From Macrosoma leucophasiata (Eukaryota; Arthropoda; Insecta; Lepidoptera; Hedylidae), in NCBI GenBank assembly GCA_036365455.1, contig JAWQUS010000017.1:4278001-4342000 (forward strand): 64,000 nt of DNA, read 5' to 3'. The notes below the pieces were generated by a model, which searched no databases, had not been told where the DNA came from, and saw only the letters and a program-made list of their open reading frames with translations. A program made the position numbers and the translations under genes. This document shows positions 1-64,000 of the stretch, piece by piece. Each line of letters starts with the position of its first letter. Within the stretch, counting starts at the first letter, position 1.

Positions 1-68
1 TCAATGTGAACTGCATGCTTGTTTGCCACTTACATTACATAAAAATATATATATATATATATATATAA
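1..68 (+). repeat. 3' end of an S1 repeat followed by an (AT)n run
   Basis: The window opens inside the terminal part of an S1 copy (GTGAACTGCATGCTTGTTTG, then CCACTT and a short A run). It runs into an (AT)n microsatellite at about 48-68. The rest of this copy lies outside the window. Confidence 0.75.
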
Positions 69-344
69 GCTCATTGGCTGAACCTATCTTATTACCTAAT
101 TTTACGTCCTCTAGGGACGCTGTTATAATTTAATAATGTGTAAACAATATGAAATATTCTTCAATAATGAATGATACTAAGACCAAATACCACTAAACAT
201 GATCTCCATATTATATTGTTTATAATGTCAAACATCGATACTGTAAACAATTATCTCGTCCGTGCCGTGCGGAGCATATTAGCATGTTGTGTGCCAAGCG
301 ATAAAAGGACATCAAGTTTAATTTGTTTTAATTTTTATTTGAAT

Positions 345-462
345 ATGGAGACAGAGAGGGGTATCCCTTACGGGGTAGGCCAAGAGTGTGAAGCGTCAGA
401 TATCCCATTTCTTATAAACCTCCCGTGCTTCTTCTACATTCATCATTCGCTCCATCCATAAG
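345..462 (-). mobile_element. LINE 3' fragment, reverse transcriptase C-terminus
   Basis: On the minus strand this matches the longer copy at 41531-42060: the IWRSTLSAYP-like end of a lepidopteran endonuclease/reverse-transcriptase ORF. It is heavily mutated, and only the last ~110 bases can be recognised. Confidence 0.6.
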
Positions 463-626
463 TCTCTTGACCCCTACTTCCCTTATATCTACATAAAAAC
501 AGAAATATCAGTGTGGACTAACTCTCCTCCCAGGGCCTAAAATCTTCGACTTCTGCTGGTGCTATACAACTCTAGTGTCAGTGTTTGTAACCAAGGCCTC
601 TACACTTGACTGATTTTTATGTATAA

Positions 627-897
627 CTAGCTTCCGCCCGCGTCTTCGTCCGCGGTGAATAGTTTGGGCTAACTTTAACTGTTTACGCAGCGCACGTAGC
701 GGAAGCTCTCAAAAGGAAAAAATCTCCCTATTTTGAAACATTGTTCATAGGTGCTTTACTTCTATGATACTAGCTTATAGCCTGCCTTGATTAATGGACT
801 ATCTAACACTGAAATATTTTTTTTAATCGGACCAATAGTTCCTGAGATTAGCGTGTTCAAGCAAACGAATTCTTCAGCTTTATAATATTAGTACAGA
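627..897 (-). mobile_element. Helitron-like element, non-autonomous
   Basis: Read on the minus strand it starts TCTGTACTAATATTATAAAG and ends in a GC-rich hairpin segment (CGGACGAAGACGCGGGCGG) followed by CTAG. It is flanked by A and T as expected for Helitrons. The interior carries the usual AACGAATTC/GCGTGTTCAAGC block of lepidopteran Helitrons. There is no coding capacity. Confidence 0.75.
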
Positions 898-1448
898 TTT
901 TTTTTGTCAATGTATATTCGGTAGGACTTGTTATAAACTATTTTGTATATAGCTAAGGCGATGCGGAGATCGACGGGACCACTAGTAACGTCTAAATAAT
1001 ATCCGCTTCAATCTCATAACTTGTCACACATTGCAAACAAGGCGAAGGTATATTTTATTGTACAAACGGTTGTCACAAACTCCACGAATGGATTATTATC
1101 AGATGTAAATAATTAAATGATTCCCCCACGCTTGTTTACAAGAAGGAAATTGAATGGCTTAAATGAGGTTGCTTGTCGAGCCTAAAGTAAACAGAATCAT
1201 ATTTTCTAGTATAATACGTCCAAATATTTGAAGCTCTTTAGTCACGAAATTGATTGCACTTAAGTGGGGTTTTATTTTGAGGAAAAGAATATGCTAACCG
1301 CATAATCTGTTCTAAGTATAATATAAGAAAATTCTGCAGCCTATAAACATTACACATAGACTAACTGTCCCAAATGTGGCCGCTCCATCCGTTAAGTTAA
1401 CGCAGCGACTTGTATAGCCTTATGAAAAGTTCCCAAAACACTACTTAA
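898..1448. other. No recognised feature
   Basis: A+T-rich sequence with short ORFs only. I see no repeat family, splice-bounded coding segment or RNA gene here. Confidence 0.5.
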
Positions 1449-1548
1449 GTACGTATCTTCACACCAGGTTCCTAACGGGGTAGGCAGAGAGTGTAGAGCG
1501 CCAGATATCCCGGTCCTGACAAACCTCTCGTGCCTCATTTACTACTTT
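1449..1548 (-). mobile_element. LINE 3' fragment, reverse transcriptase C-terminus
   Basis: Same LINE tail as at 41531-42060. The stretch TTCCTAACGGGGTAGGCAGA to CCGGTCCTGACAAACCTC is well preserved, then the match is lost at 1540. Confidence 0.65.
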
Positions 1549-1791
1549 AGTCGTCTGCAAAAGACTTATAGGCCAATGATGATAGACCTGTGGAGGAACG
1601 GGATGTAGTGTTCTTCCGACGTAGGTTAAGGGAGGATTCTCAGACCGGGCGAGGTGATAGCTACCGGCAGATATGAAAACTTCTCAAGTGCTATTTAGCG
1701 AGTCATTTGTCACCGTTCAAACTTAACCAGTTGCTTTGCTATCTCTAAATAATGCAATGAATGTGAAGGAAAAACTTCACCGTCTGATGTA

Positions 1792-1867
1792 GACTTTGTT
1801 AGCTCAGTTGAGAGAGCATCTGAACTAGAGATCCCCGTAGTCGCGGGTTCAAGTCCCGCTTGAAATC
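1792..1867 (+). repeat. T-family tRNA-like unit, diverged
   Basis: A tRNA-like fold with A-box TAGCTCAGTTGAGAG and B-box CGGGTTCAAGTCCCG, followed by the family tail CAAATTTTTCTTTC. The 5' flank (AATGCAATGAATGTGAAGGA) matches the flank of the copies at 8923 and 51.9-52.6 kb. This shows it is a repeat copy and not an isolated tRNA gene. Confidence 0.65.
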
Positions 1868-1880
1868 AAATTTTTCTTTC

Positions 1881-2515
1881 AATTTTACTTTTTAAAAGTT
1901 TTACCTTTGGCGTAAGATCCTCTGTGTTCCACTAGATAGCGCCTTACAGTTATTTGTGGACGCTACAGACCTCTACTTATGTTGAACGCTTAATTTTAAT
2001 GCCTTATGGCCTAAAGGATTCTGATGTTATGTCTATGTGACTGTAACTCCAGAACCGTACATCAACATCTAACTGGAACTCTATAAAGCTAAGCTCTATT
2101 GTTTAGGGGTATCTAGATGAGAATATATATTTAATCCACAATGCCTACGTCCTTGAGTTCACTCACTGCATCTGTGCCTGTAAATTTTAAAATTATAATC
2201 TGACTTCAGTAGTAGTTTTATAGCTTTCAAGTTTTATTAAACGTGAAAAAATAACAATGAAGTTCCTCGGCATTACTAAATCTCTCGTCGGATATTCATT
2301 TATTTTTTGCAAATATTCGTACCGACTATTCGCCTCGTTTGTTAAAAACTTTTTTAATAAAGTTGCGCGATATCCGTTAACTTGCATTCGCATCCATATA
2401 TGCATCATAATGTATGTATGCATTTATACATGTCAGTATTATTGTAACACCTGTTTCACAAAAAAACGGCAATAAATAAAAAAATATACTTCTATACTTT
2501 TAAAAAAATCCAAAA
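1881..2515. other. No recognised feature
   Basis: A+T-rich. A weak trace of S1 (minus orientation) may be present near 2020-2095, too diverged to call. Nothing looks coding. Confidence 0.4.
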
Positions 2516-2519
2516 CCCA

Positions 2520-3010
2520 GAGAACCTTCCTGTTGGGACGGAAAAGGTAGGCGTATGCCGACTGTTGCCGCCTCGCCGCTCTGATCTTCCGCTTATTGAC
2601 TTGGCGGAGGGGGTGCTATCTTCCCACCTCCATTCCATCGCCTCATTTTATAACATCACGTGCTTGTAAATAAGTACTGCCTTCGTCGATCTCTCGCCAT
2701 CGAGCGAGACCAGCTGAGAGCGTGCCCCCCGGCCAGCGTGTCTCACGTGAGTCAAAATCGCACCGTTGGGATGTCGTAGTAAGCTCTCTTCTAGACAGGT
2801 TACACAGGGACCTAAAGAAGCAACCTTACTCCTAGAGATCCTGCTTAAGGCGGAAGGTGCCTTCATTGAGCCACTTACGTAGAATGGTCGTACCCACCAG
2901 CCGTTTCATGGTTTTTCGGAAAACGTCCTGACAAAATTCACTACTCCATCACTGGACTTTCACCAGGAACGGCGGTTCTGAGCTGTGCTTATACACAGCC
3001 GCTTTAAACA
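2520..3010. other. G+C-richer block of unknown origin
   Basis: About 490 bp are clearly richer in G+C than the flanks and start abruptly after a poly-A-like run. They hold overlapping short ORFs on both strands without a convincing protein family. It resembles the non-coding end of a retroelement inserted in the minus orientation (T-run on that side at 2500), but I cannot name the family. Confidence 0.35.
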
Positions 3011-3427
3011 AAAATTCCTGTCTGTTATTTTACTTCTAATTTCCAAAACATTTGGATTCATTTTGTCTTAACTTAAGAGAGAGTTAAGCAATTTTCTTGT
3101 TATATTCCTCGGAGACGGATAATAGCTTTATTATCACATTAAAAGCTACTAAGCTTCCAGCAGGCGGCGACTGCAAAATGGAATCCGCGGCGCATCTGCG
3201 AACGACAACAAAAGTATTGGATAGAAGATAACGGGCCGACAAACGAGGCTGCTATCGATTTTAAACTTGCTACCGTATGGCCTGCTTTTGTTCATGGCTC
3301 GTGGACAAGTTCTTATGGATATTATGTTTTTAAAACAAAGTTCCTCAAAGCGTCTTGCGGTAGGAGAGAATTGATGATGACGAAAAGGCGTAACGCGTTG
3401 ATTCAATACTTCTAATAAAGAGACAAA

Positions 3428-3530
3428 AATGGATAGCCTGGTGAATGGGTGAACCGGTCGACGGATGAATGGATGAACGGATAAACAGATGAACGAATTA
3501 ACGCATGAACAGATCAACGGATGGTGGATG
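3428..3530. repeat. Degenerate ~8-bp minisatellite
   Basis: Repeated GGATGAAC/GGATGAAT-type units (for example ATGAATGGATGAACGGATAA) run for about 100 bp with many substitutions. It is an old simple-sequence array with no sign of coding. Confidence 0.7.
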
Positions 3531-4787
3531 ATAATAGATCGATTGTAAAAACAAAAATAAATGTTTAGTGTTTATTATTTACTTTTTAATATATTTCGAA
3601 CATCATAAATGACGCCGGTATCCCAACGTCATCGAGACGGGACGACCCCATCGCCCATTAGTGAAGGAGAATTCTGCATTCAGTGCAGTCAACCGAACAA
3701 TGACGATCAAAACATTCTAATAGGCGGTAGTGAAACAAAATAGCGGTATGGGCAGCGTCTCGCGATAAAACTGCCGCCACTACGTTTGACACTCCTCGTG
3801 TGAAAAGTCGGGGTTTTTGGCGGGAACGCGGAAAAGAGCTGTGTCGCTGCGTGATATTATTATGGAAATTGTTGAATAGTCGCGTTTTTATGTGTAAAAA
3901 TGGTGGGATTTTATCATAAAGCTTTCGATAACGTTCACGGGTGTAAGAAAGTGATATTATGAAGTGAAAAGTGTTTTTTTCATGTTGCCTCCAAAACTTC
4001 GTAAAATCTCCAAGTAAAGTCCCCATCACTTTACTGGAGCCATCTCATCATATTCCACATGGAAGCATCCAATCATCGTCATCTTCCATATGGATATTCA
4101 TTATCATAAGAAATGAAGAAAACAATTTACTGAAGATTGGCTGTTAACGTCTTGCTTCCGTGGCCTTAAACAATTAAAAAAAAAACTCCTCGTGTCAAGC
4201 GTGGCGATTATGGCATACTCTCACCTAGTGACTCACAACACTACAGCAGCGTCTTTGGGAAGGCTGTAGTGATGATCCATTAACTGTGCTTGTGTTCCAC
4301 CATCATGACATATGAAATTTTATAAAAATATATCCATGATTTATCGTTACCATTATTTATCCACCATAAAAATGTAAACAAATCCAAACGAATTGGCGTC
4401 TCAAAATTTCACAACGTCCCCATAATGAAGACAGATACGCCATTAAATCGTAAAATAGTTACATTAAAACACAATTTTATTTCGAGAGTAAAGCGCATAA
4501 ATCTAGCGGGAATTAGTGGCGGTTTGGTATGATTCATTGTGAATCGTGGAATTTGTTTGGTACGTGTCGTAAGAGATTGTAGCGTAATGTTGGCAACATT
4601 GTGTGAACTATAAATCCTTTAGAGATGGGTTTCTGTTAATGGATTTTGATATCGATAATATTTAACAAATTTCGAGCATGATGATAGAAAATATGTCATG
4701 GTAACACCGAGTACAGTGATTTATGAGTATGTACACTAAACAGTACATTACAAATATGGCGACAATGACATGTATTAGCCATTATAA
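3531..4787. other. No recognised gene; possible leader-like segment
   Basis: Mostly unremarkable A+T-rich DNA. The part at 3660-4015 is less repetitive, contains a TCAGT initiator-like pentamer at about 3680 (CATTCAGTGCAGTC) and lacks known repeats, so it could be a promoter plus untranslated exon. No TATA box, donor site or ORF confirms this. Confidence 0.25.
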
Positions 4788-5457
4788 AGCCGGGGATACA
4801 CATGCCCGTAAATCGGAAAAGTAGCTGGCATAAAAGTTACTGGCATGTACGAGTAACTGGCTCACTGCGGATACATTTACAAGTAACTGTAACAAGTACT
4901 GGCATGCATACTGTGCCCTGGCATGCCAGTATTACCACCGCGTATACACAGGACAGTTCGTCAGAGAATTTTGTACCCACGCCAAGCATGGATCGAAGTG
5001 AATTAAACAAAATCGTGTTGTTATTAACAATTGAATGTGTAGCTAAATTAATCAGAGAAAGAATTAAAAAGAAAAAACGAAGACGGGTGTGGGTAAGAGA
5101 TTGGATTAGTAGAAGGGAAGATTTTGGAGCAAGTAGTTGTCTGCTTAAAGAAATGCGTCAAGAAGATCATGATGGTTACAAAAAACATTTGAGAATGCTC
5201 CCTACGGCCACAACGAGAGCGCTACTGGCATGCCCGTAGCTGTCGCGTCTGTTCACACGCGCCAGGCTAGCAGTCCCCCGCGTCCCCTCCTTCAACTGGC
5301 ATACAAGAAAATCAAATTTTGTGCCAGCTACTTGCAACTAGCTAGCTTCCAGTTACAGGCATGCCAGTTAGTGAATACACATGACTATAGCTGGCACATG
5401 CGAGGTGCTGGTATGCTAGTGTGCAAGTTACGGGCATGGGTACGGGTATCCCCGGCT
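4788..5457 (+). mobile_element. PIF/Harbinger-type transposon, internally deleted
   Basis: The element starts AGCCGGGGATACACATGCCC and ends GGGTACGGGTATCCCCGGCT. These form imperfect terminal inverted repeats, and TAA is duplicated at 4785-4787 and 5458-5460, the TWA target preference of this superfamily. An ORF segment from the ATG at 4988 to about 5205 encodes a HARBI1-like N-terminus (basic KKKKRRRVWVRDW, then GASSCLLKEM and YKKHLRM). The DDE catalytic region is missing, so the element cannot be autonomous. Both ends are rich in TGGCATG/CATGCCAG motifs that could serve as sub-terminal binding repeats. Confidence 0.85.
4988..5205 (+). pseudogene. Harbinger transposase N-terminal remnant
   Basis: About 72 residues resemble the N-terminus of nuclease HARBI1-like transposases: a helical lead, a basic stretch, the WVRDWISRR motif and an LLKEM-DxxxYKKHLRM helix. 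After the LRM position the frame runs into unrelated terminal sequence. There is no nuclease domain, so this is a relic and not a host gene. Confidence 0.75.
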
Positions 5458-5527
5458 TAACACGCTAACTGCAAACATCTGAACTGTTGTAGAGTTGCCG
5501 AATTTTCGGCATTAATTATGTACAGTA

Positions 5528-5790
5528 GCTATGCAGGTATCTTCACCCCTCCCTTACAGGGTAGGCAGAGAGTGGATCGCTAGATAATCCGGTCTTGACA
5601 CACCGCCCGTGCTTATTCTACATTCATCATTCTCTTCATACAAGCAGGCCAGTTGATCCTCGCCCCACCCTCAGACAGTACTCGACCTATTTGGTCATGG
5701 TACACTTACCATGACCAATATGACCATATAGAGAAGAGGCCCAGGAAGACCATGACTGACTAGTCTTGGTCTTCCTGCGTTAACCATCCT
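5528..5790 (-). mobile_element. LINE 3' fragment, reverse transcriptase C-terminus
   Basis: Minus-strand match to the 41531-42060 LINE tail, including the segment for RPRL-YHDQIG and the CCTACCC end. A small local duplication of the GGTCATGGTA/CCATGACC block is visible at 5692-5725. Confidence 0.65.
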
Positions 5791-6692
5791 CATTGGCATT
5801 ATTATTATTTAATGTTATTAAATCGTCAAGGCCCGCGAGACCGCCGAATGCACAATTTAAATCAATTGTCATATTTTTCTCGCGAGCTGACGGGTTAAAA
5901 TATCGATACGATTTGTCGAAAATCGGGACTGTAAAAATAGATTAATTCACGTAATGATGTTCATGTAAAATCTAGTAGTAATAATGTAAAGTCATTAATA
6001 AAATGAGTTACGAAATTTCTGAGTAACACGTTCATTCGATGCTTGACACCCTCTGCCTACCCTAATGATTAAACATAATTAGAAGTTATGGGAAAAATAA
6101 TTACATTACTTAATTCAAGGTTTATTAACGTTCGCGTGAATTATTTAATTTTGTTTTCCCTTGGCCCATCCTTGGGGATGAATTTCCATCGAAATATAAG
6201 GGCTGTTTTGGACGATAAACTAGCAAAAGTTTTGTGTGTTTATTTTTTAATGAAATTACAGTAGGTAATTGGAATGATCAGAGAGAGTGCGTTTAGGCGC
6301 AAAACACGTATTATTATTTTTGCGGGAAGTAAAATAACTTTTGAAATACGGCTGTATAAGAATCGTTTTTGAAAAAAACCTATCGTCCCTAGTTCGTTTT
6401 TACACTAGTTCACGGTTGAGATGCGGTTAAAAGTTTGCTAGTTTAAAACTTGTGGCCACAACTAGGCTACGCTCAGAGTATGGACTCAAAAACTGAATTC
6501 GAAAATTTATTGATTAAATGACACTCAGCTTTCATTTTTTTGTGATTGCTTATTTGATTTGTAAGGTGAATAAAATGGCTTACAACTTGGCTTAGCTACA
6601 CATCTTCAAAAAAGACGATGCTTCAAGGTACAGGTACATTGTGTTCCTGATGTTCAAATTTTAAGCCTGCATTTGAATTTAATTGATTAAAA
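5791..6692. other. No recognised gene; one short dispersed block
   Basis: 5826-5902 (GCGAGACCGCCGAATGCACA and onward to GCTGACGGGTTAA) recurs at about 14955-15045, so it is part of an unnamed repeat. The rest is A+T-rich without recognisable content. Confidence 0.45.
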
Positions 6693-7056
6693 TGGTTCAT
6701 GACAAACAAGCATGCAGTTCGCATGGATGTTAAGTGACGACTACAGCTTATAGACTCACATTTCTATCACAAGTATTATTATGCCCAAAAGAAAGTTCCA
6801 AATACTTTTAAAACTTTGTACCACTATGTAACAGAAAATATCATTTTTTATTTTTTTATAGACATCAACACAAAAACCAGAGGTCTAATTGTAGATAGGT
6901 TGAGACCTTAGTTGTTATGTCCCTGTGATAGTTATTACGGAGCCATAGATTACCATCTAACCGGAACACTATAGTGGATGGATGGATGGATGGAGCAGAT
7001 GGATTAGGTAATGCGGTGGTCCTTTCCCTAAGCTGGAACTCTTTCCTAAACCAGTA
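6693..7056 (-). repeat. S1 repeat, interrupted and diverged
   Basis: Three minus-oriented pieces in order: AACAAGCATGCAGTTCGCAT (from 6703), the CAGAGGTCTAATTGTAGAT to CATCTAACCGGAACAC block (6876-6970), and TAGGTAATGCGGTGGTCC (7006-7023). About 85 bp of foreign sequence and a (GGAT)n run at 6974-6995 break it up. Confidence 0.65.
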
Positions 7057-7066
7057 CAAGTCTAAC

Positions 7067-7222
7067 TAATTTCCTAGTATAATTAATATTTAAAATTTTA
7101 TCGAAATATTTTGTATAAAATCTGCCATCCCTATTTCTGGTATCTAATTTCCTAGTATAATTAAGATTTAAAATTTTATCGAAATATTTTGTATAAAATC
7201 TGCCATCCCTATTTCTGGTATC
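7067..7222. repeat. Tandem duplication, 2 x 78 bp
   Basis: 7067-7144 and 7145-7222 are identical apart from one substitution (AATTAATATTT versus AATTAAGATTT). The near-identity points to a recent local duplication or an assembly duplicate. It is not part of a dispersed family I can see. Confidence 0.9.
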
Positions 7223-7742
7223 TAAATTGGTTCACGGTTGAGTCGCACCTTAAACTTTGCGAGCTAGTTCGCGAAGCTCGATTGTGCACACAGCTTTATA
7301 GATTACTGTTCAGGCAGCACGATGGTTAGAGCAATTTGTGTGACTCTGTGTTTATCTAGATCATTTTTGATCTTTAGGGAACAAGGAAATTCACGTTGTT
7401 TTAATAAAATTAAGTAGGAGATTTCTAGTCTACGAAATAGGCAGTGTAACGTACAGTCGGACGTGAGAGATTGAGAGAATAGTAAAGATAAGTAGTACAG
7501 ATATACAATTTTCAGCGCTAAATAGATATACGAGTATAAGAAGGGGTGAAGATAGTAGATATAATAATCGTAACACGCGTCCGGATTTGGTACGGAGCGG
7601 ACAGCGGATTGGGTACGCTCCGAACTAAATCTGGCCGTTTGTAGAGGAGTCCGGCGGAAGGAATTATTATTGATCAAGTCTCTCGCGCGGGTGTGGTCGG
7701 CGGATTTGGTCCGCCGGACTCAATGCGGTCGTGTGTTACTAC

Positions 7743-7804
7743 TATAAAAGGGCGTGTATGTTACTAGAATTACATGAATGTGAAGGGTACCAAGCAGTTC
7801 ATAG
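7743..7804 (+). promoter_or_regulatory. Candidate TATA-box promoter with a short first exon
   Basis: A canonical TATAAAAG at 7743-7750 is followed about 30 bp later by a possible start region and, at 7804, by a consensus 5' splice site (ATAG|GTAAGT). The ATG at 7774 lies too close to the TATA box to be a normal start codon, so the segment would be a short non-coding first exon. Upstream, three related palindromic motifs (CGGATTTGGTACGGAGCGG, GCGGATTGGGTACGCTCCG, GCGGATTTGGTCCGCCGG) lie at 7581-7713. It could equally be a decayed LTR promoter; no downstream exon was identified. Confidence 0.3.
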
Positions 7805-7885
7805 GTAAGTCTTCTTCCACAGCGTTGGTAATTAAAACGTCACCTATATATTTTGATATGGACAATGTAGGTACTACATAACATT

Positions 7886-8175
7886 TATGTATGTATCTTC
7901 ACGCCAAGTTGCTTACGGAGTAGATAGAGAGCATGAGCATCAAATATCCTTACTAGTATTCTTATTATATAATAGTTCTTACATACCTCTCGAGTCTCTT
8001 CAAATTTATAGCAACCGAATTACATAAAACGTCGGCTGTTCATGTTGTGATCTACGGCTCCATAATTTCAGGCATAGAGGCAAAATGTCTATAAAAATGG
8101 GAAAACATCCGTGGTATGTATTTATCTTCACGCCAAATCCCTCAGAGAGTGTGGAGCGGCAGATCCGTGGTCTTA
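7886..8175 (-). mobile_element. Two short LINE-tail traces
   Basis: 7889-7955 and 8112-8172 both show the TATCTTCACGCCAA start of the LINE tail described at 41531, each decaying after 50-70 bp. They are too short for more detail. Confidence 0.45.
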
Positions 8176-8395
8176 ATTAGTGATACAATAATACATAGTA
8201 GTTTTGACGAAACGCTCTTTACAGAATGCATCTCTTACCGATAGAAGAGATAAGACTTAAGCGACAGAATACTAGACACGGTCTAGGTAGCTGAATATAC
8301 GTAGTGGAAGTAGCTTTTGCTTAATCGAAATAGCACTTTATTGTCACACAGCAAGAATAGAAATTTATTTAAACGTCTTACAACGAAGTTAAACA

Positions 8396-8574
8396 TCCTT
8401 ACTAATATTATAAATGCGAAAGTAACTCTGTCTTTCTGTCTGTCTGTTATCTTTTCACGTCCAAACGACTGAACCGATTTAAATGAAATTTGGTACAGAG
8501 ATAGAGCTGACTTTGAGAAAGAACATATGCTACTTAGTTATTTATAAAACGACATCCACGCGGGCAACAGCTAG
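8396..8574 (+). mobile_element. Helitron-like element, non-autonomous (179 bp)
   Basis: Starts TCCTTACTAATATTATAAAT and ends GCGGGCAACAGCTAG, bounded by A and T. It shares its body (CCAAACGACTGAACCGATTT, TTTGGTACAGAGATAGA) with the elements at 27995-28173 and 61154-63454. The 3' hairpin is shortened: the GCGAAGCC part has been lost. Confidence 0.85.
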
Positions 8575-8922
8575 TCTGTATATATGGCAGAAGTTTATAA
8601 CTCGGGAAAAAGATTTAAAAATTGAATCCGACTGGAATACTTTTGATAGGGAATCTTGTCGTAAATGAGGCGTCATTTAATATCAAATGTATCCTACATA
8701 AACCCATTAAATACGCCATAAATAACAGTTAGGACAGTTAATTAATGTATAATTCCTCGCTGTGGGCCAATCGCCAATAAAATACCTACAGCATGTGAAA
8801 AGTTAATCCGTTTATTACTCAACGTGAAGCGTGAAAAATAGACATCAAAATAGATATTACTACAAAAATACCATAAGGCAATGCAATAAATGTGTGATGG
8901 AAAGATTTGACAAATCGGGCAG

Positions 8923-8997
8923 GACTTCGATAGCTCAGTTGGAAGAGCGGCTGGACTAGATTCCCAGTGGCGGCGAGTTCGAGTCTCGCCTGAAGTC
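8923..8997 (+). repeat. T-family tRNA-like unit, forward
   Basis: Acceptor-like ends GACTTCG/TGAAGTC pair almost fully. A-box is TAGCTCAGTTGG and T-arm GCGAGTTCGAGTCTCGC. It is preceded by the family 5' flank (GGAAAGATTTGACAAATCGG) and followed by CAAATTTTTCTTTTC. It faces the reverse copy at 9124-9197 across a 126-bp A+T-rich spacer. Confidence 0.75.
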
Positions 8998-9123
8998 AAA
9001 TTTTTCTTTTCCTTTTTCTCTAAAATTCTACAAACGTATTATATTACACTGTAATAATTATTTTTCGCAATTACACATGCAAGTGAGCTTTAAAAATTAA
9101 AGAAAAAACGGAAAGAAAAATTT

Positions 9124-9197
9124 GACTTCGGGCAGGAATCGAACCTGCGACCTCAGGATATCTAGTCCAGCCGCTTTACCACTAAGCTACCGAAATC
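9124..9197 (-). repeat. T-family tRNA-like unit, reverse, second subfamily
   Basis: On the minus strand: GATTTCGGTAGCTTAGTGG, then a GCAGGTTCGATTCCTGC T-arm and CCCGAAGTC. Its 5' flank (9198-9265) is shared with the copy at 22367-22439, defining a subfamily distinct from the one at 8923. The pair is convergent (3' ends facing). Confidence 0.75.
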
Positions 9198-9308
9198 CCA
9201 TACCGATGCGACAAATTTTGCTTTCCGTTTTTGATTTTTAACCGATTTTAGGGTCGGTGAATACATATTATACTGCGAAAAAAATTTGAACTCCATAGGG
9301 ATATATTT

Positions 9309-9606
9309 TACTGGTGGTAGAGTTCCAGTGTAGGAGCTCGAGGGCGTAGGCACCACCGCATTACCTAACCTATCTGCCGCTAAATTGTAGTGTTCAGCAC
9401 TATCGTGTTCCAGTTAGGTGGTAATGTATGGCTCCGTAATAACTATCACAGCGACAGAACACCTGTAAGGTGTCAGGGGTGGCAACGCATCTGCATTTTG
9501 ACCTCTGGTATTTGTATAGGTATCTAGTCTAGACTAGACTGCAGTAATCATTTAACATCCATGTGAAGTAAAAGCTTGTTTGCCACCTTTGTAACATATA
9601 AAAATA
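9309..9606 (+). repeat. S1 repeat, near full length
   Basis: S1 reads TACTGGTGGTAGAGCTCCAG at its start. It then runs through TGTTCAGCACTATCGTGTTC and GTGGCAACGCATCTGCATTT, and ends CATGCTTGTTTGCCAC plus an A-rich tail. The A-tail and the lack of terminal inverted repeats suggest a retroposed element (SINE, or 3' end of a LINE). No tRNA-like head is evident. This copy is complete but diverged by many substitutions. Confidence 0.8.
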
Positions 9607-10469
9607 TAATGAGCAGCTTATTATGATATATTGTCTGTTGATATTTAATTCTTATAATGGCCGCGGCGCCTATCCGTCTGTAGCGTAGACAGAGAGACTA
9701 TTATTTATATATACTTATAATTAAACTGTAATTGGACTGCCTGTACATAGAATATTGAGGCAGTAGATGCCAACATGGTTTTAAGTGAAAACTTTTTTAG
9801 CGGCTCGTCGATATGTTTGTACGCGCAATAGGCGCATCACATAAAAACTGCTGCGTGATATAAGAAGCGGTTTTTATAGTTATTACGAGTAATTAAGGTC
9901 TAACTTAAACATTGGAGAATATTTCATCCTTATGCGCCGCATAGAACCTAAAAAATAAACAATACATTGTGTCCGGGCGAAGCCGGGGCGGGTCGTTAGT
10001 AAATAAAAACAAAACTAAGATGAGGGATGCGAAGTAGGCGTGGTCTATGTCATTGCAATATCTTGTTTATTTATAAGATCAGTTTTTTATCGGTTAAATC
10101 TTATTTAGTAAAAGGCCTTTTGAGCTGTGTCGAATAACTTTGATTCTATCACTACCCAAACATGAGTGATCGGATCGAGTCCTGAATCATTTAAATATTC
10201 GTTCACTTGGGTGCTTGTAATCGTAAAGACAATTGAACTATTCAACGAATACTACTAAATACTTTAGCTCGTTTACCAATACTGGATGTAACGACAGCAC
10301 TGAACACTACAACTTAATAGGAGATAGATTAAGATTGGGGATACCGAGAGACAATCGACGAACGAGATCGACGAACGACGATCTGTATAGCCCCAACGCC
10401 AGAGCTCGAAGAAAGAGCGCTAAGACAAAAAATACTAAGACGTCTTTTTTATTTTGCGGTGTTGGCAAA
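9607..10469. other. Mostly unrecognised; Helitron 3' end at 9965-9999
   Basis: The only recognisable feature is a Helitron-type 3' terminus at 9970-9999 (GGGCGAAGCCGGGGCGGGTC, then GTTAG, with the usual CTAG mutated to TTAG). Its 5' end was not found. The remaining sequence is A+T-rich without gene signals. Confidence 0.45.
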
Positions 10470-10728
10470 CCAGCATGCACTAAACATTGATGGTAGTTGA
10501 ATGCCTATAGACATATATACAAAATCCAGAGGTCAAATCCAGATGCGTCGCCACCCCTGAGACCTTCGTTAGGTATTATATCTCTGTGATAGTTTTTACG
10601 CGACCATACATCACCATCGCGGTCATCAGCGATAGTGCTGAACACTACCATTTGGCGGCAGATAGATTATGTAAAGCGGTGGTGCCTACGCCCTCGAGTC
10701 TCTACGTTGGGACTCTACACCACCAGTA
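10470..10728 (-). repeat. S1 repeat
   Basis: Minus-oriented copy lacking a clean A-tail end. The central block (CAGATGCGTCGCCACCCCTG) and the 5' end (CTCTACACCACCAGTA) are clear. Confidence 0.7.
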
Positions 10729-11039
10729 GAGCCTTAGAAGTTTTGCGTCTATGATAAATAGGTGTAACGGGATAAGACAGTACTTCGTAGATAAATTCAA
10801 TTTAAATTTAACTCACTTCACACCGTGCTCTATCTTAAGATTTGTTTATTCATACGAGTTCTAATGTGTTGCTAAGAGTGATCAACGTCTAAATATTGTA
10901 CGGTCAACGGCATTTCGACCTACACGAAACAGTACTACATCAACAACAGCATAAAATGCGAGTGTATCTCAATCTGTCACTAACAGTACCGTCCGTCAAC
11001 ATTATGTAATAATGTTTTATGTAACTGTGTTTCTCTAAC

Positions 11040-11800
11040 AACCATGCAGTTCATATGGATGTTAAATGATGCCTGCACCCTACAGACATCTACACAAAAA
11101 CCAGAAGTAATAAAACAGATGCGTTGCCACCTTTGAAGACCTAAGTTAATCTAACTCTGTGATAATTATTAAAAGTCCGTCATTACAGTAGGGGAGCCTA
11201 AGATTTAGGAGATTAAGATATAGGAGATACCATGCACCCTATTTAGTACCTCCACCAAATTAAAGATTTCCAAAAATTGCCGAACTATTAGATTTGGATG
11301 GGAGCTTTGATTGGTTTCACTTTACATCCTCTCTGAGTATCTGATATTCTTGAGCAATTTTTCACCTTCATTTTTGAATGAATCAAATGTTTTTGAAAAG
11401 GCCTCGGCATGAACGTCATGGCCGGGTCAAGAGCGTGTCAGATATTCTGTGAGGGCGTAAAGTAAAATGTGCCCAAACAATGCTGCTATCCAAAATTCAG
11501 ACGATTTGGAAGATGAGTAAGATCGTAGCGACCATTTGGATTTTTTAAGGGATACACTTCGGGCCCGTTTCTATATACAAACTTTAGATTTAGTGGAGGT
11601 AACCAACATCTGTGGGTATCTCCCATATCTTTATCTGACGCGCTCGGGTAAATACAAAAATAGCATCCTAGGCTTTCCTACTATTACCATTAATCGGAAC
11701 ACAATAGTGCGGACTACCATTGGGCGGCTTATAATAGATTAGTTAACGCTTGGAGCCTAAGCCCTCGAACTTCTTCTCTAGAAGCTCTACCACCAGTAAT
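11040..11800 (-). repeat. S1 repeat split by a transposon
   Basis: The tail half lies at 11040-11186 and the head half at 11688-11800. Removing 11187-11682 plus one copy of ATTAC restores the normal S1 order, so the S1 copy is older than the insertion. Confidence 0.8.
11187..11682. mobile_element. Non-autonomous DNA transposon, 496 bp, within S1
   Basis: Ends AGTAGGGGAGCCTAAGAT and, reverse-complemented, AGTAGGAAAGCCTAGGAT form terminal inverted repeats of about 18 bp. ATTAC is duplicated at 11182-11186 and 11683-11687. A second diverged copy lies at 33092-33550, sharing the GTTTTTGAAAAGG, GCGTCAGATAT and GGGCCCG..CTATATACA blocks. There is no ORF of interest and the superfamily is undetermined. 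Confidence 0.75.
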
Positions 11801-12344
11801 AGAGTTTACATCTCTTGCTTTTAATAGCGTTGCATTATACAGAATGTGGAGGAACGGGATGTAATGTACTTCCAACGAAAAGGGAAGATCCTCTTACCAG
11901 GTTAGGTGATAGGGCTTGGCGTGTCGCGACCTAACGATTAATTTTGGGCGTTGTATATATGACAACTCTTGAGAAAACTTCGTATGTGCGATGTAAGGGT
12001 GCTAACACAAAACTACGATGCGATGCGATGCATCGCCGCCTCGTAGCCGTAACATTAACAGGACGCCCTAACTCGGTCATACGCCATCGTCCGTACTAGA
12101 CAAGTACTTTGTGTTTCAGTGTGCCACTATGTGGCGCTTTATGTAGTAAACGCTTCAAGAATATTAAGACATCAACAGTATTCAAAGTCTTGAATTTAAA
12201 TAAACGAATGAGCTGAAAAATAGATTTGCTTGCACGTATCATTATTTATTATCATTTGCGTGCCAACTATATTAGATGGAGGTTAATGAACTTCTAATTT
12301 TTTATATTATGTTATGTGAGCACTCGTTTTTACATTTTTTTTAC
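11801..12344. other. No recognised gene; small fold-back at 11996-12072
   Basis: 11996-12072 has ends GGGTGCTAACACAAAAC and GGACGCCC and a GATGCGATGCGATGCATC core, related to the hairpin element at 12799-12929. Nothing else is recognisable. Confidence 0.45.
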
Positions 12345-12470
12345 GTAGCTTCACGCCTGTCATCCCCAAATTGGTAGGCAGAGAAAAATGCATGAATTCA
12401 AATTTTCATGCAACTACTGCTCAATTCGCCGGTTATTTTTTAGCCCATGTAACAGATGGTGACCCTGCTA
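12345..12470 (-). repeat. S4 SINE, 3' part
   Basis: On the minus strand it carries the S4 segments for CCATGTAACAGATGGTGA and CGCCGGTTAT, then the CTACC..GGGGAT..AGGCGTGAAG end. The tRNA-like head is missing. Confidence 0.55.
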
Positions 12471-12798
12471 ACATCCGAGCACATTACCGAACTCCGAGGT
12501 ACTGGGAAACGTCCAGAAAACGAACCTACAACCGAAATATCCCATTAGAATCATAATAAAATTTCAAAAAAATCAGAAAATAATATTTGGTGAGAATCAA
12601 GAGTGATACTTCACTTAGGGGTATGAAAAATAGACGTGGGTCGATTCTCCTCCAACCCAATAGGGACACAAAATTTCATAAGAATTGCTCTAGACGTTAC
12701 GGAGGAGTATGGTAACTAACATTGTGACACGAGAATTTTATATATACTTATAGAGATAAGAGAAGAGATAGAGATGTTATTTGTCCATTACGCTTTTA

Positions 12799-12929
12799 AG
12801 GTGCCCACACATAACTGCGATGCGATGCGAATTGCTGCGATGCGATTCAGTTGACCATACTTTCAATATGTTAGAGGAAATCGCATCGCAGCAATTCGCA
12901 TCGCATCGCAGTTTTGTGTGGACGCCCTT
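12799..12929. mobile_element. Hairpin-forming MITE with perfect 35-bp arms
   Basis: Arms at 12813-12847 and 12879-12913 are exact reverse complements built from the unit TGCGATGCGA (AACTGCGATGCGATGCGAAT outward). They extend imperfectly to GGTGCCCACACA/GGGCGTCCACACA at the ends. The 31-bp loop has no ORF. It is a fold-back element with near-identical arms and so probably young. Confidence 0.8.
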
Positions 12930-13835
12930 AGACTCACTGCGTCGTCAACATAGATTATACTTGTCTGAATGCAGACACGACACACCTGTCCGGCGTATGT
13001 TACGTAACATCTTGAACGGGGAACTACACCGAGCTATTTCAATATCAATGAATAATTCAAGCTGATCTCCCATTCAGCATTGAATTTCTACTTGCTTCAA
13101 TGCCAATATACAGAAAAAACAACTCCTTTCGTAACACTGGTTTCAGTTAGTTGAGAAGAAAAATAAAATTTCGTGTTCCAAGAACCGAAGCACTTTTTCT
13201 ATTTATTTACGTAAGGAGCAAGACTTGAGGATGGCTAGAAATATTTGTCTGTTTTTTATGATCATGTAGTGGTTTTTATGTAGATGTTTATAGGCTATTT
13301 ATTCACTTACTACCAATGTTAACTGTATGCTTATATGCTCCTTCACAACATGAAAAAGAAGAGAAAAAAATATTCGGATTTTAAGAGTAAGATCCCAGGT
13401 TAAAACGTCCAATTCTACACTAACGTCATATTAATGTTATCAATGGTCCAGTGAAATTCAAGAAATGAGAGGTGTTATGAAATTATACTGGACGGAAGCC
13501 AAAATACACCGCGCGCAGCTGGATAAATGATACACCTAATAATATACTTGCCGCCTATTTCCATGTCGTTGGAAAAACAATAGGATTTTATATGATTTGT
13601 CGTTTTTTTATTGAGACGCAGTCTGTCGCGCGGATCTCATTGAAAAACACAAAGTAAAATATTCAATGTCAAAAATCTTTGAAAATCGTTGGTGGAATTG
13701 GTACAAGATAAAAGAGAATCTTTATCCTAAATTAAACTGATCATCCAATCATCGTCATCATAAATTGTTAAGAAATACGAGTAATTTAACCTTCTACGTT
13801 TAGAATACCAGGTTTTTAAAAAATCACTTCGATCG
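12930..13835. other. No recognised feature
   Basis: Single-copy-looking A+T-rich DNA with short ORFs on both strands. No splice-bounded coding similarity was recognised. Confidence 0.45.
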
Positions 13836-14030
13836 TAGTATCAAATCGAATATTAACACATTTAACACGTAAAACTATCTGTTTACGTTTGTTGTCAATA
13901 TATAAAAACATCTTCCAGACATATCCGCCAGCTTCCGACGCATTCAGTAAACAAGTCAAAAAATACGCGAGGGTTCCCGCTTTTGCGTACTCTAGTTGTG
14001 ACGTGCTTCGATCTTGTTTGGTCATCGTTT
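13836..14030. repeat. Unnamed repeat X, copy 1
   Basis: The block from ACATCTTCCAGACATATC through GACGTGCTTCGATCTTGTTT recurs at 14700-14845 with about 85-90% identity by eye. No terminal structure was found. Confidence 0.7.
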
Positions 14031-14409
14031 AAGCGATATTATGTTTTCATCTTGATTTTTAATACTCACAGAATAGGTCTGATGCTATATCAGAAACGAT
14101 GGGGTGATTTTATAAATACCTACCAGCGACGACCGATGCATACAGAGAAGTATAGTTTATCATACTATGTATTGAACATCATTCACGCTGAGTGCCCTTT
14201 GCGCTCTCCGATTGTAAGGTAGACTACGGTCAATCTACTAAAAAAAAGAATGAATATCAAACTAGGTACTTCTACTATCAAAATTACCAGCCCTTTCGGT
14301 GATTTTCGAACCACAGATCTTATTCTGACGATTATGAATACAAAAAATAATCAAATCGACGCAGCCCTCTTGTGATGACACGCTTTCTTATGCCTGTGTC
14401 AATTGATTT

Positions 14410-14599
14410 TCTATAATATAAAAATGAGTCGGGTTTTCCTTCCTGACGCTATAACTCCAGAACGCGCGAACCGATTTTCACGGTTATGCATTCGTTGGAA
14501 AGGTCTCGGGCTCCGTGAGGTTTATTATAGCAAAGAAAATTCAGGAAAAAATATTTATAAAACAACATCCACGCGGGCGAAGCCGCGGGCAACAGCTAG
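14410..14599 (+). mobile_element. Helitron-like element, non-autonomous (190 bp)
   Basis: Begins TCTATAATATAAAAATGAGT and ends GGGCGAAGCCGCGGGCAACA-GCTAG, flanked by T and T. The body (GACGCTATAACTCCAGAACG) differs from the 8396 family, so it belongs to another subfamily sharing the same 3' terminus. Confidence 0.75.
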
Positions 14600-14649
14600 T
14601 CTATTTATAAAAAATACATCGTTTAAGAGTCACTCGTGACCGATCGATA

Positions 14650-15045
14650 TTGCAGATCAAATTATGCGGTTGAAATAATCTGTTCACGTTTGTTTTATAA
14701 TATAAAATACATCTTCCAGACATATCTGCCAGTTTCTGACGCAATCAGTTAACAAGTCAAAACATACGCGTGAGTTTCCCGCTCGACGCTGTTGCGTACT
14801 ATAGTTGTGATGTACTTCGATCTTGTTTGGTCTTCGTTTGGACTATGTTTGTTTTGATCGGCATTTCTAACGTTTACAGAATACCTAAGGTCAACGTTGA
14901 ACCAGAACCAGTTTCTGGTTTTGGTTAAAAGTGCTGGGACATAGACATAAGCCCGTATTAAACCGGCAAGAGACGAGAGACCGCCGGCGGCGAAAGAACA
15001 ATTGAAATCAACCGTCATATTTTTCACGCGAGATGACGGGTTAAT
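14650..15045. repeat. Unnamed repeat X, copy 2 (longer)
   Basis: It repeats 13836-14030 and continues to a GAGACCGCCGGCGGCGAAAG..TGACGGGTTAA block, which also occurs alone at 5826-5902. This indicates a dispersed element at least 400 bp long. Confidence 0.65.
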
Positions 15046-15072
15046 AGACAGTCACAGAATTTTTCATTAATG

Positions 15073-15168
15073 GTTCACAGACCGCACTACGACTTTAATT
15101 TCAGCAAAGTACGCTTAGAACTGACAAAACTCATACTTTACTGACAGTTCTAAGCATACTGTGCTGAA
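15073..15168. mobile_element. Truncated MITE related to 36907-37043
   Basis: GGTTCACAGACCGCACTACG-ACTTTA, a central AACTGTCAAAACTCATAC-like loop and one decayed arm match the complete element at 36907. The right end is lost after TACTGTGCTGAAT. Confidence 0.65.
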
Positions 15169-15199
15169 TGTTACTACCTTAGTAAATTGTATATTATTA

Positions 15200-15384
15200 C
15201 TAGCGGCCCGCCCCGGCTTCGCCCGCGCTGCTCTGCTCCTATTAGTCATAGCGTAATGTAAGCTATCCTATCTCTCAAGTTGGATCGAACTGCACATGGT
15301 GTGCGAATTTTATTATAATCGGTTAAGTGGTTTAGGAGTCCATTGAGGACAAACATTGTGACACGAGATTTATATATATTAAGA
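15200..15384 (-). mobile_element. Helitron-like element, minus orientation
   Basis: On the minus strand it starts TCTTAATATATATAAATCTC and ends GGGCGAAGCCGGGGCGGGCC-GCTAG. It is the same subfamily as 15510-15708 and shares GGACTCCTAAACCACTTAAC. The two are arranged with 5' ends facing across 125 bp. Confidence 0.8.
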
Positions 15385-15509
15385 TATACTTGAAACAAAA
15401 ATATTTTATTATGTAATTGAACTCTTTTAGCATGAAAATATGGATGACAATCGCTTAAACTGAAAAAGACTTTCATGCAAGTATTTACTTGGTTGCGGAG
15501 GCTGGTAAA
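15385..15509. repeat. Spacer repeat between the inverted Helitrons
   Basis: Contains ATTGAACTC..TTTTAGCATGAAAATATGGAT and GGTTGCGGAGGCTGGTAAAT. The same string of motifs recurs at 15720-15910 and 17375-17540, so the spacer is itself a dispersed or once-tandem repeat. Confidence 0.6.
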
Positions 15510-15708
15510 TCTTAATATATATAAATCTCGAGTCACAATGTTTGTCCTCAATGGACTCCTAAACCACTTAACCGTTTATAATAAAATTCGCACACCATGT
15601 GCAGTTCGATCCAACTTGAGAGATAGGATAGTTTAAATCTCAATTCATAGTCGTAATATTATGTAAGTACCTAAATTGCAACCGTGCGAAGCCGGTACGG
15701 GCCGCTAG
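15510..15708 (+). mobile_element. Helitron-like element, plus orientation
   Basis: Starts TCTTAATATATATAAATCTC, ends GAAGCCGGTACGGGCC-GCTAG and is followed by T. The GC hairpin carries one change (GGTACGG) relative to its inverted partner at 15200. Confidence 0.8.
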
Positions 15709-15719
15709 TACTTTACTTT

Positions 15720-15910
15720 CATTGGAAATTGAACTCAGTTCTATACATATACGAATCACATTCGCTTACACACAAAAATACTTATACAGCCCTGGTTTAC
15801 TCGTAATAATACTATCATAAGAAATTGAATTCTGTCTACTAAAAAATATGGATCACAAACGCATGAAAAAAAAATACTTTTATGCTTCCAAGTATTTGGT
15901 GCGTTTTAAA
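15720..15910. repeat. Unnamed repeat Y, copies
   Basis: About two diverged units of a 70-110 bp motif string: TTCATTGGAAATTGAACTCA, then an ATACG/GATCACA..CGCTTA block, then AAAAATACTTTTATGC-CAAGTATTT. Related units lie at 15385-15509 and 17340-17540. Confidence 0.55.
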
Positions 15911-16440
15911 TTTGTTAAGTTTTAGCAGAAATATTTTGTTTTTAAATGTTTAAAAACAGTACAGATTTATATAATTCCATGGATTTTATTTAATTTACAA
16001 CTAAATAAGTTTAAGTAAAATACAAATAAAGAACTAAATTAATAATTATATTACGTAAAACCTAAGTACATAAAATTTGAGTAAAAAATCCGGTTTCTGA
16101 ACGCACGTAAGGGAGAGGAAGATTAACCAATGAGAAACCTAGTCTCGACCACAATGTCAAATACAGCGTCCAATAGTAACACAATATTTCTTTACGTACG
16201 AATACCGCGAAATTCAACGCGATTCGACGCGCCATCTCTTGCACATCTGGCGGAATGTGTCAACCGCGAGCCGTGACCTATGGAGTGTAGATGGTGTAGA
16301 GTTAAGTTTTCCGCATCGATGTGGTGCATGGTAGTATGGTGCACTTTACAAATTGTGTTTTAATTAGTTGGAAATCATTAAAACAATAGAAAATACATTG
16401 AAATATTTTATTTTTCACATAACACATGCGAGTAAACTTT
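15911..16440. other. No recognised feature
   Basis: A+T-rich DNA. 16260-16330 is slightly richer in G+C. No coding or repeat family was identified. Confidence 0.4.
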
Positions 16441-16558
16441 AGATTAAAAAAAAAATGGGAAAGAAAAATTTGAGTTCGGGCTGGCTGGCAGGTACTTCGG
16501 TAGCTTAGAGGTAAAGTGGCTGGACTGGTTATCCTGGGGTCGATTCCTGCCCGAAGTC
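16405..16558 (+). repeat. T-family palindromic junction: reverse tail joined to a forward tRNA-like unit
   Basis: 16419-16483 is the tail of a reverse T unit (AACACATGCGAGTAAACTTT..GGAAAGAAAAATTTGAGTTC). Instead of its tRNA-like body, a forward tRNA-like unit starts at once (ACTTCGGTAGCTTAGAGG, 16494) and ends CCCGAAGTC at 16558. The forward unit lacks about 7 nt in the variable/T-arm (CTGGGGTCGATTCCTGC). The result is a short palindrome with the reverse body deleted. Confidence 0.65.
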
Positions 16559-16559
16559 A

Positions 16560-17330
16560 ATTTTTTCCCCCCTTTTTTTAAATTTCTAAAGAACACAAAT
16601 AAATTGCTTAGCAATGTCTTGAAACACCGTACAATTGAGTTTTCATTCCAATTTAAACACATTTTGCTAAAATGTGTTTAAATTGGAAGTTAAATAAAAT
16701 TCATTACAACAGTTAAATAAAATTCATATCTCGATGGTACTTCTTGACTCCTTATCTCTACACTCCATACCGTGATTGACTTCGGACGCCATGGTCCATG
16801 GTCGCAAAAATGTATCGATCTTTATCAATGCTTTTAATATATACATAAAGATTTTAAATTTACTTTACAAACAATCTAATAAATTGACTAACGACACTTC
16901 TTATTTCGCGCGAAAGTTATCCAAAATATGTTTTAATATTTGGATGTTGTGTTTGCCAGAAAGGGGAAAGACCTAGCTTCCCGCTTTGGATTGAAAGATT
17001 AAATTAAACCACAATTATCTCCCATTGAAAATTATTAGATTTTTAGACATTTTATATTTTGCGTGTTATGTTCGGATTTTATGGGCAAAAATAACATACA
17101 TTTTAATAAAAAAGTACGTATTTTTTTTTTTGAGAAATGGAATCGCCGCGCTTTTGAAGAAATAATTGATTTTGAAATAGATTTTTTTGTAAAAATAGCT
17201 AATAAATGTTATTTATAAAAAAAAAAACAAGGTTCACAATAACCAAAACATAAAAATTAAAAATAAACAAAAGGCGGGCCGAACGAGCGCATTCGTGCCA
17301 TGTGTCTGCAAGTCTGCAACTACTAAAAGT
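16560..17330. other. No recognised gene; small palindrome at 16640-16690
   Basis: ATTCCAATTTAAACACATTT and its reverse complement flank 16664, and AGTTAAATAAAATTCAT is repeated at 16687-16727. Otherwise the sequence is strongly A+T-rich and unrecognised. Confidence 0.45.
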
Positions 17331-17339
17331 CCCACAGAC

Positions 17340-17540
17340 AAGCGATTGAAATTGAACTTTAAATCAATGGAAATACGCATCACAATTATTTAAATAGAAA
17401 AAATACTTCCATGCCGCAAGTATTTAGGGACTTGATTGCGGAGGCTGGTAAATACTTTCAAAAATACATTCATAGGAAATTGAACTCAGTAATTATACAC
17501 ATTTGAGTCACAATTGCTTAAGCAAAAAAATACTTTTTTA
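17340..17540. repeat. Unnamed repeat Y, copies
   Basis: Two units matching 15720-15910, including GATTGCGGAGGCTGGTAAAT (compare 15491-15510) and GAAATTGAACTCAGTAATTA. They lie 1.5 kb from the other cluster. Confidence 0.6.
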
Positions 17541-17727
17541 CAGCCCCGAAGCGAGCAACACAAGTTTAACGAATCTCGTACGAAAGGCGTGTGCATAGAG
17601 TACATTATGCTTTGTGGAATAAAATACTTTCAAAGTCTTGCGAGTATTTCTTACTCGTACCAGGTTGACGCACTTGTTAGCTAATACCTGGTGCAAAAAC
17701 CTGGTCGCGTAAATACGTCCCATCTCT

Positions 17728-17935
17728 AGTGTTCAGCACTATCGTGTTCCGGTCAGGTGGTAATGTACGGCCCTGTAATTTCCGGCACAGAGGCATAACA
17801 CCTTAGGCCTCAGGAGTGGTAACGCATCTGCATTTTGACCTTGGTCTTTGTGTGGGTGTCTATAGGCTGCAGTCATCACTTACCATCAACGTGAACTGCA
17901 AGCTTGTTTGCCACCATTATACTCGTAATATTAAA
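17728..17935 (+). repeat. S1 repeat, 5'-truncated
   Basis: Starts at the TAGTGTTCAGCACTATCGTG block and runs to GCAAGCTTGTTTGCCACC. The 5' truncation fits retroposition. Confidence 0.8.
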
Positions 17936-18579
17936 AAATATATTTTGTTCGAACCCATACAAAAAATTGAAAATCTTGAAGAAAAAAGTAGAAATATTCA
18001 TGCATCGAATAATTTACACGCCACCGCGATCTCATTGTTGCCATGAATAAAATATTTTCTATCTGTAACATCATAATGTAGAGTACAAATGGAATATCAT
18101 AATTTGACGCGAGTCTAACCGTGAAACGAGCTTTTATGAAAATAAGCCGTGACGAAGGAGGGTTGTCAAATGCAGATGTATTTTTTTTTATTAAAGTATC
18201 AACATTCTATCCATTTTGATGAAGGTTAATATTGCAGCCCATAGATAAAGGAAGCTCCCACTGGATCAGCCGTGAGACTTAATCTCTTTTTTTTTATTCT
18301 TATTGTTTTTCTTTTTGTATAATTGTACATATGTACCTAATCGTCTGGAAATTTGTATCGTCATGTCTCTGTGCTGTTCAAATAAATGTTTTCTTTCTTT
18401 CTTTCTATTCTAAGACGTTACTGGAAACATTCCTTGACTCACGCTCAGCTGAGGATACTTAATGAGGACGCCTCGAAATCTAAATTCTTAGTTGTATTCT
18501 GACAGTAACTGTGTACGGATTATCATATAGATAATTCACAAAAATGAAAAAGGCATGCTCCGATAGTTCGGGCATATAG
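17936..18579. other. No recognised gene
   Basis: 18230-18410 resembles a retroposon or transcript 3' end (AATAAATGTTTTCTTTC followed by (TTTC)n), but no family or ORF could be tied to it. Confidence 0.35.
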
Positions 18580-18860
18580 AAAGAATGTCGAATGAGCGAA
18601 TGACTAAACAGATGCGAGAGACTAAACAATGCGAATGTGGATGGTTGCAGAGGCCCAGGAAGACCAAGACTGACCTACCATGACCAAATAGGTCGACTTC
18701 TGTCTGATGGTGGTGTCAAAAGTCTTAGGAATCGGCGTGCATGTATGTAGAGAATGATGAAGGTAGACGAAGCACGAGAGGTTTGTCAGTACCGGAATAT
18801 CTGGCGCTCTACACTCTCTGCCTACCCCGTTGGGGACTTGGCGTGAAGATACATACATAT
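18580..18860 (+). mobile_element. LINE 3' fragment, reverse transcriptase C-terminus
   Basis: Plus-strand copy of the 41531 LINE tail: coding remnant for GRPRLTYHDQIGRLLSDG, then NRRACM and the IWRSTLSAYP-like end, followed by GGCGTGAAGATACATACAT. One or more indels break the frame near 18705-18745. Confidence 0.75.
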
Positions 18861-19947
18861 AATTTACAAAATCTTAAAAATCCATTTTTATAGTAAAATA
18901 TGGTATTGAATTATATTTCCAGACAGTTCCGACACGAAAAACTTATTGAGCGCAAGAATATTTCGTTAATAAAAATACTCCTCAAGTTTGATAATTGCTT
19001 CCTTACCTCAAACGGAGGCAGAAGTCAAGTTGACGTTATTAGTTACCACTAAGAATACCAATTCCATTGAGTGAGGTTGAGTTAAGGTCGAGGTTACGAC
19101 TTAGAATATAAACATTATTTAAAAGATAGTCGTCTGGTTTGTAATTAGTAGTGTATAATACGTTCAAACAAATACTGCTCATACCAGACTTGACTCACAA
19201 TGGTTAGTACAATAGTAATTACTTACTTAATTCACAGGACTTAAGTTATAATTATAAGGTGCCTCGCAGGTGGGTTTTAATCTGGTAAATTTCAAGGTCA
19301 AAGGTTACAAAAATCGTTTTTTGCGCTTTTTTTTCACCGACTTCAAATAAAGGAGGAGGTTCTCAATTCGTCCGGCTCTTTTTTTGTAAATATCTCATTT
19401 CCTATGGGTTTTTTGCTATTTGTATTTATTATCAATATTGTAGAATACAAAATTCTCTACAAATTTTGTTTAAAAATGTTTTTTATAAATTTAATAATTG
19501 CGTACACCCCACCATATGTAGGTTTTGAGACAACTTTTAGGGTGTCAATATACAAGTATTAACAGACTTACAGCTGGGCATCTCGAATTTCGAGGTGAAC
19601 TTACTATAATGACTGGACTATATAGCAATTACTTGTCAAACATTCTTACGACTTCCTTTTAAATGCGTTTTATTGTAATGAACAGATTTTATGGAATAGC
19701 TAAGTGGCAACCCTAACAGTATTTCTATTTGAATGTCGAGCGCCTTGAAAAAACAACTCAAAGGGGACAAGCTACTTGGAAATCGTCGAAATTCGTAACG
19801 AGCTCGGGAAACGAGTGCTCGAGTACATTTGTTTGAAATATCATGTTTTATCACAATTATTTATTACGTATAGTGAAGACATGCAATTGTCTTTAGATAA
19901 AATAGCAACTTCTTAAAGAAGAATGACCTCGGATTTAGGATAAGATA
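18861..19947. other. No recognised feature
   Basis: About 1.1 kb of A+T-rich DNA. No repeat family, splice-bounded exon or RNA gene was recognised. Confidence 0.4.
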
Positions 19948-20165
19948 CAATAATAATAATAAAATAAAATACGCATACACTACAGCCCCACAGTAGGTAT
20001 AAACCTGTGTCGTGGGTGCCGTGTATACAAACAACACATACACAAACACCCAGACCCGAAATAAATATCTGTAGGCCATACAAATATTTGTCCCGGTGCG
20101 GGGATCGAACCCGCGACACTTCGAAACAAACGGTCATCTCACACCGCTGGACCCACCGGGTCGTC
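19948..20165 (-). mobile_element. S2 SINE with tRNA-like head
   Basis: On the minus strand the head (20089-20165) begins GACCCGGTGGGTCCAGCGGT and carries the B-box-like GCGGGTTCGATCCCCGC. Then follow the S2 body (ACAAATATTTGTATGGCCTA, GGGTCTGGGTGTTTGTGTAT) and a TTATTATTATT tail. It is a tRNA-derived Pol III SINE, full length here. Confidence 0.85.
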
Positions 20166-20213
20166 AAATGGACAAGAGATCCTCAAATCTATCAAATCAT
20201 GTACAGTACCTAG

Positions 20214-20424
20214 CAAGAAATATTGAACATCGAGCCTACGAAAGAGACGATCGGCTAGTTTCGACTTAGTAGAACGTTGTCCGCTGCACACTGCCTACGT
20301 AAGCAGTAATAGTCCGGTATTGGTCATATCTTGATCAAAATGGTCGATAAACATCACATAGGTAAAGTGCAAAAGAAATAACGCTCTACAAGCTCGAAAT
20401 AAGCCGAAGTCTCTTTTTGAAATA
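20214..20424. mobile_element. MITE-like element, copy of 31119-31349, right end lost
   Basis: CAAGAAATATTGAACATCGA, CGGCTAGTTTCGACTTAG and the inverted ACGCTCTACAAGCTCGAAAT-AAGCCGA arm are present. The right terminus is replaced at 20425 by a half fold-back sequence. Confidence 0.7.
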
Positions 20425-20425
20425 A

Positions 20426-20500
20426 AAGTAGTTTTCGGATTTATCTCGCGTATATTAAACTAAAATGATTATTTAAAATCGAACCCGACGTTTCGGTCGC
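20426..20500. repeat. Single arm of the fold-back element found at 60413-60563
   Basis: AGTTTTCGGATTTATCTCGC to ATGATTATTTAAA, then ATCGAACCCGACGTTTCGGT, matches one arm plus loop of the 60.4 kb hairpin. No inverted partner follows. Confidence 0.75.
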
Positions 20501-20670
20501 TTTTCAGCTTCCGTGGTCTCGGGCAGTGGTATTTGTCTGACAGCAGTTTGAAAATTATTATGTGCAGCTACCTCCATCTATTTCCCAAACGTCTTGCGTA
20601 GCGTTCAGGATTAACACAAAAGATACTAATTGTATCTTGAGGGCTTACAGACTCGAACGAAGTCTCTTTC

Positions 20671-20973
20671 CTTTTTTTTATGTAATGGAAGTGGCATACA
20701 AGCATGCAGTTCACATTGATGTTAAGTCATGACTGCAGCCTAAAGACACCCACACAAAGACCAAGGTCGAAATGCAGATGCGTTACCACTCCTGAGGCCT
20801 AAGGTGTTATGCCTCTGTGCCGGAAATTACAGGGCCGTACATTACCACCTGACCGGAACACGATAGTGCCGAACACTACCATTTAGGCAAGTATATTAGA
20901 TAATGCGGCCTACTAAGTATATTAAGTAATGCCTACGCCCGCGAGCTCTGTGACTGGAGCTCTACCACCAGTA
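20671..20973 (-). repeat. S1 repeat, full length
   Basis: Complete minus-oriented copy from a T-run at 20671 to ACCACCAGTA at 20973. One internal duplication (AAGTATATTAGATAATGCGG and CTAAGTATATTAAGTAATGC) lies at 20889-20930. Confidence 0.8.
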
Positions 20974-21110
20974 AAAAAAGTTTGCATGTCAAACTGTAAA
21001 CGCGCGGCTACCCGCTCCCGCAGCTAACCGCTAGTGCGTTCGGGCACTGGGCTTTCGTTTAGGTTTCGATTTTGACATCATCTTGTCAGTTTCGTACCGC
21101 CTAACTATTT

Positions 21111-21190
21111 TCCATTTAACGGCAAGTATATTAGGTTATGCGATGGTGCCTACGCCCTCGAGCTCCGTCACTGGAGCCCTACCACCAGTA
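21111..21190 (-). repeat. S1 repeat, 5' end only
   Basis: CATTTAACGGCAAGTATATT to CCTACCACCAGTA: the head end of another minus-oriented S1 copy, 140 bp from the previous one. Confidence 0.7.
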
Positions 21191-21276
21191 CCAATTTCTT
21201 AAGGTCTAAGTGAAATATTTTTTGTTGGATACTGTATATCCACATAGAAGTCTCTAAAGGTGCATTTCCACTAGTG

Positions 21277-21455
21277 ACGCGTGGGGTCGGAGGCCTTACG
21301 GGCGGTTTGAAAACATCCGACAGCGTTGGCCACTAACTCGTATCTCCACCAACCCGCATTGGAGCAGCCTGGTGGAGTAAGCTCTAGGCCTCCCCCCAAA
21401 AAAGGGGAGAGACTCGTTCCCAGCAGTGGGACGTATAATGGGTTGCCATTATTAT
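21277..21455 (+). mobile_element. S3 SINE, 5'-truncated
   Basis: GGTCGGAGGCCTTACGGGCG, the CCGCATTGGAGCAGC block and CAGCAGTGGGACGTATAATG-GGTTGCCATTATTATG mark the S3 3' half. The head is missing. Confidence 0.8.
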
Positions 21456-22004
21456 GATTATTGGACCTCAATAAATACGCCCTATAAGTAGGTTCAAATG
21501 TCCAATAGGAGGAGTTCCAAACATTTGCATTAAATTTTATGATTTCAGTGCTATTTCGCCAAAAAGGCAATACAATTTGTGGTTCATTTGGAAGAACCCT
21601 ATATAAACAAACCTGTGTTGTAATTCTTCTGGATTCTTAAAATTCCGGTTCTCAGATAAATCTTAATCCTTGAGGTTCATGAAGATTTGTGTAGTGTATA
21701 TTAAGAAAAATGAAACTTGGTTTCGCCAGTCTCCAGAGAACTGACGATCTGAGGTTTTGTGCCAAAATTGCTGTTAAGTCCATAAGAACACAACAGCTAA
21801 ACTTCGTTATTATTCGCGACGAAGCTAGTTGAAACTACTCGCAATTTTCTTGCCACAGTTAGCGTATATGTCAGATGGTTAAGCACGAAAACAACAATTG
21901 CTTTGCTTGGATTGTATTCAAAATGTTGAATTATAGGTTGGTGCACGCGGAACACGACATAGCCTGGTATGTTATGATGATTGATATATGGCATCATCAA
22001 CATC
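21456..22004. other. No recognised feature
   Basis: Unrecognised A+T-rich DNA with short ORFs only. Confidence 0.4.
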
Positions 22005-22200
22005 ATTTCAGTCGAAAAAGCCCGCTGTTGGACAAAAGACTCCTCCTAAGGGAGATATGGCATAATCGACACGCTTGGCAAGAAGATTGGCGAGGTTTTA
22101 TCGCAGTGCGCTGCTGCCCAACTTGCCTTACTACAGCTCCATTGAAATGGTTTGACCGCCATTGTTCGAATGGAAGAATTTTCTTCCAGTGGAAGAAACT
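22005..22200 (-). mobile_element. Probable LINE/SINE tail, diverged
   Basis: CATCATTTCAGTCGAAAAAG-CCCGCTGTTGGACAAA resembles the complement of the GTCCAGCAGTGGACGTCTTT tail at 54028. The GGCATAATCGACACGCTTGG block recurs at 50254-50285. The family is uncertain. Confidence 0.5.
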
Positions 22201-22366
22201 CTGACGCTAGAGGGCGGTGGGTTCGTCCTGTTGCTGCGCCAGCATATGGCATCTATCATCGAAAATCCTGTTACAATTTTCAATCAACAGACGCGGGACA
22301 CGTTCACCGACCCTAAATCGGTTAATAATCAAAGAAGGGAAAGCAAAATTTGACGCATCGGTGTGA

Positions 22367-22439
22367 GACTTTTGTAGCTTAGTGGTAAAGCGGCTGGACT
22401 GGTTATCCTGAGGTCGCAGGTTCGATTCCTGCCCGAAGT
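22367..22439 (+). repeat. T-family tRNA-like unit, second subfamily
   Basis: TAGCTTAGTGGTAAAGCGG D-arm region, anticodon-like loop CTGGTTA and intact T-arm GCAGGTTCGATTCCTGC. The 5' flank (CCGACCCTAAATCGGTTAAT) is shared with 9198-9265. The opening acceptor strand (GACTTTT) no longer pairs well with CCGAAGT. Confidence 0.7.
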
Positions 22440-22684
22440 AAAATTTTTCTTTTCGTTTTTTCTTTAATATTAGGTTGTATTTAGCCGTCAAACCGACGAA
22501 TGCACGCCATTTGTCGCAGTAATAAATTGTGCTCGTGCGAGAGGACAGGGGACGGTGCTGGCAATAAATATTACGGTGCCAGACAAATGCTGGATGCGTT
22601 TCGTGACAGCGCAACGTTTAATGTGCGGCTGAAGATATGCCGAAAATCCCTTCGCTGTCCCTACCATCGATTCTCACGCTAACT

Positions 22685-22860
22685 GCCTCAGTAGCCTATT
22701 GGTAGCAGGCCACTACTACTACGCTGGGGTTCCTGGATTCGATTCCCGGGTCGGGGGCTATCAGATATAACGATGTAAAATCTTTTATCTCTGGTTAAAT
22801 TGGGCTTTTTTCATTTCATAGAAGTTTCGCAATATTTGTTAATGTGCCCAGAGATGTCAA
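22685..22860 (+). mobile_element. S4 SINE, head and 5' body
   Basis: tRNA-like head CTCAGTAGCCTATTGGTAGC..GGATTCGATTCCCGGGTCGG followed by the S4 body (TTTTATCTCTGG, AATGTGCCCAGAGATG). It is truncated before the 3' part seen in the 29.2 kb copy. Confidence 0.75.
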
Positions 22861-23904
22861 TAGGCTCGCCACTGGTTGTTTGTAGTTGTATTATTTATAA
22901 TATTAAGTGGGCATTCATTTAAATTTATTCATCTTGGTTTTTGTTTGTTTTCAAAGACGGCCTTGGGCTATAAAAATCACTTTTCATGAAAGTACTCGGT
23001 AAACTGCAGTCACACCTCAGACGTAAAAATTTTTTTACAATGTTTTTATTGTTTTGTTCGAGTTTTTAATGGAATGCAATCGAGTTGTTTAAATAGTAGG
23101 GGCCTACTGGCGTGTGTCCAGATAAAATACTACCACTATATGAAATTTAATTTGATACTTATAGAATTTCCAACCAATTTTAGCTGATATTCAGATTTAT
23201 TGTGCCACATACTTGCAGAAATAGAACTACGATGTCATTAATATATGGTTGCAGTATTTTAATATGTATTACAATACTCTTTCGATATCAAAATGTTCTC
23301 CGTATTGATGGGTAGGTTTTGCTATTCATAAAAAGTAGGTAATATAAATAGTTCCGTAATAACTATCACTCAAACATAAACATAACTAAGGTCTTAGGGG
23401 TGGCAACGCATCTGCATTTGACCTCAGCATTTAAACATTGCTCATCCATCATATATGATTTGGTCGTATATAATATATTTACCTGAGATCCAACACTGTG
23501 ACCAGTAAATACCCGCGTGTAGTACTACCACTAGTCCAGTTACCAGTAGTCTAAGAACGACGTACTACCCCATGCATTTTAGTATAGCGACAACTCTGAG
23601 CCGTTTTGGCAATCGTTAAATATTGACCTTTTTGTCACGAGCGCTCCATTCATAAAATTACGTCGCAGTCGTCTTGAACATTGTCGGTCATTAACATCTA
23701 ATGACGTCATCGGGATCCCTTTGATCTGCCTTCACATAGGATGCTGTGAAGTCGTAAACTTTTGATACAAAGATTTTTTTCAGAGATTTGCTTCCTTATT
23801 GTTTTTTTTATGTCTTTCATTTAAACTAGTTAAGTTCCCGACGTTATTACCCGAAGTTGTGGCCATAGGTAATTTAGGCATGCAAAATATTAGGCACGCT
23901 ACTC
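22861..23904. other. No recognised gene; S1 trace at 23350-23440
   Basis: 23350-23440 holds a plus-oriented S1 segment (TCCGTAATAACTATCAC, GGGGTGGCAACGCATCTGCA). The rest is unrecognised. Confidence 0.45.
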
Positions 23905-24065
23905 ATAATTCTCCATCATCGTTCAGCCAAAAGACGTTCACTACTGGACAAAATCCTCCCTCAAAAATAATTATAACGAACGGTACTGGGCCGCCCTCAT
24001 CTTGCGATTGCTTGCAACTTTCACCAGGACCTTCGTCGGTCCATCTCGCCTTGTCCACGCTTTCT
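23905..24065 (-). mobile_element. LINE 3' fragment, second family
   Basis: Minus-strand counterpart of 53775-54075: CATCATCGTTCAGCCAAAAG, then a CACTACTGGACAAA block and the complement of a DRSLWK/GNYW-type reverse transcriptase C-terminus (GGGCCGCCCTCATCTTGCGA). Frames are broken. The 119-residue plus-strand ORF here is its shadow. Confidence 0.65.
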
Positions 24066-24992
24066 TCATGTCTTTATAATTCCGCCAGTCCAAGTGGAAA
24101 TCTCACTATCACGAGCCTGGGTGCGCGTTATCCCGGAGCTGTACAAGTATTGTGTTAATGGGCAGAGGTTCACTGCCATTACGAGGGTATGCTTTGCGAG
24201 GGCAAGGATGGCGGTAAATCACCATGAACTACCTAATTGATATGTTCAATTATCAATAAGAAATGTCTCCCGGAAAAAAACTGAATCTAATATAAAGCCA
24301 TGTTTCAAGCCAAACACAACCATGTTTTCGAACAGAGAAACTTCAATGTTTATGACACGATTCGACGACGTTTAAAAACGTCAAGGCAAATATAGATTAT
24401 ATTAGAATAGCTCTAAATCTACTTTTTGTTGACGTTCGTTTCGTTTGTTTATCTAATTTCGTATTGTTATCCAAATTTTCTTAATTTATAAAAAAAAAGT
24501 TGAGATGCCGACTATAACATCATTGAGATCGCGCAATACACTTTGCAAAACTATTTTCTTGAATTGTATAAAATAATCTAAATGAACCTCAAAATTAAGT
24601 TACGTTTGAAATTAGGTAATTCACTTCGCAGCAATGCAGCATTATAAGTTAACAGTGTGGAAACATAAAAAACTTTAAATGATCGTTCGATATTTCGATT
24701 GGAACTGTCCGTCCGGAATTTTCTGTATTTTAAATTGAGGGTAGTTTTAACGTATGTGCGACAGTGCGTACAATATTCAGCGGCTGCAACGATGGCGCGT
24801 CAATTTCGCAGCTCATTGGCCCGAGAGAGCGGATTTGTGACGAGTATACCATGATTAAAAGATGCTTCGATTCGATACGTTACGTTATACGAGTACGTTG
24901 TGTTATTTTTGTGACGCTACTAAAGATTAGGTAGGTAGGCTATAAAAATGGTGGAAACCAACACACGGTGGAAATCTTATACTGAATTACAT
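24066..24992. other. No recognised feature
   Basis: A+T-rich, apparently single-copy. No coding exon was recognised. Confidence 0.4.
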
Positions 24993-25345
24993 TAATAATG
25001 GCAACCCATTATACGCCCCACTGCTGGGCACGAGTCTCTCCCCTTTTTGGGGGGAGGCCAAGATTTTACTCCAACACGCTGCTCCAATGCGAGTAGGTGG
25101 AGATACGGGTTAGTGGCCAACCCGCTGTCGGATGTTTTCAAACCGCCCATAAGACCTCCGACAAGGTTTAACGACTGGTATCTATCGATAGCAACCGGAA
25201 CCGATGGCTTAACGTGCCTTCCGAAGCACGGAAACGAGCATTTTAATTTGCCACTAGCGGTCACCGATCACAGACCTGACCGCGCCCGTATCGCTTAAAC
25301 GAGTAGATCGCTTACGATCTACACCAGCCGCGGGGCCTTTCGCGC
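24993..25345 (-). mobile_element. S3 SINE, full length
   Basis: Minus-oriented complete copy: TAATAATGGCAACCCATTAT at its 3' end, the ACGTGCCTTCCGAAGCACGG core at 25218 and the GTAGATCGCTTACGATCTAC palindrome near the head (25304-25323). The head has no clear tRNA cloverleaf, so the origin of its Pol III promoter is unresolved. Confidence 0.85.
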
Positions 25346-26232
25346 TAAATTACATTATTATTATATTACTAAAACCGATCACCTGGTAGTTATAAATTTA
25401 GTATACCTTAGTTAATATATCCAGCACGTAGTAATTATTTTCTTTAAAATAAGTTCCTACATTATTTTTGTGTAGTGATATATAATTGACGTAGTGATAA
25501 CAGGTAATCAAATAATCTTCGGAGAATACAGGCTAGAGTTTCACTAATTTGTTTGAAAAACAAAATTAAATAACATGATCCATCACTGGTACGTCTATAA
25601 ACTTATTTCCACTGCCAAAAAAGACCTCGTCTAGTACACCAAGTATTCGCCGAATAAACGTTAGGGCCGAAACCGAAATGTGTTGTAGAGTCTAATAAAG
25701 TATTCAAGCAGGTGATATACAATTCCGTGGGTTTTTATTCTGCGGTCGCTCGCTGAATACTTCAGTGCTCGAACATTTTCTTCTGGTTGGTTGAATGGGT
25801 TCCGTTTACACTTGGCTATTTGCACTGTTTTTTCTAAGTAGCAGTTTATTCGGAGTAAAGTGTGTTGTGTTATTTTTACTGCTTTTTTTATCGACGACTG
25901 AACAAAAATGCAGGTGGTGAGAGCAATTTCCTTTTCGCCGCAAAATAACCCGCGCTTATTTTTATCGTTACATCGTCATACATAGTTTTCTATTTGTTTT
26001 GTCACTTTAGCTTTTAACAGCGTGGTGAAGTTGAAGCTAGGTAGACTTACAACAGCTTTGATATACCACTTTTTTCATGTGACTAACTAAATTTCAAATA
26101 TAACATGAAGGAAAGGTAATTGGATAACATGAAGAGTTCCCTTCAGGTCAGTCTTCAATTTACTCCTTTGAGATTGGAGTTTCAAAAATCCCTTACGTAT
26201 TAAATGAAACTGCATTAAATGTGTTTTATTAT
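25346..26232. other. No recognised gene; possible leader exon at 25757-25913
   Basis: ACTTCAGTGCTCG at about 25760 is an arthropod initiator-like motif. About 150 bp later ATGCAG is followed by GTGGTGAGAG, a possible 5' splice site (25910-25920). Nothing ties this to the PKC frame, so it is only a candidate promoter and leader. Confidence 0.25.
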
Positions 26233-26462
26233 TATGTATCTTCACGCCAGGTCCCTAACGGGGTAGGTAGAGAGTGTAGAGCGCCAGATATCCCGGTTCT
26301 GACAAACCTCTCGTGCCTCGTCTACTTTCATCATTCTCTTCATACATGCACGCCGATTCCTAAGACTTTTGATCCTACCATCAGACAGAACTAGACCTAT
26401 TTGGTCATGGTAGGTCAGTCTTGGTCTTCCTGGGCCTCTGCAACCATCCACATTCGCATTGT
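26233..26462 (-). mobile_element. LINE 3' fragment, reverse transcriptase C-terminus
   Basis: Well-preserved minus-strand copy: an open frame covers CRGPGRPRLTYHDQIG through NRRACMKRMMKVDEAREV and IWRSTLSTYPVRDLA. The 5' truncation after ~230 bp is typical of target-primed integration. Confidence 0.8.
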
Positions 26463-26775
26463 ATATGTGTTTTATGATTAGAAGATATGCATTGATGTAC
26501 AGAATTATAACCATCATTATTATATTGAAAGTTTCAAAGTGCTCACGGAGCATTCGTTTACGTTAATTTACTAAAAGCATCTTTAGATGTGCCCACGGGT
26601 AGCGAGAGCCAGAATTTAAATCACGGGTCTCCCCAGAGGATGTCTTAAAAAGCGAATACATTTCTCCCGTCATCAAAAATGCACGCATGATCTCCTTATA
26701 GGATCTTTATTACGAAAAGCTTAACATGACCTACTTAAAGCAGTAACAATAAGACGCGTACTCAATTTATTTCAA

Positions 26776-26886
26776 TGCGAGCGTGCAGTTGACACGCGTT
26801 GAGGCGGCAGCGCCGGATGCGCGATACCGGCACAATGGGCGGCTGATAGTTTTGTACGCTTGGCTGGCAGTTCTAAAGCAGCTACA
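26776..26886. repeat. Unnamed G+C-rich repeat Z, copy 1
   Basis: TGCGAGCGTGCAGTTGACAC then CGCGTTGAGGCGGCAGCGCC, ending AGCAGCTACA. Further copies are at 27459 and 27895. Copy spacing is irregular and no inverted repeats were found. Confidence 0.7.
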
Positions 26887-27186
26887 TTGTAATGACTTCA
26901 TAATATTACACAAGAATTGAACTTTTTAAGAGACGTAATGTAGAAGAGTGTATTGTAATTCAATTTTACAGTTTATAAACTGAAAAAAAAGACGTGTGGC
27001 ACTCGGGGACTGCCACGGTAAAGCTATTGCATTTACATAATTATCTAAAATTATGCAAAACAAAATAAAATGCAAATAAAAGAAAAAAAATAGAAAAATG
27101 AAGCAATAATTTTCTATTAATTTTTACCACTTTTTAAATATTGAATGGAAAAACAAACAATAAAAAAAAATGAACAAAAACAATCT

Positions 27187-27268
27187 TGGCAGCGGTGGGA
27201 TTCGTACCCACGCCTCCGAAGAGACTGGTGCCTTAAACCAGCGCCTTAGACCGCTCGGCCACGCTACC
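27187..27268 (-). tRNA. tRNA-Leu (anticodon AAG)
   Basis: An 82-nt cloverleaf on the minus strand. The acceptor GGTAGCG/CGCTGCC has one G-T wobble, followed by discriminator A. The D-arm is the class II Leu type (TGGCCGAGCGGTCTAAGGCG) and matches the A-box. The anticodon stem CTGGT/ACCAG encloses loop TTAAGGC (AAG), and the long variable arm (TCTCTTCGGAG) is diagnostic of leucine tRNA. A T-run follows within about 10 nt of the 3' end on this strand, as for a Pol III terminator. The T-loop reads TACGAAT where almost all tRNAs have TTCGAAT, so the B-box has one mismatch; the gene may be weakened or a fresh pseudogene. It is unrelated to the tRNA-like repeats elsewhere in the window. Confidence 0.88.
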
Positions 27269-27458
27269 CACAAGGTCGGACGGCGAAATTATACATGACT
27301 TTCTTTAAATGAGTTTAAAATTTGTAATCCGGAGAGTCAGGTTTTTTCGTTACGGAATTTCTGAATTCGGTCCCCGCGCTCAAGGCCCGCGATAGAAGCT
27401 ATGCAATAGCTTAATAAGTAGTACGAATAGTACGATAGGATTCCACTATATAACTTTC

Positions 27459-27543
27459 TGCGAGCGTGCAGTTGACACGTGCCGGCAGGCACCAGACGCG
27501 CGATATTTTTTAGGCTTAGCTGACAGTTTTAAAGCAGCTGCAT
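27459..27543. repeat. Unnamed G+C-rich repeat Z, copy 2
   Basis: Shares TGCGAGCGTGCAGTTGACAC and AAAGCAGCTG with copy 1, with a shortened middle. Copies 1 and 2 flank the tRNA-Leu gene. Confidence 0.65.
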
Positions 27544-27714
27544 TTGTACTGAATACAAGAGTTTTTTTTTTTATTTCATAATGTGGGAGAAATTTATGGA
27601 CATGAGCAGTGATAGTTATAGATGTCTATACAATATGATTTAAATTGTTTTGTTCACAATAGACATCAGAATGCTTAAATTTCATTTATACGCAGTATCA
27701 GCAATGAAAGAAAG

Positions 27715-27715
<1 letters not shown>

Positions 27716-27766
<51 letters not shown>
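27716..27766. repeat. Poly-A followed by (TA)n microsatellite
   Basis: An uninterrupted A run leads into about 18 TA units, with no associated retroposon body that I can identify. Confidence 0.9.
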
Positions 27767-27767
<1 letters not shown>

Positions 27768-27894
27768 CAATGTACAAAGGTACCTAAAGATCTACAACAA
27801 CGAAAATATTTATCATAAACAATTATATTTTTAGGACATTGGTATTAATTCGTCCTAGCTCGGCAATGCCTTATGCATTAACAATTTGGTATCC

Positions 27895-27994
27895 TGCGAG
27901 CGTGCAGTTGACACGCGTTGAGAGGCGGCAGGCGCCGGACGCGCGAATCCGACACAATGGCCCGCTAATAGTTTTGTATACGCTTGGACAGCAA
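27895..27994. repeat. Unnamed G+C-rich repeat Z, copy 3
   Basis: TGCGAGCGTGCAGTTGACAC then GGCGCCGGACGCGCG, close to copy 1. It is cut at 27994 by the 5' end of a Helitron-like element. Confidence 0.7.
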
Positions 27995-28173
27995 TCCCTA
28001 CTAATATTATAAATGCGAAAGTAACTCTGTCTGTGACCTTTTCACGTCCAAACGACTGAACCGATTTCAATGAAGTTTGGTACAGAGATAGAACTGACTT
28101 TGAGAAAGAACATAGGCTACTTAGTTATTTATAAAACGACATCCACGCGGGCGAAGCCGCGGGCAACAGCTAG
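27995..28173 (+). mobile_element. Helitron-like element, non-autonomous (179 bp)
   Basis: TCCCTACTAATATTATAAAT at the start. The 3' hairpin CGCGGGCGAAGCCGCGGG is complete, followed by CAACAGCTAG, and A and T flank it. This is the best-preserved short copy of the subfamily in the window. Confidence 0.9.
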
Positions 28174-28176
28174 TAA

Positions 28177-28290
28177 TCTATATATATTAAAATCAATTGC
28201 TGTTCGTTAGTCTCGCTCAAACTCGCAGTGTAATCAGCCCTGTGCACCCTGTTGCCCTGCCAATGCTTCCCCATTTAGTTTCACATTGGT
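28177..28290 (+). mobile_element. 5' end of a second Helitron subfamily
   Basis: TCTATATATATTAAAATCAA-TTGCTGTTCGTTAGTCTCGCT matches the start of the 47235-47492 element. It begins 3 bp after the previous Helitron ends and loses similarity by about 28230-28290. Confidence 0.6.
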
Positions 28291-28412
28291 TGCAACTTGT
28301 TTAACGTTTGGTGTACAAAATTTAACACATCTTGTCTTTCTGAAAATTCCCAACACTACATTAGTGTGTTAGTTTTGTAATATTGTGAAACTTTTGGGTA
28401 CTAACGAGACTT

Positions 28413-28702
28413 CTACTGGCGGTAGAGCTCCAGTGATGGAGCTCGCGGGCGTAGGCACCACCGCATTACCTAATATACTTGCCGCTAAATGGTAGTGTTC
28501 AGCACTATCGTGTTCCGGTCAGGTGGTAATGTACGGCCCGGTAATTTCAGGCACAGAGGCCATAACACCTTAGGCCTCAGGAGTGGCAGCGCATCTGCAT
28601 TTTGACCTCTGGTCATTGTGTGGGTGTCTATAGGCTGCAGTCATCACTTAACATCAATGTGAACTTCATGCTTGTTTGCCACTTTTATTTCATAAAAAAA
28701 AA
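28413..28702 (+). repeat. S1 repeat, full length
   Basis: Complete plus copy with few changes, ending GCTTGTTTGCCACTTTTATT then an A12-13 tail. One of the youngest-looking S1 copies. Confidence 0.85.
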
Positions 28703-29189
28703 AAAACTTAATGCAACGCTAATAGGGTGACCTATTAGCGTTGCATTGCGTTAGAAAGTTAACAATATCGGTTAAATAGCCTTTGTTCGGTTATTGATAA
28801 TGTCGATAGAATCCATTGCATTAACGCGCCCTTAAAGAAAATTGAATTATTCCGACCTCCCAGTGCTGTACTGTATTACAGTTTTATAAAAAGGCTTTTA
28901 ATGTCAATCGCTGCAAATGCACTCGACGCAATCTCAGCAATGAGAATTGCAATGAGGCAATTATGAGAATATTTCTTTGGTAAGTACTGTAAGTTGTTGG
29001 AGCCTAATGTTGTTTCGACGCTTATTTTATACTAGCAGATGAACCGGCAAACTTCTTTTTGCCTCACTATGAAATAATGTGTCAAAGGTTTGATAAATAC
29101 GGACTATTTGTATAGGAAAATGAAATTAAATGTAGAGACTCCCGTGGGAATGAGTGATTTTCCCACAGTAAAAAGTAGCTAGTAGTAGT
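28703..29189. other. No gene; hairpin at 28716-28750 and a Helitron 3' end
   Basis: AATGCAACGCTAATAGG and CCTATTAGCGTTGCATT form a 17-bp-arm hairpin at 28711-28746. 29032-29150 is the minus-oriented 3' end of the Helitron subfamily seen at 46.9-47.5 kb (ACTAGCAGATGAACCGGCAA). Confidence 0.55.
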
Positions 29190-29487
29190 TTAACTGACTC
29201 AGTAGCGTAGTGGTCTGCTACCACTACGCTACTGAGGCAGTACTATTACGCTGGAGGTCCTGGGTTCGATTCCCGGGTCGGGGGATATTAGAGATAACGG
29301 TTTAAAATCCTTTATCTCTGCTTCTATTGGGATTTTTCCATTTTGGTAATGTGCCCGGAGATGGCAACAGGTTTGCCACCTGTTACATGGGCGAAAACGT
29401 AACCGGCGAGTCGTGGGTGTTTGCATGTATGATTGAATGCATGCATTTACCTCTGCCTACCCCTTCGGGGATTACAGGCGTGAAGTT
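29190..29487 (+). mobile_element. S4 SINE, full length
   Basis: tRNA-like head CTCAGTAGCGTAGTGG..GGGTTCGATTCCCGGGTCGG; the CTACCACTACGCTACTGAGG part duplicates and inverts the head start. The body has TAAAATCCTTTATCTCTGC and TGTTACATGGGCGAAAACGT, and the 3' end CTACCCCTTCGGGGATTACA-GGCGTGAAG. It is the reference copy for the family here. Confidence 0.8.
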
Positions 29488-30208
29488 ACGTAAAAAGTAG
29501 CCTAAATGTTGGCCGGGCTTAGTATCTATACACCACAAAAAGTTTCATTCGAATCCGTTTAGTATCTTCGGAGATTAGCCTGAACAAAGGGACAAACAGA
29601 CAGACAAAAAATTTAAAAATGATTGAAAAGTGTTCTAATATTATTTTAACATCGCCCCCAATTGGTTTTTCGTAAATATATACAATGTACAGACACGCGG
29701 ATCTTACTGTTTTATTATATGTATAGATTATACCAGCTGGTGCCCGCGATTTCGCCTTCATTCACTATAGCCTATGTGTTATTCTGATGTATAAGCTATA
29801 TTATTGTAAAGTTTCATTAAAATCCATTCATTAGTTTTTACGTCAGAGTATCAAACATACTTAATAATAATAATAGGATAAAGTAGGATTCGATAATGTG
29901 AGATGTTGAATAAAGGCAGGTGCCGGATCTCACTCCATAGGCCCAGCCAGCTAGTCCCCCCAGTTCACCCACATAGCCCAAAGTTTGGCGAATCACTTAT
30001 CATTACAATAGTCCCATTATATTCTGCGGGGTCTGTCTGTGCCTGTATTAACTATTGATGCAGTCAGAGAGAGGTCCCGCCGAATATAACCCATTACAAA
30101 GTAGATCAAAATTCTCGAAAGGGCCTCTACGTGTTGGACCCCCCATCTCCCCGCGCAAGCCTGACAAAGGTCCGGGGTTCAAATTGGACCCCGTGCTGAC
30201 GAGAGACA
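29488..30208. other. No recognised gene; diverged Helitron/LINE-like traces
   Basis: 29540-29610 contains the AAGTTTCATTCGAATCC..GGAGATTAGCCTGAAC block (minus) common in lepidopteran Helitron/LINE tails, and 29735-29850 another such fragment. The rest is unrecognised. Confidence 0.4.
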
Positions 30209-30573
30209 TAATAATAATAATGGCAACCCATTATACGTCCCACTGCTGGGCACGAGTCTCTCCCCTTTTTTTTGGGGGGAGGCCTGGAGCTTACTCCACC
30301 ACGCTGCTCCAATGCGGATTGGTGGAGGTGGGTGGGTTAGTGGCCAACCCGCTGCTGGATGTTTTCAAACCGCCCATTAGGCCTCCGACAAGGTTTAACG
30401 ACTGCTATCCATCGATAGCAACCGGGACCGACGGCTTAACGTGCCCTCCGAAGCACGGAAACGCGCATTTAATTTGCCACTAGCGGTCACCCCTCACACT
30501 ACCCGACCGCGCCCGTAGTGCTTGACCGAGTAGATCGTATACGATCTACACCAGCCGCTGGGCCATGCGCGCT
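30209..30573 (-). mobile_element. S3 SINE, full length
   Basis: Complete minus copy with TAATAATGGCAACCCATTAT at 30217 and GTGCCCTCCGAAGCACGG at 30440. Close to the 48.8 kb copy in sequence. Confidence 0.85.
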
Positions 30574-31118
30574 TCCAAACATACTTACACACTTTCAATT
30601 CACGGTTATAATATTACTAGATTTTAATAACGTGAGCTCTACTTTTTTAGTGACCTTTGATAGAATTTTGATCGAACATAATTTCACAACGGTGTTTGAA
30701 CGAAAGAGCAGGCAGAAATATACCAATTTCGCTAATTACTTTTTTGTTGTTTTTATATATGTCCGTTGAAGATTTGTATGAAAGAAAAAAAAAATGAATG
30801 TAGCTTATTGTAAAATTGACAGTAACTTTGGCAATATAAACCGTATGGCCTTTGACATAATGGTCAGTTGTCAATTATCGTTTTAAATAAATGAATACGT
30901 AGAAATTGATTATATATTCATCATATAGCCATTATCATGGCATCATTTTACCAGTAACGAATCTACATGGCACCCGCGAGAAGCAATAATTTAAAAACGG
31001 TACCGCTTGTTTGTACCCGATGTCTTCTCTATACATTATTCTCGTTGTTAGGAACTAACATCTGGAATTAAGGTAATTTGTCTCATTAAATTCATTTACC
31101 CACGACTACAGTGCTCAT
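30574..31118. other. No recognised feature
   Basis: A+T-rich DNA without recognisable repeats or exons. Confidence 0.4.
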
Positions 31119-31349
31119 CAAGAAATAATGCACATCGAGCTTAAGAAAGTGACAATCGGCTAGTTTCGGCTTCATAGAGCGTTATCTCTGCTGCACGCTG
31201 CCTACGTAACGTGCCGTAGTCCAGTATTGGTCAAAACTTGATCAAAATGATCGACAAACGTCAAATAGGTAAGGTGCGAAAGAGATAACGCTCTACAGAT
31301 CCGAAATAAGCCGACGTCTCTTCCTGAGGTCAATGTGCATCATTTCTTG
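31119..31349. mobile_element. MITE-like element with ~75-bp terminal inverted repeats
   Basis: Left CAAGAAATAATGCACATCGA..GTTTCGGCTTCATAGAGCGT is mirrored on the right by ACGCTCTACAGATCCGAAAT..ATGTGCATCATTTCTTG. A second, truncated copy is at 20214-20424. There is no ORF. The 16 bp at 31366-31381 repeat the terminus (CCAACAAGAAATGA). Confidence 0.75.
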
Positions 31350-31384
31350 TTGGATAATGTACCTAAGTATCCAACAAGAAATGA

Positions 31385-31602
31385 CGACCCGGTTAGTCCA
31401 GCGGTGTGAGATGACCGTTTGATTCGTAGGGTCGCGGGTTCGATCCCCGCACCGGGACAAATATTTGTATGGCCTACAAATATTTGTTTCGGGTCTGGGT
31501 GTTTGTGTATGTGTTGCATGTGTACAATGACACCCACGATACAGGTTTATACCTACTGTGGGGCTGTGAGTGTAAGCGTATTTTATTTATTTATTTATAA
31601 GT
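31385..31602 (+). mobile_element. S2 SINE, full length
   Basis: Head GACCCGGTTAGTCCAGCGGT with TCGCGGGTTCGATCCCCGCA, body ATATTTGTTTCGGGTCTGGG and CCACGATACAGGTTTATACC, and a TTTATTTATTTATTTATAA tail. It directly follows the repeated terminus of the 31119 element. Confidence 0.85.
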
Positions 31603-32051
31603 TTTTCAAGTCATTGCAAAATTTTACTCGAGCTCTCAATAAAATATGAATAAGGTGTGTAAACACACCGACATCAACCCGCGTGCCTCTCAATATTTAA
31701 TAAGTCGTTAGCATTTTTCAAACGCGCCCCGTGTAGCGTAAGTATGCAAATGTACCTTAATCGAGTTACCTTCGCAGTGTAGGGTTACCTCTCACGTGGA
31801 ACCACATGACATGAATAAAATCTAGTGCGTTTACCGTACCTAAACGTTTTCTTATGAGATCATCTTTTGTTTCGTTGATATTTTAAGGTTCCTTGAAGTT
31901 CATTTATTTTGACATGAAGTGGAAAACGGTAACCTATCATACTTTCGAAACTTTTTTGTTCGAATTTCATTTATTCAATAACGGCATGATGAAGTTTCAA
32001 ATACCACAATGTTTTTATTAGGTACATAATTTTGTTCCACCATTAACTCAT
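31603..32051. other. No recognised feature
   Basis: Unrecognised sequence about 1.6-2.1 kb upstream of the first visible PKC exon. No C1A-encoding exon was found in it. Confidence 0.4.
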
Positions 32052-32350
32052 TTTCTAGTGGTAGATATCTAATGACGGAACTCGCGGGTTTAGGCACCTC
32101 CGCATTACCTCTACCTGTCGCCAAATGGTAGTGTTCAGCACTATCGGGTTCCGGTTAGATGGTAATGTATGCCCCCGTAATAACTATCACAGAGACATAA
32201 TAACTCAGGTCTCGTAACTTATCTAATAACTTAGGGGTGGCAACGCATCTGCATTTCGACCTTTATTTTTTGTGTAGACATCTATTGGCTGCAATCATCA
32301 CTTAACATCAATGTGACATGCTTGTTTGCCCACCTTTCTTGCATAAAAAA
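32052..32350 (+). repeat. S1 repeat, near full length
   Basis: Plus copy with a diverged head (CTAGTGGTAGATATCTAATG) and a local duplication of the CTCAGGTCTCGTAACTTATC / TAATAACTTAGGGGTGG part. It ends CTTGCATAAAAAATG. Confidence 0.8.
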
Positions 32351-32373
32351 TGCAATAGATTGTTATTCACAGG

Positions 32374-32826
32374 TTCCACGTAATTTTGCCATTTCTAAGA
32401 CTAGTTCTTTCTACGCCTCTGTGACATATTTTCTCATCGCCCGGTTGAAACCGATCAGCCCTGGCGTTCCTGGCTCGAGCTGCAAATTCCACGTTATTTT
32501 GCCATTTCTAAGACTAGTTCTTTCTACGCCTCTGTGACAATTTTTCTCATCGCCCGATTTGAAACCGATCAGCCCTGGCGTTCCTGGCTCGAGCTGCAAA
32601 TTCCACGTAATTTTGCCATTTCTAAGACTAGTTCTTTCTACGCCTCTGTGACAATTTTTCTCATCGCCCGGTTGAAACCGATCAGCCCTGGCGTTCCTGG
32701 CTCGAGCTGCAAATTCCACGTAATTTTGCCATTTCTAAGACTAGTTCTTTCTACGCCTCTGTGACAATTTTTCTCATCGCCCGGTTGAAACCAATCAGCC
32801 CTGGCGTTCCTGGCTCGAGCTGCAAA
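32374..32826. repeat. Minisatellite, 4 copies of ~113 bp
   Basis: Unit starts at 32374, 32487, 32601 and 32714, ending at 32826. Each contains TTCCACGTAATTTTGCCATT..AAGACTAGTTCTTTCTACGC..GAAACCGATCAGCCCTGGCG..CTGGCTCGAGCTGCAAA. Copies differ at only a few positions. 113 is not a multiple of 3, yet both strands stay open over long stretches, giving overlapping repeat-coded ORFs that are probably meaningless. It abuts the A-rich end of an S1 copy. Confidence 0.9.
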
Positions 32827-33091
32827 TGCGACGTAGAGGCGCATTTTTAATGCTAATGTAATGAGGGTGAATACTCTCGTGCAATTCTAAATAAATTGAC
32901 GGAAACCATTACGTGATTGGCGTGTGATTAACCCGATTCTCTTTTTGTGGACCTTATAATTTAATTAAAAAGCTAATTGGCTAGTTATTTCATCTGTTTC
33001 CTAATTTAAATGTCGATTGAATTTGCTTTTATGAATTGAGGGGCAAAAATCAACGCGTGTCAGTTTCTGAATTTCAATGACAATTATAGTA

Positions 33092-33550
33092 GGAGAAAGT
33101 TAAGCGAGCGCGTCAGATTAAGCATGTGGGATAGCTTGCACCCTGTTTAGGAAGTCTACTTAATCAGAGGTTTCTAAATAGGGGCCTTAGGAGCGCCCTT
33201 AGGAGAGCTATTAATTTTTTCCAAAAAGATCCCACGAGTTTATCTCACTTCAAATTCGTCAGAATTTTGGATGGATACTTCGATCGCGTCGATTGAACTC
33301 TCCCTGCTGCACTCACAAATGCACAAAATGAGTTCTTTTTTACCTCTATTTTTGACCCTTTTGAAAAGGTTATGGCATCCATGTCACTAGTCAACGACGC
33401 GTCAGATATATCTAAATAAAGATCGCATTCAATATTTTAGATGATTTGCTAAAGAGGTAACTTCGAGACGGCTTTTTGAAAATTTTGGTTTGCTCTAAGG
33501 GCGCGCCCCTATATGTATACACAACTCAGATTTGACGGTTCGGGTAGGGT
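33092..33550. mobile_element. Diverged second copy of the 11187-11682 transposon
   Basis: AGTAGGAGAAAGTTAAGCG, the GCACCCTGTTTAGGAAGTCT, TTTTTGACCCTTTTGAAAAGG and GCGTCAGATATA blocks, and GGGCGCGCCCCTATATGTAT, occur in the same order as in the 11.2 kb element. Terminal repeats are no longer clear. Confidence 0.6.
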
Positions 33551-33681
33551 TGTCACGTCCTAACGCCAAAATATTCACATTGCTTACCTTCATAAAACAA
33601 CATTAAATAACAAATTAAAACGCCTTAAAACTAGATTGTGTATAATTGGATTTTAATCCTAAACAATTTTCTTTGTTACAG

Positions 33682-33713
33682 GGGCTTCGGTAAACAAGGC
33701 TTCCAGTGTCAAG
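33682..33713 (+). CDS. Pkc53E: PKC exon: C1A domain, middle part (32 nt)
   Basis: A 32-nt exon between acceptor TTTCTTTGTTACAG and donor AAG|GTGAGT. It starts in phase 2 (one base completes a codon begun upstream) and reads GFGKQGFQCQ, the highly conserved core of the first diacylglycerol-binding C1 domain. It includes one zinc-ligand Cys. The last base starts the Val codon completed at 35247. The preceding exon should carry the pseudosubstrate and the FCSHC zinc ligands and must end in an incomplete codon. I looked for it in the 33 kb upstream and found none, so it may lie outside the window. Micro-exons of this size are easily missed by gene finders. Confidence 0.93.
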
Positions 33714-33865
33714 GTGAGTTGTTTTCTAGATTATTATTAATTATACAAACTCACGCATAATTAAAACTAAGGCGTGTAATATTTTTTAATGTTTTTATGT
33801 TTTGAAAGCGTTAACTAACTTACAGTTTACATTGGTGGTGATTTAATACTGCAGCTACTTTTATG

Positions 33866-34142
33866 TTACAAAGGTGGCAAACAAGCATGCAGTTCACATT
33901 GATGTTAAGTGATGACTGCAGCCTATAAACATCTACACAAATACCAGGGGTCAAAATGCAGATGCGTTGCCACCCTTGAGACCTTAGGTGTTCTGTCTCT
34001 GTGATAGTTATTACGGGGCCATACATTACCATCTAACAGGAACACGATAGTGCTGAATACTACCATTTAGCGGCAGATAAATTAGGTAATGCGGTGGTGG
34101 CCCTCGCCCTCGAGCTCCTACACTGGCATTCTACCACCAGTA
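33866..34142 (-). repeat. S1 repeat, full length (intronic)
   Basis: Minus copy in the 1.5 kb PKC intron, 150 bp after the donor site, from CAAAGGTGGCAAACAAGCAT to TACCACCAGTA. Confidence 0.8.
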
Positions 34143-34147
34143 AAAAA

Positions 34148-34445
34148 CAAGCATGTTCTACATCCACACAAAAGCCAAAGGCCTAAGTGCAAATGTGCTA
34201 TCACTCCTGAGGTTTTAACTTTTGTTACGTCTTTTTTCAAAATCTTATTTTTGTCTATAAAATATTTTGTTTTTTAATCTTCTAATAAAATTCAATCTAA
34301 TTTTTCTTTGTAACATTTTTTATGTCATGAAAGTAACAAACAAGCATTGTCTACATTGATGGTAAGGATGGTAATGGACAGCTGTAGGTAAAGCGGAGCT
34401 ACTTACGCCCACAAGCTCTGTCATTAGAGGTCCACCAACTGGATT
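34148..34445 (-). repeat. Two S1 fragments, strongly diverged
   Basis: 34148-34230 (ACATCCACACAAAAGCC, TATCACTCCTGAGG) and 34322-34445 (GTAACAAACAAGCATTG, ACGCCCACAAGCTCTGTCAT) are minus-oriented S1 remnants separated by A+T-rich DNA. Confidence 0.5.
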
Positions 34446-34850
34446 CTTTACGACTCTTTTGTTCAAAATGTACATACCTATTTCATTATCTATTAACTAG
34501 TCTACGACACGACTGCTACGTCGTAGCACAAATCAACACAACGTAGCCATCATACTACGTTAGAATTTCGTAGACCACTGTAATGTTTAGAGCGATTGAT
34601 GTAGTTTTTTTATGTAACCAAGGTCCTTAGTTGAAGACCTAAGTTGTTATGTCACTGGAACTCTACCATCTCATAAAAGGTTCTTAAGGTTCTGTAAAGA
34701 AAATAAAACACCGTTATGGGACCACTTTGTGCTCCGTCAGTCTACATGTCAAACCCCATCTTCCCGAGAAGAAGAGTTATAGAATTTAAAAAATATTTAA
34801 ATTAAATGCCAAGGTCTACAATCTGTATAGTTTACATGAATGGTAAGTTA

Positions 34851-35192
34851 AGGGTCATAGCTCACTACAGCCACCCGGCGCCCGACCATCACCGCCTCGT
34901 TTTACGGCGTCCACACGCTGTCGACGGCGGTCCACGAGTGAACGACGCGATGTTACTTGTGAACTACTTGCGTACCGCGCGGGGTCCACTTGGGAACAGC
35001 GAGTTGGCAATGCAAAGTCAACGCAAGACAAGCTAGTGGTCCACTCGCCGTCCGCGCGTGAACCGCGCGCCGCCAGCGCGTTGACGGCTTGCGGTCGGGG
35101 CAATACGGAGCGGAGTTGATGTAATGAGCAGACCGCTCGACCGCGGTCGGGCGCTGGTCGGGTGCCGGGTGGCTCTAGTGAGTTATGACCCT
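34851..35192. mobile_element. G+C-rich MITE with ~45-bp TIRs and TA duplication
   Basis: Left end AGGGTCATAGCTCACTACAG-CCACCCGGCGCCCGACCA is mirrored by the right end (reverse-complemented AGGGTCATAACTCACTAGAG-CCACCCGGCACCCGACCA). TA flanks both sides (34849-34850, 35193-35194), suggesting a Tc1/mariner-type target; TTAA with piggyBac-like cutting is the alternative. The interior is unusually G+C-rich for the region (CGACGGCGGTCCACGAG, GCGCGCCGCCAGCGCG). It lies 54 bp before the next PKC exon. Confidence 0.8.
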
Positions 35193-35246
35193 TATACTGC
35201 AGCCTATATTGAGTTTTGTTCTAAACTCTGATATTTTTGTCCACAG

Positions 35247-35329
35247 TATGCAGCTTCGTGGTGCACAAGAGATGCCACGAGTACGTGACGTTCACCTGTC
35301 CTGGCGCGGACAAGGGCGCAGACTCCGAC
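35247..35329 (+). CDS. Pkc53E: PKC exon: end of C1A domain (83 nt)
   Basis: Acceptor TTTTTGTCCACAG, donor GAC|GTACGT. Two bases complete the Val codon from 33713, then 27 codons follow: [20 protein letters not shown] ending DKGADSD. It supplies the remaining C1A zinc ligands (Cys, His, Cys, Cys) in the C-x4-...-H-x2-C-x7-C pattern. It ends in phase 0, which fits both alternative exons at 54916 and 55194. The acidic DKGADSD linker leads into C1B. Codon use is G+C-rich relative to the surrounding intron. Confidence 0.97.
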
Positions 35330-35861
35330 GTACGTATATCGCATCTGCGTATTTACTCGTCGTTAGGGATGCAAACGTAAAGTTAAACATCGATGTATCG
35401 ATATGTTGGTGTTTGAGAGAAATCATCGATGGTATAAAACCTCTTTGCGATAATGTCAATGTATAAGAAAGGCGTGATTTTTGATAAAAAAATTAGGGTC
35501 ATAAGTAACTGGTCACAGGTATTGGGGGAAAAGAGGAAAAGGTAGGGAAGTGTGCTTTTGATACTTTTTAGTACGAATTTCTATTGGTCGTGTTTGATTT
35601 GTCATGACTCCTTACAACCCTTTCCCCCTAGAACCGTCACTAATATGTTTAAAAAATCGTAAATTCTTGAGTAAAATACATCAAAATCGTTAAAATATAC
35701 TTTGCACAATAATTATCGATCAAGAAACGATGTTATAGAATTTGCTTAAAATTCCTTTCAAACATATAAGTTTTATTTTTAAATCTCGATATGTTCGTAT
35801 ATTCACACCAAATCACCTATTGGGATGTGTGGTGGTGATGTAACAATTGACTTTTTCTCAG
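35330..35861 (+). other. Start of the 19.6 kb PKC intron, no recognised feature
   Basis: First half-kilobase of the long intron between the C1A and C1B exons. A+T-rich, with no repeat recognised before the S1 copy at 35862. Confidence 0.5.
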
Positions 35862-36160
35862 AGCACCGTAATCGAGCTCGCATAGTCGGCGTAGGCACCA
35901 CCGCATTACCTAATATACTTGCCGCTAAATGGTAGTGTTCAGCACTATCGTGTTCCAGTCAGGTGTTAATGTACGACCCTATAATTTCCGGCCCAGAGGC
36001 CTATATATAACACCTTAGGCCTCAGGAGTGGTAACGCATCTGCATTTTGACCTTGGTCTTTGTGTGGGTGTCTATAGGCTGCAGTCATCACTTTACATCA
36101 ATGTGAACTGCATGCTTGCTTGCCACTTCTATTACATAATATATATATATATATATATAC
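35862..36160 (+). repeat. S1 repeat, near full length, then (TA)n
   Basis: Plus copy with a broken head (GAGCACCGTAATCGAGCTCG) and a small insertion (TATATA) at 36003. It ends TTGCTTGCCACTTCTATTAC and runs directly into an (AT)n array at 36137-36160. Confidence 0.8.
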
Positions 36161-36627
36161 GAGTATATTAACATGATGGTTTGATGTCTCAGATATATCG
36201 ATGTAAAGTTTGCATCCCTAGTCGTAGTTTTCTAATATTATTTATTCAAAGATGTGCGCGATTGTACTAGATTATTTGCAGAATTTGTGAACAATTATTC
36301 CTTTGAAGATTTTCGTTCAGGTTGAATTTACTGTTACATAGAACGGATCATACTAGGATTTGGGTACTGTTGTGATCAGAGTTTTAAATTGTTTATTACT
36401 TGATACGAAAAAGCTTTGTAATATAAAAGTTATTGCTTTTCTGTTTTCTCCGTGTCTCTCTTTCTCTCTCTTTTATAGTCTCTAAGTTCGAAGACGGAAA
36501 ATAATTGATCAAGAATGTTAAATAGGCTAGGATAAGATTATTTTTAAGCGCTTACGATATATTAATAATAATATGTAATATAATAATATATAATTACTTT
36601 AATTGCTTAGGAGATGATCTGAAGGGC
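36161..36627. other. No recognised feature
   Basis: Intronic A+T-rich sequence with a CT-rich run at 36450-36475. Confidence 0.45.
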
Positions 36628-36718
36628 ATGCAAATATTTATTCCGGTGCGGGAATCGAACCTGCGACCCTTCGAAACAAACGGTGGTTTCGCACCGCTGC
36701 TGGACTAACCGGTTAGTC
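36628..36718 (-). mobile_element. S2 SINE, head only
   Basis: Minus-oriented tRNA-like head with GGGAATCGAACCTGCGACCC and GGACTAACCGG. The body is cut after ACAAATATTTGC(A). Confidence 0.7.
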
Positions 36719-36906
36719 AAGGATAAGACAGACCATATCTGATCTGCAGCCCTGTGAACCACTTGAATGCGGTTGCAAAGTCAGATGCAAAGAGCTAAAA
36801 ATTATGGATCGCAATCCAACCTGCCGGTCCAACATTGTCTAAGAAAAATACTATTTAAAGGCGCATGCACAACCGACGTAGTATTGCGGTAGTGTCCAAC
36901 CACTTA

Positions 36907-37043
36907 GGGCGAGATTCACAGACCCCACTACGACTTTACTTTCGAGCAAAGTACGCTTCGAACTGTCAAAACCCATACATTTCTGATAGTTCAAAGCATA
37001 CTTTGCTCAAAGTAAAGTCGTTGTGCGGTCTGTGAATCTCACC
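36907..37043. mobile_element. MITE, 137 bp, long inverted repeats
   Basis: GGGCGAGATTCACAGACCCC..ACGACTTTACTTTCGAGCAA at the left pairs with TTTGCTCAAAGTAAAGTCGT..GGTCTGTGAATCTCACC at the right, leaving a short loop around AACTGTCAAAACCCATAC. A truncated relative is at 15073-15168. No clear target duplication. Confidence 0.8.
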
Positions 37044-37438
37044 ATTAAACTCCACCTCCATAAAACAACATGAGTCACCGGGCGACCAGCCAGGAGTAGC
37101 CATAGCGTTTATTACCGATGCAAAACAGTCTATCATTTTTTGCGGCTGGAAATTTGTGTGACACACACGCATTACAAAAATCGTCTATTACTACGAAAGT
37201 CACACCTTGACTTTAATAAAATACGTAAACAATTTCACACACACATTTAAACATCTCGGCGACAGGCATAGGACCACTTGCACTTGTACTTTGACAGAAG
37301 GGAAAGCTCCCCTCCGGTCCGCCGCGGCCGGTGGCCCGTGTTGCTCTATGTCCACTACTAATCATGAAGTATGTTATTAAAGTCGACTCTATCAGATATA
37401 TAAGTTTAACTGTTCGAAAACAAGACACAATTACTTTT
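37044..37438. other. No recognised feature
   Basis: Slightly G+C-rich around 37280-37345 (GGTCCGCCGCGGCCGGTGGC). No exon or repeat family recognised. Confidence 0.4.
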
Positions 37439-37567
37439 AATGGCATTTATTATTCATGACTCGAGAGAATCACTCGAAAAATGATAATCGTTTAAATTAA
37501 TCGAGAATATTTATTGCACGACACTTTTGGAATTTTCCTGTTGTTCAATTAGGTAGGATTTAACTGC
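37439..37567. repeat. Unnamed repeat W, copy 1
   Basis: AATGGCATTTATTATTCATG..TGATAATCGTTTAAATTAAT..TTTTGGAATTTTCCTGTTGT recurs at 38799-38928 in the same orientation with about 88% identity. Confidence 0.75.
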
Positions 37568-37907
37568 GTTGTCTCTGACATATCAGAGGAAATGTTTTAA
37601 AAAGATAATTTATTTTTAATAGCCGATTTGGGCGAAATGGATCGGCATGATTGTAAGCCTTATTCACGAATTTAGGAGAAACCGGCAATTATGCATTTTA
37701 GGGTCACCATTGTGCAGGAACGGAATATAATATTCCTCCTACGAAAAGGAACGAAGGTAATTTAAGCTAAGCTGATAAATAGTTTATCTTGATTTTTTTC
37801 AGATATGGTGTAAAAGTTAATTTCGCGGTTTCATGATTAAGAGATTAGTAGTTTAGTAGATCAGATTTTTTATTCGAAATGATATATGTTACATAACATA
37901 TGCGAAG

Positions 37908-38268
37908 CGCGCATGGCCTCGCGGCTGGTGTAGAGCATAAGCGATCTACTCGGTCAAGCATTACGGGTCGGTTATGTGTGATGGGTGACCTCTAGTGGTA
38001 AATTGAAATACGCGTTTCCGTGCTTCGGAGGGCACGTTAAGCCGTCGGTCCGGGTTGCTATCGATAGATATCAGTCGTTAAACCTTGTCGGAGGCCTTAT
38101 GGGCGGTTTGAAAACATCCAGCAGCGGGTTGGCCACTAACCCGTATCTCCACCAATCCGCATTGGAGCAGCATGGTGGAGTAAGCTGCAGGCTTCCCCCC
38201 AAAAAGGGAAGAAACTCGTGTCCAGCAGTGGGACGTATAATGGGTTGCCATTATTATTATTATATAGG
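37908..38268 (+). mobile_element. S3 SINE, full length
   Basis: Plus copy from GCGCGCATGGCCTCGCGGCT to TATAATGGGTTGCCATTATT with a (ATT)n tail, followed 20 bp later by a LINE tail. Confidence 0.85.
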
Positions 38269-38289
38269 TATGTTGTAAAATTTATTTTC

Positions 38290-38545
38290 ACAGTTTCATA
38301 ATACTTCTGTTCACCAGTATTCGTTTCTGCCCAGAACGTGTAAATTGTGGAACGAACTTCCCTCTGAGGTGTTCCCTCGGTGCTACAACATGGGGTTCTT
38401 CAAAAATGGCGTCAAAAGAGTCCTTCAGGGCTGGCAGCGCGTTGGCAACTCCCCTGGTGTTGCAAATGTCCATAGGCGACGGTGACCACTTACCATCAGG
38501 TGGCCCGTCTGCTTGTCTGTCAACTTAAGGACATAAAAAAAAAAA
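38290..38545 (+). mobile_element. LINE 3' end, Jockey-like reverse transcriptase C-terminus
   Basis: A plus-strand frame reads CKLWNELPSEVFPRCYNMGF, FKNGVKRVLQGWQ and NVHRRR before a stop. The 3' end is CCATCAGGTGGCCCGTCTGC..GACATAAAAAAAAAA. This is the extreme C-terminus and UTR of a lepidopteran LINE, 5'-truncated. The 61-residue ORF on the other strand is its shadow. Confidence 0.75.
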
Positions 38546-38798
38546 TGACTATGTTTTCGTTCTGTCCACCTTGTATATTTCACCAATTCACGTTCAATAT
38601 TATTGTTACAAATTGATACTGTGACACTATTACAAAGACAGATGAAGCAAAGCTAGGCAGATAGAAGTTTCGAGACGCCCCGAGTTTGCCATCGCCGCGG
38701 ACCTAGTGAAACGTCTTCTATCCCAACTTGTAATGACCCCCGACGGGTCCAATTTGCTTGGTGTTAGTGATTAGGACAATTCGAGATCGATCAGCGTA
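38546..38798. other. No recognised feature
   Basis: Unique-looking sequence between a LINE tail and repeat W; no gene signal. Confidence 0.4.
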
Positions 38799-38928
38799 AT
38801 GGCGTTTATTATTCATGACTCTAGAGAATCACTCGAGAAGTGATAATCGTTTAAATTAATCGGGAACATTTATTGCGGGATGCTTTTGGAATTTTCCTAT
38901 TGTTATATTAGATAAGATTGAACTGCGG
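38799..38928. repeat. Unnamed repeat W, copy 2
   Basis: Same block as 37439-37567, 1360 bp downstream, with scattered substitutions. Confidence 0.75.
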
Positions 38929-39215
38929 TGACGCAGTATTATCAACATGAAATTTCGTAAATAGAAATACATCTAAGAACTGCAACCATTGTTCGCGAAG
39001 TGAATACCTTGAATGTTTTTTTTTTCAAAGCTTAGGGTAAACCCATGAATTTTATATTATTACAAAGTTAGATTTCGACGAAAATGTAGGATCATCCGAC
39101 CAGGCGAGCTGACAGAGCTTGGTGGGCCGTGGCCCTTCCCGATTGAATGTTCCTCCCCAAGCCCCTGATATATTTATTAATATGTTATATTTCAGGAGGA
39201 AAAAACTGTACTTCT

Positions 39216-39714
39216 CTTTATGTAATGGAAGTGGCAAGCAAGCATGCAGTTCACATTGATGTTAAGTGATGACTGCAGCCTAAAGATATCCACACAAAGA
39301 CCAAGATCAAAATGCTACCACTTTGAACGCAAAACGTTACCACTCCTGAGGCCTACGGTGTTATGCCCCTGTGCCGGAAATTACAGGGCCGTGCATTACC
39401 ACCTGGCCGGAACAAGATAGTGATGAACAATACCATTTAGCGGCAACTGTACTGTAACGGTACTGTTAATTAAATTACGGGGCTATACATTACCGCGTGA
39501 CTGAAATACAACCATATTTAGATTTGTAAGGTGATCCAAAGGCTACCGCCTTTGCATTACCGAACGCAAAACGTTACCACTCCTGAGGCCTAAGGTGTTA
39601 TGCCCCTGTGCCGGAAATTACAGGGCCGTGCATTACCACCTGGCCGGAACAAGATAGTGATGAACAATACCATTTAGCGGCAACTGTACTGTAACGGTAC
39701 TGTTAATTAAATTA
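39216..39714 (-). repeat. S1 repeat with an internal 153-bp duplication
   Basis: A minus S1 copy starts at 39216 (TTTATGTAATGGAAGTGGCA). The segment 39325-39477 (GAACGCAAAACGTTACCACT to TGTTAATTAAATTA) is repeated at 39562-39714 with a single base difference. Both copies share the same odd, non-S1 end (GCAACTGTACTGTAACGGTA), so this is a local duplication of an already mutated S1 and not two insertions. Confidence 0.85.
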
Positions 39715-39734
39715 ATGTATAGCGCCTATAGCTA

Positions 39735-39910
39735 GATTTAATGTATGGCCCTGTTATTTCCGGCACAGAGACATAACACCTTAGGCCTCAGGAGTGGTAA
39801 CGCATCTGCATTTTGACCTTGGTCTTTGTGTGGGTGTGGCTGCAGTCATCACTTAACATCGATGTGAGCTGCATGCTTGTTTGCCACTTGCATAAAATGA
39901 AAAAAAAAAA
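39735..39910 (+). repeat. S1 repeat, 5'-truncated, opposite orientation
   Basis: Plus-oriented S1 from AATGTATGGCCCTGTTATTT to TTGTTTGCCACTTGCATAAA plus an A run. It forms an imperfect inverted repeat with 39216-39714. Confidence 0.8.
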
Positions 39911-41305
39911 ATAAAAAAGAAATGTCTAAGTGCAGGCCTTGAGTTCCGTCATTGGACACTTTACCAACCGTAAAATAGTGCTCCTAGGCCAAAAATCAAA
40001 TGCCCCTCCCCCTGTCTAATAGGTTTACTACATTTTAGGAAAAAATACCAGTTTACTATCTGTAACCGCGAGTACTATGACACGACCTGTTATCATGCTT
40101 GCTCGCTATCTCCATCATAAAAAAGGCTCGTCGATATAATCGGCAATTTCTATATGACCCAAATAAAAAAATAAAGATAATTACATGGAAGTGCACGCCA
40201 GTACTTGAAGTACTTGTTGAACTAGCACGCAACGCACGCGAACATCAATTACTTTATAAGCTCTAAACTGTAAGGGTATGTTTACAATGAAAGCACTCTT
40301 TTATTTCCGAGTTGTGAAACCCACTGTAACTTAACATTGTATGCCAACGCAAACTAATGGAACAAATTAAAACCAGAAGAGTATGCGTTACGAGCTGCAT
40401 CGTGCTAGTGAAATTATTACAGTTGGTGTATAAATTGCCGGTAAAGTTGAAGTAGCTAAACCCCCGACCCTAGCATGACCCTGGCCGTTTTTCCGGTTAT
40501 CACCAACCGATGACTAGGGCGAAAGATGCACCATCCTTTATCGCATGTGTCTTATATATATTTTTACATTTATGTTATATGTCTTTATACAAAGTTCTAA
40601 GCCGAAGTTTGGACTTACAGTCTCCCTTACGCAGTTGCGCTAACTTCTTTGCGTAGGCTGGAGCGCCTTCAGCTCTGCGATCGCCGATTGCCAGTCAAGT
40701 AGACTTTTGCTGGTCTCGAGGGGAGATTCATAAATAAGTCGGCCCTTTGAAAAAAAATCACCGGTACGTAACCGGAAATTGATTTGTTCCCTTCCACAAA
40801 TGTTTATCCAAACACAGGTCTCTCCATTCCCTCTTCTAATATCCCAATGGGACGGTTAGGTAATTCGACACGATGGGAAAGAGATCGGGTGCTGTGCACC
40901 CATCCGACGGCTTCACACGCTCTTCAAGGCACTTGTGTCAGACTCCGAGCTACTACTAGGAATTCACTGACAGAGAAAAAACTCAATAACACTTTTTATT
41001 TTGGGAATCAAACCGCGGATCTTAGTCTCAACATCGAATTTGAGACCATTGAACCAATAAGGCAATATAATCAGATCCGCAGCAGGTTTTTTTATACCAC
41101 GAGTGCTGTTATAAGCATGCAACCGGGACCTGAACTTTCTTGCCTCAGTTTAAACTTAGTATTCATAGTATGCTAATCACAATGAGAATGTTACGTTATG
41201 AACTGTTATTATAAACTATGATTTAATGCTATTGGGAAATTTAAATTGAGACTTATATGAAAATACAGTCATGGTATACATAGATGCCTATATTTCTTTT
41301 ATGTA
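39911..41305. other. No recognised gene
   Basis: 1.4 kb of intronic DNA. 40784-41176 is open on the plus strand (130 residues) but shows no recognisable domain, biased composition or splice context; it may be part of an unnamed repeat. Confidence 0.4.
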
Positions 41306-41526
41306 ATGAATGTGGCAAACACGCATGCAGGTCACATGGATGTTAAGTGATGACTGCAACCTAAAGACAACTAGTATAGTACTTATTTTCACTGTCTGTA
41401 TGCGCTAATCTCGGATAGTTGTGAAAGCTTTTTTGTTCCTGTTTGAAATTTCAGAAAGAGGGTTTTCTGAGGAAGGTTTATATCTATAAAAAATGCTATC
41501 CGTGCGAAGCCGGGGCGGGTCGCTAG
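41306..41526 (+). mobile_element. S1 fragment (minus) joined to a Helitron 3' part (plus)
   Basis: 41306-41368 is an S1 tail in minus orientation (GTGGCAAACACGCATGCAGG). It stops abruptly at ACTAGTATAG, after which a Lep1-like Helitron body (GCGCTAATCTCGGATAGTTG) runs to GAAGCCGGGGCGGGTCGCTA-G at 41526. The Helitron start is degraded. Confidence 0.65.
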
Positions 41527-41530
41527 TAAT

Positions 41531-42060
41531 ATGCATGTATCTTCACGCCAGGTCCCTAACGGGATAGGCAGAGAGTATAGAGCGCCAGATAACCCGGTCC
41601 TGACATACCTCTCGTGCCTCGTCTACCTTCATCATTCTCTTCATACATGCACGCCGATTCCTAAGACTTTTGACCCCGCCATGAGACAGAACTCGACCTA
41701 TTTGGTCATGGTAGATCAGTCTTGGTCTTCCTGGGCCTCTGCAACCATCCACATTCGCATTGTATATCTGTTAAGCCATTCGCTCATTCGACATTCTTTC
41801 TATATGCCCGAACCATCGGAGCATGCCTTTTTTCATTTTTACACCGATACTATCATTCACACAAAGCCTCTTTCTTACATCTTCATTACGAACGCGATCG
41901 GTGAGTGATACACCGCAGATCTTGCGCAAAGATCTCATATAGACCGCGTTTAACTTACTTTCATGCTCTTTCCTGCAAACCTGGAAGCGAGAGCGGGGTT
42001 TATAAAAGCGTTGGGTCTGGTAATGAATAAATAAACTTAAATAACATGGAATCACTTATT
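41531..42060 (-). mobile_element. LINE 3' part, endonuclease/reverse transcriptase C-terminus (longest copy)
   Basis: Minus-strand frames encode KLNAVYMRSLRKICGVSLTD, RVRNEDVRKRLCVNDSIG, MLRWFGHIERM, then CRGPGRPRLIYHDQIGRV and CMKRMMKVDEAREV with a final YPVRDLA. These are hallmarks of the C-terminal end of lepidopteran endonuclease/reverse-transcriptase polyproteins. One frameshift separates the two halves near 41755-41770. The element is 5'-truncated at about 42060 and inactive. Confidence 0.85.
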
Positions 42061-44179
42061 ACTAGCGTTGAAAAAACTTGGTTTATATTAATGTAAATAT
42101 GGCACGGCTACATTTTCAGCGTATTAAAAATGAATTGTACGTCTAAGATTTATGGAGATATTTCCCGTCGGCTTAGGTACCTTGTACTCATAGAGGTATA
42201 ACGCTGTACTAGCAAAAAGAACTAACGATCAATTGAAGTCAGAAGCAATTGACATTAATTTATTTCAACGTTTTATAGTCTATTCCAGTGGTTCTCAAAC
42301 TTTTTAAATGATGGAACCCTTTTGGGAATCAAAATACTTGATGGAACCTTACGATAAAACAATTGTTTTTATATGTGTATTTTTTATTAATCAGCATAAT
42401 AAAAGTACAATGTAACAGTTACTAATTATTATTTACTTCACCACTTGGCAAGGACAATAATAGAAAACATTTAAAAAGAAAAAATCTAACTAGTGGGAGC
42501 TATGAAACTGTTTTTTATTTTTCATCAATTGGTTGATATCAGGTTTGATGGAAGAAAGTTGGAGTCTCATATCAGCTTCGGCGTCCAGTCTATTGCAATA
42601 TTGTGTTTTCGTGGCTGCGTAGGCAGAGAATCCTGTTTCGCAAAATATGTAGTTGGGAACGGGAGAAGAATATCCAGAGCCATTTGGCCAAGCATTGCAT
42701 ATTCATCTTGGATTCTGCACCAAAAATCATTGAGAGGCGTCGTTTTGAACAGTGACTCCATACTTGTGTCTGATGACATTTATAAAAGAGATTCATATAT
42801 CTCGTTTAACATGTTTTCAGGCTTTTCCAAGTTGGGTAAAAAAGGATTATGAATCCATGAATTCACTTTAGTTTTTGTATTGTGTTATTCGGGAAAATAC
42901 TTTTCAAAAGATGCGCGGATCGAACTGAGATATTGGACCAATTCTTCAAACACATCATCTTCAAACATTTCTGAGTCGTTTTCGCTAACAAACTTACTGA
43001 GTAACGTAAAGCTTTCTATTTCTTTCTTACCAATGCAAATGATCCAAAAATCGAATTTTCTTTTAAAAGCAGTTATTTTATTATAGGCCTGAAACACTGT
43101 TGTCTGTTTACCTTGAAACGATAAATTCAATTCGTTAAGTTTTTTAAAGATATCCGCCATAAAAGACAATCGGAACAACCAAGTTTTATCATACAAACGG
43201 TCCTTCAAATTAAAAGAAGTACCTGCTGAAAGAAACATTTGTAACTCGGCTCTAAGTTCAAATAGCCTTGTTAAAGTTTTACCCCGAGACAGCCATCGCA
43301 CTTCTGTATGGAGCAGCAGTGTTTTATGTTTGCTGCCATAATCCTCACACAATAATGAGAACAATCGGGATTGTAATGGTCGTGATTTGATAAAATTAAT
43401 TATTTTTACCGCTTCATCCATAACTAATTTTAGATTTGACGGCATTTGCTTCATCGCAAGTGCTTGTCTATGCAGAATACAATGACTGGAACTACAATTA
43501 GGCGCTTTATTTTTTATTCGTGACACTGCTCCTGCTGTTTTACATGTCATCGCCTTGGCCCCATCTGTACAAAAGTCAATGCAATTGTTCCAACTGAGTG
43601 AATTTTCTTCAAAAAATCACTTATTACTAGCGTTGAAATAACTTTTATATGCATATCTCACAATAACCAGCAGGATAGCCAAGCCAAACCAGCGACATCA
43701 GTCGACTCGTCCATTTGCAAGGCGAATCGTGTATTTTGTAGACGTGTAACTAGTTCTTGTTTGACGAAGCTTGCCAGATCATGGATTCGTCGTGAAACAG
43801 TATCGTATGATAGCGGAACAGTAGAAAGATACTTTGCAGATTTTTCATCGAGCATACATTTTGTTATGTCTAATACACATGGTTTTATTAATTTCTCAGC
43901 GATAGTATGCGCTTCGCCTGCTTGTGCAATGCGATAGCTAACTAAATATGATGCCTCCGTGGCCTTTTCGTTGATAGTTTGTGTTAAAACATGCATCATA
44001 TTTTTTTTACTTTGTAATAACTGATCTTTTTTGCGAACAAAAAATTATTTATTCTTGTCTTTAGACTCGGGGTGTACAGTTTCTAAATGTCGGCGCAATT
44101 TGGCAGGTGCCATGGAACTGTTAGGAAGCATGCTTGTGAAATATATTTTATTTTTAAAGAAAAATGGAAAGAAAAATTT

Positions 44180-44255
44180 GACTTCAGGCGAGACTCGAAC
44201 TCGCGGCCTACTGGGAATCTAGTCCAGCCGCTCTTCCAATTGAGCTACTGAAGTC
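44180..44255 (-). repeat. T-family tRNA-like unit, left arm
   Basis: On the minus strand GACTTCAGTAGCTCAATTGG opens and TGAAGTC closes it, a perfect 7-bp acceptor pairing. The T-arm GCGAGTTCGAGTCTCGC is intact. The anticodon stem CTGGA/CCCAG has one mismatch. Confidence 0.75.
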
Positions 44256-44492
44256 CTGCCCGATTTGTCAAATCTTTCCTTCACATCTATTGCATTGCTT
44301 TATGGTAGCAGCAGCGCCATCTATTACCAACTATGCTAGTTAGGCAACCGATATAATAGACTTTTCAGTTTATTGAATATCGTAAAGAAGTCGCTTTTAC
44401 CCTTAATAATTGTTTTTATATTATTTCGCATTAACACATGCTTGTGAAATATATTTTATTTTTAAAGAAAAACGGAAAGATAAACTCAGAAA

Positions 44493-44578
44493 GACTTCAG
44501 TAGCTCAATTGGAAGAGCGGCTGGACTAGATTCCCAGTAGGCCGCGAGTTCGAGTCTCGCCTGAAAACAAATTTTTCT
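44493..44578 (+). repeat. T-family tRNA-like unit, right arm
   Basis: Forward copy, same body as the left arm, but the 3' acceptor strand has decayed to TGAAAAC. It is followed by AAATTTTTCTTTCCATTTTT as in other units. Confidence 0.75.
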
Positions 44579-45728
44579 TTCCATTTTTCATTAAAAATAA
44601 AATATATTAGGAAGCAGTTTACTACAGAGCATGCAGAGAGGTGAGCCGTTGGAATCAACAAATCCGAAACTGATATAAGATTCATTAAACTTCCTTCTTT
44701 TCGTCTTTGAAACCGTCGAGCTTGACGTCGTGGCATCATCTTCTGGATCGGTGATTGCTATAATCTCCGCGCGCACCGCTTTTGAACATTCAGCGTCATT
44801 AGAAGCGGTTGTTGCAACACCTTTAAGCCAACGTTCCATTCTTCTTTATTTCAAATGTTACACGTCAGGATAGTGGGGTTTAAATAATGCACAATCGTTA
44901 CTGCGTATAAGAGACTAAATTTAGTACCTACAGTGAAGAAATGTATAAAACTGAGACGACAGAATACAGCAGGCAGTAAAACAATGAACACTAGTTTCTC
45001 GCTAGCGAGCTTGTAAGTAGGTAGTAACTTATCGCTCCGAACGCTAATCGTCGTCAGTTGACGACGCGCGACGCGCGATCGCTGCCTTTATACCTAGACT
45101 CGATCTCAAATATTCTCGAAAATACTCGAGTTGACACCTTTGATAAACAAAAAGCAAAAATAAAAACAGAAATTTAAAAATTGCGTTGTAAACAATATCG
45201 ACTTTAACCTTTGAAGTTAGAGTCGAAAGTCGCTTGTTGACAACTATAGCGTCTAATTCAGAGGCGGCTTTTATCAAAGAGACTGCGCGCTCACAAGTAT
45301 ACTACCCGCTCGTTTTAAGTTTGCCGCTGGCGATAGGTATGACGTTCGAAAAGTAGCGTCAGCAATACATAATATAAAAATATTTTTTATTTAATTGTAA
45401 CAATAAAAATTGTGTACGTACATATTTGGGTAAAACAATGACACATTGTAAGTTTTGTTGTCACGTGGGGGAGGGTACGCGCATTCCACAGACCGGCAAA
45501 CTTAGAGCGAACGGGTTATACAAGTATAAAATTGTTGATACCAAACTTATGAGATATTGTACCAGCTATTGTAACACATGTTTCTACAAATACAAAGCGT
45601 TCAAAGTTCATAGCGTTTTGTGCGGCCGCGGAGCGACCAGAGAGAGGTGTTTTGATTTTTTTTTCTAAATTCTTGCGGAACCTTGACAGAGGTATCACGG
45701 AACCCTAGGGTTCCGCGGAACACACTTA

Positions 45729-45874
45729 CCCCCTTATTCATAAACGTATTTTAGCTAAAGTGTTGCTAATCTCTCCTTTGTCTTTTTCTATCCTGCACAT
45801 TTGACAATGCAACTGACAAAGACAAAGCATTCTATAGCTAAAACGTATCTAAAGTACGTTTATGAATAAGGGGG
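45729..45874. mobile_element. MITE, 146 bp, TTA target duplication, nested in the hAT end
   Basis: Terminal repeats CCCCCTTATTCATAAACGTA (left) and its reverse complement (right). TTA at 45726-45728 and 45875-45877 is the target duplication, pointing to the PIF/Harbinger superfamily. It interrupts the right terminus of the hAT element 14 bp from its end. Confidence 0.88.
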
Positions 45875-46068
45875 TTAGAGTATAGCTGATCTATTCGGTT
45901 AAATAACATACTATTTTTAGTAACGTCCTAATTCTCTAATTGCAACACATCAATTGGATCGTTGTTTGATGTTTTAATTGCCGTAGCACGTCTTGTGTGT
46001 GTTTTGTTGCGCATTTATGTGGTTTTATGTTTACGTATGCGATAGGTGATAAAGTTGAAATTTTTTAC

Positions 46069-46280
46069 GACCCGGTTTATCCAGCGGTGTGAGACGACCG
46101 TTTGATTTGAAGGGTAACGGGTTCGATCCCCGCACCGGGACAAATATTTGTATGGCCTACAGATATTTGTTTCGGGTCTGGGTGTTAGTGTATGTTTTGT
46201 GTGTGTACAACGGCACCTACGACACAACTTTATATTTAGAGTGGGGCTTTGAGTGTAAGCGTATTTTATTTTATTTTATA
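46069..46280 (+). mobile_element. S2 SINE, full length, diverged head
   Basis: Head GACCCGGTTTATCCAGCGGT..GGTTCGATCCCCGCACCGGG, body TTTCGGGTCTGGGTGTTAGT, and tail TATTTTATTTTATTTTATA ending at a Helitron-type CTAG. Confidence 0.85.
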
Positions 46281-46520
46281 CTAGATGTGGCCGCGACTTC
46301 GTCCACGTGAGAATTTATTATAGTTCAGTATCTACCCAGACGAAGTCGTGGGCGCAGCTAGTATAAAAGTACCCTAAGTTACTCCTTATTACATAAGCTA
46401 TCTGCCAGTGAAAGTCCCGTCAAAATCGGTCCAGCCGTTTCCGAGATTAGCGGGCACAAACAGACAGTCAGACAAAAATTGTAAAAAATATTATTTTGGT
46501 ATATGTACCGTGTATACATA
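46281..46520. mobile_element. Two opposed Helitron 3' ends and a tail fragment
   Basis: 46281-46284 (CTAG, minus orientation, followed by ATGTGGCCGCGACTTCGTCC) and 46358-46361 (GACGAAGTCGTGGGCGCAGC-TAG, plus) are Helitron-like 3' termini only 80 bp apart. 46362-46520 contains TCGGTCCAGCCGTTTCCGAG-ATTAGCGGG, a common lepidopteran Helitron/LINE tail block. Confidence 0.6.
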
Positions 46521-46922
46521 CATATGCATTTAGTAAAAAGCGGTTATTTTTATATTACGAGTACAAACAGACACTCTAATTTTATTTATTTGTATATATT
46601 ATCACTTATCACAGTTACACAGTGCTTACACTTGTCAGTTACCATTGTTTACAATAAATCACTGTTTCGTCCATTTGTCGTAATCGAACAGATATTATGT
46701 ATTTCGAATTTGTTATTCTGTGTACATTATATTTCATCAACATTTTTATTATCCAAATATTTTCGTAAGCATAACTTTTATATCAATATTTTCTGCCGCT
46801 TTAGACAATTGTAAACATAGCCACTTTGTAGCAAATATACCAGGGAACCGGGTATAAGACGTCACTAAAAAGGTGGATCGAAGCTTAGCTACGTTGTCCT
46901 TCTTTCCTTATGTTATATATTA
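46521..46922. other. No recognised feature
   Basis: A+T-rich intronic DNA. A 103-residue plus ORF (46503-46814) is rich in Tyr, Ile, Phe and Ser and looks like chance. Confidence 0.4.
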
Positions 46923-47234
46923 TCTATAATATATATATATATATATATACATATATATATAAAAATGCAACCCGTTTTCCTTGGTCACGGCATCACGCGT
47001 GAATGGCTGGACCGATTTGGCTAATTTTGGATGAAATGAATTTTGGAAAACTAAATTTGGATTGAATGATTTTTGGAAGTCCAGGGAAAGTTTGAAAGGT
47101 AAGAAAATATGAATAAATTGAAGGGAAATAGTAAAAACCACAATTTCATTTTTCCATACAAATAGTCCGTATCTATCAAACCTTTGACTCATTATTTCGT
47201 TGTGAGGCAATACGAAGTTTGCCGGGTCAGCTAG
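46923..47234 (+). mobile_element. Helitron-like element, first of a head-to-tail pair
   Basis: Starts TCTATAATATATATATATAT and ends GAAGTTTGCCGGGTCAGCTA-G. The body contains CCGATTTGGCTAATTTTGG and ACAAATAGTCCGTATCTATC. The internal TGGATGAAATGAATTTTGGA / TGGATTGAATGATTTTTGGA doublet is a small duplication absent from the next copy. Confidence 0.8.
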
Positions 47235-47492
47235 TCGATATATAAAAATCAATAGCTGTTCGTTAGTCTCGCTAAAACTTGAGAACGGCTGGATCGATTT
47301 GGCTAATTTTGGTTTCGAATGATTTTTGGACGTCCAGGGAAGGTTTAAAAGGTAAGAAAATATAAAGAAATTGAAGGGAAATAGTAAATATTACCATTTC
47401 ATTTTTCCATACAAATAGTCCGTATCTATCAAACCTTTGACACATTATTTAATTTCATTGTGAGGCAATACGAAGTTTGCCGGGTGAGCTAG
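47235..47492 (+). mobile_element. Helitron-like element, second of a head-to-tail pair
   Basis: Begins TCGATATATAAAAATCAATA immediately after the CTAG of the previous copy and ends GCCGGGTGAGCTAG. It shares nearly the whole body with it. The direct CTAG|TC junction is what rolling-circle read-through would produce. Confidence 0.85.
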
Positions 47493-48034
47493 TTTTTAAT
47501 GTATTTGAATATATATATGATTTATTATATAAGAAAGTGACAACAGTCTTTCACTAAAATTAGATAAATGATATTCGTCGTAAAGAAGGCTATATAATGG
47601 CTAAAGTTCTACATCGAAATATTTACGACAGAGAACTGTTATTTCTCATACACCCTCTCCGATCAATCGATTACACTGAACAGCCATAACTATTCAATAT
47701 CGTCGCGTAAAATCATAAAGCAACAAGAAATGGCGTATCTGAAAGACAATTCCAGATATGAAGTGGTGGAATGTCGTTTTCAATGTAATAACACCGCTAT
47801 CTCGCGACGCCGCGGGCTTGGAACGTAGAAACACACTGAATATTATTACAGACGAGCACGCTGTGGATATAAACATTTTTGTTCAAAAACTTCAACACTG
47901 CATCGCCTGAAGGGAAAATGAGAGTTAAATGCCTGTATTCAAGTATGCTTAAATGCACACACGATTCGCCGGTTACGTTTTGTTCCATTGAGCCTATTGA
48001 CATCTTCGGATACCGATTCCCAGGCTGACACTGA
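47493..48034. other. No recognised feature
   Basis: Intronic DNA without recognisable repeats; several overlapping short minus ORFs without domains. Confidence 0.4.
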
Positions 48035-48150
48035 AAAACTTCCAGAAGACACCAGAGATAAATACCGGAAATAAAGGATTATAGCCCCGGACCCGAAAAT
48101 CGACCCTAGGACCCCGTAGCAGTAATAGCCTGTTATCATTAGACTACTGA
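48035..48150 (-). mobile_element. S4 SINE, head and 5' body
   Basis: Minus orientation: CTCAGTAGTCTAATGATAAC head and GGGTCCTAGGGTCGATTTTC-GGGTCCGGGG, then TATCTCTGGTG. It abuts the next S1 copy exactly, so one probably inserted into the other. Confidence 0.65.
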
Positions 48151-48152
48151 GG

Positions 48153-48357
48153 TAGTGTTCAGCACTATTGTGTTCCGGTCAGGTGGTAATGTACGACCCT
48201 GTAGTTTCCGGCACAGAGGCATAACACCTTATGCCTCAGAAGTGGTAACGCATCTGCATTTTGACCTCTGGTATTTGTGTGGGTGTCTATACGCTGCAGT
48301 CTGCACTTAATGTCAATGTGAACTGCATGCTGGTTTGCCACTTCCATTACATAAAAA
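48153..48357 (+). repeat. S1 repeat, 5'-truncated
   Basis: From TAGTGTTCAGCACTATTGTG to TTTGCCACTTCCATTACATA with an A9 tail. Confidence 0.85.
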
Positions 48358-48766
48358 AAAAATCAAAATGAAGATTGTTTAAACCCTGAGAACATATTTT
48401 GACATAATCGTGGGAAATACCTTGTTCTAAATAAATTGTAGGTTACTTTAACGCATTCGAAAACAAAAAATATATGTATCACTATTTAAAGTCCATACGA
48501 ACGAAACAAAACCGTCCAAAATACACATCAGTATGTTTTCAAACTTCGCTGTCGAGTGATATACCGGCTGCATTTGTATAAAGCCATCCATGAATATTAA
48601 AATTTACTCCACATAGAGTAAGTAATGTAGCTTCATCTACGGGCACCTTGCTCATCCTTGCGTATCTTTTATTAAAATCTCTTAGTTAATTGAGAGTGGG
48701 ATGTCAAAGTCATAATGAAGTTGGTAACTTGAAACGTTTGATGTGACACTAATCTTATTTTGGAAA
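48358..48766. other. No recognised feature
   Basis: A+T-rich intronic sequence. Confidence 0.45.
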
Positions 48767-49132
48767 GCGCGCATGGCCCAGTGGCTGGTGTAGATCGTAA
48801 GCGATCTGCTCGGTTAAGCACTACGGGCGCGGTCGGGTAGTGTGATGGGTGACCGCTAGTGGCAAATTAAATGCACGTTTCCGTGCTTCGGAGGGCACGT
48901 TAAGCCGTCGGTCCCGGTTGCTATCGATGGATAGCAGTCGTTAAACCTTGTCGGAGGCCTTATGGGTGGTTTGAAAACATCCGACAGTGGGTTGGCCACT
49001 AACCCACCCACCTCCATCAATCCGCATTGGAGCAGCGTGGTGGAGTAAGCTCCAGGCCTCCCCCCAAAAAGGGGAGAGACTCGTGCCCAGCAGTGGGACG
49101 TATAATGGGTTGCCACTATTATATTATTATTA
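48767..49132 (+). mobile_element. S3 SINE, full length, best-preserved copy
   Basis: GCGCGCATGGCCCAGTGGCT, GTAGATCGTAAGCGATCTGC, GTGCTTCGGAGGGCACGTTA, GCATTGGAGCAGCGTGGTGG, then CAGCAGTGGGACGTATAATG and an (ATT)n tail. The head contains GGCCCAGTGG-like A-box text but no convincing cloverleaf. Confidence 0.88.
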
Positions 49133-49174
49133 TAATCTTATTTTGAAAAGGAATTAAGATAAGATGTATTACGT

Positions 49175-49221
49175 TTTTTAGGGTTCCGTAGTAAACAAGG
49201 AACCCTTATAGTTTCGCCATG

Positions 49222-49252
<31 letters not shown>

Positions 49253-49420
49253 GTCTGTCTGTCCGTCCGTCCGTCCGCGGTTTAGCGCAAAAACTGTTAG
49301 TACTAGAGACTTGAAATTTGGCACAAGTATACACCTTAATTACGCCGACAAAGTGACTGACTACGTGACTCGTAACGCGCAGATTTTTTTTTTCGATTTT
49401 CATATAGTGTGCGATATTGT
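49175..49420. repeat. Dispersed lepidopteran repeat with a (GTCT)n core
   Basis: TTAGGGTTCCGTAGTAAACA-AGGAACCCTTATAGTTTCG leads into (GTCT)n/(GTCC)n at 49222-49276, then GCAAAAACTGTTAGTACTAG-AGACTTGAAATTTGG. I know this string as a common lepidopteran repeat; only this copy is in the window. Confidence 0.6.
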
Positions 49421-49903
49421 TGGATAGGTCAAAATATTATGGGTATGAGAACATCATTTTTTGATTTAGTCAACTGTTCGTGACTTATTAAGCTTCAAAG
49501 TGCAAATTTTCGTTAGACTCAAGTGCCCCCCCCCCCCTACAGACTAAACGCTTGTTGTTAGAAATTCAGACGTTATGGCGATAGTAGCTACATATAACGA
49601 AATTAAAAGGAAAACTGTCACACCTAAGTTGGCCCTGCAAGTTTGCGAGTAATAGTCGACCAAATGTATTTTACTAGAAAATTTCGAACAACTCCATAGA
49701 AAATATTTTTTTTTTCATTACATCTCATACTCTGTAACGACGGACACTACACTGCGCGTGGCCCGACACGCACTTGACCGGTTTTTAATGTTTACTTCAC
49801 TCTAACCGGAAGGCGTTTACATCTGAATCAAGCCTTCCCCAAAAACGCCCACAACAGTTTTGTGTGTTATTAGGGGAGATCTTGTTTTTTCTTATTTATA
49901 TTT
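49421..49903. other. No recognised gene; poly-C run
   Basis: Probably the continuation of the preceding repeat. It contains an uninterrupted C run at about 49527-49537, a likely sequencing or replication weak spot. Confidence 0.4.
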
Positions 49904-50054
49904 TTTATGGAAGTGGCAAACAAGCATGCAGTTCACATTGATGTTAAGTGATGACTGCAGCCTATACAAAGACCTAGGTCGAAATGCAGAAGCATTACCA
50001 CTCTTGAGGCCTAAGGTGTTATGCCTCTGTGCCGGAAATTACAGGGCCGTAAGA
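49904..50054 (-). repeat. S1 repeat, interrupted by a Helitron
   Basis: Minus S1 from TTTTTATGGAAGTGGCAAAC to ATTACAGGGCCGTA, where the Helitron-like element at 50055 begins. The S1 remainder is not found on the far side, so the insertion was accompanied by loss. Confidence 0.8.
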
Positions 50055-50250
50055 TCTATACTAATATCACAAAGCCGAAGAGTTTGTTTGTTTGCTTGAA
50101 CGCGCTAATCTCAGCAACTACTGGTCCGATTTGAAAATTCCTTCACTGTTAGATAGCCCATTTATCGAGGAAGGCTTTAGAACACACGCTAAGATGAATA
50201 GGAGAGGGTAGGTAACATTGAAACCGCGCGAAGCCGGGGCGGGCCGCTAG
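50055..50250 (+). mobile_element. Helitron-like element, Lep1-type (196 bp)
   Basis: TCTATACTAATATCACAAAG start, GAAGAGTTTGTTTGTTTGCT, CTACTGGTCCGATTTGAAAA and GATAGCCCATTTATCGAGGA body, and GCGAAGCCGGGGCGGGCCGC-TAG end, flanked by A and T. It is the text-book lepidopteran non-autonomous Helitron and relatively intact. Confidence 0.9.
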
Positions 50251-51247
50251 TATGCCATAATCGCCACGCTTGTCAGGAGGATTGGCGATTGCAGTAGGGT
50301 CCATACTGGTCAAATCTGGGCCGAACGAAGCTGGTAAACATGCCCGCAGTTTACATCTTAGTACCGGGTAATGATCTATTCCTCTTCAAAGAACATTAAT
50401 AACTTTCACTCTTTAAATATATTGACTTGTATTTTTATATAACTAATAGTGAATTTTTATAATTCGAGTTCTTGCACGAATCGGGACGAAAGTACAAAAA
50501 AACTGTAAATGTATTTTGCAATTTTCTCATTTTCTAGTGAGCTCGGCAAAGTTTTGACGAGAAATCGAAAACTGTTCTTCGATGGAACACCGTTTGAGCG
50601 CTGACAAAGACAGGTTCGGGGAAGCACTCTGATTCGATACCTTGTCGATAAACACGGCGAGGGTGTTATAGGGTTGCTCACAAATTTTATTTGTCTGATT
50701 TTTCATGATATTGATAATAAGATATTTTTAAGATAACATAAGCGTTATGAACATTAAGAGATTCTGTTACCTTTTTAATTTGTAGTGTAAGCATAAAGGC
50801 ACTCCGTATGACAATATGGGGGTAAAAAATTAATCTGAAAATTCAGGTTCCTAGCTTTATTCACAACGCAGTTATAGGGTCGAAAATGGCCTGAATGACT
50901 TCGAGAAAGGTATGTTACGACCGACAACTTTTTTCCAACATTAGGGGAGGGGCAAATTTTGGTTTTTATATTTTATTCTAATTTTTTAAATGTAATGTTA
51001 ACAGGGTTAATTTAAATTAGCGCATCACCTCTTGCAGGCAGCCTGTCTAGATTAATCCCAAAAATTTGTTCTACGACATTTTACAAATCTTGATAAAAAA
51101 CCCAAAAGATAAAAATGTTTTCTAAAGTTCAAAAGAGTATTCCCGCCGCTGCGTCACCCCGCAACCCCGCTCTTCGCTGCACGTGGCGATAAATGTGCGT
51201 GGCCATACCTACGCAATAATGCCAGTGAAGAGGCAAATAAATGGTGG
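50251..51247. other. No recognised gene
   Basis: 50254-50295 shares GCCATAATCGCCACGCTTG with the fragment at 22055. The remaining 0.9 kb is unrecognised intronic DNA. Confidence 0.4.
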
Positions 51248-51530
51248 TACTGGTGGTAGAGCTCCAGTGACGGAGCTCGCTGGCGTAGGCACCACCGCAT
51301 TACCTAATATACTTGCCGCTAAATGGTAGTGTTCGGCACTATCGTGTTCCGGTCAGGTGGTAATGTACGGCCCTGTAATTTCCGGCACAGAGGCATAGCA
51401 CTCAGGAGTGGTAACGCATCTGCATTTTGACCTTGGTCTTTGTGTGGGTGTCTATAGGCTGCAGTCATCACTTAACATCAATGTGAACTACATGCTAGTT
51501 TGCCACTTCCATTAAATAAAAAAAAATTGT
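51248..51530 (+). repeat. S1 repeat, full length
   Basis: Complete plus copy (TACTGGTGGTAGAGCTCCAG to CACTTCCATTAAATAAAAAA) with a short deletion in the CACCTTAGGCCTCAGGAG block. Confidence 0.85.
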
Positions 51531-51908
51531 ATGGATTTATTTTAAGAATTATGAATTTTAAAAGACTTACAACTAATGTTGTTGGGATAGATGTAGAGAA
51601 GCAGCTAGCAAGAGGTGATGCGCTTATCACAAATAACCCTGTATATGTATATATTTTGGCCAAAAATAGTGTTTCAATTTTTTTTGTTATGGGAGTGATA
51701 AAATTAACGTTAAAGTTATTTACAGTAACCTTAACAAATATCTTGGTGCAACCCAGGCTTAGTGTAGAGCTGTGAGTGTAAGCGTGTAATTTTAATGAGG
51801 ATCTTTTCATAAACTTCTACTTTTTTTATTTTTGTTTTATATTATTTCGCATTAACACATGCTTGTGAAATATATTTTATTTTAAAAGAAAAATGGAAAG
51901 AAAAATTT

Positions 51909-51984
51909 GACTTCAGACGAGACTCGAACTCGCGACCTACTGGGAATCTAGTCCAGCCGCTCTTCCAATTGAGCTACTGAAGCC
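51909..51984 (-). repeat. T-family tRNA-like unit, array copy 1
   Basis: GGCTTCAGTAGCTCAATTGG start and TCTGAAGTC end on the minus strand. The first acceptor pair is changed from G-C to G-T-like pairing (GGCTTCA/TGAAGTC). Copies 2 (52216-52291) and 3 (52523-52598) share this change, so it predates the amplification. Confidence 0.7.
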
Positions 51985-52215
51985 CTGCCCGATTTGTCAA
52001 ATCTTTCCTTCACATCTATTGCATTGCTTTATGGTAGCAGTAGCGCCATCTACTACCAACTATGCTAGTTAGGCAACCGATATAATAGACTTTTCAGTTT
52101 ATTGAATATCGTAAAGAAGTCGCTTTTACCCTTAATAATTGTTTTATATTATTTCGCATTAACACATGCTTGTGAAATATATTTTATTTTAAAAGAAAAA
52201 TGGAAAGAAAAATTT

Positions 52216-52291
52216 GACTTCAGACGAGACTCGAACTCGCGACCTACTGGGAATCTAGTCCAGCCGCTCTTCCAATTGAGCTACTGAAGCC
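52216..52291 (-). repeat. T-family tRNA-like unit, array copy 2
   Basis: Indistinguishable from copy 1 by eye over the tRNA-like body. Confidence 0.7.
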
Positions 52292-52522
52292 CTGCCCGAT
52301 TTGTCAAATCTTTCCTTCACATCTATTGCATTGCTTTATGGTAGCAGTAGCGCCATCTACTACCAACTATGCTAGTTAGGCAACCGATATAATAGACTTT
52401 TCAGTTTATTGAATATCGTAAAGAAGTCGCTTTTACCCTTAATAATTGTTTTATATTATTTCGCATTAACACATGCTTGTGAAATATATTTTATTTTTAA
52501 AGAAAAATGGAAAGAAAAATTC

Positions 52523-52598
52523 GACTTCAGACGAGACTCGAACTCGCGACCTACTGGGAATCTAGTCCAGCCGCTCTTCCAATTGAGCTACTGAAGCC
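52523..52598 (-). repeat. T-family tRNA-like unit, array copy 3
   Basis: Same as copies 1 and 2 over the body; the downstream tail has one substitution (AAATTCGACTTC in place of AAATTTGACTTC on the plus strand). Confidence 0.7.
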
Positions 52599-52817
52599 CT
52601 GCCCGATTTGTCAAATCTTTCCTTTTTTTATTTTTCTTTTCTTAAAATGTGTATGCACATGACATGTGGCAGCCCTAACCACCTGGGCCAATAAAAACTT
52701 TTGCTCAATACAAACACGGTTGACAAACGAAGTTTAATATTGTCTTAGAGGAAATTTGGCGCTCGGATGTGTCGCGAGCGAAATGAGCGATATTAACTTT
52801 TATTTAACTTTTTTGAT

Positions 52818-52970
52818 GACCCGGTTAGTCCAGCGGTGTGAAACCACCGTTTGATTCGAAGGGTCCCGGGTTCGATCCCCGGACCGGAACAAATATTTGA
52901 ATGGCCTACAGATATTTTTTTCGGGTCTGGGTGTTTGTGTATGTGTTGTATGTGTACAACGGTACCCGTG
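52818..52970 (+). mobile_element. S2 SINE, 3'-truncated
   Basis: Head GACCCGGTTAGTCCAGCGGT..GGTTCGATCCCCGGACCGG and body to TGTACAACGGTACCCGTG. The end is replaced by unrelated sequence at 52970. Confidence 0.8.
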
Positions 52971-53338
52971 CAAATCTTGGAGAGTCGCCAGTTACTTTAG
53001 TTACAAAATATTTATCGAGTGCTGTCTAAAGAGTGGGGTCAAAAGTCTTAAGGACTCTGCCCACTACACCATATCATACCGAACTAGGACGGTATTAAGC
53101 GCCGAAATTAATAAGATACGAACTACTATGCCTACTAGAACGTACGTATCAACAGCGTATCATACATACCTACATGCGGTACCGGCACCGGCAAAATATT
53201 GTCGGCGACAATTCTTGACGTGCATGGCACGCGACGCTGTCGGTCGGTGACGGAACGGTCTTGTGGACTAGGTCATTTTTATAAAAAAAAAATTTTCGCT
53301 CCTAGCACGGTCATGGTATGAGTATCATATAAGTGTAG
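52971..53338. other. No recognised feature
   Basis: Somewhat G+C-rich at 53165-53260 (ACCGGCACCGGC and onward). No domain in the 117-residue ORF that covers it. Confidence 0.4.
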
Positions 53339-53480
53339 TGAGCAAAATCCTTTAGGAATCGGCGGGCATGGATGAAGAGAATGATGAATGAAGAAGAAGC
53401 ACGGGAGATGTGTCAGGACCGGTATATCTGGCGCACCACACTCTCTGCCTACCCCGTAAAGGACCTGTCGTGAATATATA
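53339..53480 (+). mobile_element. LINE 3' fragment, reverse transcriptase C-terminus
   Basis: Plus-oriented short copy of the 41531 LINE tail: GGAATCGGCGGGCATGGATG to CACTCTCTGCCTACCCCGTA then GGACCTGTCGTGAATATAT. Confidence 0.65.
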
Positions 53481-53774
53481 TGTTTCTTTATCTTGAAAGA
53501 AATTTGATGATCGTACATTTCGCGAACAATATTACTTGTATTTGAATAACAGGATGTTGTGGCGATAAATGTCGCGATTACAATCTTTGGGACAACGGGT
53601 CCCGCGGAAGCTGTGAATTAAAATACAGTGATTTAAATATATTTAGGAGAACGAATTAATTATTATATAAAACCCCGTTTTTTGCTTGGGTTTTTATTGT
53701 ATTAGATCGAGGGGTAATGCCGCTGTTAATGTAAACAAAGTAACGAGTGGATTGAATAAAAATATCTCTATATT

Positions 53775-54075
53775 TTAGTGGTCGCCTACCATGGGCCTTA
53801 TAACAAGGGACAAGGTTACACAGAGAGCAATGAAGGGATCCGCATGAGAACCAAAGTAACTCGAACTGACGGCTGTTGGGAAAGAAGAGTTCTCGAGTGG
53901 CGACCGCGTACCGGATGACGAAGTGTAGACAGGCCTCCCACGGGGTAGACTGACGACGTGATGAAGGTTGCGGGCAATTACTGGATGAGGGCGGCCCAGG
54001 ACCGTTCGTTGTGGAAATCTATGGGGCCTTGTCCAGCAGTGGACGTCTTTTCGCTGTAATAATGATGATGATGAT
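53775..54075 (+). mobile_element. LINE 3' end, second family, with (ATG)n tail
   Basis: Plus-strand codons for VLEWRPRTG, DRPPTG, TDDVMKVAGNYWMRAAQDRS and LWKSMG, with several stops, are the C-terminal end typical of lepidopteran RTE-like endonuclease/reverse transcriptases. The 3' end is TTGTCCAGCAGTGGACGTCT followed by AATGATGATGATGAT. The 23905-24065 fragment is the same family in reverse. Confidence 0.8.
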
Positions 54076-54148
54076 ATATTTTAGTGAATTCTGATGACAT
54101 ATTTTTGTAATTTTAATGAAGCTGTTTTTTTTTGTGTTTGAACCAGTG

Positions 54149-54577
54149 TTAGGCAACCTCTCCATTGACACGGTGCGAGGCGGCGGAGCGTGCGAGCGAG
54201 CAAATATTAGCCAAAAGGATTGCATAAAATCTCCGGTCAGCTCAGTTTTTAAAAAGGCAGCGCAGGTTTTAAAAATTATACTTTTTCGGAACGGCGCGTG
54301 CGTTGCGAGGCGGCTGTGCAAGGCGGCGAAGCGAGCTGGCAGAATGGGGCTGAACGTACAGCTTAACTGATCTGATGACAATCATCCACCGCGCCGCGAT
54401 CCGCTATGACTCGTCGCGTAAACTCGCACAGTCCGCAAGTTCGCTCCGCATACTCGCTGGCTCCGTTCCGCTGTCTCGCTCCGCGTCAAAGGACAGACAT
54501 AGTCCGCAAGTCCGTCCCGCAATACTCGCTCGCTCACTTCCGCCGCTTCACTCCGCGTCAATGGACAAGCAGCCTAA
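54149..54577. mobile_element. TIR element, ~430 bp, G+C-rich
   Basis: Left TTAGGCAACCTCTCCATTGA-CACGGTGCGAGGCGGCGGAG pairs with the reverse complement of the right end (TTAGGCTGCTTGTCCATTGA-CGCGGAGTGAAGCGGCGGAA). The interior repeats TCCGCAAGT..CGCTCCGC motifs at 54430-54500. The apparent ORFs are by-products of the G+C-rich sequence. It lies about 340 bp upstream of the first alternative C1B exon. Confidence 0.7.
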
Positions 54578-54915
54578 ATAAATCTTTATTACACGTTAGT
54601 TAAAAGAATTATTAATATCACGAGATAAATTCGTTTTATTTTATAATAATGTTAATTGTTGTTGTTTGTGTTTACATTGTTCGTACAATTAAAATGTGCC
54701 TAATCATTGTTTCACATAATGTAAAAAACATAGTTTAAAACAAAATGTCGATCAGGCTAGGATTAGTCACTCCAAAATAGATAACATATTTTTACTAACT
54801 GCCAAAAATAAAAGAGAGAGAAAGAAAGACAAGAGACTAACATAGTAATAAGATTGCTACTTAAAAATGATGAATATTCAGTCCTTCAACGACGATAACA
54901 TGTGGTAATATACAG
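54578..54915 (+). other. Intron end before the alternative C1B exons, no repeat recognised
   Basis: The last 340 bp of the 19.6 kb intron. The acceptor is weak: the stretch before TATACAG is purine-mixed (ACGATAACATGTGGTAATAT) and lacks a pyrimidine tract. This is in keeping with regulated use of the following exon. Confidence 0.5.
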
Positions 54916-55027
54916 GACACAAGAACGAAACACAATTTCCGCGTTCACACTTACGCGTCGCCAGCCTTCTGCGACCACTGCGGATCCCTCCTCTACGGGC
55001 TCATCCACCAGGGCCTCAAGTGTCAAG
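54916..55027 (+). CDS. Pkc53E: PKC alternative exon a: C1B domain, first half (112 nt)
   Basis: Acceptor ATATACAG, donor CAAG|GTATCA. Phase 0 in, phase 1 out. It reads [18 protein letters not shown] then [19 protein letters not shown]. With the first codons of 57893 it completes the zinc pattern H-x12-C-x2-C-x13-C-x2-C. C1 positions 20-27 are LLYGLIHQ (Tyr at 22), identical to the text-book classical PKC C1B loop, so this is the orthologous, canonical exon. The size (112 nt) matches the equivalent vertebrate exon as I know it. Joined to the next exon (55194) as well, the frame would shift, because 112 is not a multiple of 3. Confidence 0.96.
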
Positions 55028-55193
55028 GTATCACCGGGGACACCGCTTCAACCTAACGCTTGTCTATTTCAGCTTGGTGATGGCGCTTTGGCTAATGTTT
55101 TATCGTTTTTTTCATGTTTCTTACTTTTCATCAGCATACCTCCTCGTCTTTGTCTGTAGTCACCCAATAACTAATCGATCTGTTCTTACAAAG
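55028..55193 (+). other. 166-nt spacer between alternative C1B exons
   Basis: Short A+T-rich intron, T-rich in its second half (TTTTATCGTTTTTTTCATGT, TTTCTTACTTTTCATCAGCA). The pyrimidine tract next to the acceptor (TCGATCTGTTCTTACAAAG) is modest. A frame continuous with exon b stays open from 55020 across this spacer. This may be chance. Confidence 0.7.
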
Positions 55194-55305
55194 GCCGCGT
55201 ATGCCCCACACAAATGGGACACATGGACCTTCTTAGCCCCAACGTTCTGTGACCATTGTGGCACATTGCTTCATGGCCTCGCTCAACAGGGATTTAAATG
55301 CAAAG
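55194..55305 (+). CDS. Pkc53E: PKC alternative exon b: variant C1B first half (112 nt)
   Basis: Acceptor TGTTCTTACAAAG, donor AAAG|GTACAA. Exactly 112 nt, phase 0 in and phase 1 out, as exon a. It reads AAYAPHKWDTWTFLAPTF then CDHCGTLLHGLAQQGFKCK. Seventeen of 37 residues equal exon a, including every zinc ligand, the invariant Pro (position 11), Gly23 and Gln27. Differences cluster in the strand before the first Cys and in the membrane loop: Tyr22 to His, Ile25 to Ala, His26 to Gln. The lack of stops, conserved ligands and intact splice sites argue for a used exon, not a dead duplicate. Inclusion should be mutually exclusive with exon a. I know of no report of this exon, but I cannot search. 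Confidence 0.9.
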
Positions 55306-57892
55306 GTACAAAAACTCCCGATGGATCCTCTAGATGGATGGAGTCCGGTGTAAAGGACTGACAATAGTTGTGTTAATGTCTAGCTGCCTGTGCATATTTG
55401 AGGCACTAACGAACAGGTTAGAACCGGAATCGACCCGGTTCTTAGATCCAATAGCACAGTCCAGTACCAACGAAAAAGATCCCTATCAAAATTAAGTATG
55501 TGAAATATTGAAGTGAAACAAATCCAATAAGGTTTCTTGTTCCTTAAATAGTTACTTCACTCTCGTTTTAATGTCTGTGTTTGTTATTTATTCATTTTGT
55601 TTGAGAAGTTTCTTTAGAAGTTTTACCTGTGTGTGGATGTTTAATTAGTTCGCTTTGCCCCAGTTTCCTATTAATATGCTTATCTGATGCACTGAAAACA
55701 ACTTTTCTTCGTCATAAAATTTCTTCGCAATAAGTTTATTGTTGTTCAAAGAATATGCTCATTTAACTTTTATCATATATTTTGTTTCAACATTACTTTA
55801 ATTAGTTTTATTTCTTTGAATGATAATAATCTAAATCTTATTTGCACAATCAATTTCTTCGTCAGTAAAATGCACGTTTGCGTATGGATCGCTAGTATTG
55901 AACAAATCAAACAATAAGTTTATTGATTTTGTGTCTAGTAAGGTATAAAAGGATAGCATTAATTTCTGTCATACATTACTTACTTACATACAATCAGTAG
56001 CCTAATTGATTGCTGTATCTAATATACCTAGTGCAGGGTTATCGTGGGTACATTGGTTAACTTAATATTTTTTTAGTACTTTATGTTTCAAGCATGGTTT
56101 TGCAGCTACACAACTCTTGCTTATTTATCTCTTTCTTACAAATCGTTATAATTATTATTTATTTTACTTATTTGTATGAAGTGACTTTTATGTAAAAATA
56201 CTCTCTGATTGGTATTCCTGTTTAAATTCTCCTTATTGATAATCCCCATTAAATCAAGATTTCCTAATATAGGAGCCTATTATCCACTTCAATATTCCGA
56301 TATATTCGAGCCAACCGTCAAAACCCCGAAATTTCGTTAGGCAACGTTCGGAGTTTGGACGATATTATTTTTATAATGACCGAGACAGTGCAAGTCATCC
56401 TTACACGTAGCTATTTGATAGTTTCATGAATAGGAAATCCATCTTTAATATTGCATTTTCATCAATTCTCTAACCTATTTCTAGCATGATGTATATATTT
56501 ATTAAATGTATATTACCTATCTGTTTTTTGTTGCACTTAGACAAACTAGGTCTTCTTATCGATATATAAATTTTTAAAATGTGGACAATTCAAGTGGTAA
56601 TTAGGTTACATACATAAATGAACCAAAAAACTTTATAGCACCTTTCAAAACGACGTAATAAGACGTGTATTAATGAAAGTCGCGGATTTAAAATTCATTG
56701 AGATGATGGCTATAACCAATGAATTTTGTGAAGATGAAGATAATGTTCAACTAGATTTTTTTCTTATTATATGTGCAACGAATGTGTAAAGCTTTGTTGG
56801 TGATAAAAACTCAACTTAACTCTATCAATAAGGACAATTAGTAGGCCTGAGTCTGACTGCATTTTGTTCACATGTTGCTATAGTAGTTAATGTTTCTATA
56901 GCGTTTCCTTTGTGTGTATATGTTTGTCTTAAATTGCACGAATGATATTCTCCTTTTTATATAGGTACATTATACACGCAACTGCATTATTGATCGGTAT
57001 TTATATGGTTATTGTTTTTTTTATGAAACATAACATATTAAGAAAAACTACACTTTACTATAATGCTTTGTAAGATAAACAGCTAAGTGTCTAAACGAAA
57101 GGAGCATTCAAGCAACTGATACACTTGACATAACGAATCAGAAGGTAGCAATTATGGCAAAGATATCCAGTATCTCAATAACAAATTGACTTAAAGGATT
57201 GATGAAATAGACACTTACAATAGATATTTTAACAGTCTGAGTAAAACTTAATATTATCAATCCGTATTCCAAAATTGTTTGATGTTCATTAAATTACTTA
57301 AAACTTATGATAAAGAACGAAACCATTTGAAGTTTCTTAAAATGCTTTTCGTATTATCGTTCCACGATGCAGCTGTGTGTATTCTCAAATCATCTTTAAC
57401 TGAAAGTTTTTCTGCAGCCTCATTCAAAGTAAGTATAAGTATTTAAAGAAGTACATTAAAAGATGTTCAAGTTGCCATGAACAATTTTCAACTTGGCAAC
57501 TTTGCAATTAGTTGTGCATTTTTCTTTAATAAACTTGTTGAAGAAACTCCCTCGGTGAATGATAAAGTGAATCAACTTAGGAGTTAATGCTTTAATATAT
57601 CACAATGTAATTATATTTTAAACTCTTAAATTGGCAATTAAAATTAAGAAATTAGAAAGATTATTTTAATTAACTACGTTCTATATCGCTCTAAGTAGGT
57701 AAGTGATAAGGAACGTCTTTTATAAATGACAGATGTAAGGTTTAATTGAAATAAACTGATAATAAATTAATAAGTCTCTTACTTAAAACTAACTTAGGGT
57801 AGGAAATTTAATGTAGTAAGTATGAGGGTAAACGATTTTAAAATTAAATACGAGTAGTTCAAGTGTAAATTAATAAAGCTTGGTGTATACAG
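55306..57892 (+). other. 2.6 kb PKC intron without recognisable repeats
   Basis: A+T-rich intron following the alternative exons. Unlike nearly every other interval of this size in the window, I find no S1-S4 copy, Helitron, LINE tail or T unit in it. It could contain cis-elements that choose between exons a and b. No third C1B-like exon (FCDHCG-type coding) is visible. Confidence 0.65.
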
Positions 57893-58021
57893 CATGCGAC
57901 ATGAACGTGCACAAGCGGTGCGAGGAGTCCGTGCCGAATCTGTGCGGCTGCGACCACACGGAGAGGCGCGGCCGCATCCAACTCCTCGTGTCTTGCCATG
58001 GAAATAAGCTCACCGTTGAAG
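57893..58021 (+). CDS. Pkc53E: PKC exon: C1B second half and C1B-C2 linker (129 nt)
   Basis: Acceptor GGTGTATACAG, donor GAAG|GTAATA. Enters in phase 1 (G plus CA gives Ala) and leaves in phase 1. It reads [20 protein letters not shown], then [20 protein letters not shown] and TVE. It supplies the last zinc ligands (Cys, His, Cys, Cys) shared by both alternative first halves. RRGRIQL is the first strand of the C2 domain. The 129-nt size is that of the corresponding vertebrate classical PKC exon as I know it. Confidence 0.97.
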
Positions 58022-58055
58022 GTAATATTGCTGGATATCAAAATACATTACGTGG

Positions 58056-58262
58056 TAAACTAGTTAGCAGTTCACATTGGCGGTAAGTGACTATTTCAGC
58101 GTAAAGACGTCCACATAATATTTGAGGTCTTAATGCAGCAGGCACTCCTAAAACCTAAGATCATTTATAACTGCGTCACCAATAGCGGGGCTCTACATTT
58201 CCATTCAATCGGAACACGATAGTGCTGCGCACTGCAATTTGATGGCAGATAGGATAAGTAAC
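58056..58262 (-). repeat. S1 repeat, diverged (intronic)
   Basis: Minus copy 35 bp after the donor at 58021: AGTTAGCAGTTCACATTGGC, AATCGGAACACGATAGTGCT and ATTTGATGGCAGATAGGATA. The ends are eroded. Confidence 0.65.
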
Positions 58263-58604
58263 CAGTTAGTGTACAAAGCAGTGTGATTCAATCTAGCGGG
58301 GTGCCCATAGATAGAACTATGTACACCCATAATGAAAGGCGGTTAGGTTCTTCAATGTACCTTTTGAAAATGATAGTGAAATCCATTGTACTTTCTTCGC
58401 TTAACAGCAGTGGAGTCCTTTGAGTGGGCGGAAAGTCAGAATATAACTGCGGAATGCAATGCGCGTATCTATTGCAATATCTTCAACATAGTGACTACCA
58501 CCAGCCTCAACTCTCTTTACTTCAAGGATTTAAGAAAACTGCCTTGAACCCGTACCCTCATACTTCCACTGTATTATATTTTATCTCATCCATTCATCAT
58601 CATG

Positions 58605-58815
58605 GTGGCAAATTAAAATGCGCGTCCGTACTTCGGAGGGCACGTTAAGCCGTCGGTCCCGGTTGCTATCGAGACAGACAGCAGTTGTTTGACCTTGTCG
58701 GAGGACTTATGGTTTGAAAAAATCCGACAACGGGTTGCCACTAATCCTTATCTTCACCAATCCGCATTGAAGCAGCGTGGTGAAGTAAGCCTCAGGCCCA
58801 AGAAGGGGAAAGATT
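58605..58815 (+). mobile_element. S3 SINE, central part, diverged (intronic)
   Basis: GTGGCAAATTAAAATGCGCG, ACTTCGGAGGGCACGTTAAG-CCGTCGGTCCCGG and GCATTGAAGCAGCGTGGTGA. It ends before the CAGCAGTGGGACG block, 28 bp upstream of the C2 exon. Confidence 0.75.
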
Positions 58816-58843
58816 CATCATCATTCTAAATTATCTCTTCCAG

Positions 58844-59040
58844 TGAAGCAAGGCCGCAATCTCATACCAATGGATCCCAACGGTCTCTCGGACCCATACG
58901 TCAAGCTCAAGCTCATCCCGGACGCAGATAATGTGAAGAAAAAAACCAAGACCATCCGGAGCACGCTTAACCCAGTGTGGAATGAAACGCTGAGCTTCGA
59001 TCTGAGAGCTGAGGACAAGGATCGAAGGCTGCTTGTTGAA
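58844..59040 (+). CDS. Pkc53E: PKC exon: C2 domain, first part (197 nt)
   Basis: Acceptor TTATCTCTTCCAG, donor GAA|GTAAGA. Phase 1 in, phase 0 out. It reads [60 protein letters not shown] and RRLLVE. The two N-terminal Ca2+ ligands (Asp in PMDPNG and Asp in LSDPYV) are present. So is the lysine-rich PIP2/phosphatidylserine patch ([17 protein letters not shown]). This marks a Ca2+-dependent C2 domain, unlike the novel or atypical PKCs. Confidence 0.98.
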
Positions 59041-59607
59041 GTAAGACATTTTGCTATTTCCATCATTGATAGATGAACGCTCGAGGTTCAACGAGGAAGA
59101 TCTACATTTTTGTTGTCATGATACATATCACAACAAAAATGTTCTTCGTCTCTTCATATTAAGCATGAGAAAATTGTGCGGTTTTTTGACCATACACAAT
59201 TGGCGCTGACTCTTCGCCTTCGAATTATTAAGTGGACTGTATGAATTATGTAAAAATTGTATAATGTGATTTCATAGAATTATGAAGGAATATGTAAGAC
59301 AGTCGCCTAACGCTGAAAAGGGCTCGTAAAAGCAAATTTCACCAACCTTGGCAGATAGGCCTTCCCTTGCGATGGCTCAGGTAACTCGTCGCTGGTTTTG
59401 AGGCTTGGTTTCTTTTTTCTTTCTTGAGTTTTCCAAAACGTTTGGAAGGGTCCGACAGAAATACCGGTGTTTCTGTCAAATGGGTTTCTTTAGCGAGAGG
59501 CGAACGTTGAGGCGAGCATCAGGAGACTCAGCTCTAGCAAAGAGACAATTTTTTAGGCAAAAACTATAGTTGCCCTAACAATAACTAATGTATACGGAAT
59601 TTTCCAG
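59041..59607 (+). other. PKC intron, 567 nt
   Basis: No repeat recognised. It contains a short inverted repeat ATTTTTGTTGTCATGAT..ATCACAACAAAAATG at 59105-59140. Confidence 0.6.
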
Positions 59608-59928
59608 GTGTGGGACTGGGACCGCACCTCCCGAAACGACTTTATGGGCTCTCTGTCCTTCGGTATCTCTGAGCTTATGAAAGCACCCGCCGAAGGTTGG
59701 TTCAAACTGCTCACCCAAGAAGAAGGGGACTTTTACAACGTGCCGGTACCGGAAGAGGGCACGGATCTCGCCCAGCTGAAGAACCAGATGAGGGCGACCA
59801 GCGTAGGTGCTCGCAGGGCCCCGCCACCGCCAGACCGAGAAGTCCCGCATAATATGGCCGCCGCTGACGTCATCAGGGCTTCGGACTTCAACTTCATTAT
59901 GGTGCTCGGAAAGGGATCTTTTGGGAAG
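59608..59928 (+). CDS. Pkc53E: PKC exon: end of C2, V3 hinge, start of kinase (321 nt)
   Basis: Acceptor GGAATTTTCCAG, donor AAG|GTAAGG, phase 0 on both sides, 107 codons. It opens [20 protein letters not shown] with the remaining three Ca2+-binding aspartates (DWD and ND). The C2 end is [20 protein letters not shown]. The V3 hinge (about 45 residues, Pro/Arg-rich around [11 protein letters not shown]) contains the usual cleavage-prone region. Kinase subdomain I begins [15 protein letters not shown], with the glycine-rich ATP loop GKGSFG. The next exon supplies the following Val. Confidence 0.98.
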
Positions 59929-60048
59929 GTAAGGTTTGTCAGTTTTGGAGACCACCAGCTTATTATTTTATTGGTTTTCATGTACGTCTTACTGTAGAAT
60001 CAGATGGAGCGAACAGGGTCAATGTTATCTCCTCCGTATTGGGAGGTT

Positions 60049-60145
60049 CTACATAATATGCTCGCGCTGAAGTCAGTGTCTGGGATATAAATATTAATAT
60101 GGTGCTCGAGAAGATTTCTTTTGAAAAGGTGAAAATATTCAGATA
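60049..60145 (+). pseudogene. Decayed partial copy of the preceding PKC exon
   Basis: CATAATATG..CTGAAGTCA..ATATGGTGCTCG-AGAAG..TTCTTTTG-AAAAGGT lines up with 59845-59935 (CATAATATG..CTGACGTCA..TTATGGTGCTCG-GAAAG..TCTTTTGGGAAGGT), about 200-204 bp downstream. The in-frame reading has a stop and small indels, and the ATP loop is lost. It is a dead tandem duplicate of the exon's 3' end and start of the intron. Confidence 0.75.
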
Positions 60146-60412
60146 GAAGTCTCTAGAAGATTGAAATTTTTTGGAAATAAAAGGACAATGTAATGGGTTA
60201 GTTAGCATGTGTCGAGAAATATCAAAAATCGAGGAATCGTGTATGAAATATTTCCCTAAATACTTACCAGATTTTTTGCAATTCATCGATTCCAAATTAC
60301 AAAGTATAAAAAGCTCAGTGGATTGCGCACCTATTTTTAGAGATACTGATTTCATACCATCTACACAATTTGAAGGTCTCATAACAACGTGAGGGTGAAT
60401 AACATTGGTATT

Positions 60413-60563
60413 CATTGAAATAAAACTAGTTTTCGGATTTATCTCGCGTATATTAAACCAAAATGATTATTTAAAAAGCGACTGAAACGTCGGGTTCGAT
60501 TTTAAATAATCATTTTAGTTTAATATACGCGAGATAAATCCGAAAACTAGTTTTATTTCAATG
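60413..60563. mobile_element. Fold-back element, 63-bp arms, 25-bp loop
   Basis: Left arm 60413-60475 and right arm 60501-60563 are reverse complements with one mismatch (CATTGAAATAAAACTAGTTT outward). The loop contains CGACTGAAACGTCGGGTTCG. A single arm exists at 20426-20500. It ends 54 nt before the next PKC exon, within the region where a branch point would be expected. Confidence 0.9.
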
Positions 60564-60617
60564 AGTGCAGCTCGCGAAAACCTAAGAACATACAACATTG
60601 TTATTATCAAATTACAG

Positions 60618-60791
60618 GTAATGCTGGCAGAGCGTCGCGGCACGGACGAGTTGTACGCCATCAAAATACTGAAGAAAGACATCATCATTCAAGACGACGA
60701 CGTGGAGTGCACGATGGTGGAGAAACGGGTGCTGGCTCTCAGCACCAAGCCACCGTTCCTTGTTCAACTACACTCTTGCTTCCAGACTATG
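60618..60791 (+). CDS. Pkc53E: PKC exon: kinase N-lobe, VAIK lysine and helix C (174 nt)
   Basis: Acceptor CAAATTACAG, donor ATG|GTGAGA, phase 0 both sides, 58 codons. It reads [58 protein letters not shown]. The ATP-anchoring Lys is in AIK and the helix-C Glu in TMVEKRV, so the salt-bridge pair of an active kinase is intact. The DDDVECTM motif is typical of classical PKCs. Confidence 0.98.
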
Positions 60792-61153
60792 GTGAGATAT
60801 ACGAGTATTGAAATATTATTTCTTTACACTGTTTTAGTAATCATAATCAATATTTCATGTATCAATAATACATGAAATATCACCTAAATATACCTACACC
60901 TGAACTAAAAATGCTTACCTAATCCACCCTATACTCAACTTTCAACTTGATATTGACATAAGAGACCTAAGATTCCGTTTTTAAGTTTATTTGACAGATT
61001 TGAGACATTTCCACGTCACCTGTCATGTTACTAGGTATGGGAAACTGTACTAAACTGACTGGAAAACGGGAACAAAGCTACCAAGAGTGTCCTGTCTAGT
61101 GCTTTAGAGTTTAGTACATATAGGTCAATGTTTATTTGGGCAGTAGCCATAAA
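60792..61153 (+). other. PKC intron, first 360 nt, no recognised feature
   Basis: A small palindrome ATATTTCATGTATCAATAATACATGAAATAT-like hairpin lies at 60849-60880 (13-bp arms). Otherwise unremarkable. Confidence 0.5.
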
Positions 61154-61304
61154 TCCCTACTTAATATTATAAATGTGAAAGTAACTCTGTCTGTCTGTCT
61201 GTCTGTTACCTTTTCACGTCCAAACGAGTGAACCGATTTTGATGAAATTTGGTACAGAGATAGAGTTGACTTTGAGAAAGAGCATAGGCTACTTTTTGTC
61301 TCCT

Positions 61305-61990
61305 TTTATTATCCCCATCCCCCCAAAATAGGGGGTAGAAATTTGTATGGAGCATTCTACAATTTTCAAGATAGAAAGTTAAAACTCGGTATGTGAACTC
61401 TTTGAGTTTAACAAACAATACGTACATCATTTTTGTTTTTAGAAATCTGCCTCCATCCCTTTAAAACGGGGGATGAAATTTGAAGGTATTGGGCTCTACG
61501 GCTACTAGTGTTCAAGCTGGAAAGCTAAAAATTTTTTTTTTTGGAAATCTGCCCCACTTTCTTTCATAGGGGGTGGCAATTTGTAGGGAGCGTTCCACAA
61601 TTTTCAAGGTAGAAAGTTGAAACTTGATATGCGGACTCTTTGAGCCTAACAAATAATTTCGTACATATTTTTTTTGGAAATCTGCCCCACCCTCTATCAT
61701 AGGGGGTGGCAATTTCTAGGGAGCATTCCACAATTTTCGAGGTAGAAAGTTGAAACTTGGTATGCGGACTCTTGGAGCCTAACAAATAATTTCGTTCATC
61801 ATTTTTTTTTGGACATCTGCCCCCATCCCCTTATCAGAGGGGGTTAAATTTTGTATTGGACTTTAGCCAAAAATTGGTGTCCAGACTCTTTGATACTAAA
61901 GAAAACAACGTTAAAGTTCTTAAAATATATACACTTTTTTTTGGAAATCTGCCCCAACCCTCTAAGAGAGAAGGTGGTAATTTGTAATTT
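61305..61990. repeat. Diverged tandem array, ~6 units of ~130 bp
   Basis: Units begin at the AGAAATCTGCC/GGAAATCTGCCCC motif at 61441, 61543, 61676, 61811 and 61943, with a related unit from about 61305. Each contains GGGGGTGGCAATTTGTAGG-like and GTAGAAAGTTGAAACTTGG-like text. Spacing is 102-135 bp and divergence is high, so the array is old. Confidence 0.8.
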
Positions 61991-62015
61991 GTCAGTTCTT
62001 AATGCCGTTTTTTAT

Positions 62016-62152
62016 GTCGTGAAAGTGGCAAACAAGCATGCAGTTCACATTGATGTTAACTACTAACATTGACTACCATTTAGCGACAAGTATATTAGGT
62101 AATTCGGTGGTACCTACGCCCGCGAGCTCCTTCACTGGAGCTCTACCACCAG
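62016..62152 (-). repeat. S1 repeat with internal deletion, nested in the Helitron
   Basis: Tail part (GTGGCAAACAAGCATGCAGT-TCACATTGATGTTAAC) is joined directly to the head part (ACTACCATTTAGCGACAAGT to TCTACCACCAG), losing about 150 bp of the centre. Confidence 0.8.
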
Positions 62153-62247
62153 AAAAATTGTTCGTTGAAATTTGCCTGAAAGTTGGTTTACAGGCTTCTA
62201 ATGTTATTTTATCTATTGATTTTGGACAAAAAATCAATACGCTGTCT

Positions 62248-62955
62248 AAATGTAAATCCAAGATGGCGGCTGCATGGAGTTGTCAACTTTTTCGTCATGG
62301 GTGTCGTTTTCATGGTTCTTGAGGGTGTTGAATTCGATAGTGGTGTCAAAATGTAAATCCAAGATGGCGGCTGCATGAAGTTGTCAACTTTTTCGTCATG
62401 GGTGTCGTTTTCATGGTTCTTGAGGGTGTTGAATTCGATAGTGGTGTCAAAATGTAAATCCAAGGTGGTGGCTGCATGGAGTTGACATCTTTTTCGTCAT
62501 GGGTGTCGTTTTCATGGTTCTTGAGGGTGTTGAATTTGATAGTGGTGTCAAAATGTAAATCCAAGTTGGCGGCTGCATGGAGTTGACAACTTTTTCGTCA
62601 TGGGTGTCGTTTTCGTGGTTCTTGAGGGTGTTGAATCCGATAGTACTGTCAAAATGTAAATCGAAGATGGCGACTGCATGGAGTTGTCAACTTTTTCGTC
62701 ATGGGTGTCGTTGTCATGGTTCTTGAGGGTGTTAAATTCGACAGTGGTGTCAAAATGTAAATCCAAGATGGCGGCTGCATGGAGTTGTCAACTTTTTCGT
62801 CATGGGTGTCGTTTTCATGGTTCTTGAGGGTGTTGAATCCGATAGTACTGTCAAAATGTAAATCAAAGATGGCGGCTGCATGGAGCTATCAACTTTTTCG
62901 TCATGGGTGTCGTTGTCATGGTTCTTGAGGGTGTTGAATTCGATAGTGGTGTCAA
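62248..62955. repeat. Tandem array, 7 copies of exactly 101 bp
   Basis: AAATGTAAATC starts at 62248, 62349, 62450, 62551, 62652, 62753 and 62854, with the next at 62955 broken. Each unit reads AAGATGGCGGCTGCATGGAG, CTTTTTCGTCATGGGTGTCG and GGTTCTTGAGGGTGTTGAAT. Units differ by a few substitutions and no indels. The minus-strand ORFs over it are periodic by-products: 101 is not a multiple of 3, so the repeat is read in all frames. Confidence 0.95.
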
Positions 62956-63454
62956 AATATTAATCGTTGTTAATCGGGCCGTTCCGTTATGGAAAGTTTC
63001 TCATTCCTGAACTAAACAGTATAAAAATTCGTATACAGGCTCATGATTAGGAATAGTAAAAATGATCTGTTTAAGTGAAATGAACAAAATTTCCCCCAAA
63101 ATAAAAAATGGAAGGGTACTGTTTGTATGGAATTGAGGTTAAAATTTGTGTGGGATTTTTGGTAGTTTCTAAGTTAGAGACTTGAAAAGTGATGTTCCAG
63201 TCTTTCTGTTAGGAATAAAAAAATCGGTACCGCTTCAGTGTTTTGCCAAAATCACCCTTAAACTTTCAAATATTTAACTTTTAAAAGTTAAAATAGAGAT
63301 AGATAAATAGAGCTTTTGAAGTTATAGACGTGATTAAGTACTCCACATATAGACACGCGACGGGAAACTTGATTAGGACATTTCCATGGGATTGTAAAAT
63401 TTAAACTATTTATAAAACGACATCCACGCGGGCGACGCCGCGGGCAACAGCTAG

Positions 63455-63665
63455 TTATTTAATAAAGATGAAAAACGTCCGAACCGCCGCGTTGATTTTA
63501 AAAATAATTGGCAACTTATCTAAAGTTTGAGAGTCAACGTCAAAAGTATCAAAAATGACGAATGAAGACTTGACTCTCTCTCCAAAATTTCTGTCTTGCG
63601 ACTGATGATCCCTTCAAAATCTTTGCGATCGCATCTGATTAATATTGCAATCTTCTGTTCTCTAG
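63455..63665 (+). other. End of the PKC intron, no recognised feature
   Basis: About 210 bp leading to a good acceptor with pyrimidine tract (CAATCTTCTGTTCTCTAG). Confidence 0.6.

Positions 63666-64000
<335 letters not shown>

Follow-up and report, generated by a model that had tools for sequence, protein, structure and literature searches.

Twin C1B exons in a Pkc53E-like PKC gene of Macrosoma leucophasiata and their probable exchange by splicing

The PKC gene in the window

The window, meaning the whole 64-kb stretch of DNA that was analysed, carries on its + strand part of a PKC gene in which C1A, C1B, calcium C2 and kinase follow one another in the order of a classical PKC. Residues of C1 are numbered below with the first His counted as position 1, and two of the exons are called a and b. 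The features, in positions of the window, are:

35247..35329, + strand: exon for the second half of C1A, 27 residues encoded, phase 0 out; upstream partner of exons a and b
54916..55027, + strand: exon a, canonical first half of C1B with F3 and Y22; 112 nt, phase 0 in and phase 1 out
55028..55193, + strand: intron between exons a and b, 166 nt
55135..55193, + strand: possible 5' extension of exon b through a cryptic AG before 55135, proposed from sequence only
55194..55305, + strand: exon b, variant first half of C1B with W3 and H22; 112 nt, phase 0 in and phase 1 out
57893..58021, + strand: common downstream exon, encoding the second C1B half and the beginning of C2
58844..59040, + strand: C2 domain exon
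59608..59928, + strand: last part of C2, hinge and beginning of the kinase (GKGSFGK)
60618..60791, + strand: kinase exon
63666..63757, + strand: kinase exon; the gene continues beyond the window end

An intron of 19586 nt separates position 35329 from exon a. The pseudosubstrate, the first half of C1A and the end of the kinase were not found within the 64-kb window. Over the shared part of the protein (304 residues), lepidopteran proteins, at 92-97% identity, fill 13 of the top 14 places among those fetched, and the gene appears to sit among lepidopteran PKCs as the counterpart of Drosophila Pkc53E, a classical PKC. Its nearest relatives in the fetched set are insect PKCs that bear the name 'brain isozyme' or Pkc53E. 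Tandem arrays lie upstream of the C1A exon (32374-32835; 113-base unit, 4.1 copies, 96%), in the 19.6-kb intron preceding exon a (51832-52624; 307-base unit, 2.6 copies, 99%) and in the intron running from kinase exon 60618-60791 to kinase exon 63666-63757 (62243-62965; 101-base unit, 7.2 copies, 92% match).

Anatomy and constraint of the twin exons

An earlier note on this DNA had described a and b as exons of 112 nt each, alike in phase, bounded by AG acceptors and GT donors and fitting between 35329 upstream and 57893 downstream. Coordinates, lengths, phases and splice sites are all as described, and the flanks are those of exons 35247-35329 and 57893-58021. Exon b translates as AAYAPHKWDTWTFLAPTFCDHCGTLLHGLAQQGFKCK; exon a likewise encodes 37 residues, and the two share 17 of the 37, the figure given in that note. 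Each also contains, as the note held, every zinc ligand of a C1 first half (H, C, C, C), while the ligands of the second half are supplied by common exon 57893-58021. Taken alone, each 37-residue half matches Pfam C1_1 (a, 2.3e-11; b, 7.4e-9), the completed C1B domains match it more strongly (a, 7.5e-21; b, 2.3e-18), and for the b domain, once completed, there are also matches among solved PKC structures.

The two exons are adjacent, homologous, and equal in length and phase, as is expected of tandem-duplicated exons. A profile of the C1B half, made from 59 rows that include the window's own two and run against the 2913 six-frame ORFs of the window, recovers exons a and b (7e-23 and 5e-20). 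Its next match has an E of 0.6, which excludes chance for the pair, and no third copy of the C1B half is apparent among these 2913 ORFs.

Between a and b, nucleotide identity at codon positions 1, 2 and 3 is 21/37, 27/37 and 11/37. Third positions are thus near random and first and second positions are not, which argues that both copies have been retained as protein and agrees with the proposal that the duplication is old and both copies are constrained. The twin exons are real and look functional.

Probable use of one exon per transcript

With exon a alone, or exon b alone, the reading frame stays open over all 368 residues of the part in the window. When both are included through their main sites, or neither is, the frame shifts and soon meets a stop. 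The frame shift predicted for joint inclusion is therefore borne out; the length that it adds to a transcript with one exon is 112 nt, not the 224 nt once claimed. There is an exception on paper to this exclusivity: the intron between the exons holds three cryptic AGs, and the one before 55135, alone among them, keeps a plus b in frame. Use of a single exon, a or b, per transcript seems likely.

How such exclusivity might be enforced was considered against several known arrangements. Incompatibility between U12 and U2 sites is not supported: there is no clear U12 branch point, the best match to TCCTTAAC within 60 nt scoring 6/8 before exon a, 5 before exon b and 4 before the common exon, and the donors were set against the U12 consensus by visual inspection alone. 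Steric exclusion was set aside as well, since its intron size limit lies below the 166 nt found here. The third candidate, competing base pairing within introns, found no footing among the 19 inverted pairs in 54716-57893, which are mostly AT-rich and of which none has an arm in the a-b intron; covariation is beyond the reach of a single genome. The acceptor of b has more pyrimidines (11/17) than that of a (7/17), and G at +5 is absent from the donors of a, b and common exon 57893-58021. Frame shift followed by decay of the wrong products would be the sole enforcement visible in the sequence.

Relatives and age of exon b

Three protein searches gave 157 database proteins (in the third, 120 of 514 matches listed). 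A length rule in two of the three excluded proteins longer than 644 aa, and the database is clustered at 90%, so that full-length a and b isoforms may share one cluster. Among the matches listed, at least 32 database proteins have a C1B first half with His22, making 33 rows with the window. Removal of seven same-species duplicates left 26 b-type rows for the tree, to which 21 a-type and 12 outgroup rows, hand-picked for spread, were added; three records that start within the exon (P0055-P0057) are excluded from the counts, and over the aligned stretch no residue separates the Heliothinae row from that of Helicoverpa.

The 26 b-type rows comprise eight lepidopteran (the window included), ten hymenopteran, three hemipteran, two mayfly, one Phlebotomus, one damselfly and one other. 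B-type C1B is thus present in at least six insect orders among the matches listed, mayflies and the damselfly included. Beetles (five rows) and springtails (two rows) are a-type only in the chosen set, which proves little.

Positions 3 and 22 give the b type a signature. His22 is found in 26/26 b-type rows and Tyr22 in 33/33 of the chosen a-type and outgroup rows, Trp3 in 25/26 b-type rows (the exception, Cacopsylla, has Phe) and Phe3 in 32/33 of the others (the exception, a nematode, has Trp), a count that is partly circular because the a and b labels were assigned by eye and used these same positions. More broadly, across 158 C1B-like motifs from 159 proteins, position 22 is Tyr in 123, His in 33 and Phe in two. 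The tree is less circular than the signature count. It places all 26 b-type rows in one clade (support 0.981), and the clade survives without positions 3 and 22 (support 0.838). Each of the two splits was verified a second time on its unrooted tree, and with an alignment of only 31 residues the inner branches mean little.

The earlier note had asked when exon b arose; the b-type rows form one clade spread over six orders. Mayflies and damselflies belong to lineages that separated anciently from other winged insects, and the simplest reading is a single duplication that would predate that split. Were exon b instead a dead or dying duplicate in M. leucophasiata, its unbroken frame, its preserved splice sites and zinc ligands, the constraint seen at the first two codon positions, and its b-type relatives in six orders would all be hard to account for; we regard that explanation as scarcely credible.

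Isoforms and gene models in the databases

Full-length b-type proteins, with both pseudosubstrate and C1A, are on record for Spodoptera X2, Nasonia X3, Phlebotomus X2, Ischnura X2, Cacopsylla and Cloeon. In several species they can be set beside an a-type partner. For example, the Nasonia pair, X3 (b) and X2 (a), agrees at 653 of the 671 residues aligned; its 18 substitutions all fall in the exon (residues 104-140), and an indel of 3 residues lies at 311. In Cloeon, X1 (b) matches X3 (a) at 667/681, every difference lying at residues 102-136. In Cacopsylla the differences between a and b are confined to 103-138, within the span of the shorter a-type record. The Plutella a and b records (533/601 identical) differ widely outside the exon and so are not a clean pair. 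The proposal of PKC isoforms with different diacylglycerol sensors is supported by the database records of Nasonia and Cloeon, whose pairs differ almost nowhere but in this exon.

A number of models depart from this pattern. Helicoverpa X2, a Heliothinae record and Parnassius (P0003-P0005) have their starts 36, 6 and 15 residues ahead of exon b, without C1A, and Danaus (P0029) has an odd N-terminus that lacks a normal C1A junction. Such records raise the prospect that exon b serves mainly to open the coding sequence of a short PKC that is transcribed from a promoter within the a-b intron and is devoid of pseudosubstrate and C1A. No stop interrupts the exon-b frame from 54909 as far as exon b, the frame has ATGs at 55080 and 55095, and Drosophila does have a short isoform, PD, according to the passages of PMC10318518. 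The starts in Helicoverpa X2, Heliothinae and Parnassius end in K before AAY, as acceptor read-through would. Against a mainly short product stand the full-length b-type proteins with C1A, found in five orders besides Lepidoptera (there in Spodoptera), and the a-type models of Pararge (P0048) and Leptidea (P0050), which begin in the same manner, 7 and 19 residues before exon a, and likewise lack C1A. Since a-type models share such starts, these look like models cut at the long intron. We consider a mainly short PKC unlikely; a start of this kind and cassette use of the exon could nevertheless coexist.

The models of Manduca (P0059) and Trichogramma (P0058) have exons a and b in one protein, joined by linkers that are unlike one another. 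They are what one would expect if a cryptic acceptor allowed both exons to be read in frame, so that the PKC gained an additional C1 half, and in the window the cryptic AG before 55135 would keep the frame. The extra half would presumably stand alone, lacking half of its zinc ligands, and these two are the only such cases among the 32 fetched b-type records in the matches listed. Joint inclusion of this kind strikes us as very improbable, and we retain the choice of one exon per transcript as the preferred reading.

In Belonocnema X3 (P0037), Andrena X4 (P0089) and Bombus X3 (P0127), exon b is joined straight to C2, the second half of C1B being skipped. The truncated, double-exon and b-to-C2 models could reflect either noise in the annotation or genuine minor isoforms. 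A different variant is seen in Trichoplusia ni X3 (P0054), in which LNMFGD, near residue 100, replaces the first half of C1B and no complete C1B is left, as if a micro-exon of 19 nt (a size deduced from the protein) had been used. The window has no match to an LNMFGD-like micro-exon with up to two mismatches allowed.

Published systems

The closest counterpart in print is Pkc53E of Drosophila, likewise a classical PKC with isoforms (PB, PC/PE, PA/PF and PD) that vary in their C1 domains and that are held likely to differ in diacylglycerol affinity (PMC10318518). Decoded, the published primers for C/E read WQNVTF, like exon b in having Trp3, and those for B/F read EPFTYAG, which is a-type. Product sizes of 282 and 289 nt fit a homology-based placement together with one residue fewer (679 vs 678 aa). 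For exon b of the fly the comparison covers the primer, and the passages of that report are silent on a conserved twin C1B exon and on position 22.

The vertebrate PRKCB event we take to concern the C-terminal V5 exon, unrelated to C1B. A survey of genes with tandem-duplicated substitution exons has an entry for PRKCB / Pkc53E / pkc-2 and lists Pkc53E as carrying such an event; its passages leave the exon unnamed (PMC9741552). The twin exon was once put forward as undescribed, a view that does not survive the fly C1 isoforms of PMC10318518 and the Pkc53E exon event of PMC9741552; with the fly event already in print, it is not new in kind. The twin C1B exon as such, its spread across insects and the His22 signature did not come up in searches of an open-access subset of the literature, supplements excluded. 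The locus is a lepidopteran case of an event known from the fly, and its deep conservation and the change at the toggle are the points worth following.

The diacylglycerol toggle and a proposed function

Position 22 of PKC C1B is a known toggle: it is Trp in novel and Tyr in classical PKCs, and it sets diacylglycerol sensitivity, as passages of two reports describe (PMC4756072, PMC9110374). The swap is thus familiar between genes, Trp for Tyr; here Tyr and His alternate between splice forms of one gene. Exon a has Tyr at the toggle; exon b, like all 26 b-type rows, has neither Tyr nor Trp but His. The strictly conserved P11, G23, Q27 and G28 are present in both exons, and P11, G23 and Q27 in 26/26 b-type rows. 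At rim position 25, exon b has Ala and the b-type rows A, S or T (26/26); Ile or Leu occupies it in 19/21 a-type rows. Because position 22 is the toggle, exchanging a for b probably alters diacylglycerol sensitivity, and the b isoform would have a changed, probably lower one.

The explanation we favor is that of one Pkc53E-like gene with an ancient tandem-duplicated substitution exon in C1B. Each transcript would take a or b between the C1A exon and the common second half of C1B. Wrong products—both exons through their main sites, or neither—would shift frame and stop early, and mRNAs with a single exon would encode a full PKC. Exon a would give a classical C1B with Tyr at the toggle, exon b a C1B that keeps the pocket residues but has His22, Ala25 and Trp3, and the b isoform would most likely serve cells different from those that use the a isoform. 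In the fly, isoform use already correlates with tissue: by RT-PCR, PB is enriched in photoreceptors, and PC/PE occur in heads with and without photoreceptors, as given in passages of PMC10318518. The analysis establishes anatomy, frame logic, relatives and signature; regulated choice in this species and the affinity change with its direction are what we infer. Taken whole, with exon swap, altered sensitivity of the b isoform and cell-specific use, we judge it quite probable.

More tentatively, and as something less likely than not, we suggest that winged insects have kept a splice-selected His22 C1B since before the mayfly/damselfly split, by which the lipid threshold would be switched within one PKC gene. 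As histidine can be protonated, a His22 sensor might also respond to pH or anionic lipid. Should it bind diacylglycerol differently, insects would tune PKC by splicing rather than by separate genes, and the tuning would act through one residue, a toggle that has been studied in mammals.

One further record touches on the age of the exon. P0091, a b-type PKC of 674 aa, lies on a contig of 2210 bases, too short for introns and so most likely an assembled transcript. Its identity to the other fetched proteins does not exceed 74% among the 14 that score best, and it might place exon b outside winged insects.
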